A stretch of 64,000 nucleotides of DNA, from positions 21,200,001 to 21,264,000 of the forward strand of contig NC_056550.1 in NCBI RefSeq assembly GCF_910596095.1, written 5' to 3'. The notes beneath the pieces were generated by a model. The model did not search any database. It saw only the letters and a program-made list of their open reading frames with translations, and had not been told where the DNA came from. Both the position numbers and the translations under genes were made by a program. This DNA is from Thunnus maccoyii (Eukaryota; Chordata; Actinopteri; Scombriformes; Scombridae). This document shows, one piece after another, positions 1-64,000 of this stretch. Position 1 is the stretch's first letter. Every line of letters starts with the position of its first letter.

Positions 1-115
1 CTGAATAAGAGAGTAAAATCCAAAATAGCAATGTGACTGCCTACTTAACTACTTTTAGGATAGTGCACAGAATAATAATTACACACTTGTCCTGAACACA
101 GTTAAATCTGAATAC

Positions 116-987
116 CTGCTCTTAATGCTGCTCTGGGCACAGTTGATAAGTTCATAGGGATCGTCATGAGCATTGTGAGACCAGGGCACATAGGATGCCA
201 TGTCCTGTTCCTGCAGTGAGACACTGGGGATGCGAGTGAAGGGTAATGCCACGCTTCCGTTGTTTCCACCACCCACATTTACACTGGTCTGCAAGAGAGA
301 GAAGAAAAAGTTAGCCGGTTTGAAGCTCACCTGAAAACAAAACTTAATTACTTAAAGACCCCTCCAGACATGTTTTAGGATGTAAAGTATATAAAATACT
401 CTACTTTGAATTAAAATTGGTCTCTGATATGTTTTTTCCACAAAAAAAGTTCTGGTTAAAACCCTTAAAATTACATTAAACATAGACAGAAATTCACACA
501 AAACGAATCAGCAACTATTTTGATAATCAAATATTAATTCAAGTAATTTTTCAAGAAAAAATACCAAACTTTCTCTGATTTCAGCTTCTACATTGTAAGG
601 ATTTGCTGATTGTCTTTCTTTTTTATATAATTGTAAATTGAATATTAAGGGGGGTTCTGACTGTTGGTCAGACAAACAAGCAATGTGAAGACACCAACGT
701 GGGTAATAGGAAAATGTGATGCGTGCCTTATTCACTATTTTCTAGACTTTGAACGGAAATGATCAAAAGCATAATCATCTTCTTTCTTCTGACCACTGTT
801 TCAATAGTTTTCCACCATTAATTACCCCATAATATAGGTAGTTATTAGTAGTATAGTTGCTGCGAATATGCTGTGTCTTGTATACTGTAAACAGCATAGT
901 TATGAGCCTAAAATTATAGCTTACCTGACGCTGGTATGTGGGAAATAGTGAATTTGCACATGTGCTGTGATGCCCGTCAAATGCCAT
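116..987 (-). CDS. meioc: meioc-like gene, first two coding exons (continues off the left edge)
   Basis: Two coding exons join in phase 0. The first is 987..925, starting ATG GCA TTT GAC, with donor GTAAGC. The second is 288..116, with acceptor TTGCAG and donor GTATTC, and ends one or two bases into a codon. Upstream, a non-coding first exon probably ends at 1360 (donor GTAGGT) and splices to an acceptor before 1039. The 78 visible residues include PWSHNAHDDPYE and SSIKSR. These resemble the N-terminal part of vertebrate MEIOC, which has PWS, then DD, then a serine/lysine stretch. MEIOC is a meiosis-specific coiled-coil protein that works with YTHDC2 to keep germ cells in meiotic prophase; its coiled-coil end would lie off the window. 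The divergent Frizzled neighbour matches the human FZD2-MEIOC neighbourhood, which supports the call. The match is short, so identity is probable, not certain. Confidence 0.58.
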
Positions 988-1149
988 TCTGAACTCCCTT
1001 GAACTTGAACTGTTTCTTTACTCCATTAGCGTTAGTAATCTGGCAAAAGACAAGTTACTTGTTGTTAACAGTTGACATAATCTTACATAATAAATATGAC
1101 CAGAGATTTCAGATCACATAGAAGTTATTAACTACTATTTCAGAAAAAG

Positions 1150-1260
1150 CAAACAAACGCTAATCAACTAACAGTTTGCTAACCTAGCCGTTAACGTTTA
1201 GTAGGTTAGCTGAGCTAGCAAGCTAACGACGCTGGCTTGGCTAATTTGGATTAGCGTTAA
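1150..1260. repeat. Cluster of GCTAAC/GTTAGC words upstream of the meioc-like gene
   Basis: Within about 110 bases the words GCTAAC, GTTAGC, GCTAGC and TTAACG recur on both strands, for example ttagctgagctagc. They lie in the candidate first intron of the meioc-like gene. Such words are common around teleost promoters and 5' ends. I see no terminal repeats or target duplication, so the nature of the stretch is open. Confidence 0.35.
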
Positions 1261-1444
1261 ATTTTTGCTTATACTTAAACGGTCAAACTTTAGCTAAATT
1301 CACCCGACCAAAATATTTGTGTGAATAAAACATAGCTGTCAAACACTGAACTAACCTACCTGCGTACGCTAAGTAACGGGAACTTACGGAATTTAACAGT
1401 TTTCTTCAAAATTAGTAACTAACATTATCCTCGAGTGCCCTCGA

Positions 1445-2936
1445 GCCCTCTCTGACCATACATATATTCGATATTGCCCGCGTGCCCTGAGCGCACATTG
1501 GCTGAGCTTTTTCGATTTCTATTTTTTGGTCCAATTAAAATCAAGCATTGGATCCGAGCGCATAGCAACGTCCGACCTCGCACCCTCTCCCATATTTCAG
1601 ACTATAATAGTGTATTAACATGAGGCCTTATTGTACAGGTTGTCCTGTTATTGTGTCCACCTGAGGTATATCCATGTTGATATTAATTAAAATAATTTAA
1701 AGAAATTCATATGTGCACATGATATAGAATACCTTATATTATTATCATTATTATACTTTTATATTATATTATATTTTACTTTCTGTATTTTGCATATAAT
1801 GACATTTTTTACTATATTGACTTTCTGTAACATTGTAATAAATGCAATATTTGCAGTATTTTGTATATTTTTCGTCAATCAAATTCTGTTTTATTTTGGT
1901 TTTGTTTGTTTTGCTCTGTTTTTCTTTTGTCAGTAAAGTTTATTTGAGGTAACTTCAGTTCAATTCAAATACATTTCAATTCAATTTAATCCTATGGTTA
2001 TTTATCAATTACCTAGCGTACACTATGTAACTGATTGATTGACAAACTTTGATGTGGAATGACATGACATGGACACTAGGTGGGGAAGTCCACCTCCTCC
2101 TCCTCATCCTTAACCTCCTCCTCCTCCACCACCCATGGACAAATGGGGAACAAGAAAGTCTGGTTGGGCCACGCAATCCAGCTGTGGTGTCAAGTTAGAC
2201 AATGTTAGCGAGAAAACGACCAATTCCCAAGCGACATCATCTTCAAAATGAAGGCAGACACTTTGCCAAAGTGTCTGAGGTATAGAGACTTTAATATCAT
2301 TATCAAAATGGGACGTCACTGCCGTCCACTTGTATGATTATGATTATGATACTGTATTTAATTTGTTCTACTATGGATCATATTTTTATGTTGACGTATT
2401 ACGTTGTGTATTGAAGTGGATGAATGGATGCAATCAAATAAATGATGATCAATCAATTCTGGAATAATTTAGATAGATAGATAGATAGATAGACTTTATC
2501 TAACCAAGTTAACATAACATATGCTTAACATAAGTTTTTGTTGAGCTATTTGAAAGACTCTTATGAAAAAAATATCAGTGCTATGTTGCACAACAAAAAT
2601 GATATCTTAGCATAAAATCCTACAAGTTACTCTAACGAATATTTGACAATGAGGGTTTCTTTTTTTTTGGAAGTTAAAACCGGAAGTTCCTTTCTTAATG
2701 TTGCTCCCTTGACAATGGTGAAGGAGTCGGAGTTGCGGAAAAGAAAAAAGTCCTCCAGAAGCGTTCAAAGCGGCGACTAAGCACAACGGGGACGGAGTTC
2801 AGGTCTTTTACCACTAGACTTTTCCCCCTTTAGTAAGTTACTCTCGCTCAAAAGCTGCTTACAGAACTGATGATACGTACTAAACTGGTTTATAACACAC
2901 CTATCAGGCTAAAGTTGTTGTCTTAAACTTGGGAAG
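1445..2936. other. Divergent intergenic region between the meioc-like and Frizzled genes
   Basis: No coding exon is visible. The region is AT-rich with T-runs and a (TCC)n-like stretch near 2092-2130. It must hold the meioc-like promoter at its left end and the Frizzled promoter and 5' UTR at its right end (about 2690-2936). A WWCAAAG word (ttcaaag, 2764-2770) lies in the latter. No TATA box is obvious. Confidence 0.5.
2471..2493. repeat. (GATA)n microsatellite
   Basis: About six uninterrupted GATA units lie between the divergent meioc-like and Frizzled genes. Confidence 0.95.
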
Positions 2937-4574
2937 ATGATTTTTTGCAAGACCTGGTTTCTTGCACTCCTGCTGCCTCTGCTGATATCAGCTCAGTATC
3001 AAGGGGACAACGGAATAGTCGTCCCGGAGCATGGATTTTGTCAGCCAATTTCAATACCTCTGTGCACGGACATAGCCTACAACCAAACCATCATGCCCAA
3101 TTTAGTGGGCCATTACAACCAGGAGGACGCAGGGCTCGAGGTGCACCAGTTTTATCCCCTGGTAAAGGTACAGTGCTCGCCGGAGCTGAAATTCTTCCTG
3201 TGCTCCATGTATGCGCCTGTATGCACAGTTTTGGAGAAGGCTATTCCTCCCTGCAGGTCAATCTGTGAGAGAGCCAAACAGGGCTGTGAGGCACTTATGA
3301 ACAAGTTTGGCTTCCAGTGGCCGGACAGACTGCGCTGCGAGAACTTCCCTGTGCTGGGAGATGGACAAATCTGCGTGGGACAAAACGACTCCTCTGCTGC
3401 CACCGTCCCACCCATCATACCTGCCCCGGGAAGCCACGACATCTCCACGGTCTCCACAGATGAGAGGCCTTTCCATTGCCCGTCTGTTCTCAAAGTTCCC
3501 CCATATTTGAATTATAGGTTTCTAGATGAGAAGGATTGTGCAGCTCCTTGTGAGCCATCAAGGGGCGGCGGGTACATGTTTTTCAGTGACAAAGAGATTC
3601 ATTTCTCCCGCTTATGGATTCTGGTTTGGTCTGTACTTTGTTGTGCATCTACTTTATTCACAGTTACTACTTATTTAGTTGACATGCAGCGCTTCAGATA
3701 CCCTGAGCGACCTATTATCTTCCTGTCTGGCTGCTACACTATGGTCTCCATAGCCTACATAGCTGGCTACTTCCTGGGGGACAAGGTGGTGTGCAATGAC
3801 AGCTTCAGCCCTGATGGCTATAAGACAATTGTCCAGGGCACCAAAAAGGAAGGCTGCACCATCCTCTTTATGATGCTCTATTTCTTCAGCATGGCCAGTT
3901 CCATCTGGTGGGTCATCCTGTCTCTCACCTGGTTCCTGGCAGCAGGTATGAAGTGGGGTCATGAGGCTATTGAGGCCAACTCTCAGTATTTTCACCTAGC
4001 TGCCTGGGCAGTGCCGGCGGTCAAGACCATCAGCATCCTGGCCATCGGACAGATCGAGGGTGACGTGCTCAGCGGCGTCTGCTTCGTCAGTCTCACCAAC
4101 TTGGATCCTCTACGGGGCTTCGTGTTGGCCCCTCTCTTCATTTATCTCTTCATCGGGACCTCTTTCTTGTTGGCCGGCTTTGTGTCGCTGTTCCGAATCC
4201 GCACCATCATGAAACACGACGGCACCAAGACAGAGAAGCTGGAACGTCTGATGGTGCGGATCGGAGTATTCAGCGTGCTCTACACCGTCCCCGCCACCAT
4301 TGTTATTGCCTGCTTCTTCTACGAGCAGGCCTTCCGCCCCCACTGGGAGCGCAGCTGGGTCAGCCACAACTGCAGGAGCCTGGACTTCCCCTGTCCTGCT
4401 CAGGCCGGGCTCCGCATGACCCCTGACTTCACTGTCTACATGATCAAGTATCTGATGACGCTCATAGTGGGCATCACCTCTGGTTTCTGGATCTGGTCTG
4501 GGAAGACCCTGCACTCTTGGCATAAATTCTACTCAAGGCTGACATTTGGCAAACATGGAGAGACCACTGTGTAG
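2937..4574 (+). CDS. fzd2: Frizzled Wnt receptor, FZD1/2/7 subfamily, closest to FZD2
   Basis: This is a single-exon gene for 545 residues, the usual form for the FZD1/2/7 group. Residues 1-19 are a hydrophobic signal peptide. The extracellular cysteine-rich Wnt-binding domain follows (about 30-150) with the family blocks [17 protein letters not shown] and [16 protein letters not shown] short linker leads to seven membrane segments (about 225-520). The Dishevelled-binding KTxxxW motif is KTLHSW at 523-528, and the tail ends in the PDZ ligand ETTV. The receptor binds Wnt at the plasma membrane and signals through Dishevelled to beta-catenin or planar-polarity routes. FZD2 is favoured over FZD7 by [10 protein letters not shown], the ETTV end and the meioc-like neighbour; FZD7 usually ends in ETAV. 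Fish carry several close paralogues, so fzd7 or fzd1 is not excluded. All key motifs look intact. Confidence 0.93.
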
Positions 4575-4891
4575 AATAAAGGGACATCTGTATGTTTCTA
4601 GGACTGATTTGTGTATTATTAACTGTTTCTCATATGACAGCTAAGAAGCACAGAGAGTAGCTATACAGCATTTGTATTCGACTCAGCTTTAGAGCCATTC
4701 ATGCATACCAAACTAAGGGTTAGGGTTTGACAAAAGGGCAAGCTGGATAAACTGAACCTGACTGTCTGAACAAATAACAAGCATGGCTGTGGATGCCATG
4801 TGCTGAAATTCTCTCCTCCCCCTCTTTGGCTCTTTTCTTAAAACCACCATAAACTTGAGGGGAGTGATGATCCAGCAGCCAGGAACACATA

Positions 4892-4912
4892 GGGGGGAGG
4901 GGGGGGGGGGGG
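4892..4912. repeat. Poly-G run
   Basis: Twenty G in 21 bases, interrupted by one A, in the 3' UTR of the Frizzled gene. It could form a G-quadruplex in DNA or RNA and is also prone to sequencing error. Confidence 0.9.
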
Positions 4913-4965
4913 ATAAGGAATGAACAATGGCTGGTTATCCTCTGTAAACATTTCATATGTAATTA

Positions 4966-4971
4966 AATAAA
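4966..4971 (+). terminator. Candidate polyadenylation signal of the Frizzled gene
   Basis: AATAAA lies about 390 bases after the stop. A second AATAAA at 4575-4580 touches the stop codon, so it is less likely to be the main signal. Confidence 0.45.
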
Positions 4972-7900
4972 CCTGTAAATAGTATTTGTAAAAACATGAA
5001 ATTATATATTTGTATTTTTAAAAAAAAAAGTAAATACTTTTTATTCTCTGCCAGTGTACCTGCTTTACTTTTGCACTGTAAGAAAGCCACATAACGTAGA
5101 TCTAGACATGTTCCTTTTTTTAATTAAATACTGGTAATCAATTATGTTTATTTTATGGATTCAAAGAATGTCTATATTTCAATCTGTTGGATGATGTCAA
5201 AGAGGATTTTCCAGTTTCAGTCACTCCTCTTTAACCTAAAACATATGCTGAATCTCTACAAAATGTCCAGATATCAAATAACTATAAATCAAACGCTTGA
5301 TTTTTTTTTAATGCCTTTCCATATGTTCAGTATTCTTTAATGATTAAATACTGTCTTGATAACAAGTTCTTTGATAAAAGGACAGCCATGTTGTTTTCAC
5401 AAGGGGGTGAGGGTTGTGTGACACCTGAACATCTGTTGCCTCAGACTGGCAGACAACCATAAAGCAGATTATTGGAGTTCTTAATGAAAATTAGCTTATA
5501 CAAGACTATAGCCCTCTGGGAAATACAAGGAATTAGTTTATACTGAAGCTGCTGTCAATTGAACAAACCTTTTCCTTTTAATTGCTTATCAAGGGTTTTG
5601 AAAGATTTCACATATGCGTGTTTTGTGTCTGAGAAGCTGGTGCCAATCTGTGAGAATGTGACAGCAACTCCGGTGCAAACATTGAGACCTTTCCAAATGG
5701 AGGGCTTCCTCACACATACACCAACATCGCCTTCAAGTGCTAAACAAAACGAGAAACCCTTTTTTTTTTTCTTCTTCTTTTTTTTTTGCCACTTGTTAGA
5801 GAGGTCTTGGTTAAATCAACAGGAATCAATCTGGCAAGCGAAGTCTGTGCTGTTGCATAGGTGTGAAAATGTTCCTGCCTGCCTGTTTGGGTGAAGAAAA
5901 AACAAGGTTGCTCAGCTTTGTGCTTATAGTGTTACTTCTCTGCAGCCACTGTGCTCTCTGCCAAGTTGGAATCCCCCAAGCCATGCATGGCTGAAATTGA
6001 ACGTTCTCCGCGGTGATGTCATCAAGTAGATGGGTGTGTTGGAGAAAACTGATCCTCTTGCCTCAGAGCAGAAGCTCAGGGCTAGAAGCAGACCTTAAAG
6101 ACATGCACGCAAATACAGTGTGTGCATATCACTTACTTTACTGCAAAAGGTTTAGAGGGGGCGCATCATGTATATATAGTATATATTTACTGACATGATC
6201 ATATAGCTGCTATCAATCTCTTCTTATATCTCATGACCTGTTGGACAAGTTGATGTTTGTCTTCCTTGTATCCCTATATGGGGTTAAGTACAGATGGGTT
6301 GTAATAACAGACAGGTAAATTTGATTAAAGGTAGGAACAGGTACTCTGACAGTGGGAGACCATAAATCAACCTGTGTCTCTCTCTCTCTCTCTATTCTGC
6401 CCTTTACACCCCCTCTACCTCCACCCTCCTTCCCTCTCTTCGCTCAGATGAATGGGGGGAATGCGAGTGAGTCAGTGGAGCGGCGCTGGGCCTTTGCCTA
6501 CTGACAGACAGTCTCCTGTGTGCTGCTCACTTCAAAGCGCTGCTGAAACCTGACTAGCTCCTTGTAAACAGTGCCGCCTGGCCCGAAGGCCCACTTCCTG
6601 CGCTTAACTCAACTTAATGGCTGGCTTGTTTGGCTTTGCACTGAAGCAGAGAAACGAGTGAAGAGTGAGAGAATGAAGAGAAGCGGCATGTGGGTGGGGT
6701 GCTGGTGGTAAAGAGAGTCAGATTGTTTTAGGGTTAAAGGGAGGAGGGGTTTGGAGAGCACGATGGAAAATCTGTATTATTTGGTTGCTTTTGTCTTTCT
6801 CCAGGGAAAAATAACAAAGGAGGAAAAAGAGAATCTAAATGAGGAGAGACATCTATGATTTTGTGAATATTTTAAGTAAAAGCTTGGATCTCAGACCATC
6901 AAAACTATTGTAAATGGAATCAGATGCACTGCATGTATGCCAGGTAAAAAAAAAAAAAAAAAAAAAAGCTTTTCACAAAATCAAAGTTGGTGTTGCATGA
7001 CCCATCTGGGGAGGTTTTACACAGACTTTACCTGATGGTCTTGACCTTCTCTACATACAGAGAAATGTTAGACGTACATTTATAGTGAAAACGCTGTGAC
7101 AAAGCTACTGTACCAAACTGTGCAAGAGCTGATAGTTCTCAAGAGTAGATAACTCTAATTGTACTTTCTTTAATGCTGGTGCCCAGTTTTTTTTTTTTTG
7201 TTTTTTTCCTTCTGTGGCAGCCGTCTCCCATGTTGTTGATCTCAAATCTTAAATCTTGCATGCAGCCGTTTCCTGCTCGCTCGAGGGCAAGAAGGGACAA
7301 GCCGGGGGTAAGACAAGAAGAATGCTTTTCGAGTTGATATTATGATGTCGCTCGTATTGGAAGAAGGCCTTGGCATGTCAGAAAAAGGGATCATGTTAGT
7401 TACAAGCGCCAGTGTTCTCACTGTTACTGAGAAGCCTTTGTTCAAGTGCATGTGATTGCGGCGCGCATTTCTCGGTTTCCTTTAGTAGTGTTACTGTATA
7501 TGAATTATATAAGGTCTATGGAGGGGGTTGAAAACATTACAAACAAAGGAAATCAGGACTGAGGAAAAGAGGAAAAAAATGAGAAAAAAAAGAAAAGAAA
7601 AAAGAGCCAGACATGTAGTAAGCCTGTTTCTAATCAAATCTTGGCACAAACTCAAGAAGAACTCATGCTCTGAAGGCTAACTCTGGATTAGTTGCAGTCA
7701 TACATTATCCTAACCATAGGAGAGCAGCTGAGATTTTCCAGAGCACACGCTACATCTATCTGTCTTGCTCTCCCTTGAAATCTCAACAGGAAGTGCAATA
7801 TGTTCTTTCTCCTCCTATCACTGCTTTCAGAGGCTGTGAGTGGGATTGATGGAGCTCAACAAGTTGGCAGGAGAATGTAGGTTTAAATGTACATTTCAGT

Positions 7901-9815
7901 TTTCTGACTTTGATTCAGGGCCTCAAGCCATAAATTCTGATTCTGGCAGTCGCCGTGAGGAGGTGTCCTGCTTTTCTCCGTTTATCTCGTGTCCACTAAA
8001 TTCACTTTTATACTTGACATCTGCCCTACTCTGCTTCAATTCGGAGACATTTAGAAAGTGAAGAGAAAAAAAAATGGTTGTAATGGTTGTTGTTCTTCAC
8101 TTTTCTTTTTTAAGAAAGGGGTTTGACATCTTTAACGACTGTTAAGCCCCTGAAAAGACTTACAAAATAACATGGTTCCAAAATGAAATATATCTCGTCA
8201 GTATTTCATTTATTTTCATATTACTATGATGATTTGTCCTCCCGGTCTCTTTTTTTAGGCTTTCATCAAGATCAACAGCTGTTCCAAATTCACTAAACAC
8301 AGCCTCTCATACCTTATTGCCTAAATAAGATCAACATGTGGATTAAATTCTTGCAGCAGAGGCAAATATAATAGAAACTGGGGAAAGAGGTTCACTGTAC
8401 TAAGCTCCCTAGCATTACTTTCTTGGTGGCTCATTTTCATGCCTCATGCACACCATTTGTCCAGGATTTTATTGCTCATAAGTGCACAGACCACTCAGGG
8501 GTGAAAACAAACACACACACAACAGACTGGAGGAGACTAACTGCAATGATATGGGAGGGTTGTTGTTGTTGTTTTTTTGTTTTTTTTCTCACCCCTGTCC
8601 TTCAGGGCAAGGGTGTATGTTATCAGGGTAGAAAGTGAGGGAGTACTTCAGAGCCTCTCCAGCTGCTGAGCAGAGAGGTGCCGACAGCTGTGTGACAGAT
8701 ATTTTGGGAGTCTGCAGCACGCCTGGGATAATAATGGGCTTGATTGGGAGGAGTGTGTGTAGAGGGAAGGGAACGGTTAACGTGCATCCAGACACCACAA
8801 TGTGTATACAAGCGTGCCACTCTCATAAACTTTCCAAGTGATGGCGCAAGTAGCAAATGATAACACACGACGGAGGGAACAAGTGTCTGGTGTTTCCAGC
8901 TACTGTGTTAACGTCATTGAAATTTGATGCAGCCAGTATTTATTTGTTAAAATATTATTTTCAGTAATATCTCTGGCCCGTAGACATGGAGCTACAGCGA
9001 TCTGGGGTCACCGTTTAAAGTATGAACACACTCACAGACCAAAAGCTTTCTGTTTGATGAGTCATGTATTATAATGTCCATGTGTCTTGTAATGAATCTA
9101 CTGTATTTTGCTCACTACTCTGTATGTACTATGAACTCCACACATTTATTCAAGCAGAAATATGCAGTATCAGTGGATATAATGAACTTCTCTCCCCCTC
9201 CTACACTATGTCCTATGTTGCTGTGAAATACTGTAATAATTATTCCAACTGATATTTTGGCTCGTGATCAAAGCTTTTTTATGAACCAAGAGGAAAGAGG
9301 AGGTAACAATGTCTTGAAATAACAATGGGCCAAAGGCAGTGTTGTTCCTATCCAGCAGGGGCTTAAAAATGAGTTTTACGGCCGGGGAAGTAATCATTGT
9401 GCTATTAATTGATAAGCAAACCAACCTATACAGATGCTTTACAGGGCAGTAAAAGCATTCTTATTGGCCCAATAATGTGATATTGCAGCACTAGGAGCAC
9501 CTGTATTTCCAGGTAAACTAGGTAGTAATGCTCTAATCCAGTCTGTGACTATAGTTATTCTCCCCTGGGCCCCAGTAAGGCTTGAGGCTTCGATGATGAC
9601 TTATTGAGTCGGCTCCTCTCTGGCGAGCGCCGGCCCCCCTGTTTTAATGGAGGCCCTCTTAACAGCTCTTTCTGAGGAATTTACAGCCCTGGCCCCGTCC
9701 CACTCTAGTCCAGGAGAGAGGAGGCGGGGAGGGAAGCACACTGCAGCCTTGTCCCAACAGAGCCAGCGGTGGAAATGAACAGCTTCAGGCAAGGTGGCAG
9801 CAGAGCTCCTCTGTG

Positions 9816-9818
9816 AGT

Positions 9819-9859
<41 letters not shown>

Positions 9860-9860
9860 T
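9816..9860. repeat. (GT)n microsatellite
   Basis: An alternating GT tract of about 45 bases with two GTAT interruptions. Confidence 0.95.
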
Positions 9861-10110
9861 CCATGTCTCTCTATCTCTGTGTGTGTGCTCACTTGGCTGT
9901 ATATGTTTCTGAGCTTGTGTTCATGGGTGTACATCTAAGTGAGTGAGTGAGTGGTTATAGAAGGGCTCCAGTTCTGTAGGTTCTCTCTGTAATTTCACTC
10001 TCTGCACAGCGTAATCGCTTCCATGTGGGCCCTCGCCAACAACAGAGTAGCGGAGGGGCCTCATTGCAAAGGTGGGAGTTAAACACATAGACACATACAT
10101 GCTCACAAAT

Positions 10111-10139
10111 GCTCTCTCTCTCTCTCTCTCTCTCTCTCA
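10111..10139. repeat. (CT)n microsatellite
   Basis: About 14 CT units in an uninterrupted run. A shorter TC run lies at about 6377-6392. Confidence 0.95.
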
Positions 10140-13100
10140 TGGAAAAGAGCTGCTAAACTAAGCATGTTCACGAATGTAAAAGACTGTGATATGATTTTTT
10201 TAAAACAGAAACATATAGATAACTGTTTTACCATCAAACTTCTAATGCATAAATTCCCAGTGTGCAAACCAGATAAAATCTTATCATTCCAATGTCCCAG
10301 TCAGAGAAACAGCAGGAAGGCCAGTATTCCCAAATCATGCACATTAGTAATTTCCTTTAGAGATATTCAGAAGTTTAGTGGTTTTCCTGCGCATCCTGTG
10401 TGGTTATTTTGTGGCGACTCTCCCTGCACATGTCGAGCTGTCGGCTGGAATGGCCCGAGGACTGCTGGGCCAGACAGTCACGGTCAATGTGTGAAACTAA
10501 CAGAGCGTAAAACAACAGGAGCTTTTGCACAACAGGGTCAGCATTTAAAAGACACCTCACCAGAGCTCATTTGCTATTTCAGGAAGAGAAATTATAAGGT
10601 TTTAGAAATCCTGACAGGAAAAGATGGTATTTTCGGAAGACAAGGGCAGCGTAATGTGATCTTAACTGAGAGACTGAATTGAAGACTTGAAGAGAGATGG
10701 ATTTAGTTGAGCGCTCTGTGTTTCAAACGTTCAATTCAGGGATCTTCCTTCAGTGGCAGCCAATGTTAATATTGTTATGGTGAACAACACCCTCTGCTGT
10801 TCTGGCACATGTACTGCTGCAATAAACACTTAACAAATAAACCACACAGCTACAACATGGTGACACGGTCCCTCAGCAATAAAATAAATAATTATTTGGC
10901 ATTCTAGTTTTGTTTAAAGGTTGTGACCATGCATACATATATATGTAAATGTTGTGGTGTCTCCTAAATGCTGGTTGGGCTTTAGTTTCACAGTCCGTTA
11001 TTTCATAAAAAAAAGCCCTTTGCAAGAAACTCATTCCACTTGTGTGAGAATAGTTGTGAGAATAGTGAGTGGTGGCACAGCCAACAGAAAACACAACAGC
11101 TTTGGCCTCTCAGTAGTACAGACAGAAGGAATGCTGACTGTTTGTCCAGCAAGCCTTAGAGGCAGCTGCTGCGGGAGACGGCAGGGGTCACAGCTTAAGT
11201 GTTACATTTTTTCCTTGGAAGCTTCATAATATTGTTGCTGAATAGTTGTATGTTTTCTGCTTTAACAAGCAAGCACAAGGAGGGAAAGGTCAGTAGGTTA
11301 TTTAAGCCACAACTCTGCTGGTTGAGAAGGGGGGGTGTGTGGAAAATATGTATGTATGGAGAGGATGGAGTAATGCTTGATGCCATTCAGTCACCATTAT
11401 TATATCTTTATTGTTGCAGCTAAGGGGATATATTTAACAACATATTACCTTCAAATAAAGTAAAGAAAGATTATTGAAACCATGAATTTTGTTGTTCTTT
11501 TAAAACACTTTTACAATGCATAATCTAAGAATTACAGGAACATTACTGCATTAAAAAAGTGGAAAGTACCATGTTGCAAAGTACACAATATCTAGTTCCT
11601 GTGAGTGGTTTAGTGCTCTGTCTGAAATCAGCCGAAAAGCAAAGTACTACTTGTGTGTACATACTTCACATCTAGATGGTGCCAGTGTCTTCATTCTTAG
11701 CGATGGTGTAAACTGAAGGACTGTCTCCTGCCAGCAGCAACACTGAAGAGGAATAATTAGCTGAGCATGCAGCTTTTAGATCATTACTGTTGAGTGGTTG
11801 TTAGGATTCCTTGTTTAACCCTTTGGCTGCTTTTCTAAATGAATGGCCATGTTTTACAGCTTCTTACTGGGAAATCCAACCTTACCCAACCTGATTGGCA
11901 CAGTATGTTGCCATCACTTGCAAGAGCTGGTTTATAAAAAAGCGAGCAAAGAAATTTGACACCAGAGGGCACTGAAGTTCAATTGTGCAAGCCCGATCAT
12001 GTAAAGGTAAGTGCTTGTTGTATGATTAATGTACTTTCACATATGTCATGGTAGTAGAGACTTACAATTTGTTAGTCTCTATATCTGAAAATGGAAAAAA
12101 AAGAGTGTGATACTGAGCAGAGACTGGGCTAGGCTGCTTCCACTGCAGCACCTACTGAAATATGCTTCACAACTTCTCCTATTTTAGCAATGAATCTCAC
12201 ACATTTGGCCCATACAAGACATAAGTTCTCTGATATGGAGACTTATGGAGACATTTATCATTAATATCACAAATATTAGCATTATGTCTTTTCTGATTGA
12301 CTGTGCCCTTTGTTCACCATCAGTAGTCAAAGATATGGTGTTATGAACACATACAATTATGAGATGGATAAAGAATAGCTTTGTCAAACCATCAGAAGAT
12401 AACAACGTATTAATGACTTTCTGTTACTTGCTACTTGTTGCTACCAGTTTTCATGACACTGTGTTTCTTAGTTTAATACTTCCTTATTTTTATACAATTT
12501 CTATTATTGCTCATGTATTGTTTGATGCATTATTTTTCATTAGTTCAATACCTTTTCCAAATTATTTAATTCTACAACTGTCTGCAGTTAAACATCTTTT
12601 AAATAAGCTTAACGGCTGCAACAACGTCCTCAAACATATGTCAAGAAACATGCTGACAAGTTTGCACCATCTTGCTTCCCATATTGTATTTAGTCATGCA
12701 CGCAGTACATAACAGTGCCAGGGTATTTTTCATATTTTTCATTCTGTCTTTCATGAGAAAATTAGTCTTTTGTAACATTATTATTAGTTTCGAATTCATT
12801 CACATTGCATCAGTTTCACTTTTAAGATACACAAAGATTCTTATCAGCAGACCTTCACTCTGTTATGACTATCTCTAGTCCACATCTATCCCCTCATGTT
12901 CAGACTGAAGAGTCACGGGGGATAGCTCTAGAAAGACAGGGGCTAAAATCACCGCAGTCATTCAAGGACAGAGAGCAAATCAAACTACCTGCATGCATAC
13001 CAGCTGCTGGTAAAAGCTACAACACATATAGGGGGCAACATCGTAGAAGTAATGGGTCAGTCAGCATGTCTCCTCCCTGATCCAGGCTCTATTGTGTGCA

Positions 13101-15062
13101 GTAAGTGGCCCCAGTGCCTAAATTACATTAATTATGCTCCTACAGGCCACAGCTCTGTGGGAGAAATGCAGTGTTATCACTCTGTTTCCTCTTAATGAGC
13201 AGCTCAGCAGCCTCAGTATTTCTGCCAACTTTCTCAGCGTGTGTTTTCTTTTTCCCAGGAAGCTGTCACGTCTTATTTTCAGCTTTGAGTCAAACCTTAT
13301 TAGATAAAATGTCTGTCATGGTGTGCAATACATATATATATAACTGTCCCTGATTTTATTTTGTACTGTGACACACTGAGTTCTTCCCGCATCATAACGA
13401 TTTGTAGCTTTAACTAGGGGGCCCATGAACACAGTTATAATCAGATTGAAGCCCTTCATTGGATGCATGACTGCCGTGTGCACGGTCACTCACACAGTGT
13501 CTGACAATGTGTGCTACAGCAGGGTATTTGGACACACGTGATGGGAGACACCATGATGGTTTGACAGATTATCTTGTGGATTCATCTGCCAATCCTGCCT
13601 TTGCTAGATGGGGCTTGTGGCTACAGACAGTAATTGCAAACAAGGCATGGAAGATGTCTGTGTCTTTTTAATGTGTTGAGTATTGTTTTTGGCAACTTTT
13701 CATTTTCACATCGAAGTTCTAGTGAATTGCAGTGGTTTATCTCTTATCTCTTTTCACAGCAAACTGAAATATGTTTCACAACTTCTGTTATTTTGGCAGC
13801 AATGATTCCCAAAAAAATATTGAAACTCATATATATCTACACTATGAAAAGGTCTTTACAATGGTGTATCTGTGTGTGCAGCCCTTTGGTAAATGTTTGA
13901 TTTGGGAATTCTCTCCTCACAGAAACTAAAACAAGCCCCTCACACAGTGCTTTTCTTTGTGATCACTGATGTGGAATTTGGGAGGCTAGGATGGGAGTGG
14001 AGTGGAAAGAGATGTTTTAATCACCACGGTGGGCTTCTGTTATCTCCACTGACATAAAACACTTCTAATAATGTTTTCTCCCCTCATCAAAACTGATTCA
14101 GACATGTTAAGTTTGATAATTGTGACACATTTGTTCCCTCATGATCGCATCTTATAATAAATGATGCAGGTTGTGTGATGTCTTAGTGCTGCTCTGTTAG
14201 GTTGACTCTCTCAACAACGACATATGTTCATAACGAGAACAACAGCAGGCCCCTCTTGAGAGATCTTCTGGTTACCATCGCAGCAGGTGGGTCTATTGAA
14301 GTGACGCTATTACCCCGGGAACAGACACCTTGCCATGTGTGCTGGGATATACTGTACCGGGGCAGGCACTCACACTTAAAGCTACATAGGATTTATGAGC
14401 CTGTTGTTCCCAATCACAGCTCTACAGCCCACAGGCGTGAAATGACCCTCTGCAATGCCAGCGTCACTGGTATCACAAAGTTCAGTTGCAGCATTGATAA
14501 GTGAGCAGGCAAACATGGAAATCGATAAACTGCAGCGCATTCAACAAACAGCAGACAATACGACCTTTGGCTGGGTGGGTAGATAAGTCTCCCCTCCTTC
14601 CTCCCACTCTTCCTCTTCCTGCCTTTCCTTGTTTATATGTAGTATGTGTCTATTAGCCATGATAATAAAGACAGGGGGTGTGAGTAGTGGGTGGGGGATC
14701 TTGCATTGGAGTGATTTTGGAGAGATAAGGAGATGTCTACCCTGCCTGAAATGGCCAAAGTGAAAACAAAAAGATTTGTGATGTAGGTGGAGTTAGATTA
14801 GGGGAGGGTGAGAGAAAAAGGGCTTGAACATGTGCAGAGAAGTGTTAGTAGGGAGGTCAGAGCTGCACTGGCTTAGCAGAGAGTGAGAAACAGACACAGT
14901 GTTGGTTTAACAGAAGACAGAGACAGAGAAAGCAGCAGAGGCCCACACAGAAGTGACAAAGAGAGGAAGTGTGATAATCAGCTTGGGAAATGACTGTGTA
15001 AATTATTTGTTGGTTTTTTTTTATTATTTCCGTTAAGAGACTGGGGTTGTTCTTCAAAAGAC

Positions 15063-23964
<8,902 letters not shown>

Positions 23965-24356
23965 ATTCATTTCATCAATGCATGCTTACTGCATATGACG
24001 GAGACACAAGTATAAATATAATGTTCTTGAGTCTTGAACAGTTTGTTGTAGATTCTTATTTTAATTCAAAAAAAGGGACAAAGCTGGACATTCTGTACTG
24101 TGGCTGGATATATTTCTACGTGTATTATTGTACAAAAACTACAGATGAATATTGTTACAGAGTATATAGATAAAGGTTGATATTTCTTCATGGGACCAAG
24201 ATGTGGTTATACATTGTCTTTAACAAACTGCATTTTCATTTCTTGTTTTAGTGAGCAGTTGTTCCAGCTAAAACCAAAAAAAACGCATTCTTATTTTGGC
24301 TCATGTGTGAATTATTTTACCTTTGTCTTTCCAAACCTGCCACCTCGCAAAATATG

Positions 24357-24362
24357 AATAAA
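24357..24362 (+). terminator. Candidate polyadenylation signal of the MLCK gene
   Basis: AATAAA about 390 bases after the MLCK stop. The convergent HMGXB3-like gene ends at 25049, leaving a short gap between the two 3' ends. Confidence 0.55.
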
Positions 24363-24364
24363 CA

Positions 24365-25048
24365 GATATGTGTTTTAAAAAGCACACATGCCTTAAATTA
24401 TGCTGTTTGATGAAGAGCATGTTTTTTAAGCTGTTGTTGGGTAAAAGGACGAGATGTTTTTTGAAAAATATTCTCAGTAAAACAAATCTTAAGAAAACGA
24501 CAAAGCTATTGTTTTTTTCGTTTCAACAGTGTATCTCACGAAATATTCAGATGACAACAAAATGTGCAAAAAATTACCGGCTGTCCAAACTGTAGGAGAT
24601 CTCTACCAGTATCAAAAGATACACTCAAACCATCAGTGTACAGAGGCTTCAAGTTGTAATACTGACACAAACTAAAAACAAGTTTTAGTGGAATATCAAA
24701 CTCAAACTCATAGCAGGAAAAAAAGAAAATATTCTATATTTTTCTTGCCTGCGAATCACACATAATGACCAAAACCAAAAAATGAATTTCTCCTCACAAG
24801 TGTTGTCTGTGTAACCTAAGCCTGATAGACTGTATGGTAGGTAGTTTATTAGTACAATAATACTCTCTAGCACATCAAATCCACAACTGAAAATATTCCA
24901 AGAAACGCACTATTTACTCCTGTTTAAGTATAACAGTAACCAGCTGTTTTAGGAAATTAGCGTTTTCAAAAAAATAACAACATATTTGTGTATGTGTGAT
25001 TCATATCTTCAGTACAAACGAATCAGCTTGCCTTATCCTTTCAGAAAA
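24365..25048. other. Convergent 3' gap between the MLCK and HMGXB3-like genes
   Basis: AT-rich, with no gene visible. It should hold the 3' UTR of the minus-strand gene down to its candidate AATAAA at 24850-24845. I looked here for a transposon terminal repeat matching the far side of the minus-strand gene and found none. Confidence 0.5.
24845..24850 (-). terminator. Candidate polyadenylation signal of the HMGXB3-like gene
   Basis: AATAAA on the minus strand, about 200 bases after the stop codon at 25051-25049. Confidence 0.45.
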
Positions 25049-28000
25049 TTAAGTTGTTCCATGTGATTGGCAATGGGAGTCATCCGTGGCGGTCTGACCC
25101 GTGTCGGACATGGCAGTGGGGTCCGAGGGTTGGAGTTGCTGAATTCGTTTTAACTGCGTTTCCAGAAGCTGTGAGTTACAACACACGTTCCTGTGTTCGA
25201 TCATGTTTCTCATTATGAACATGTGTGTGGAAGGTGCCACGCTGTTCAGGAAATAATTGTTTTTTCTCATGTAAGTAAACAGCCGCTTCACCAGCTTACT
25301 GTTAACACAGTCCTGGAGTTCTGGTACCAGATTAACCCTTCGCAACACATCATGTGGGTCTTTTGTGTTACCCTGGTGAAGTCTGTCGTGAAGTGCGTAA
25401 TGGTGGCTTGATCCAGTTACCGGATGTGCATTTTCTTCTGAATGCTCAAGTTTTTCTCTGAGCCATGGCAGGGGCACCTTCAGTTTCCGATGAACTGCTT
25501 TAGCCAAGTTCTTTGATGTCGGAGCAGCTGGTTTTCCTTCATGTGGATGAAAAGGGGGGTTGTCAGGAACTCGTGAGTTTGTGTGTGTTGCTAAACCATG
25601 TGCTGAGTCATACAGGCAGACATTTGGGAAATGTTTCCATGACAGGAGAAGGTCAGCAAAATCTCTTGGACTTTCTGTCTGCAAGTTGAATTTCAGACTG
25701 TAAACGATGCCATGGGGGCAAGAAACTACACACCATCCACCTGTAAAGGGGAGAAAAAAGAGGAAATTTATTGTCTCTTTTCTTTTCAGACTTATGTTTT
25801 TCACAGTTACATTTAATTCATACTTACCAGAGGTACCCCAGATAGATTGATGCACTTTGACATAAGTCTGTTGATTCTTCACTTTCTCCCTCAGCCGGAA
25901 GATGAGATCTGCACGAGATCCACTAGAGTCAACACTGGAACTTTTGCACAGACTTCGGAGAGTTGCTTCCTGGGAGACATGAAACAGAAGTGTTCACCAA
26001 GAATTCAAGTTAAAATTAAAATGATCATTCTTAGCAACGCATTTATTGTAACATCTCTTGAAAGACACAAGACATGAACAGAGAGAGGGTGAGCATGTTC
26101 ACCTTCTTACTGTGAGATCAGTTTGACCATTCCCTGATTAAAAAAGGCAAATCAACACACGGATTTGGATTATAAAAAACTACACAAAAAGAACATTTTT
26201 TGTGGTTATTCTGACTTTACATAAAAAAGAAAGCTTAGGCCAAATAAATAAGGCTTATTTTTATTAATAACCTACATTTTGTTTGAGCAAATCCTCACAA
26301 AGACGGTCTGCAGTTACACTACTTAGTTCTCCCGCAGTCTCAGATGTGGGCATCTTTTTGAATTCGGTGTTGAGGACACTATCGGATTTGCGGGTTTCCT
26401 TCCCAATCCAAGGAGCCCAGCGTTCATAAGATGGACGAACCAAAAACGGATTTGTTGAAGAGTCTAAAAAAAAAGTAAGAACAAGGTCATAAGTGCATTT
26501 CCGATGGAAAATTGAAAAAAGTGTTAGAGCCACAATGTTATTTTTTTGTTTGTCTTATATTATCCTTACCTAAACCACAATGTGATTATATGTATACACA
26601 TGCAGTTCTCACATTGGACACAGTGTGGAGCATCAATGCAGTAAGTGCATATAGCAAAGGTGATGAGAATCAGGTGTGCAGATGGGGAAGCAAACCGTTT
26701 TGACCGTGTCAGTGTGGCATCGTGTCGGCTTGGCCGACATTTGAATCTGTGTTTGTTCAACGGAAACATCAACGTGAATAAATATGGACAATGCTGTTAT
26801 CTACTTATGTTAAGGTGATCGTGTGTATGCTGAACTTTGAATAAACAGATCACCTAATCCAAAGACATACAGTGCATTGGACACTGGTTTATTGTTTGGC
26901 TCAGAGCACACGTCTGAAACAAGTTTACCCGTTCGCACCTCAGTGGCTTATATGAGTATGTTATTTTTTTCACTACGAAAGGAAAATATGTATCTATGCA
27001 CACTGGAGTTGACTAATTGTAACCAGACTATAAATTAATGATATAAGAGTTTGTGTTTAGAGTTAGTGAAAATACCTGGGGCACTCTAGAGTACTTGCCC
27101 TGACGAAGTCCTTAATGGCTAAAACGAGTAGGTATGTTTTTAACTATGACTAAGTAGCCATGAAGTATTAAAGGCTTTTTAAATTTTTTACCTTCTTGTG
27201 GGCCTCAGATCTTTTTAATAACTCTAAATTAGCAGGATCCCCAAACTGAAGAGCACCAGCACTCCATGCATCTGTTTTTATAAAGAGTTTGTGTTTGTAA
27301 AAAAGATGAATCAATGCAAACAGTTACTTTATACAGTTTGAAAGTTTGGGCAAATAACATTCAATCTTCTGCAGCTATGAACAGAAAATATGTTTTTGAC
27401 ATTGTCTCCTTCGTGTGCTCTAAAGGCCTCTGACACTACAACATGATTTCAATCACAATTAACTGTTGAATTAAGAATGATCGATCTGGTCATCTTTGAA
27501 GTTCAACTAGTGGTTTAGCAGAATAAACAGACATAGCAACATACAGAAGGATTTAACTCTTTACTTACTGGGAAAAAAGCCTTGACTGATCATTTCCAGA
27601 TGTACAGAGTCCCAGAAGTCCTCTATGTTGTGTTGTCCATCAAAGTCTTCAGGAGGTGTTTCCAATTCACTCACTACATTCACAGACACATCGGATAAAT
27701 ACAGAAACCATTTTCGATTTAAATTACAAAAATAAATAATAAATAAATAAATAAATATTTTAATTTCTTATTCTCAATCGCTAATAACTTACCCTCCAGT
27801 TTGGAGACTCTGTTTCTGTGGATGTCCATCATGACAACAGCAGGGGAAAAGCCACAGTTTACGCAGGAGTAACTGTACTCTGTGTTGTTCAAAGCCTCGA
27901 AGTGACAATAGGCTTGAAAAATGATGTTGATCGCGGGAAACTTTTGGCCCCGAAAACTCTCCAAACAGCTGATCAGTCTGGACACCGACACATGATTCTG

Positions 28001-30830
28001 TAAAGAAAAACAAAGGGATTATATAGATTTTTCTTTCTTACATGTATGCAAGTACAGAAAGATATAAAAGTGCAGTGTGATAAATACACATTGCTATATA
28101 CACACCTGTAGGTTGTATCGCATATAGAGGCAAAGCTCTAGAGTCAAGATGACATGATCATTAAAGTTGTGAAGACCATCTCGCCATTCCTGGTACCGGT
28201 AGTCCATGTGGCATTTAGGGCATCTTTTATTGTAAGTCGAGATGTCTGCAGTGAGTAGAAGAATAAAATCAGGACATCGAATCAGCAGTACGTGGTCAGT
28301 CCATGATGTATTTTACTTACTGTGATTTACACCATTCATGCTGACTATTGTAGCTTTGTCTGTGATGAGAAATCCATCTTCTAATCTGGGATGGCCTTGA
28401 CAGAGCTTGCATGTTTCTTCAGTAGGAATCAAACATGCAGGATAATCTGTCAGTGCTCTTGGTGCAGTGGCATCTCCAGGAAGAGTTGCAGGTATTTTCT
28501 TCTCTGCATAAGTGTATCTCACACTTCTCTCCAGCTCTGTGGTAGCAGGATTACTGTGAGACTGAAATGTCTCTTGCGTTGAAGCGGGCAGGAGGTCTTT
28601 CCTAGTTTGAAACACGTGCCACTTACCGATGCTCTTGTGTGGACATGATTTACGAGGGTTGGTACAGGGGCAATGCCAGGTTTGTTTTTTCAAGTTATAA
28701 GTGACTATAACTCTCCCAAAGGAGGAGAAACTGCGTATTTTGGGCTCATGCACAGAGAGACAAAGTTGATGTGTGGAACCTCCCAAATCCACCAACACAG
28801 AAAAAGGCACATGGTCTTTCTCTGCTCCTTTTTGCCTCAATTTGCAGGTTGCCATCATAGATTCTTCGACAATATGCAGAGACACCAATTCCTCAAGAAC
28901 CTCCGGATTAAGAAACTCCTCGCAAGCAATCTTGGTGCAGTAATCCAGCGATCGAATGTGCTCACACAAGCTGTAAATTAGCCCACTCTGCTTTGCAAGC
29001 AACTGGTACTTGTGACATTCCTCCAACCCACATTTTATCTGATGATGTTTTCCCCATGTTTTGCGCTGTACATGTATCGGCACAGAGAACCCATGAGCAA
29101 CTCTTTGGACAGCAAATATTCCACGTGTTTCATCAACACACACGTTTTTAAGATGTGAAGCAGCAGTAATATCCTTTAGCCCCCCATGCTTCCTCTTTAT
29201 GTGGGCACCCAGGTTTTTCTTGTAAAGACGAAGCGAGCAGTGAGGGCACCGCACTAATCTTAAACTTCTGATACCGTAAGACGGCAGCGTCATTGTGTCA
29301 GGATACGATGCAGCATCCTTAACTGAGCCCTCGGGTGAACGAGCATCTGTGCTCGAGGCCTCTGGTTGTGAAGCTGCGGGGATATCGCTGGATACTGGTG
29401 AAGCTACAGGGGAGTGGAGAGAAACTGAGGGTGGAAGCGTATAACAATGGTCTTGCTCTACTACTGATGTATTACACTCCATAGGCTCCTCCAGCAGATT
29501 CAACAGGCTTGGGTGAGGCTCTGAGTTGGGTACTGCCAGTGTCGTAGCTGGAGAAGGGGGTAGTGCTGATGTCGTAGCTGGAGGAGGGGGTACTGCTGTT
29601 GTCACAGATGGAGAAGGGGCAACTACTGATGTCACAGATGGAGAAAGGGGCACTGCCGATGTAGCATGTGGGGGTTCTGGTGATTTTGCAGGTGGAGAAG
29701 GGGGTACTGCTGCCGATGTTGTCGCTGAAGAAGGGCATCTTGAAATCTCCTGGGAAGCAGCAGTGCAGAGTAGTGATGGCAATAAGAGTGGTTCCAATGT
29801 GAGTGATGGAGGAGGTTTATTTTGACATCCGAGCGCATGGCTTTCCATATCTTCCCTCCGTATGATTGTTTTTTCACAGTAGGGGCAATGATAATGACCC
29901 GTGAGTCTGCATGGCTGATTGCATCTGCAGATGATGTTATCTGCAAGAGGACACAGAGCAACAGTAACTACAACCTTAACTACAATATTAAATAATCAAT
30001 AAATATATGTAAGTTCTACAGCTAAGACAGTCGACTTACCTTTAACATGCAATGCAGTGCTGATATGGCAATCCATGTGTCTCTGGATCTTCTTGCTGGT
30101 AGTTGGCTTGAATTTGGGACACAGAAGGCAGTGAAACAAAGTCTTGCTGATATTTGAGCACTGTATTTCGAACTGGCCCCCAGGTTTAACTATTGATTGG
30201 TGGATCTGTAAAATAGCAATGTTTTACTTGTATTACAACTTTAGGACATTTTTAAAAACAACTTTACTGGAATAAGCTCAACAGAGGAAATACAGACATT
30301 GCTCTGCACACATATAGCATTTCTACAATTATAACATGAGGAAAGGAAAAAAATACAATTAACAAAATATATGAAATAAAATATAACAAAGATTTGACAA
30401 AACATTAAACGTGCTTCATGATGTCTTCCAGAGGAATGCCAGCTTTGTGTTGCAAAGATTGTTTAGTGATGCATAACATAATAATTAGAAAACCTTAGTT
30501 TGTTGTTGTTGCAGACAACGACGTTTATTACAGTCATTCACGGTTCTGTTATCAGTATGAACCACAGTCAGTGGCATGAACAAATAAAAACTAGGTACAT
30601 TGTAAAAATCTTAGAGAGACATTGTATATTATGGCTTTGAACCTTGTGTCAACTGAAGACTTTTTGGCTTAATTGTCAACATTAATGCTAGCTATTCCGT
30701 CCGCATACATGGGAACAGCTAACGCTAACTACAACAAAGTATAAAAGCGCTTTGAAATGACATGTTTAGCACTGAGGACTGCAGCTCTGATGAGATGTTA
30801 GTCTAGTTTATAATCACTTACTTTGACCAT
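25049..30830 (-). CDS. HMGXB3-like, KDZ/Zisupton-transposase-derived zinc protein
   Basis: Ten exons on the minus strand join in frame into 1,088 residues: 30830-30822, 30205-30040, 29940-28321, 28245-28106, 27997-27793, 27673-27569, 26463-26276, 25969-25828 and 25740-25049, counted as nine coding blocks here. The parts are: a C2H2-like N-terminus (CLLCPKF and a His pair), a Cys cluster CRCNQPC, a Pro/Ser/Thr-rich repeat region (about 130-200), a finger CPHCSLRLYK (about 290-310), a SWIM zinc motif CPCTNPRKSCPH (482-493), CPKCHMDYRYQEW (about 610), SCVNCGFSP followed by MMDIHRN (about 700), RPSYERWAPWIG, and SCPHGIVYSL with CLYDSAHGLATH in the last exon. These blocks follow HMGXB3 and the Cys-cluster and RNaseH-like parts of KDZ DNA transposases. 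No HMG box is seen. The Asp of MMDIHRN and of LYDSAHG may be catalytic, which is inference. The frame is unbroken and splice sites are good. Confidence 0.8.
27192..27271 (-). other. Candidate alternative exon of the HMGXB3-like gene
   Basis: A minus-strand stretch with an AACAG acceptor before 27271 and an AAG|GTAAAA donor at 27192 would encode NAWSAGALQFGDPANLEL and on. It accepts the phase of the upstream exon (phase 1) but ends in phase 0, while the next exon (26463) needs phase 1. Skipping it gives the intact 1,088-residue protein; including it would shift the frame and stop within about 40 codons. It may be a regulated or poison exon, or chance. Confidence 0.3.
29525..29740 (-). repeat. 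Tandem Pro/Ser/Thr repeat inside the HMGXB3-like gene
   Basis: Imperfect units of about 33-36 bases encode repeats of the type TSAVPPSPSVT on the minus strand; six or so units are visible. The repeat sits between the N-terminal Cys clusters and the middle zinc finger and is probably a disordered linker. Such an array is likely to vary in length between individuals. Confidence 0.75.
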
Positions 30831-30932
30831 GATGCTTTGAAGCATCCAGTGGCTCAACTTCCATTAAAAATGTAGTTTTAAGTGTTGCTGCACGCAAAAC
30901 TCTCTGCAGTCTGATTGCAACTGTAATTGAAG

Positions 30933-30943
30933 TGCGCATGCGC
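30933..30943. promoter_or_regulatory. NRF1-type palindrome in the HMGXB3-like promoter
   Basis: TGCGCATGCGC, the core of the vertebrate NRF1 consensus, lies about 100 bases upstream of the minus-strand ATG at 30830. NRF1 sites mark CpG-type promoters of broadly expressed host genes. Position and sequence are seen; the regulatory role is inferred. Confidence 0.55.
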
Positions 30944-31129
30944 GATAGCTTACAAGGACCCAATTAATGCAGTTGTTCACCACAATGCCTGTATGGAATC
31001 GGGCCTTTATTTTAAAAGGTTTATCCATAGATGTATAATAAGACTTACACCTATCAGCCACAACATTAAAACCACTGACAGTGAGATGTTAGAAGAGATG
31101 TTGGAAGCAAATCCATTCAGTATAAGATT

Positions 31130-31258
31130 GTATAAATATTATTTCACCCCACTCAAGCTATATAAAATGGATCTGATTCAAAATAGTAACTGCGGGCAAT
31201 GTAAGGAGGTTTTTCACATTCTTACACGCTATATGGGAATGCCCCTTGGTTCTGTCCA
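31130..31258 (+). mobile_element. L1-type LINE fragment (end of ORF2)
   Basis: The plus strand encodes TPLKLYKMDLIQNSNCGQC, which resembles the C-terminal Cys motif region of L1/Tx1-type ORF2 (TPVKL..MGLI....CWKC). It is a short, 5'-truncated piece inside the Tc1 relic. Confidence 0.6.
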
Positions 31259-31309
31259 TTAACTGTATATAAATATATATATATAGACATATACAGTCAG
31301 TGGTTCTGC

Positions 31310-31570
31310 CTAGTGTCTAGCCAACTTGTCCATTTCAATTGCTAAATAGTATAGGTCTATATTCGGAAGTGCCAATCCTCCCCTTTACCTAGGGGTGCAC
31401 TTTTTTTTAAAGTTAATCCTCAGCCTTTTCCCATTCCCATAAGTAATCTTTAACTTTTTGATTATATTGTTTCAACTTATCTGATAAAGATATTTATCTT
31501 GCCCCAAAGCATGAGGTTAATTGCTTTCCACCTATCCAGATTGTTTTTTTATCTTTTGAAGTAATGGTGC
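31310..31570 (-). mobile_element. L1-type LINE ORF2 fragment, opposite orientation, copy A
   Basis: Read on the minus strand, pieces resemble the L1 ORF2 block around DRWKAINLMLWGKI. It is broken by frame changes. A second copy with the same junctions lies at 37858-38190 because the whole segment was duplicated. Confidence 0.55.
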
Positions 31571-32214
31571 AAAATAATATTATACCTGGCTGGGTGGCAC
31601 ATGCTGTCAACTGGGTGGCGGCACAGGATAACTGGTTAGGTGGTTTCTGGTTTTGGGTGGGGTTACCTGGGGAAGAGATGGCGCCAGGATGCACTATGGG
31701 AAGAAGGCAATCAGGCAAGGGTAGTGTGATGCTCTGGGCAATGTTCTGCTGGGAAACCTGGCATTGATTTGGATGTTACTTTGACACATACCACCTACCT
31801 AAACATTGTTGCAGACCAAGAACACCCCTTCATGGCAACGGTATTCCCTGATGGCAGTGGCCTCTTTCAGCAGGATAATACACCCTGCCACACTGCAAAA
31901 AATTTTCAGGAATGGTTTGAGGAAAATGACAGAGTTCAAGGTGTTGCCTTGGCTTCCAAATTCCCCAGATCTCAATCCAATCAAGCATCTGTGGGATGTG
32001 CTGGAAAAACATGTCCAATCCACGGAGGCCCCACCTTGCAACTTACAGGTCTTAAATGATCTGCTGCTAACGTCTTGGTGCCAAATACCAGAGGACATCT
32101 TTAGACGTTGGAGGAGTCCATGCCTTGATAGGTCATCTGTATTGGCGGAACGAGGGGAACCTACACAATATTAGGCAGGTGGTTTTAATGTTGTGGCTGA
32201 TTGGTGTAGGCCAA

Positions 32215-33098
32215 TAATACATCCATGGGCTTATCATGTATCTTGTCAAATCTGTGGACAATATTGCCAATTTCTTGATAACTGGCTTGTCAAAAAATGT
32301 GAAAATAAAATAAACCTAAAAGTTTGACTTGTCGGACAAGATGAAGATGAATAACATTAATCTAATTTTCTCATCATCCACTGCATTGATGGGACAAAAG
32401 ACCACAATCATATTGAAATTGCTGTTCTATCAATTGTAAAAAAAAAAAAAGAGACAATCTGTCTACAAATCATGTGAACACATATTTTAACATTTTTTAC
32501 GTAATATCCAAGGATTGTCGTTGGCATGCATGACATAGACCTTCACCTCAGGACAGCTGACATGATCCACAGTAAACTTAACCCCTCTTGTAATTTTCAG
32601 TGTGTCTAGATGTGTACACTATGTAAATGTTCCAGGCAGAGATGAAAGGTGCCAGCCATCTTAGTAAATTGCCTCATTGGCTTACATAATAGTTGTTTTT
32701 CTTCATTGTTCAAGGGTAGATTAATATCTGTAAAGCCTACTATTCTTGCAACACAGAAAATGCAGTTATAAAAAAAACTCACAGGCAACAGTATTTGTGG
32801 ATTTTATTGTATTTATTATCTATTGACTATGTTGAATTATACCTTCTTTATGTGCATTTTTTACCCTCAGTACACATAACCACACTTAGTTACTTTTTGT
32901 ATAACTTCACAAGAAACATTTCTACATGAAATCACATTTTTTCACAATTGTCTATTAATACCCAGATATTCATAAAATATTTCAAACAGTTTGTTTGACT
33001 AATTGCACGAACATTATATAATTAGTTTGGCTTGTGTGTGAATATTTTTTTTAGTGCCACAAATCCTCTTCCCATTTGGCAGTATGAATAATATGAGA
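32215..33098. other. Non-coding stretch between the Tc1 relic and C1q gene A
   Basis: AT-rich, with no gene or recognised repeat. Its left 700 bases are absent from copy B; the homology resumes near 32945 (tctattaatacccagatatt). Confidence 0.6.
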
Positions 33099-33102
33099 TG
33101 TA

Positions 33103-33108
33103 TTTATT
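33103..33108 (-). terminator. Candidate polyadenylation signal, C1q gene A
   Basis: AATAAA on the minus strand about 52 bases after the stop. The same word is kept in copy B at 38556-38551. Confidence 0.55.
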
Positions 33109-33159
33109 TTATCGTAAGAGCATTAGGAGCCAGGCAGACCTGAAATCATGTTGTTTGAA

Positions 33160-34043
33160 TCACATGGTGAAGAGCAGAAAACCACTGAAGGTGTTGTAAT
33201 TCATGCTATCATCATAGATGATCCTGTGTGCCTGGAGCTCCACATATACGTTATCTCCCACGTCCAGGGGGATGACCGCAGCATTGCTGCCCATGTCGTT
33301 GCTGTCAGTCCCAGATGTGTCCCAGACAGATGTCAGCCTCACACCGTTCTTCATGAGGCTCACAACAGAGTTGGCATGAGGATTGATGTTGTTGAACATC
33401 GAGAATCGAAAGAAGTACATTCCTTTGACCATCGCTGTGAAAATGCCTGTCAAAAAAAGGAGAATGGTTTACATTTAATGAGTCCTTATATGTCTGTCTC
33501 TCTCTCTCTCCTTCTATGTCTTTCTCTGTCTGGCACACTACCTGTTGAAGGATTGTAGCCACTGCCAGTGTTGGAGAAGACCTTCTTATACTGCAGTGGG
33601 GTATTAGCAGAGATAGGCCCAGTGTTTCCAAAGCCAGAATCCCTGAGAGCTGCTGAAAAGGCCACTTGAGGTGCACCTGAGACCATCAAATTACCACAAA
33701 CACATCAGAGGTTAGAACTGATAAAAAGATCAGGGAAGAATTATATCTCCTTGTTATAACCCACTAAAAACATTTGCCATATTTTACCTTCAATCAGGCT
33801 CCGCAGCTCCAGGACTTCTTTCCCAGTGTTTTGCAACTTCTCCTCCAGGTGTGTTATTTTTCCCACCATGTTTGCTACTTTCTCTCCCACTGCCCCCAGG
33901 GTTTGACTTATGGAAGTGAGGGAGCAGGTATCAGAGCAGCTGGTTGATCCTGGGTACAGAGAGACCTTGTCATTGTTTTTGTCGGCTTGTGCTTCACATA
34001 GCCAGCAGCTGAACGCAAGAATCAGGACTGACACTCTCATCAT
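33160..34043 (-). CDS. Secreted C1q-domain protein, copy A
   Basis: Three minus-strand exons (34043-33788, 33676-33542, 33446-33160; both introns phase 1) encode 225 residues. Residues 1-20 are a signal peptide (MMRVSVLILAFSCWLCEAQA). A Cys-bearing segment and a short coiled coil follow (about 45-85, with LGAVGEKVANM and EEKLQNTGKEV). The C1q globular domain fills the rest from about 88: APQVAFSAAL, the block FRFSMFN, SVVSLMKNG and FSGFLLFTM at the end. There is no collagen repeat, so this is a secreted globular-head C1q-like (cerebellin-like) protein. Such fish proteins form trimers and often act in innate recognition, but the ligand cannot be told from sequence. A TATA box lies 58 bases upstream. 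Gene B is its near-identical tandem duplicate. Confidence 0.9.
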
Positions 34044-34100
34044 CCTTGCAGTTTTGAAATCTCTGCTTCAATGTAGTTTTCCTCTTTCAAGTCTACCCCC

Positions 34101-34108
34101 CTTTTATA
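34101..34108 (-). promoter_or_regulatory. TATA box of C1q gene A
   Basis: TATAAAAG on the minus strand, 58 bases upstream of the ATG, implying a very short 5' UTR. The same box is kept in copy B. Confidence 0.7.
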
Positions 34109-34689
34109 CTCCACCTGACACTGTGCAACACAAGAAACACCGGTTACAGGAAACGCCCATTTAAAAAAGAAAACACTATCTCAGTTGGGAAAACCTACCC
34201 AAGTCCAAAAGGTGATTAATGACACTTATACAGCATGTTACTGGCAAAGTTTACAAAGTTCTTTATGTGTCTGAGATAATAAAACACTGCATACAGCAAG
34301 TTTAAAGACTTTTAAAATATGATATTGATTAAATACACTTGTTAAAATAGGACATTTTGCAATTTGTTAGCTTTGCCCCATGACTGCACTCTGGTTAACA
34401 GGGAACTAAAAAATCTACAGATAAGTACGTTTTACGATACAAACCTTGTCATACTTTAAAGTTAATCAAAACGTATCATATCTGCAACCAGTGTAGTGTC
34501 GCTGAAATTGGGAAGACAGGTGTTGATATTATATAATGATGCTTTCTATGTGCGTTAAATAATGTTTGAGTTTCTGGTTTATTTCAGGACAGTTTTCTAA
34601 TGTTTTTTTAAATTACTTAAATGTTTTGGTTGTACTTGTTTTCATGTTGATTGATACTGATAGTGTTCCTAGTGTGAATACTCATATGG

Positions 34690-34808
34690 CAAAAATGATG
34701 ACTGTGGATGAACGCGTATGAATGTGGGTGTGAATGGGTGAATGTGGCATGTAGTGTAAAGCACCTTGAGTGACTGAAAGACTATAAATGCAGCCCATTT
34801 ACCATTTA
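34690..34808 (+). mobile_element. SINE tail, copy A
   Basis: The sequence gtgtgaatgggtgaatgtgg followed by caccttgagtg and ctataaatgcagcccattta is the 3' module of a common fish SINE. The tRNA-like head is not recognisable here, whereas copy B keeps more of it. Confidence 0.65.
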
Positions 34809-34863
34809 CATATTGGTCTTTCTCAAGGAAAGTTCAATACAAGTGTCAGATACAGATACAGCC

Positions 34864-34867
<4 letters not shown>

Positions 34868-34934
<67 letters not shown>
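34868..34934. repeat. (TA)n(TG)n microsatellite, copy A
   Basis: About 23 TA units followed by about nine TG units. The matching tract in copy B is at 40785-40845. Confidence 0.95.
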
Positions 34935-35394
34935 CACACCCCACATCTGGTGGTAATGTACAATCAGTGACATCATCAGCAAGTTACAAAGATATAGTTG
35001 AGGTAACTGCAATTACTGAACATTAGAAAAAGTTAAGAGAATACATCAATACCTCTATCTATATACGTTTTGACATCAAGAGAAAAAAGTTCATGTAGTT
35101 TGATACATATTGTCAGGTAATATTACCAGGATTCACAGACATGATGTTATTAGTGCTTTTGCTCCTCTAATTGAGGTTTTTCCCTTTTGTGAAAGGAGAT
35201 CAAACAATGGATAATTGAGCTTGCACTGTACTCTCAGTTCGTACTCGTTAATTAGCCATGAGTTGTTTGGAATGTAAAACCAGTTCTTTTAATTCCACAA
35301 CATGAAAACAGACCATCACCTACCGAGTAAAGCTAGTTATTCTCGGAAGCTGAATACCTGAGCAGGAAGAATGTGTTGACTGTAGCCTCAGGTC

Positions 35395-35575
35395 ACCTGA
35401 GGAGTGTTTCATCACGCTGGCTAACAGGATAGTCTGGCTTATTTCGATAAACCTCGCTAATTTAAGTGGGAGGTCCTTTCCATCACTGCAGCTTATATGA
35501 GTCCCAGCTCAGTAACCATGGTAACTTAGCAGAACTAGCCTGCTCTGTGGCAGGCTAACGGTCAAGCTTAACTCA
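35395..35575. repeat. Short fish repeat with a hairpin end
   Basis: The stretch ends in agcctgctctgtggcaggct, a 7-base-arm inverted repeat, and contains a tctggcttatttcgataaac block typical of dispersed percomorph repeats. It is repeated in copy B at about 41320-41495. I cannot assign the family. Confidence 0.4.
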
Positions 35576-36165
35576 CTAAGACCAAGAAAGTGGATCATAT
35601 CACTCCAGTTCTCAGATCTTTACACTGGCTTCCTGTCTGTCAAAGAATTGACTTTAAGATATTGCTGTTGGTTTATAAAGCACTAAATACATCTCTGATC
35701 TGCTGCTACATTATGAACCATCTAGACCTCTCAGGTGGTCTGGGACAGGTCTGCTTTCTGTCTCCCAGAGTAAAAACTAAACATGGTGAAGCAGCTTTCA
35801 GTTTTTATGCTCCAAATATCTGGAACAAACTCCCAGAAAACTGTAGATCTGCTGCGACCCTCAGTTCTTTTAAATCGCAGCTGAAGACTTTTCTGTTTGC
35901 GGCTGCCTTTCATTAAACCACATTGAGGGTTAATGTATTACACTGCACTGTTACTTTTATTCTCTTGTTTTATCTGTCTTATTCCCTTTTAGCTTCTTTT
36001 TTATTTCCAAATTTAACACTTTTTAATTGTTTTTATATGTCTTTTTACTTGTGTTGCTTTTATTTTCTGTTTTAATGCCTTTTATGCTCTATGTAATGCA
36101 CTTTGAATTTCCTTGTTGTTGAAATGTGCTATACAAATAAACATGCCCCGCCTTGCCATGCCTTA
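35575..36165 (+). mobile_element. L2-type LINE, 3' end (5'-truncated)
   Basis: An open frame encodes the C-terminus of an L2/Maui reverse transcriptase: DHITPVLRSLHWLPVCQRID, KHGEAAFSFYAPNIWNKLPE and FKSQLKTFLFAAAF. The 3' UTR ends with ttgaaatgtgctatacaaat and a CTTGCC-like tail. Several RT blocks upstream are absent, as in most L2 copies. Copy B keeps only the first 115 bases (about 41497-41611). Confidence 0.85.
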
Positions 36166-36169
36166 ACAT

Positions 36170-37050
36170 AGCTGCATGTCAAAGAATGTCAGACAGACAG
36201 AAACAGACTCAAAAGACGGCTCCATCAAGTGTCTTTTCACACTCGCATCACTTGTCTGTGTTCAGGAAACATAAAATAGAAGAACCGTGAGGGACTTTTA
36301 CAAAAATACTTAAGTAAATCCCCATTTTATTCGTGTTTACTCCTGTATTGGACTAGACCCTTTTATTTAAAAGTCTAGCGTTTATAATTTAAGAAATAAA
36401 AGTGTGCCAGCGTTATTTTGAAGTTATTTATTTATTCATTCACTTATTTTGTTCAAGCTGTGAAGACAAAAAGAAAACGAAATAAAGGCCAAACCATGTC
36501 CTTCTGCTGTGTTTAAATGTATACAGTATTAACTCCTTTATAGTAAGCAAAATTCACCGCTCTCATCACCTGTTCTGCCGCCGGGGAAAAGAAGGAACAT
36601 GTCATTGGCAAAAGTCAGAACCTGCGGCTTCAAAAATGCTCACAATGTGTTTGAAACAGCTGTACTGTATTTTGAAACAGTCAGTAAAATTCAGTAAGTC
36701 TATATTCATGTAGAGTAATAAATCTCCAAATGTCAATTAGATGGTATTCTGCATGAGAAATAAAGACAAAAGGTTATGATATTATAGTGATATTTGATCC
36801 GGACAGACGTGATCACTAACCGGTATCCACTGTATTCATATCCTTCCCCAGTTTCTTTATCTCCAACTGCAACTTAATTTTTAACTTTCATTGACGCTTG
36901 TTAATGGACATTTTGTGAAAGAGAAAATGTGTCAAAGAGTATGATAATGCTGGTAAGTTGGTTCTCTTAAGTTGCTGACACTGTAATTTTAATTATACAT
37001 CTGATATTATCTAGCCAGTGATAATATAGCCACACTAATCTGAAGGGCAA
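36170..37050. other. Unique non-coding stretch between duplicated units
   Basis: AT-rich, with no gene or recognised repeat. It lies between the L2 tail and the next LINE fragment and is not duplicated. Confidence 0.6.
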
Positions 37051-37055
37051 TACTA

Positions 37056-37846
37056 TTGAATGCTCATTTATTAACAAATAAAGATAAAATCATGAACAGG
37101 GACAAGCGCTGCTCTTTACTTCCCCCAGACTCATCCAGCCGGATGTGGGGATTGAATCGTCATGGAGGGACAAACCAGTGGCTGGAAAAGGCTGGATTGA
37201 AAGACAGCACAGAGGCACTAATCATGGCAGCACAAGAACAGGCACTTAGTACAAGATCAATAGAGGCCACCACACCAGACAGGACCCCAGGTGCAGGCTG
37301 TGCAAAGATGCTCCTGAGACAGTTCAGCACATAATAGCAGGGTGTAAGATGAAGGCAAGAACAGCATACATGGAACACCATGACCAAGTGGCTGGCATAG
37401 TGTACAGGAACATCTGCACCGAGTATGGGCTGGAGGTCCCGAGGTCACAATGGAAGACACCTCCTAAGCTGGTTGAGAATGACCAAGCCAAGATCCAGAC
37501 TGACAAACTGGTGATGGCTAACCAACTGGACATCGTGTTGATTGACAAACAACAGAAGAAGGCAGTAGTGATAGACGTAGCAATCCCGAGCGACAGCAAC
37601 ATCAGGAAGAAAGAACACGAGAAGTTTGAAAAATACCAAGGGCTGAAAGAGGAGCTAGAAAAGATGAGGGGAGTAAAGGCAACAGTGGTGCCAGTGGTAA
37701 TTGGAGCACCAGGGGCTGTGAAACACAAACTGGTAGAGTGGCTCCAGCAGATTCCAGGTACAACATCTGAGGTCTCTGTCCAGAAGAGCGCAGTCCTAGG
37801 AACAGCTAAGATACTGCGCAGAACCCTCAAACAGACCGGAGCTTGA
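37056..37846 (+). mobile_element. R2-like LINE with restriction-like endonuclease, C-terminal fragment
   Basis: Two open pieces in different frames encode the C-terminal end of a fish LINE with a restriction-like endonuclease. The second, of about 165 residues, includes DIVLIDKQQKKAVVIDVAIP, which fits the PD-(D/E)xK core, and ends IPGTTSEVSVQKSAVLGTAK. The first residue of the PD pair is changed (LD in place of PD). It is 5'-truncated and frameshifted, and it directly abuts the left edge of duplication copy B. Confidence 0.75.
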
Positions 37847-37857
37847 GGAAGTTTCTG

Positions 37858-38190
37858 CCTAGTGTCTAGCCAACTTGGCCATTTCAAATGCTAAATTGTA
37901 TAGTTCTATATTTGGAAATGCCAATCATCCCCTTTCCCTAGGAGCACACATATTTTTTAATGTTAATCCTCAGCCTTTTCCCATTCTATAAGTAATTATT
38001 TGATTATATTGTTTCAATATCTTATCTGGTATAATCAGTTGGAAACGTCATTGAGATATAGTTAAATTGCGAGGCAACCACCATCTTAATAGTATTTATC
38101 TTGCCCCAAAGCATGAGGTTAATTGCTTTCCACCTATCCAGATGTTTTTTTATCTTTTGAAGTAATGGTGCAAAATAATATTATACCTGG
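37858..38190 (-). mobile_element. L1-type LINE ORF2 fragment, copy B
   Basis: The duplicate of the 31310-31570 fragment. It retains about 60 extra bases near 38030-38090 that copy A lacks, including the minus-strand equivalent of a TIKMVVAPQFN-like block. Confidence 0.55.
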
Positions 38191-38194
38191 CTGG

Positions 38195-38360
38195 GTGGCA
38201 CACGCTGTTGACTGGGTGGCGGCACAGGATAACTGGAGGCAAGGGTAGTGTGATGCCCTGGGCAATGTTCTGCTGGGAAACCTTGGGTTCTGGCATTGAT
38301 GTGGATGTTACTTTGACACGTACCACCTACCTAAACATTGTTGCAGACCAAGTACAAGTA
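38195..38360 (+). mobile_element. Tc1 relic, truncated, copy B
   Basis: It matches the transposase part of the Tc1 relic in copy A, from ctgggtggcacacgctgttg to catt-gttgcagaccaagtac. The right half and right terminal repeat are deleted. Confidence 0.75.
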
Positions 38361-38550
38361 CACCAAATCATTGTCTATTAATACCCAGATATTCATAAAA
38401 TGTTTCAAAAATTGTATTTTCATTTCCTAATTCACAGTTTGTTTGACTAATTGCACGAACATTATATAATTAGTTTGGCTTGTGTGTGAATATTTTTTTT
38501 AGTGCAACAAATCCTCTTCCCAATTGGCAGTATGAATAATATGAGATGTA

Positions 38551-38556
38551 TTTATT
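38551..38556 (-). terminator. Candidate polyadenylation signal, C1q gene B
   Basis: AATAAA on the minus strand about 52 bases after the stop, as in gene A. Confidence 0.55.
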
Positions 38557-38607
38557 TTATCGTAAGAGCATTAGGAGCCAGGCGGACCTGTAATCATGTT
38601 GTTTGAA

Positions 38608-39491
38608 TCACATGGTGAAGAGCAGAAAACCACTGAAGGTGTTGTAATTCATGCTATCATCATAGATGATCCTGTTTGCCTGGAGCTCCACATATACGTT
38701 GTCTCCCACCTCCAGGGGGATGACCACAGCATTGCTGCCCATGTCGTTGCTGTCAGTCCCAGATGTGTCCCAGACAGATGTCAGCCTCACACCGTTCTTC
38801 ATGAGGCTCACAACAGAGTTGGAAACACGATCGAGGTTGTTGAACATTGAGAATCGAAAGAAGTACATTCCTTTGACCATCGCTGTGAAAATGCCTGTCA
38901 AAAAAAGGAGAATGGTTTACATTTAATGAGTCCTTATATGTCTGTCTCTCTCTCTCTCCTTCTATGTCTTTCTCTGTCTGGCACACTACCTGTTGAAGGA
39001 TTGTAGCCACTGCCAGTGTTGGAGAAGACCTTCTTATACTGCAGTGGGGTATTAGCAGAGATAGGCCCAGTGTTTCCAGAGCCAGAATCCCTGAGAGCTG
39101 CTGAAAAGGCCACTTGAGGTGCACCTGAGACCATCAAATTACCACAAACACATCAGAGGTTAGAACTGATAAAAAGATCAGGGAAGAATTATATCTCCTT
39201 GTTATAACCCATTAAAAACATTTGCCATATTTTACCTCCAATCAGGCTCCGCAGCTCCAGGACTTCTTTCCCAGTGTTTTGCAACTTCTCCTCCAGGTAT
39301 GTTATTTTTTCCGCCATGTTTGCCACTTTCTCTCCCACTGCCCCCAGGGTTTGACTTATGGAAGTGAGGGAGCAGGTATCAGAGCAGCATGTTGATCCTG
39401 GGCACTGATGGACCTTGTCATTGTTTTCGTCAGCTTGTGCTTCAGATAGACAGCAGCTGAACGCAAGAATCAGGACTGCAATCCTCTTCAT
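38608..39491 (-). CDS. Secreted C1q-domain protein, copy B
   Basis: Three exons (39491-39236, 39124-38990, 38894-38608) of the same sizes as gene A encode 225 residues, all in frame. The signal peptide is MKRIAVLILAFSCCLSEAQA, followed by a coiled coil and a C1q domain. Compared with copy A about 20 residues differ. They cluster in the signal peptide and mature N-terminus (HQCPGSTCCSD against SLYPGSTSCSD) and in one C1q loop (NNLDRVSN against NNINPHAN). Exon 2 has a single visible replacement (Phe to Ser), and the introns are almost identical. A TATA box lies at the same distance. Copy B has extra Cys residues in its N-terminal segment, which could change oligomer bonding. Both genes look functional. 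Confidence 0.9.
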
Positions 39492-39548
39492 CCTTGTGGT
39501 TTTGAAATCTCTGCTTCAATGCAGTTTTTCTCTGTCAAGTCTAACCCC

Positions 39549-39556
39549 CTTTTATA
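39549..39556 (-). promoter_or_regulatory. TATA box of C1q gene B
   Basis: TATAAAAG on the minus strand, 58 bases upstream of the ATG, as in gene A. Confidence 0.7.
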
Positions 39557-40548
39557 CTCCACCTGACATTGTGCAACACAAGAGACACCAGTTTCAGGAA
39601 ACACCCATTTAAAAAAAAAACACTATCTCAGTTGGGAAAACCCACCCAAGTCCAAAAGGTGATTATTGACACTTATACAGCATGTTACTGGCAAAGCATA
39701 CAAAGTTCTTTATGTGTCTGAGATAATAAAACACTACATACAGCAAGTTTAAAGACTTTTAAAATATTATATTGATTAAATACACTTGTTAAAATAGGAC
39801 ATTTTGCAATTTGTTAGCTTTGCCCCATGATTGCACTCTGGTTAACAGGGAACTAAAAAATCTACAGATAAGTACAGTTACGATACAAACCTTGTCATAC
39901 TTCAAAGTTAATCAAAACGAATCATATCTGCAACCAGTGTAGTGTCGCTGAAATTGGGAAGACAGGTGTTGATATTATGTAATGATGCTTTCTATGTGTG
40001 TTAAATAATGTTTGAGTTTCTGATTAATTTCAGCACAGTTTTCTTTTGTTTTTTTGTTTTTTTTAATTACTTAAATGTTTAAATGGCAAAAATGATTATT
40101 TATTGAATTTTATTTACCTTTATTTATGCTGGACTTATTTTCATTTCATTATTTGTGTATTCATAAGGACAATGCACATGAATTAACATTTCTGCAACTG
40201 AGCCAGCTGGCTAAAGTTCTGAAACCAATTAATTAGCAAATTATTATGTTGTTCCAGACTGACTCTGACTTGGAATGAGTTTAACTCAGATTGTTGATTC
40301 AGTGAATCAGCAGTTACTGATTACCTGCTCAAGGGTATGCTGTATTTGAGAAAGCTTTCTGCAAGTCAGTGGTTCAAGTGAGGTGATGCTAATTATTGCC
40401 CGTATCACTAGGATTATATACTTTTCCTTTGGACTTATATTTTTGTCTCAGAATAACAATGCAAGATAAAAACAAAGATGTTTTTGGGGTGACTGACGGA
40501 TGTACACCCTTCTTATTCCCAATTTATATACTGTATATACTTACAGGG

Positions 40549-40720
40549 CAGCTGTGGCTAATCAGAAGATTCCCAGCTCCTCCAGTCCGCATGTCAAAGC
40601 GTCCTGCCATCAGTGTATGAATGTGGGTGTGAATGGGTGAATGTGGCATGTAGTGTAAAGAACCTTGAGTGGCCAAAAGACTAGAATGGCGCTATATTAA
40701 TGCAGCTCATTTACATATTG
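40549..40720 (+). mobile_element. SINE, copy B
   Basis: It has a degenerate tRNA-like head (gcagctgtggctaatcagaa, then attcccagctcctcc) and the same tail module as the 34690 copy (gtgtgaatgggtgaatgtgg and cgctatattaatgcagctca). Confidence 0.65.
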
Positions 40721-40757
40721 GTCTTTCTCAAGGAAAGTTCAATACAAGTGTCAGATA

Positions 40758-40782
40758 CAGCCTTACATATATATATGTAAGG

Positions 40783-40785
<3 letters not shown>
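40758..40785. repeat. Perfect 28-base palindrome at the edge of a TA tract
   Basis: The arms CAGCCTTACATATA and TATATGTAAGGCTG are perfect complements with no spacer. The matching place in copy A has only one arm, so the second arm arose after duplication. Confidence 0.9.

Positions 40786-40845
<60 letters not shown>
40785..40845. repeat. (TA)n(TG)n microsatellite, copy B
   Basis: A TA tract of about 45 bases followed by a short TG tract. It adjoins the palindrome and will fold back on itself. Confidence 0.95.
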
Positions 40846-41611
40846 CACACCCCACATCTGGTGGTAATATACAATCAGTGACATCATCAGCAAGTTACAA
40901 AGATATAGTTGAGGTAACTGCAATTACTGAACATTAGAAAAAGTTAAGAGAATACATCAATACCTCTATCTATATACGTTTTGACATCAAGAGAAAAAAG
41001 TTTATGTAGTTTGATACATATTGTCAGGTAATATTACCAGGATTCCAGACATGGTGTTATTAGTGCTTTTGCTCCTCTAGTTGAGGTTTTTCCCTTTTGT
41101 GGAAGGAGATCAAACAATTGATGATTGAGCTTGCACTGTACTCTCAGTTCGTACTCTGTTCAGTTTAATTAGCCATGAGTTGTTTGGAATGTAAAACCAG
41201 TTCTTTTAGTTCCACAACATGAAAACAGACCATCACCTACCGAGTAAAGCTAGTTATTCTCGGAAGCTGAATACCTGAGCAGGAAGAATGTGTTGACTGT
41301 AGCCTCAGGTCACCTGAGGAGTGTTTCATCACGCTGGCTAACAGGATAGTCTGGCTTATTTCGATAAACCTCGCTAATTTAAGTGGGAGGTCCTTTCCAT
41401 CACTGCAGTTTATATGAGTCCCAGCTCAGTAACCATGGTAACTTAGCAGAACTAGCCTGCTCTGTGGCAGGCTAACGGTCAAGCTTAACTCACTAAGACC
41501 AAGAAAGTGGATCATATCACTCCAGTTCTCAGATCTTTACACTGGCTTCCTGTCTGTCAAAGAATTGACTTTAAGATATTGCTGTTGGTTTATAAAGCAC
41601 TAAATACATCT

Positions 41612-42095
41612 ATATATATATAATGTGTGTGTAGTGTACACCCCACATCTGGTGGTAATCTACAATCAGTGACATCATCAGCAAGTTACAAGGATATAGT
41701 TGAGGTAACTGCAATTACTGAACATTAGTAAAAGTTAAGAGAATACATCAATATCTCTTATTTATATGTGTTTTGGCACCAAGAGAAAATCATTTATGTA
41801 GTTTGATATATACTGTCAGGTAATATTACCAGGATTCCAGACATGATGTTATTATTGCTTTTGATCCTCTAGTTGAGGTTTTTCCCTCTTGTGGGGGGAG
41901 ATCAAACCATGGAGTGAGTTTATACTGCGCTCTCAGTTTGTACTCTGTTCAGTTACATTAGTCATGAGTTGTTTGGATGAGTTCTTGTAGTTTCACAGCA
42001 TGAAAATAAACCATCACCCACCAAGTAAAGCTTGTTATTCTCAGAAGCTGAATACCTGAGCAGGAAGAATGTGTTGCCTGTAGCCTCACGTCGCC
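41612..42095. repeat. Third, partial and more diverged duplication unit (copy C)
   Basis: The segment from caccccacatctggtggtaa to gaatgtgttgcctgtagcct matches about 34935-35390 and 40850-41310, but with clearly more differences than A and B show to each other. It contains no C1q gene. It begins with a degraded TA/TG tract directly after the cut L2 fragment, so exchange at the microsatellite is a likely origin. Confidence 0.85.
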
Positions 42096-42099
42096 CGGG

Positions 42100-42686
42100 A
42101 AATTTTGCACCTGTTCCTGGAGGCACGTTTTTTTCGAAACTTGTCAAAACACAACAAGTAAGCAGTTAACAGATATGATCTACTACACTGGAAATCCTTG
42201 CTTGTGTCTTAATGTGGCCAGTCACTGTGATCGATTGCAAAATTCTCCAAAAAAAAAAAGTGCAACAAACGACGCTTAGACATACAGGTTTACGAAAATA
42301 CAAGAGCTTTTTAATTCCACTGATATAGACAAGAAAAAGCTCTTAACAGATGTTTGAGCAGGAGTCACTTGTAAATGTTCCCACTAATTTTGAAAGACGA
42401 CATTTGTGTCCAACATGATCATTTGAAACCATGCATTTAGTCCTATTCATAAAATAAATATATATGTACAAGAGAGTAAATAAATGTTTATGTGGCTTAT
42501 AAATATAGAGTTTTAAGTATATTCCACGTGCATGTCAACTCAAAAATAAGATATGAGTGAGTGCAAAAAGAAGATCCAGTCTCTTGTGTAAGACAAATGT
42601 TAACAGTAGGTACAAGTAGCAGGCTGGCAGGGTTTGGTTAAAGGTTTGAGTGGATGTGGATGAAGGGGAGGTCAAAAGGGTCGCCC
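42100..42686. other. Downstream region of the COQ10-like gene
   Basis: No other gene is visible. It presumably holds the 3' UTR of the minus-strand COQ10-like gene. No clear AATAAA is seen; ATTAAA at 42315-42310 is a weak candidate signal. Confidence 0.4.
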
Positions 42687-45600
42687 TCATGTCGAGCGCC
42701 TCCTCAGTGACGCCTCCTGCCGGTTCCTGTAAAGTGTCGCTGCCCGTGACTCAAAGGCCCTGACCATCTTCTTAATCACTTCGTCGAAGAATACGCCGGC
42801 CAGCTGAGAGTGCAGAAGAGACTTGAACTCAAATGACACCTGCAGAAGACACAGGAGAAGACAAGCATGTTAGCTAACTGTTTGTGAGACTCTTCACTAA
42901 TTAAATAGTAAGTTTAAAGAATATAGACCTCGACCTGTCAGTTCTAAAATCAAAGCCAAGATGCCTTAAAAGTCTTTTTTTTGTCAGTCAGACTTTCCCT
43001 CCTGTAAATGAGTTTATTGATAATCAGACAAGCAGCTTCTCTTATTTAACATGTTCCACTGAAATCCAACCACTTCCTGGCTGACCCTGAGACAATCTGA
43101 GCCAACATTAAGGTCAAACTCCTGTCAGCGGCTCTTTAACACCGTTCCCTGTCACAACAGCTATTTCAAGCCTCCAAGGACACCAGCATGCTATTCAAGT
43201 CTAAATTTAGAGCATAATGAGATTTTCCTCAACACTTCCTTTCAGTCAGTAATCCTTTCAAAACAGTACAAGAACAAAAGACTTGGAATTAGTCTCTCTG
43301 TAAGTATGCAATCTGATATCTCAAGCCTCATGAGCAAGTCATTCTTCTGTGAATTCCATGGATTCACTGTCACTTATCTTTTATTCTTTTGACTATTTAC
43401 ATTATTCTATTTTAATTGCTTTTCCCCCCCATCTCTCCAGCTAGATCTCTCAAATTTGGCTGCTTCAAAACCCTAATTGCCTCATGGCTGTCGGAGTCAA
43501 GTTTACACACTTACATAGAAATCCACTTTGCAGGAATCTGGTTGGTCTTTGTGTCCAGGGGCAAACCTCCATACTGTTTCAAGATGGTTAAAGAGGGATC
43601 CATCAGTACACAGGGCCTGTTTAAAAAAGAAAGAATCTTTATTCATCAATGAATACCGAGCACAGAGTCCGTTCATTGTCTGTCTACAGTCTCTCTACTC
43701 TATACCATAAACATTGTTTAAAGTCACAAAGAAGTGATATTTCCTTAGAGTGAAGACATTTTAGGGTGAAACAGGATGATGTGGTGGGACCAAGAATAAT
43801 CCACTGCAGTTGACTGATTAAGTCAGTGTGAAAGCTCATGCTGGTTTCAAGAAAATGTCCACTGTACTGTCAAATGCATCAAGTTCTATCTTAAAACACA
43901 AAGTGAATATATTTTTTCCTCATACGAGAATAGAAATTTTACTTCTGTGTGTCTCGGTGGTGGTCTTTAAGGACCAGTTTGTAGGATTCATGCCATATAA
44001 TATTGATAATTATGTTTTCATTAATGTATAATCATCTGGAAATAAGATTTGCAGTATTTTTGTTACCTTAGAATAGGCCCTTTATATCTACATAGTCACC
44101 AGTTTACGTTTCCTAGGATGGTGACGGAATTTTCTGCTCTACCTCTGATTGGCTCTGACCCTGATATTTTAATCCTAATCATCTCACTCCTCATGCCTAA
44201 ACCTAACCAATGAAGGCAATGAATACTAGCCAATCAGAGGCAGGATGAGGCAGAGTAGGTCATTCCGTCGCTATCCTAAGAAGAAAAATTTTGCAAGCAG
44301 GTCCTTTTCCACAGAGCCTGCCACGTTGCACTGCCAAGTTTCTACAGTAGCCCAGAACGGACAAACCAAACACTGGCTCTAGAGAGGACCTTTCACATTT
44401 TTTGTGAGTTTCACTGCCACCGTAGTGGGCACCGTAGGGATTTTCAGTTGGTTGAAATATGCAACCTCACCGCTAGATGCCACTAAATCCTACAAACTGG
44501 TCCTTTCAGACTCATCCTCTCGCTAGTCCTCCCTCAGTTCCACCTAGGCCTCTTCCTCTTTAACCAAATTAAAATTTCCTACCCACAACACATTGCAGGA
44601 TGGCAGGAAGTAGTAAACATAACTTCAGAAACATTGGATGACAGCACTGACAAGATGTTTGTGTTTTGTGTTGTGTTTACTGTGAAATAGTATTTGAGTG
44701 AGTGAGTTCTCTGGAGCCACCAAGACAAGGACTTACCCTGACTTGGTGGTTTGGGATGACGGTAACTTCAGAGGTGTAGCGCTCCACGACGGGGGGGAAA
44801 CCTATTTCGAGCTCCGCCCGGATGTCACCGTTTCGTCCCTTCATGACCTGAGATTTCTTGCACCAGGGAACAAAGTGCTGATACTGGTCCACACTGGCCA
44901 CCACATTGAACATCTGCTCTGGAGTATACCTGAACACACAGTTACATGAAGACAAGAGAAGAGATATAGAGTTGTGAATTTTATTCTGTTTTCTACAGTA
45001 TGTTCCGGTTTAAGTGTATTTTGATATTATAAATTTTATTTTCTGTCCTTTTGTACATTGAAGTTAATATATAATGCTCCAAACCACTACGTGTATGACA
45101 TTTTAAGTTAAAAATCAGGTGTTTGATGTAGGTTTCTTTTAAATAAACCCATTTACATTATTTTTTGAGGCTAAAATTCATTCCTAATGTTACCCTACAC
45201 AAGAACTAAAGGATGTTTTCATTTCTTTTATTAACTGTTATGAATAAATACATGACTTTCAGTTAAATGTTGGTTTTTTGTGGGTTATTGTCTTCTGATT
45301 TCAATGGTTTCCAGCATGTTAAGGTAATATATTGTGGGACTCACCGTAATGTCCGGCACTCGGTGTACTCCATCCTCCGTGTGCTGATGGGAGCAGCCAG
45401 GTTGATGAAGCTGCGGCTGGGTGTGCTGACAGGGGTGGTGGGGCATAGAGGCAGGCTGGCCCTCCTCACTGCCAGGGCCCCGCAGGAGCCCAGATGTCTG
45501 AGGGGAGGAAATGTATGGGAACACATAAATTAAATTGTGAAAAAGAGGTAGCGGTGTGCTCAAGGACTGTCTTTATCATATAAAAGTCAATAAAAACACA

Positions 45601-46582
45601 GGTGCTCTTGAAGAAAAGGAGCATCACATGGATGGAAAAACAAACTTCAGGCACTAACGCATGGAGCAGGAACAAAAAAGGTGTTTTTGTGCCTGAAGTT
45701 TGTTTTTCCTTCCACATAAATTAATTTGTAGGAAATATAAAAAGGACATCACAGGTTCAGTGCCACATGACAAGTTCAATCAGCATTTTCCTGAGCATTT
45801 ACTCTGGATAAACTTAATACTAACAGCGTTTACACACAGTATTTATGTTGTGAATTCATACATTTATATTCATTCATTCATTCAAGAAAATAATTGACAA
45901 TAATGAAAATCATTATTGTTGATTATTTTCTTGATTAGTTGTTTGATTCATAAAATGTCATAAATTGGTGAAAAATGTTGATCAATGTTTCCCAAAGGCC
46001 AAGATAAGGTCCTCAAATGTCTTGCTTTGCCCCGACCAACAGTCCACAACCCAAATATATTAAGTTTACAGTCATAAAGGGCTAAAGAAACCAGAAAATA
46101 TTGACAATTGAGGAGCTGGAAACAGTGAATCTGGACATTTTCTTCTGAAGAAATGACTCAAAATGATTAATCAATTATTAAAATAGTTGGCAATTAATTT
46201 AATAGTTGGCTAATCGATTAATCATTGCAGCTCTATACACTACATTTTATTTCTTAATTAGTAAACGTGCTGGCAGCTTATTGAATACAGTGTCAAAAGA
46301 ACCAATAAGAGGGGGAGGATACATTCCGGATAATAAAAAATATATCCGGTAATCTGAAGAATATTAAACTGAATCCAAATTATGGCATCTGTATGACTAA
46401 TAACAAGTGAAATTGAGCTACAGTCAATGTGTCGCCCACCTGTTGGCATCTCAGAGGGAAAGTCCCACTATCACTCACCTGACATTTGCTCTTCTAAGGT
46501 TTCCTCGTACAAGCTTTCCAGAGTGCGCTTCAGACATCTCCAGCAGTGTCTTGAGGAGAAGAGGAGTCGTTTTGTTGGCCAT
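42687..46582 (-). CDS. coq10: COQ10-like coenzyme Q-binding START-domain protein
   Basis: Five minus-strand exons (46582-46479, 45497-45345, 44929-44737, 43616-43515, 42839-42687) join in frame into 234 residues, close to the 238-247 of human COQ10B and COQ10A. The first 70 residues are basic and Ser/Thr-rich, fitting a mitochondrial presequence. The START-like domain carries the family blocks [42 protein letters not shown] and [23 protein letters not shown]10 proteins bind coenzyme Q in the mitochondrial inner membrane and help its biosynthesis and delivery to the respiratory chain. The C-terminus ([14 protein letters not shown]) lacks the IPRELM-HEVH end of COQ10A and COQ10B, and the domain is about equally far from both, so this may be a separate fish paralogue. 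The introns hold two MITEs. Confidence 0.88.
43969..44505. mobile_element. MITE in a COQ10-like intron
   Basis: The 20-base ends AAGGACCAGTTTGTAGGATT and their exact complement (44486-44505) frame about 540 bases with no coding capacity. An inner inverted repeat (about 44136-44157 with 44229-44255; agccaatcagaggca) suggests a nested or folded-back origin. No target duplication is clear, so the superfamily is open. Confidence 0.75.
45905..46236. mobile_element. Teleost MITE with GATTAATC-type ends in COQ10-like intron 1
   Basis: The blocks gattagttgtttgattcata, gtttcccaaaggccaagat, agaaaccagaaaatattgac and gattaatcattgcagctcta match a very abundant teleost dispersed repeat, probably a hAT-type non-autonomous element. 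It is old and diverged, with no coding capacity. Confidence 0.7.
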
Positions 46583-47170
46583 GGCGATGTGCACGATGAA
46601 AACTAACACAGGTTGTTGTTTTTTTTTAGGAGAGATATCGAAGTTTGTGCCCCAGTAGCGGCGACCCGGCTTTTGTTCCCACTGATGAGTCGCCTCGCTC
46701 TCCTGATAAGGACAGTAATGACGTAACGGCGTCACTGGCTCTGGCCAATCAAAGAGAAAGGTTGATAAAGTGTTTAAATAATGAGATTGATCGCTTATAA
46801 ATTATTCTAGCTACATCATTGGTGAATCATAAACGTTTTAGGTGATGTATAAATTCCCGAAATAAAACTTTTTAGAGAATTTATTGATTTCTATGACGTA
46901 ATGGCATAATTAGACAGCGGGGCACTACAGCATCTTATCAGTTGAGGACTCGTTATTTACGGGTCTTAATAACATCCAGTCATTTGTGAAGCACTGTATG
47001 TGTGTGTGTACAAGTCTGTCTTTTTGTAAACCACTTTATTACTTGTTTTTGCATATATTACAAATAAATGTATTAATAGAAGTATTGTGGGATGAATAGT
47101 GATATTAGTGTGTACTAGTGTACAAGTCAGACCTCCCCATTCCTTACTCACAGAAAGACAGATTGAGGTC
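46583..47170. other. Upstream region of the COQ10-like gene
   Basis: It contains the presumed promoter (see 46719-46749) and otherwise AT-rich DNA with a second TGACGTAA-like word at about 46893. No other gene is seen. Confidence 0.5.
46719..46749 (-). promoter_or_regulatory. CRE-like and CCAAT words upstream of the COQ10-like gene
   Basis: A TGACGTAA word (46719-46726) and a CCAAT pentamer (46745-46749, plus strand) lie 140-170 bases upstream of the ATG. Such pairs are common in promoters of nuclear genes for mitochondrial proteins. The role is inferred from position. Confidence 0.4.
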
Positions 47171-47435
47171 CTTTAGACCAGTGGTTCTCAAACTTTTTCA
47201 CGTCAAGGACCCCCAAACTGACACAAATTAGACCACAGACCCCCATTTGATAAGATTTTTGCTTTTAGATGTTTTATTACAGAAAGCGTATGAAACCCAT
47301 GACCAAAATAGTCATACATTCTCAGTCATTGTGTTACTTATGGATAGAATCACAATGAAAAACCCTTTTTGCAGGAACCCCCTTAAGGACCCCTGGGGAT
47401 TCTCAGATCCCATTTTGAGAAACACCACTTTAGAC
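47171..47435. mobile_element. hAT-type MITE with 8-base target duplication
   Basis: The element at 47179-47427 begins CAGTGGTTCTCAAAC and ends with a near complement (TTTTGAGAAACACCA). The exact 8-base direct repeats CTTTAGAC flank it (47171-47178 and 47428-47435), the hallmark of hAT insertion. It has no coding capacity. Confidence 0.85.
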
Positions 47436-47439
47436 CAAA

Positions 47440-49085
47440 CACTCATATCAAATGGTTTACATGAAAAGATTTGTGATGTCATGGTTTATGCAATGACGCA
47501 CAGAACTGTCACACAAAAATAAATGATGAGGAAATACAGATTTGCCGCCTTTTTAAAGTAATGAAAGTAATATAGTACATGAATCATTTGTGATTGAACG
47601 ACTGAAAATATTTGTTCACAGGATTTTTGGAGGGGCAAGTCAAAGTCTAAATGATTCTGTGTGAGTAATGAGAACAACAAGCACATGACTGGCACATGAT
47701 GAACCCGGACTTTGTTGCTACACCTGGGATAAAGGTCATCATCTACATTCAAATTAAATGAATTACATTGAAATGAATCAATTACATTAAAAATAAATTC
47801 TAATACAGACTAAATTGAAATGTCTAAATTATGATAATAGAAAACTAAGTTTAATTTTCATATGTTTTACAACAGCCTTTAACTAACTCTCATTATGCTG
47901 ATCCACATACAGGCTGTATGAAGTGGCTGCACAGTAACATAGCCAGAACTGTTAGTGCAGGATCGGGCTGGAATTAGGGCACCTGATCAACGAGGGATTT
48001 AAGAACCTCAGTCAATCCAAAGATAGGACGGAAACGTAACTAGTAGATGTACAGACAAGCTTACATGTCCCAGGTTATAAGAGAACAGACTCAAGGGCTT
48101 AACAGAGATCCCAAAGTTACACAGGGAGTTGGATTCTGTACAAGTTGGCACTCATTCAGTCTGAACTTTGATTCAACAGCCCAACTTTTTGCTGATTTGT
48201 TATCACAGGGATATTCTCCAAATTCAGCAAACTGCTGCTGGTGTCATGAAGGCACTGGATTGATGTCACTAGTTTGTAAAGACGTCACTGAACCTTCATT
48301 TTCAGTTCACTTACCTTTTAAACAGTGATGTTGCAGCTGAAATATCAGCTTGTCTAGTTAGGTGAGAACTAAATACCAAAGACACAGTATTCTTTTGCGG
48401 TCCAACTGTATGCAAACGGGCTCCTTGATCTCTGCAGCAAGAGAAGAGCACATTGCACAGCTCACGCAAACATTTTATACTTTCAGCCTCCACCCGACAG
48501 CAACCGTCAACACAAGCACCTCATGTACAGTCACACACCTCTGTCTGCAGACACCTGTTTCCTGCAAGATATTCAATATTAATTCCATATATGGTGCTGT
48601 GCTTGTCTTGTGCATGCTTCCAGTTCTTGCATATAGTTCCTCTTTTCAAATGATCACTTCTTAGAATCAGAGTCACCAGACAAAGCACTTATTTCGTCTA
48701 CACAAACAAGGTGCGAGACATCTTGGTGAGACATCTTACTTAAAACAGGACAATGTGGTTACAGCATAAAGTTACAGTTAAAGGTCAATAGATAAGTCAA
48801 GACTGCATCATGTTCTTTTAAGGCAAAAATGATCAGCTGAATAAATACACTTCTACACTGGATTAATGATCATCAATGTATTAATACAATAATATAGTAA
48901 TTTCTCCAACAGCACACTTCTAATATAATTTTTTCCTCCACAGCAGACATATTTGGTATATGTATGGTATGTATATATGCTATATGTTCTTATATCTTTA
49001 TTAGTGTGATTGCTGCAAGCAAGTTACCCCATGTGCTTTCCTCATTTAAGCACATGCAGCATTGCGCACAAAAGTGAAGTAAAAT
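47440..49085. other. Non-coding region left of the LTR fossil
   Basis: AT-rich, with no recognised gene. Open frames of 80-100 codons near 48047-48664 have no family features and are taken as chance. Confidence 0.5.
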
Positions 49086-49089
49086 ATAA

Positions 49090-50240
49090 TTGCCAATTTT
49101 GGCAATTCACCCATCTCAGTGGCATATCGGCATTAAGTTTCTATTTCAAATTCTGTTTCACAGTCAGGTTTACTTTGGACATAGCCCAACTCAAAAAGCT
49201 CAAATATCACGCGGTTTTGAGGTCCAAAGGTCATTGGCCTGTGTTCCAGATACGGGTTTTTGCCCTCAACTGCCTGTAAATGGAGTGGACATTATCTTAG
49301 GCAATGACCTGGCTGGGGACCAGGTCTGGGCTGATGGAAAGCTGCCAAAGGTTGTAACCAAGTTGTCATCTATCTTGCAGGAACCTGTAGTTGGTCTAAA
49401 GTGTCCTGAAGAATTTCCTACCACAGGCAGTGAGTCTTGCTGCTCCCCAGACTTCTCAGAATGGTAAACAGGATGCTGTTTTCCTTGCAACATGAGGCTG
49501 TACTGTGCGGGGGAGGAGGAGTTGGCACTTGATGATGCCATTTTTCAAGTTTGTCAAGAAAATTCTGAAGCACCGGTTGTTCTGTTGAAGTCTTTGGCCG
49601 AATTAAGTTTGTCACCAAATTGTGCTCCTGCTTTTGAAAATGTAAAAGCTGTTTTGTGTGCTAAGCCAGTGCCTGAAGCACATAGTTTTGATCACACACA
49701 CACCAGCTCCGCACTGGAGCTGTATGGGTCCAGACAAATAATCAGTGGGTTGATCCCCCAGTCAGCCACTTCTTTAAGAAGTTCAGCCTGGGACAGCCTC
49801 TGTCACTTTCAGTGCTCCTCCTGCTGTCCTGTGTTTTTTCCTTTTGCAGGTTGAGATGGGTGGAGCCATTTAATCTGATGTGGTTCACCTGGGCAGTACT
49901 GGGCCTAGATTATTTTGGCTGGCTCCTCCACTCTGTCTCTCTCATCATCATCACACCTACCCTTCTGGTTTGCTTACATTTTACGTTTTTCCTGCTCAAC
50001 ACCACATTTCCAGTCAACACTGCATACGTCACTGACTTACAGACTGCAGATTCATTTATTAAGTTACTTTTGCCTTAGTTCTGAATAAAATATAATTTAA
50101 AATATTGTGTGATCTCCCTACTTGTCTAGCTCACTGAATCTGGGCTGTGATGATTTTCAAGTCCACAAGTCAGTGCTCCAGATATGGGTTTTTGTCAACT
50201 GCCCAACTGAATGGGGTGAACACTATCAGTGAAAATCTAA
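49090..50240 (+). mobile_element. LTR retrotransposon fossil, Ty3/gypsy-like
   Basis: A protease-to-pol junction piece of a fish gypsy-type LTR element is recognisable by a GVDIILGNDLAGD block. It is followed by LTR-like sequence at about 49850-50110, which includes ggcagtactgggcctagatt and a late AATAAA. A second short piece of the same protease region recurs near 50170-50222, so at least two fragments lie together. Most of the element is missing and what remains is broken in several places. It looks old. No full LTR pair or target duplication is seen. Confidence 0.65.
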
Positions 50241-50244
50241 GAAT

Positions 50245-51235
50245 GATTGTTAAAAGTCTTGGACTATTCGAGGAAGTTTAATTCAATCCACATAATATTG
50301 CTCACTGGTTGTAATATTGCCAGGATAAAAAACTATTGGGAGTACTGGTTGAGCATGAATGTGTCATAATTATTTTCTTTATAATATATCTATGTAGGTA
50401 ATTTAATACCACATGATATTGTTTTATTCTAAACTGTAATTTCTATTCACTCATCTCTTTGCTTAATTTCATTTTTACAAAGTTTGAAATTCCAGGTTCA
50501 ATTTAATTTAATCTTTTTTTGCTTAATGAAAAGATTATTACATGACATAGGTCCTGAAAATTATTCAAGTACATATACAATGAGCATATTGGTGGCGGTG
50601 TCTTACATTTATAGAGGAGCGTGGGAGTTGTCTGGGGTTAGGTATGCTGGATGAGGGGTCTATTTGGATACTTTTAAACAGGTTTAGGCTCAGCACATAT
50701 AATGACACATTAGGTTCTATGGTACCCTGTGGTTTGGGGACGGGGTTAGGGAAAGGCACTGCTTCTAATGTCAATAATGTTATATATCATTGTACTTTCT
50801 CAGTTTAAAATTTTTTTTAAACATAGGGGTCCTCTTATGGTGTTTTGTTACTCACAACCAGCTTGAATAGTTTACTATTTTTCATATCCACAACTTTACT
50901 CAGGACCTTACATGATGGATGAGCTCAGACTTATCACCTGGACTGTTAAGGGAATTGACCATGTAATTAAAAGGAAAAAAAAACTCCAACTCACTTAAAA
51001 AAGCAGAAGGCTTCTATGGCATTGTTTCTCTGTATTTAGATTTCAAGTTAGCGTGACAGTGTTCTACCTATAAATTAAGGTTTAGATCTCAAAAACTTAT
51101 GAAGTAAATATGTTTACATTTAGAAAGAGAGGAGGATTATGGCAACTAAAAGTAGCTTAAAATGGAAGTACTCCGATTAAGTTCCTCAAATTGTACCTGA
51201 ATAAATGTACTTAGGTACATTAGAAAACTTTCAAA
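50245..51235. other. Non-coding region between the LTR fossil and the hsd17b1 pseudogene
   Basis: I looked here on the minus strand for the missing 3' exons of hsd17b1 and saw none. A stretch near 51140-51220 resembles a dispersed fish repeat (ggtacaatttgaggaacttaa on the minus strand). Confidence 0.5.
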
Positions 51236-51240
51236 CTCAC

Positions 51241-52207
51241 TGGATATTGACGTGTTGCAGGAAGACATCCAAACTCTCACATGCTCCCTCTACTGCAAAT
51301 TTACTGGCACAGTACACCTCATTAAAAGGGAGACCTGTGACAGAGCATGAAGTGCCAAGATAGGGGTTGTTTTGGAAATTTCATGCAGGCAGCATGCATC
51401 AACATGATTTTCTTACATGATTTCCATCAAACCATCACAAAAACTGCACGAGCGGAACGATGCTGACATTCAGCTACTGCTCAACCATTCGCTTGTCTCA
51501 CCGTGAAGCCCTCAAGTGCTTCTGGTGACCAGAATGTGGCCCAGACCCTGAACCAGAAAGGCCTGAATACTCTGGACGGTATCCAGGAGGTTGACCTCAA
51601 GAATCTGCCTCATTGAGTCCAAGGACTGGATCTTCAGTGGCCCCATCAAACCCACACCTGTATTACACACTGCATGCACCGAAGGAAAGCCCATTAACAC
51701 ACACAAATTACAATCCTAATCAGAAAAAACTGACACAAGACCACATTGACATACCCAGAATGACCACTCGTTTCTCCACATCCCTGTCCCTCGTATCCAG
51801 GATGGATTGTCGGTCCATCTGGAGTATGTCCGAGGTGTTCTCGTGCAGGCCGATCACACACTCTAAAGATGCTCCTTTTTGGCTGGATTTCTCATCGTGG
51901 CATGCACTAAACAATTAAACAGGAACACACACATTGGAATCAAATGTTTTATCGAACACAAAAAAAACAACATTCACAAATGATCTGTTGCAGAATATGT
52001 GTGGAAAGGAAGTCAGATGAGTGTAGTATCACATAGTGTATACAGTTTAATCATTACATACTGTAGAGTGTCTCAGTGGGCCTCAAAGGTCCTTAACATC
52101 AACAGGTCCTGGCCCAGTGCAAGCTTTCTAAGAAGACACCTTTGCACAGCCAGGCTGAGACCGATCCCCGAGGACCAGCCTGTGATCAGCACCACCTTTT
52201 TGTCCAT
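51241..52207 (-). pseudogene. hsd17b1: hsd17b1 pseudogene (17-beta-hydroxysteroid dehydrogenase type 1)
   Basis: Four exon-like blocks on the minus strand follow the order of teleost Hsd17b1, an NADPH-dependent SDR enzyme that makes estradiol. Exon 1 (from 52207) encodes MDKKVVLITGWSSGIGLSLA, the nucleotide-binding TGxxxGIG loop, and then loses similarity. Exon 2 (51906-51755) has HATMRNPAKKEHL, then a one-base loss that makes CTTTAG from CTTTTAG, then ECVIGLHENTSDILQMD. Exon 3 (51669-51502) has CNTGVGLMGPL and LDSMRQILEVNL, lacks about four codons near GLGHILVT, and carries an in-frame TGA where Gly is expected (RST then stop). Exon 4 (51334-51241) has [20 protein letters not shown], with the catalytic Tyr and Lys still present. 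The exons for the C-terminal third are missing. Splice sites are mostly kept. The CNTG, LVT and YCASKF blocks favour hsd17b1 over rdh8. Confidence 0.85.
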
Positions 52208-52490
52208 GGAGCCTAGCCCATCAACTTCTGGAGCTAATTGAGGAAGACACCTTTAAATGAGCCAGAGGATGAGATAGAGGCATGGGAAAACTCTCTGTTT
52301 TCATATCTTTTGCTATTACAAGGACAGCCAATCCTAAACATCTTCCAGTTATCGGCCAGCTGGAGTCCTCCCATTTTTTCTCATGTCCTTGTTAGTAATT
52401 TTTTTTTTTTTTTCCATCGAGACACAGAAAAAAACATGAATGTCTTGTGACAAAGTGTAAATGTATTTTTGTGGGTGTGTATACCAAACA

Positions 52491-52528
52491 GGTACCATGT
52501 GTACCAAAAACTTGGTACACATGGTACC
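52491..52528. repeat. Perfect 17-base inverted repeat with 4-base loop
   Basis: The arms GGTACCATGTGTACCAA and TTGGTACACATGGTACC are exact complements separated by AAAC. It lies just upstream of the hsd17b1 pseudogene with no gene around it. It could be the core of a small palindromic element or a hairpin-forming relic. Confidence 0.9.
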
Positions 52529-52534
52529 TTTTTG

Positions 52535-55500
52535 TCCTTGAATTTCATTAGTGACACCAACACCAGGTGGCAGCAAAACATCACAATATCAGTCCTGTAC
52601 CAGACCATAATCAAAGCCACACTGACCTCTGAGTGCTCCATTGACCACATCGAGACAATAAGGCTGGAAATAGTCAGCAAGAGGCACAATGGGTTTGAGT
52701 TGAACAGATCTAGGAGGGAAATGGCTGTGTGTTGTTCTCATAAGATCTCTGATTTGGTGATTTGCATTCTTTTCCCAGGTTTGTGTTGAGGAAAATTGTT
52801 ATTTCAGATAAGTCTAATATAAGGCCTGCCATTCACTGATGCCATCAAGCTCTGTTAGTTTTGATTAAAGTAGTCAGACCATACAGCAATGCCTGTAATA
52901 TTATTTGAATGAGTGACAAAACAATCTCTGTTCAAAGATCTACTTGTTCTAATCTTTTTTTTTACATCTTTATCAGCTGATGAAAGCTCAGAAAAATTAA
53001 GTAAGTGGAGCTTAAGTTGAGAGTATTTTCTCACACACACTGTTCCCAAGGTCAAGAATGAACTTCCATGATCAAAATGCTTAAATTGTGTTCAAATAGT
53101 CCTTGACACAGGAGATAAAGGTCTGGCAAGTCACTGTTTTCAGGATGTGGAGTCTCAAGTGCTAAACTAAGATACTTTTCATTGTCTAAATTAATCTTGT
53201 TAAGTCTTGTCATCTGTGAGCACAATCATTTGGATTTAGGCATTTCAAACAAAGGCCTTGCAAAAAACTGAGGGAAAATTTGACCCATTTTAAAGTAGGA
53301 AATTCTAACCAGAGCCCAGAAGTGTCTGTTATTAAGTACAAATAATCCATCACACAAGTTCTTAGTAGTGGAAACTATTATGATCAAGGGATGACATACC
53401 GCTGCATGTTTGTGAGTTTTCACTAGGTGGAGACAAAACCTCAGGTACAAACCAGTCAGCTATCAGAGTCTGCTTTTCTTTCAACCACAGCCTGGTTCTT
53501 TGTGCTGTGATATGGATTTCTAGCTGATTAAAATGTGTGTTAAGTCTAGTAATCATGAACATAGCACATCTTCCTATTATAAGCCATCAAGAAAGACTTT
53601 GCACGTTACTGGGTTTGGATGAATTATTGGGTAAAAGAAGTGCTCAGTGTACTGATTCTCAGGAAATGTCATATAGTGTGTAGAATATTCAAGATTCAAC
53701 CTTTAAGATTTCTTGCATGACAGTTGATCTAGAGCCAGTATTTATGTTGATATTGTGAACAAGCCTCAAGCCTGTATTTCTTTAAGAAACTCTCCTAGTT
53801 CTCTCCTACGCACTTAGATTCTTCCTCTTACTATGTCGCAACCATGTTTCTGCATTTTATGTAGTTACAATCCCATTTGCATTGATTCTCATGCTGAGTT
53901 TTCTGTCTGGTTTAAAGAACTCGGGTCTTTATACAACATTTCAGCAGCCTGATTTGAAATAATTTCTTTTGCTGATGGGCGCAAACCAAGTAGGAATTTC
54001 CTGCCATTTTGTTGCGTTCCTCCCCTTGAGATGGCATCAGCTTGGCTGCTGTCCCAGAGTCTGTGGGACAGATAACAGCAGGCCATGAACCTCTCTCAAA
54101 TATCTACAACTCCCAGACATTGTTAAAAATCTTGAACTGTTTGACCTCAGATGTTAGTGAGTTTTTGCTGTTATATGGTGCGTGTATACATTCATCATTT
54201 TTTATACCTGCTTATCCTGTTCGGGGTCACGTGAAACTTTACCATATACATGTCACATTGTTACTGTTCTTGTAGATGAGGGGGTGAAGCACATCCATGT
54301 GTGCAAATTGCTTGAACTTTAGTGAGAAACCAAATGCAAGTGAAACAAATTTAACTTTCATGATCGTTATATTCAAACTCATTATGTTCTGTATTGAGTT
54401 TCACTGGTGCAGAGTCAAGTGAATCATCACACAGAGTTGTTTGAGCTGCACTTCATCCATTAGTTTTCTCTGAATCCATCCTGGCATCATGGTATAGTCT
54501 ATGGTCCGTGGTCTAATTTGGGCGGCTTCCTGCTACACATGGCCTACAGTCTCCCTGTGGCCCAGTAATTACCAAGAGAAGGTCTAGTGGAGGTGCAGAG
54601 TGGTCTGGAAAAGCCTTTAAAACGCCTCCTGGACATGATTGGCCCACAGAACCGCGAGTAAACAGACTTCTGAGGATCTAACAGCTTTTCAGGGCAAGAG
54701 CGAGGACATCCCACGTGCACACCTGTGTGTTTTTGTGGCATTTTTGGAAGAAAAAGAAAAGTGGCTTTTGGAAGCAGTTGCGGCAGGAGGCCAGCCTCGT
54801 GCTCAAGGAGGAAATACATGTGATGGAGCAGTAATTCTGGACTGTGACTGCAGTGCAAACAGTGAACGAGGTATCTGCTGCAGCTTCAGGACAAAAAGGG
54901 TAACAGCTCCTTGGTATCAGTCACATTGGGCCGTGCTATTCGAGGACAGACACATGTAGTGAGAGCACGGTGCAGACACAATGCAAGGTCTGTAATACTG
55001 TACTCTCACGGTAGCTGCAGGAGCAGATGTACTCGACAGGATGTCCCATGTGAGAGTGATGAGCAGAAGTGAAACAGCTGAAGATGTATCGTGGTGGATG
55101 TGGTGAAGCTAAAATGACAGGCTATACCTGGAAACAAAGTGAAATGACACGACATTTACTGAATTGGAGTGAATTATTCAAAACTTCTCGGGGGTGTTGA
55201 TTCACTGACAAGATAAATCTGTTTACTGCCCTTTTCTTGAAGATGATAGATCAAACGTATTAGTCTCACAAAAGGATGATGTTGGATGTTTGTCTTACAT
55301 GATTAGCTGATGTGATAAGTCAAAATAGGGGTTCCTCATCAGCTCAGTAAGAAGAATAAGAAAGGGCTTACTTGGAAATAAAGCCTATTTTTGACTAAAG
55401 AATTGGGTTATGCACGATAAGGTGATCATATCTGGAGCAAAATGTTTCCCTGTGTAGCTGAGATGCTGACAGCATTGCTGAAGCTTTAAAATAACAAAGA

Positions 55501-58500
55501 CTATTAACTGTGTTGTGAAGGTCCTCCATAATATCATGCATTTTAAATGTGTCGTTGAAGATAATCCAAATGTGAGACACAATTCCTAAGATACTCTGCT
55601 TGATTTGTCACATTATGAAATGATACACTGAAATACAGTAACGGCCATGTTTTTTTTCATACATCTCAGAGACATTGTGACTTTGTGTATGCAGCTCAGA
55701 TTACTCATCGCTTTGTTGAGTAAAACCCCCCCTACCACTCTTATTTTTTATTCTTAAGTCAGTGAGAATGATTTCCATAAAACTGACGGATATGAAAACA
55801 GTATGGGACGGACATTTTAATATTTTGGTTTGTGTTTTATTGTCTGGTGTTGCTCCTATGCCAATAAATTCATGTTACTACAGCATTTCAATCTGATATC
55901 GAATTATTTCATCTCTACCTGTCTGAGGAGTTTTGTTTCACTGTGTAAAACCACATTTTGACTGCTTTGGTCTAGACTTGATGGATTTTAAGATTATGCG
56001 TCTGCATCTGATGAGGTTGGGTTACTCCGTGTCTGTGACCTCTTCTTGCCTCTCTCCTCAACTCACAGTGGATACATTTAATCCATATCTTTTTCTTCAG
56101 CTATGGCTCTAATCATTCATCAAAGTCTGCAATCTCTCGACGTTTTTACTTAAAAAAAAAAAAAAAAAAAAATCCACCTTGAAACATGTTATTTTTGGTG
56201 TCTCTCCAGAGTTTCTTCTATTTCACTATTGTATGTTTGCATGTATCTCTTTGCTCACAGTTATAGTAAAATCCTAAAATAAAGGAGAGGGGTTTTGTGC
56301 TTGTGTGTGTTGCAGTTGGGACTCTTATATTAGATGTTGCAGGCATTTGTGGTAAAAATAGAAAGTATCCCCTGCTCTGCAAAACCCATCTGGACAACTA
56401 TAAGTGAGGAAAGAGATTGAAAGAATTCCTTCCTCTGAGAATTTAATCCAGGATGATAAAAACCCAAACCGAGAAGCTATAACTTTATACGCCCGCTTAT
56501 AAACCACCGGCTGATGAGAGATGTGGCTCCGACAAATCATTCTGTTCTGACGACCATGGAGAATATGGTAAGTTTGCTTCAATAAAGAGTAAAGCGAGAG
56601 CCTGAGAAATGCACAGTGCATTTTTCACAAGGTAATATGGAGGGAGCGGGGCACTTTCTGGTAAAATCATCACGGGTGAAACAGGAGAGGACGTGTGGAA
56701 AGTATGAATGGTGCTGAACACACATATACAGAGGCAGGATCAGCACATTTTCAAGTCCTAATCTACAGAAGAGAAAGAGAAACGCCATCTGTCTGACAGC
56801 ATTATTCATGCGAAAGCTGCGAGTTCATACTTCACTGTGTTTTGTGTTACGACAGAACCAAGACAGAAAAGAACAAATAAATAGTCGTCAACATTTCAAG
56901 TGCAAGAATATTGCAATCTTGCTCTGGGTTCAGTGGAGGTGTCTGGTCAAACTTTCATCCCAGAGGTCACTCAGGTCCTGTCATGGGGTCACATGTATTT
57001 TCCCAGAGTCTTTGATATATGGGATGATGTGAGGGGTTATGGTGGCCTGCTGGACATGAGCCTTTACGTCAGCTGTAACCCTCGGGGGCCATTGCCTGAC
57101 CTGCCGGTTTGGCATTCCACAGAACCAGTTTGTGTACAAAACCTCAGAGCTCCAGGAAATAGCCGGGATTGTGTCATGGGAAATGTCCCTTCTGTCTTGA
57201 TTCGACCGCTCAAGGCATTCTTTCTCGCTGTTATATTGGGGACATCCTGTTCCTGCTCGTTTCTGGGCCTTTATGCACTTAAGTCTGTCCTGGGACTAGA
57301 CCTGACTTGTATTTAGCTCAAAACACTGATATCTTAGTCATGACTTAGGCGTGGAGGTCAAAGCAGGACAGTTTCAGCATGTATGCATTCCTCCTGCAGC
57401 TGCAAAATCATGGAGACTTTTGTTCGATTGACAGGCACAAACATATCTGAACAATGTATCAGAGGCTTGTTCCATTGCAAGATCTGGGTGGTTTGATAAC
57501 ATACACAGGAAAATTTTGACAGTCTGAGGGCCGATCTCATCAGTAAAGGTCTGCTGGGTCCCCGGTCTGGCTTGGAAAAATACACTTTAGGCAGCTTCAA
57601 GGTGTCAGTGGTTGAATGTGAAGCAGGATGGGACTCTAAATGTTGAACCAAAAAAATTAAAAATATGTTTTTCTTGAACGTTGGGTGGCTGTAGACTGCT
57701 AAGTAACACACATTCCAGTGTTTTATCTTTTCTTTCTTGGCTCTCTGTCTCTTTGCTTAAAGTACAGCAGGCAAAGAACGCCAGACGCTCCATGCATCAG
57801 TACCTCACCTGTGAAATAAAATGATGGGTGGTGTGTTGGGGCATAGCAAGTGACTCAGCCATGCTGGTATTTACCCAATATCAAATGGAGTTTCTCGGCA
57901 ATAAAGGCAGGCATGTTTTTTGCACTACCACTCTCACTTGGCACAGTTCTCACAACGAATGTCTTCTTTTCGCCCCCTCACAGTTTTCTCTTCCTCTTTA
58001 TTTTTTTTCTCTCAATGCCCCACTTTCTTTCTTTTTTTGCCCAATTCACCTCTAAATAATACTTCTCTGTTTGCATTTTTTGCCTCCCTGCAGACACTGA
58101 TGTAGTCAATGGTGCACTCCACCTACCACCTAGTTACCTGGATACCCTCTGTTTACAGCTGTGTCTGGACATATTGTAACTAAGTGTGCAGACATAACAT
58201 GAGCCATTGTGTTAGCATGCATGACAGTAAGAGGCAAGACTTCCTTCACAGCGTTTCCCACAAACATAAACACTTTTTTTTTTTTTTTTTTTTAAACTGC
58301 AAAAATTTCATTTGCATTTTCACATTCACATTGACACGTGCCTTTGCCTCTGTATTTCTGAAACTCTTTTCTTTGTTCGCATGTGCACATGCTGAATAAA
58401 AACCCACTTCCTCTGCTTTTAGGCATACAGACATTCACACAAAGGAGATTAGTGTGCTCTGCAGTTAAGATGCAGAGTTCAGACCTGCATACTTAATACT

Positions 58501-61095
58501 TGGCAAGATATGGGTTTGTCTCAGTGCGCACATTGTCGCTGTTTTGTTAAGTTTTTTGCTGGTTTAAGGATACCCCACCTATATTATTAGATTGCATAAG
58601 CTTGCTGTTGAAGGGAACAGTGAAAAATTGGCACACAGTCTTGTCAGTGATTGTTTTACCTTGGAAAAATTATCTGAACACAACCCACATCGCCACTTCA
58701 TACCACAGTTGTATAATCAACACCTGAACTTTCAAGTCACACGAGTCAAGAACACAATGACATCAAGTTTTACACCCGTGGCATGCAAACCTGCTACATG
58801 CCTATCACAGTGAGAGCACTTTCTTTAATTGACGCATTTAGAGGATCATATTTCCTCAGTAACCTTTGTCATCTGCTCTCAGCACAGGCCCAGTATACCC
58901 CGCACTCTCACAGTTGAGAGCTAATCCTTGTTATTACCTCAACAAATACCTCTCTCACACACCCGAATAGAAAGAAATGATGCCTGTCGTCATTTCATGC
59001 ATACTTGTTCTGGTTTGTCATTGTTTTTTCCTCCTGACACTGCGGTGTTCTCAATGGTTGTGTTCATGCCACATTTGAAAAGCCTTGCCCAGTAATAAAA
59101 TCTGAAATGAAACTCACTTCATATCTATAATGCTTAAGAGTAACAGGGGTCACATATTTGTATGAGTTGTTTTCTATTCTGCTTTCCTGCTGCGGTTCCT
59201 GTCAATTTCAATTCGTCTCTGGTTAGACAATAACTCCTTTTTTTATGGCTAAAGAACATTTTTACGAGGTTTAAAAGGAGAAGTCCCATCTCAGATACCC
59301 AGATGTCTTTCTGTAGCTAAATTTCATGTGACAGCACATGGCTGTGCCTTGGTTTATTTTTTAGAAGTTTAAGACATCAATGTATAGAAGCCTGATGATG
59401 ACTTCAGCAAAGCCTAAAGATACACCAGGTAAAACACAACTGAAAGCCTTCAGTTTTAAATGATGAGAAACACCACTTTAATTTCATGGAGGGTCATAAG
59501 CAAAAAGAAGTTAATATATTATATTTTCTAGCTTGCTGTAAGACATTCTGTATTTTACTTGCATTGTAATCATCTCTTCTTTGCTGGAAGGGATTCAATG
59601 TCTTGCTCAAAAACACCTCCTAAGTGTGAATACTTGTTGACAGCTTGACGTGAATGTAAGCCTTTGAAGGCACTGTGTGGTTTCCTAGTGCACTTTGTCA
59701 CCCTGCTGCATTTCCATTTATTTCCATTTGTTGTTTTGTTGTTTGGTCCATAAATGAGAATATATTGCTGTCAGTGCTAGTGAAAGTAAAAGTCAAATGC
59801 CACTATTGTTAATAAAAATGTCAAATTGAAGGATATTTTGCCCTCTTAAAATCATCTTCAAACATTCTTTGGCTCTCAAAGACTCAGAGAGTGTTATTTA
59901 TTATCCCAGGGATATTTTAAAACTTCCAAATAAACAGTGGATTATCTAAATTTACTCATTCTACACAACCTCCTTGTCTGAGCTGAGGATGCATATTCAA
60001 AACATTCCCAAGGACCATCTGGGTCTTATCACCTCTCAACATCACTTCCTTCAAATAAAATGACCGAGATGAGGAGCCAAGTCCCTTAAGTGTGGTTGAG
60101 CAAACTGTAAATGGTGCTACGTGCTTATCACACATCACTCCCTCTTTTGTCATGTCACTGGCCCTGGATTTTATTGCTAATGTGGATGAGATGTTCTTCC
60201 TCCACTTGTACTAATGTTCTGACCGTGCTCTAACACTGCTGTCTTTTAAAAGGATTAGCAGGAGAGTGAAAGGCTAAGACACATTTCGACAGAGACGGCG
60301 GAGATAGAAGGGGTCATGGTGACATGCGTTGGTGAATTTCTCAGACATCCTTCTGGTAGAAGGCAACTTGAATCCGTCATGTGGTTATAAAATGACAGAG
60401 CAAAGGTCAAAGGAAAGCTCTGTGAAACGTGCTGAGCTGCATGATCCTCTGGGAACTAGAAGTCCTCCAACTTGAATAGATCACTCAGCTGTATCTGGGG
60501 CGAACATTTTTGCTGACGATATTTCATACTTAGTAATTATTACATAAGACCTTTTTGGCCTATAATTTAGGTTTTGAGAGCTGACTTCTGTGGAGGCAGC
60601 AGATATCAGGAGGAGGAGAGAAGCCCTGAACGCATGATTATTAGCTGCCGGTTATATAAGGTGGTTTTTCCGTGACTTCCTCGACCCAGCAAATCAAATC
60701 CAGAGTGGAGTGACATCTGTGGCAATCTTTATGACAGGCATGTTGGGAATGCCATGGCATCATAGCCTAATATGGGCATTATGCTGAGTTGATGGGCCAG
60801 TTTGACTCTCAGTAACATTCCACCTCCTCTTAGTTTCTGTTTATCACGGTGTTATGAACTCACCTTCACATTCCTTTCTTGTGTTAGGCTCATTTGAGGA
60901 CAGTGACAGGATTAGTGTGTCTGAAAGTGTCTGAAAGCATGGGCGAGGTTAATGCCCTTCCTCGCATTTACAATAAACTGAAACAGTTCAGTCGGTTGTT
61001 TGATTCTGATTTGAGATGTTGCTAGGTGACTCATTTCATTTACCATTTTGTAAGGCTACACATATAAAGAGTTTTGTCTTTTATCTAGCTGTTGA
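52535..61095. other. 8.5-kb non-coding region
   Basis: No exon, RNA gene or intact transposon is recognised. It holds a poly-A run at about 56152-56173 and a poly-T run at about 58268-58293. Open frames of up to about 138 codons near 54.6, 56.9 and 57.4 kb have no family features. Confidence 0.45.
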
Positions 61096-61101
61096 ATTGC
61101 G

Positions 61102-61266
61102 GGATGGCTGTAGCTCAGGAGGTAAAGCAGGTTGCTTGCTAATCACAGGGTTGGAGATTCAATCCAAAGCTTTTCCCTGTCCGCATGTTGAAGTAACTTG
61201 CTGCTATCAGTGTGTGTGAATGGGTGAATGAGAAGCAAAAAGCGCTATATAAATTCAGCCATTTTA
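61102..61266 (+). mobile_element. tRNA-derived SINE
   Basis: The head has a pol III A box (tagctcaggagg) and a B box (gattcaatcc). The body and tail (gtgtgtgtgaatgggtgaat, then gcgctatataaattcagcca) belong to the same fish SINE family as the two copies at 34.7 and 40.6 kb. This copy is the most complete of the three. Confidence 0.8.
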
Positions 61267-62230
61267 ATTACTCAGGAAAGCCTCTCCGATGGACAGTTTG
61301 GCCACTTAAATTCTGGAAAAAAACAGCTCATTATAACATGAGAAAGATCACTTAATTAATGACTTACTAACTCAAATATAACTGCAGTCACAATGGCTAA
61401 TTGGAAACTGTCATCACTAAAATTTGCAGCTAGCTGCAATGTTAACAAAAACAAAGAAAGTTATGGCGGAGGAGGGTGAACATCAGCCAAATGGATTTTT
61501 CACAACCCGCCAACCTAAAAGTTGGTTTTACAAATGGTTTATTAACATTACGTGTTAACGCAAAAATGATTGAGTTGCAATTGACAGGGCCACTATAATG
61601 TATGTCGTATGGGAAAACTATTTGTGGTGACCAAATGATATTTACACTACCTTGTGCTTCGGCTTCGATGGTAGCAGGATGTAATCTACTTACACTTGTT
61701 TTCACCTGATAAATCTACCGTTGAATACACGTGTGCCTTTAATTTTCTGAGAGATTAAGGGGAGGAAAGTAATGTGGAAAGACTCTGCTTGGCCTCATCC
61801 TAGTAAGCTTAGAGCTCACTTGTGAGTTTATTTAATTCATGACTGTCCTGGCTGTCTGAGTCTCACAGTGGACTCAGCCAGATCATATGACTGATCTGTC
61901 TCAGGGGTCTTTGATCAGTGCTTCGGATCACATACTGCAGTGGACATATGCTGTTCTTCTCATTAACATTATACTCCAGACAAAGGTGAAATGACATCAA
62001 AGGTGCTGGAGAACTCTTACGTGACAGATATGTCATGCTAGATTTTGGGAGGTGATAGTTTTTATGGGATTTGTAATCTAATTTGTATGGCAGGAGTTTT
62101 TGTTTCCTGTGTGAGGAGCTAAATTTTGTGCTATTGTAAAATCATTACCCTGAAAAATGTGGACCTTGTCAAATATTTCAGTCAAATGATGGTATTTATT
62201 TGTTCAGTCTCAGTCTTGTCTCTAGTTTAA

Positions 62231-62629
62231 CAGGGATGTGGCAGCAGATTTCTCCAGCCTGGCCTTGCGTCAGCAGGGAGATTCCTAGAGATCCAGCATC
62301 TGAGTGCTGCATTCTTGCCGTCCCTACACATTGCCATTGCGACCCTCACGAGACAAAACAATAAGACGACCACAGTCACAGACAGAGTTGTTTCCTATCC
62401 CCCAGCTGGAGTGAGGGGTGTGAGAAACATGCCCGCTGAGCTCAGAGTTATGGCCAGAGAGGCGAATAGTAACACACAACCAAATTCCACGGTAGCGATG
62501 GTCCCCTCTCCTCCACAGACACTCCACTCAATAGATGAGGAAGACAGACAAAGGAGCAATTCTCTTGTTAACACAAGAGGCCCTGTCTATAATAAATACG
62601 AGGCTATGAATGAAGATAGAGATGTGTGA
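62231..62629 (+). other. Doubtful 3' coding exon of an unrecognised gene
   Basis: A plus-strand frame stays open for about 132 codons to a TGA at 62627-62629. Candidate acceptors lie at 62233 and 62257. The later part is hydrophilic (HSIDEEDRQRSNSLVNTRGP, ending YEAMNEDRDV) and could be a cytoplasmic tail. I recognise no family and see no upstream exon. An open frame of this length can arise by chance a few times in 64 kb, so it may be nothing. Confidence 0.18.
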
Positions 62630-62639
62630 TGAGGCTTTG

Positions 62640-64000
62640 AGACCAAACCTGAAAATCCAACTTCAATTCAAGTTAAAGAACTTAAACCCAACACAACACA
62701 TACTTCACTCCTCAGATTGAATCATTGGAATTAATTAGGAAGATTATGTTAAAACCTAACAGATGGCGCTGACCCTTGCGTTTATGAGTGGGGTTTCAGG
62801 GTTTTCGAATTAGAGGAGGGCCTGTCAGGGGCGGGTTTCCCATCAAAGTGGGGACTCGCCCTCAGCGTGGCCACAGACGTCGGGCTGGAGGGCGGCTCTC
62901 AGTCTGAATCCCTGCCAGAATGTTTTATGTTCGCATTCAGCCCGAGCAAGGCGCTTCAGACCACTGGAATCCAGACACTCTCCAGCTCTTTACATATTAT
63001 TTAAAGGGTAATTTATTTTACTTTACATTTTCTGTCGCCAGTTCAGGCCAACATTACTTAAACACTTAAAATCCTACATAGTGTTGTAAAACAGGAGTGT
63101 AAAAATGTTCACTTCTGTTTAATTCACCCAAAACAAACTCCTTCCTGTGGAAAATTAGATTGTCGGAGTGAAGTATGCTGAGAAATGATTCATTGGTGGC
63201 TGCGGGTCAGTTGTCTGATTTGTGATGCGATCAGCTGAAAAGCTGAGGAGTATTATAAAGAAGGCAGTTTTAACGCAGAGGCCTGAGGGGACGCATGAGT
63301 AACTAGCTGTCGACTCAAGCTATAAGTCATAGCTGTGGGGTCCTTGAGTGCTAAGCTAATGGAAACTTATACACTTTATAAGGATACACACACTTGAGTC
63401 TAGTTGCCTCCCTGGGAGGTCTTGCAGGGTTAAAGAAGGTAGTGGGAGCAGAATATAAAATTATGGGAGCGAATGAGCAGCCAGATTCTCATTTAAGTTC
63501 ATGGTAGTGTCAGGCCGCCCGCTGGATTTATTCAGGCTGAACGGAGTATTTTTTTGTGTTTGAATGAGAACAAAACACAGGAAAACAGTAGCAGGCTACT
63601 GGGCCGCAGCCATGCAGCGCTCAACAATATGGGATGAATGATTTCCGTAGGAAAGGAGGGACAGGGTCCAAACCCACTTCATCATTACTTCGCCTCTTTG
63701 AGGCAGCAGGAAGTCAAGAAAATAAATTTCTGAGCTGTGGATTTGATTTATGGTCATACGAGAGAATGCAGGTGAGGAAACATAGGTATGTGTTTGTGTA
63801 ACAAAAATTAGCTGTCATGTGTTAACATAAGCTTCACCATGTGTTTGTTTCTACTTTTTTTGGTGAACTTCTTGTCTTCTGTGTTAGTGTTGGTGAATGT
63901 TGATTGGTTGCTTTGTCCAACATTTAATCTCGTCCACAATAAACCAACCATATTGCCACGAATCTTAGTTTGGCTATTTATGGTTTCCAGAGGATGACTG
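62640..64000. other. Right-end non-coding region
   Basis: No gene or recognised repeat. A GC-rich patch at about 62760-62960 stands out from its AT-rich surroundings and is a candidate conserved element. Confidence 0.4.

Follow-up and report, generated by a model that had tools for sequence, protein, structure and literature searches.

Uneven divergence along a tandem pair of C1q-domain genes in Thunnus maccoyii suggests patchwork ancestry

Introduction

The C1q-domain proteins that most resemble those described here include the cerebellins, which carry a pair of cysteines with i, i+4 spacing before the domain. Among fish, trout precerebellin and complement C1q-like acute-phase proteins are C1q-domain proteins that we liken to our pair by description alone (PMC6167799, PMC10668809). 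According to excerpts of these two reports, some fish C1q-domain proteins are raised in liver or plasma on infection, and a second trout cerebellin isoform was unchanged in infected fish. In oysters, the sC1q-like type II proteins have a secretion signal, a coiled coil, one C-terminal C1q domain, and no collagen, and they are encoded by tandem near-identical paralogs (excerpts of PMC6835236).

Here, we analyze a stretch of 64,000 nucleotides from Thunnus maccoyii ("the window") that contains two C1q genes, A and B. Like the oyster genes, A and B are near-identical tandem paralogs with one C-terminal C1q domain, and by eye they have a putative secretion signal and a coiled-coil-like stretch. 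In our best reading, which we give a probability of about 50%, they arose by a young duplication, and a short tract within them is of older ancestry, probably from a third paralog.

Results and Discussion

Two intact genes and their proteins

As a sequence-only reading of the window had proposed, two C1q genes lie on the minus strand (A at 33160-34043 and B at 38608-39491). Both are intact, with three exons, and each encodes a C1q-domain protein of 225 amino acids. In gene A, exon 1 (33788..34043, 256 nt) encodes a putative signal peptide and a coiled-coil-like stretch, both judged by eye, and a cysteine motif; exon 2 (33542..33676, 135 nt) encodes the start of the C1q domain; and exon 3 (33160..33446, 287 nt including the stop codon) encodes the remainder. 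The corresponding exons of gene B are at 39236..39491, 38990..39124, and 38608..38894. The intron borders of gene A are GT-AG, in phase 1. Each gene has a TATAAA 65 nt 5' of the ATG (34103..34108 in A and 39551..39556 in B, minus strand) and an AATAAA 51 nt 3' of the stop codon (33103..33108 and 38551..38556, minus strand).

The two proteins score 90.2 and 92.1 bits against PF00386, whose curated cut-off is 23.7 bits, which places them in the C1q family. No other domains were found in A or B at E values up to 0.001. A collagen stretch before the C1q domain is absent, as inspection of the translations by eye revealed no Gly-X-Y run. Also by eye, the leader is hydrophobic and ends in Ala-X-Ala, and the protein shows heptad-like spacing. 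We infer that A and B are teleost-type C1q-domain genes without collagen. Past the signal peptide (as placed by eye), A has two N-terminal cysteines and B has four: in codons 30-40, cysteines are at positions 36 and 40 only in A (33924..33956, minus strand), versus positions 30, 35, 36, and 40 in B (39372..39404, minus strand).

The duplication and its flanks

In a self-BLAST, the duplicated unit around gene A includes the gene and its 5' flank (32986..35694, with the match broken at 34609-34716), and the unit around gene B spans 38434..41611 (broken at 40055-40615). A third copy of the upstream flank, with no C1q exon attached, lies at 41601..42092. This copy is about 10% substituted relative to both A and B, which on sequence grounds suggests an older duplication at the locus. 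Alternatively, this copy may have arisen from flank that was duplicated locally, with no gene ever attached.

Using tblastn and blastn with both genes as queries, we found no third C1q copy within the window; besides A and B, all matches had E values of at least 0.43. We therefore rejected a conversion donor inside the window, and that no donor turned up in it is a point against conversion. A scan of a viral contig collection found three stretches that fit a pattern, none of which encodes a relative.

Outside of a divergent island near the start of the genes, the duplicated non-coding DNA is about 0-5% diverged, varying by stretch. A and B differ at 18/452 positions in the near 5' flank (the island's 5' side), at 6/177 in the columns that come next on the island's 3' side, at 10/750 in the outer 5' flank, and at 22/435 (5%) in the far 3' flank. 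That the far 3' flank is itself this diverged makes it uncertain how old the duplication is.

A divergent island

Counts that the sequence-only reading had made by eye held up. Intron 2 is identical in the two copies (0/95 differ) and intron 1 has a single difference (1/111); exon 1 differs at 20/256 positions, and the 100 bases 5' of the ATG differ at nine. Segmentation identified a divergent island at 33941..34155 of A (minus strand; 39389..39603 of B via the alignment), where 26/215 positions (about 12%) differ. The island includes the proximal promoter with its TATA box, the leader, the signal peptide, and the start of the cysteine motif. Segmentation also identified a near-identical middle (33401..33763 in A and, via the alignment, 38849..39211 in B, minus strand), which comprises most of intron 1, exon 2, intron 2, and the start of exon 3, and which has 1 difference in 363 positions.

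Uniform divergence, which the sequence-only reading had named as evidence against its own proposal, is not what we saw: free-breakpoint segmentation of the alignment exceeded 200/200 permutations at each of 2 to 6 segments. The island was recovered with 3, 6, 7, and 8 segments, and BIC favors a four-segment model in which it is not set apart, which counts against it. In scans of the non-coding positions only, the peak lay just 5' of the ATG with windows of 100, 112, or 150 columns (P = 0.014, 0.008, and 0.018, respectively); with a 50-column window the peak was elsewhere (P = 0.20). The non-coding bases of the island differ at 11/112 positions, versus 33/1582 elsewhere (p = 8e-5, with edges chosen from the data). 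For the 100 bases 5' of the ATG, a region preset by the sequence-only reading, the 9/100 compares with 35/1594 in the other non-coding DNA (p = 8e-4); set against the remainder of the near 5' flank (20/464), the contrast is weaker (p = 0.076). Silent-site divergence also shifts abruptly with position, as we would look for in a conversion tract, with some uncertainty in the exact edges.

Silent and replacement changes

The sequence-only reading had counted two or three silent changes in exon 1, saw a bias towards amino-acid changes, and, of its two readings, favored some selection, on the mature N-terminus and on a loop of the C1q domain. We consider it unlikely, although worth weighing, that positive selection diversified these two regions in both copies. 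Four of the 18 differing codons in exon 1 are silent (codons 3, 20, 34, and 56), and by the Nei-Gojobori method, 4.5 changes fall on 59 silent sites and 15.5 on 196 replacement sites. The resulting dN/dS is 1.04 (bootstrap range 0.38-4.73; Fisher p = 1.0), a value near one, which by that reading's own account would refute it, and we rejected an excess of amino-acid change in exon 1. For exon 3 and for the whole gene, dN/dS is 1.20 and 1.16. It is 1.55 for the mature part of exon 1 (codons 21-85), where 0.27 of bootstraps do not exceed 1, and 0.61 for the signal peptide. In none of these five sets is dN/dS distinguishable from 1. Also, exon 1 has 14 amino-acid changes, and the five that are in codons 1-20, within the by-eye signal peptide, would leave the mature N-terminus undiversified.

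Silent and non-coding divergence are elevated in the same island as the replacements. Within the island, 14.5 of 134.3 silent sites changed, versus 11.5 of 80.7 replacement sites; in the near-identical middle, these were 0/226 and 1/137. Adding site class to a model with blocks gained little (2dLL = 0.5, p = 0.48), while adding blocks to a model with site class gained 2dLL = 63 (with block edges from the same data). Because silent and replacement divergence are similar within blocks, the rate seems to be set by position and not by codon meaning. That silent and changed sites rise and fall in step points to patchwork ancestry and leaves selection on the protein unproven.

The loop counts in favor of selection. 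The sequence-only reading described a cluster of changes in exon 3, and this cluster is real: five consecutive residues differ (INPHA vs. LDRVS), out of eight changes in 95 residues (P = 0.0001 by shuffling), and codons 151-155 differ at six bases, each of them a replacement. Alignment to cerebellin-1 places the patch (33375..33400 in A and 38823..38848 in B, minus strand; codons 146-155; 7/26 bases differ) between the strands that we take to be C and D. The patch may be due to micro-conversion or to selection. The two extra cysteines of B would also fit selection, and excerpts of PMC6835236 report that, in the oyster C1q expansion, a few sites have been under episodic positive selection.

Homogenization, hotspot, or artefact

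The sequence-only reading also suggested that conversion between A and B had homogenized the introns, exon 2, and more, so that exon 1 and its near flank retain the original divergence. We view this as improbable. In its favor, the middle's single difference has P = 0.002 given a baseline of 2.3% (for a stretch picked post hoc), and the longest identical run in the alignment, at 230 columns, also has P = 0.002. The far 3' flank implies that the original divergence may have exceeded that of the near flanks. On the other hand, even 5% is below the island's 12%, and since the near and outer 5' flanks are low as well, conversion would need to have covered almost the whole pair except for 215 bases. 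The introns themselves do not have a significant excess of identity (1/206 vs. 32/1376 in the other non-coding DNA outside the island; Fisher p = 0.11), so we rejected unusual intron identity as a stand-alone signal, and homogenized introns are weakly supported. At 202 columns, the longest stretch of identity among non-coding positions is no more than expected by chance (P = 0.16), and it is in the outer 5' flank and not in the introns.

More doubtful still is a local mutation hotspot or a relaxed promoter-proximal region, with neither conversion nor selection. A hotspot would equalize silent and replacement change, as seen in the island, which is a point against conversion. The island's substitutions (14 transitions and 12 transversions, with no clear base bias, 12 vs. 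9) also fit. However, divergence declines abruptly inside exon 1, from 15/105 in codons 1-35 to 5/151 in the remainder, and a hotspot would leave the separate loop patch unexplained.

Finally, A and B differ by a few per cent and we examined one assembly, but it is very improbable that they are two haplotypes placed end to end, as the window contains no Ns, the DNA between the units is different, the insertions are unit-specific, and the island is 12% diverged.

A proposed history

We return to the reading of a young duplicate with an older tract. A and B would stem from a single C1q-domain gene that was recently duplicated in tandem, and the island would be a tract of different, older ancestry. 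Its simplest source would be ectopic conversion into one of the genes from a third, diverged paralog. A smaller conversion between A and B may have cleaned the middle. The duplicated DNA on both sides is less diverged than the island, which implies that the island is unusually divergent and not just the remainder around a homogenized middle. Of the two proposals of the sequence-only reading, the mosaic is the better supported, but exon 1 and its flank are probably not merely a leftover. Codon-level positive selection is unnecessary for explaining exon 1.

Given their four versus two N-terminal cysteines and the five-residue change in the CD loop, the B and A proteins may assemble and bind differently. 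Judging from the sequences, such a functional difference is possibly a by-product of conversion. More speculatively, and we think this improbable too, the array might diversify by swapping short modules. Conversion from unseen paralogs would import the promoter, secretion signal, and cysteine assembly motif as one piece and a new CD loop as a separate micro-patch, so that expression, oligomer form, and the choice of ligand would change independently of one another. If so, the C1q arrays of fish would offer a tractable case in which conversion gives rise to variants of both assembly and ligand loop. The difference in cysteines is directly testable. More generally, this pair is a small, clean case for counting silent sites before attributing the divergence of duplicated exons to selection.

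Comparison with known C1q systems

The best match to a single-domain solved structure is C1QL2 (4qpy, E = 9.9e-17), from the C1QL1-4 group of synaptic C1q-like proteins, at 64 bits, as compared to about 41-47 bits for single Cbln1 domains. C1ql3 has a collagen-like domain, according to an excerpt of PMC12048575, and we saw none in A or B. An alignment to Cbln1 in 5kca covers residues 85-224, and both A and B have a cysteine pair before the C1q domain with the same spacing as in the cerebellins. B differs from the cerebellins in having four N-terminal cysteines.

By inference, A and B form a pair at a vertebrate-type locus, in contrast to the expansion in oysters, as far as it is described in excerpts of PMC6835236. 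Also, in the oyster group shown there, the intron evolves faster than the exons, whereas in A and B, exon 1 and the promoter have diverged more than the introns.

Gene structure and duplication

By its gene content and style, the window reads as DNA of an animal, most likely a teleost. Its minus strand carries genes A (33160-34043) and B (38608-39491) in head-to-tail order. In each, exons of 256, 135, and 287 bases are separated by two phase 1, GT-AG introns (111 and 95 bases), and the product has 225 residues. Both match Pfam's C1q family (90.2 bits for A and 92.1 for B, with a cut-off of 23.7), and both have TATAAA 65 bases 5' of the ATG and AATAAA 51 bases 3' of the stop.

Self-comparison of the window shows that the surroundings are duplicated as well: 32986-34609 matches 38434-40055 and 34716-35694 matches 40615-41611, with a further match of 31304-31824 to 37853-38356. 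The upstream flank of the C1q genes occurs a third time, at 41601-42092, lacking a C1q exon; this copy meets the flank of unit B head to tail at 41601-41611. It has 47/480 substitutions relative to the A flank and 48/491 relative to the B flank (about 10% each), and it is either the remnant of an earlier duplication or a piece of flank repeated locally.

Downstream of gene A is a transposase remnant (31304-32174; DDE_3, E = 1.4e-4, under the curated cut-off) that appears Tc1-like by eye. The corresponding stretch beside gene B (37853-38356) is shorter by about 1.1 kb, going by self-match coordinates. Two retroelement-like remnants lie between A and B, at 37250-37846 (zf-RVT, E = 9e-4, under the cut-off) and at 35572-35916 (by eye, without a Pfam match). 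The window also contains an unbroken 553-aa Frizzled receptor frame (2913-4574, plus strand; Pfam Frizzled, E = 8e-139, and Fz, E = 4e-35) and a zinc-finger-like open frame of 560 aa (28313-29995, minus strand) with a sub-threshold match to zf-Di19 only and a short internal repeat (29528-29662).

Divergence between the copies is uneven

The copies differ at 20/256 positions in exon 1, 1/111 in intron 1, 1/135 in exon 2, 0/95 in intron 2, 11/287 in exon 3, 4/174 in the 3' flank, and 9/100 just 5' of the ATG. These counts agree with a sequence-only reading by eye of the introns, exon 1, and the region upstream of the ATG. Differences fall in 29 codons. Of these, 23 alter the residue: exon 1 has 14, exon 2 has 1, and exon 3 has 8. 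Farther out, 22/435 positions differ in the far 3' flank and 10/750 in the outer 5' flank (34940-35694). The latter includes 35330-35694, another quiet region, which lies beyond the genes (1/365 aligned columns).

We segmented an alignment of 32986-34609 (1622 columns, 66 substitutions) and compared the results with 200 permutations. With 2, 3, 4, 5, or 6 segments, the optimal segmentation beat all 200. Solutions with 3, 6, 7, or 8 segments set apart an island at 34155-33941 (26/215), which spans the proximal promoter, the leader, the signal peptide, and the start of a cysteine motif; the 5-segment solution stretches it to 33851 (30/305). The 4-segment solution sets apart not the island but a quiet middle (33401-33763, from intron 1 into exon 3; 1/363) and a loop patch in exon 3 (33375-33400; 7/26). 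BIC is best for four segments (553.4, versus 554.9 for two and 559.3 for one). Because the segment numbers agree on unevenness and differ on boundaries, the heterogeneity is firm, but its exact edges are not.

Among 1694 non-coding columns with 44 substitutions (outer 5' flank included; noisy 34610-34939 and the far 3' flank excluded), the 100 bases 5' of the ATG stand out (9/100 versus 35/1594, p = 8e-4), though less so when set against the nearer 5' flank alone (20/464, p = 0.076). A scan peaked there with windows of 100, 112, and 150 (P = 0.014, 0.008, and 0.018); with a window of 50, the peak was elsewhere (P = 0.20). A homogenised middle, introns included, had been one of two readings by eye, but the introns do not differ significantly from other non-coding sequence outside the island (1/206 versus 32/1376, p = 0.11). 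Also, the longest stretch of non-coding identity (202 columns) lies in the outer 5' flank, and its length is ordinary (P = 0.16).

Position, rather than site class, accounts for the differences

By the Nei-Gojobori method, dN/dS is 1.04 in exon 1 (Sd 4.5, Nd 15.5; codon bootstrap 0.38-4.73), so the proposed bias towards replacement changes there disappears. Silent changes had looked few because silent sites are about a quarter of all sites. dN/dS is 1.20 in exon 3 (Sd 2, Nd 9), 1.16 overall (0.52-3.8), and, when exon 1 is divided, 0.61 for the signal peptide (codons 1-20) and 1.55 for the mature part (codons 21-85). Exon 2 (Sd 0, Nd 1) gives no ratio. None of the five ratios departs significantly from 1 (Fisher p at least 0.67). 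The upper bootstrap limit is undefined in three of the sets (exon 3 and both parts of exon 1), presumably because some resamples had no silent change. With so few changes, the tests have little power, and they neither demonstrate selection nor rule it out.

Silent and replacement differences are 14.5/134.3 and 11.5/80.7 in the island, 2/60.7 and 4/116.3 in the rest of exon 1 with the start of intron 1, 0/226 and 1/137 in the quiet middle, 1/4.8 and 6/21.2 in the loop patch, and 5/223 and 3/166 in the remaining alignment; the distal 5' flank has 18/452 silent. A model of position gained nothing from site class (p = 0.48; 0.52 with the loop patch excluded). A model of site class gained much from position, with p-values inflated by taking block edges from the same data.

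Selection on residues alone would keep silent and non-coding sites at background. In the island, promoter, leader, silent, and replacement sites rise together, about equally, which is how a tract of older ancestry would look. Could it be a leftover, with its surroundings homogenised by conversion? Both neighbours are less diverged (18/452 on the 5' side and 6/177 on the 3' side), and the other duplicated stretches (1/365, 10/750, and 22/435) vary but run lower, so the island is better read as imported. Of the two readings by eye, a mosaic is thus better supported than selection, though exon 1 and its flank look less like the preserved part of it. We suggest that a tract of older ancestry was imported into one copy. 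We found no donor C1q gene within the window; the third, older flank copy beside B, which may never have carried a gene, has roughly the island's divergence.

The loop patch and the cysteines

The clustering of exon 3 changes that had been seen by eye holds up: five adjacent changed residues among 95 (P = 0.0001 by shuffling) and 7 changes in 26 bases (P = 0.0004 when only exon 3 and the adjoining flank are considered, 0.017 when all columns are). Any of three causes would suffice: a short conversion tract, one mutation spanning several bases, or selection. The changed residues, 151-155, lie between two strands that we take to be C and D. Divergence of loop CD has reportedly been proposed as the reason that Cbln4, unlike Cbln1, fails to bind GluD2. 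The placement between strands of the C1q domain is from an alignment to cerebellin-1 (5kca). C1ql3 and Cbln1 engage their receptors through different surfaces (PMC12048575), so the loop cannot be taken as the ligand site of A or B.

Past the signal peptide, B has cysteines at 30, 35, 36, and 40, while A has only those at 36 and 40; this difference probably matters for disulphide-linked assembly. B outscores A on many of 37 solved chains (134.5 versus 119.8 for the top chain, which has three domains) and scores lower on others (caprin-2, 54.2 versus 55.9; collagen X, 46.4 versus 48.1), so domain scores do not tell which copy is derived.

Relation to other C1q genes

In infected trout, some C1q-like and precerebellin proteins are up in liver or plasma (PMC6167799, PMC10668809). 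Oyster C1q genes have multiplied through tandem duplication, and a few of their sites show episodic positive selection (PMC6835236). The A/B pair is an ordinary member of this known, expanding family, with an uneven profile of divergence.
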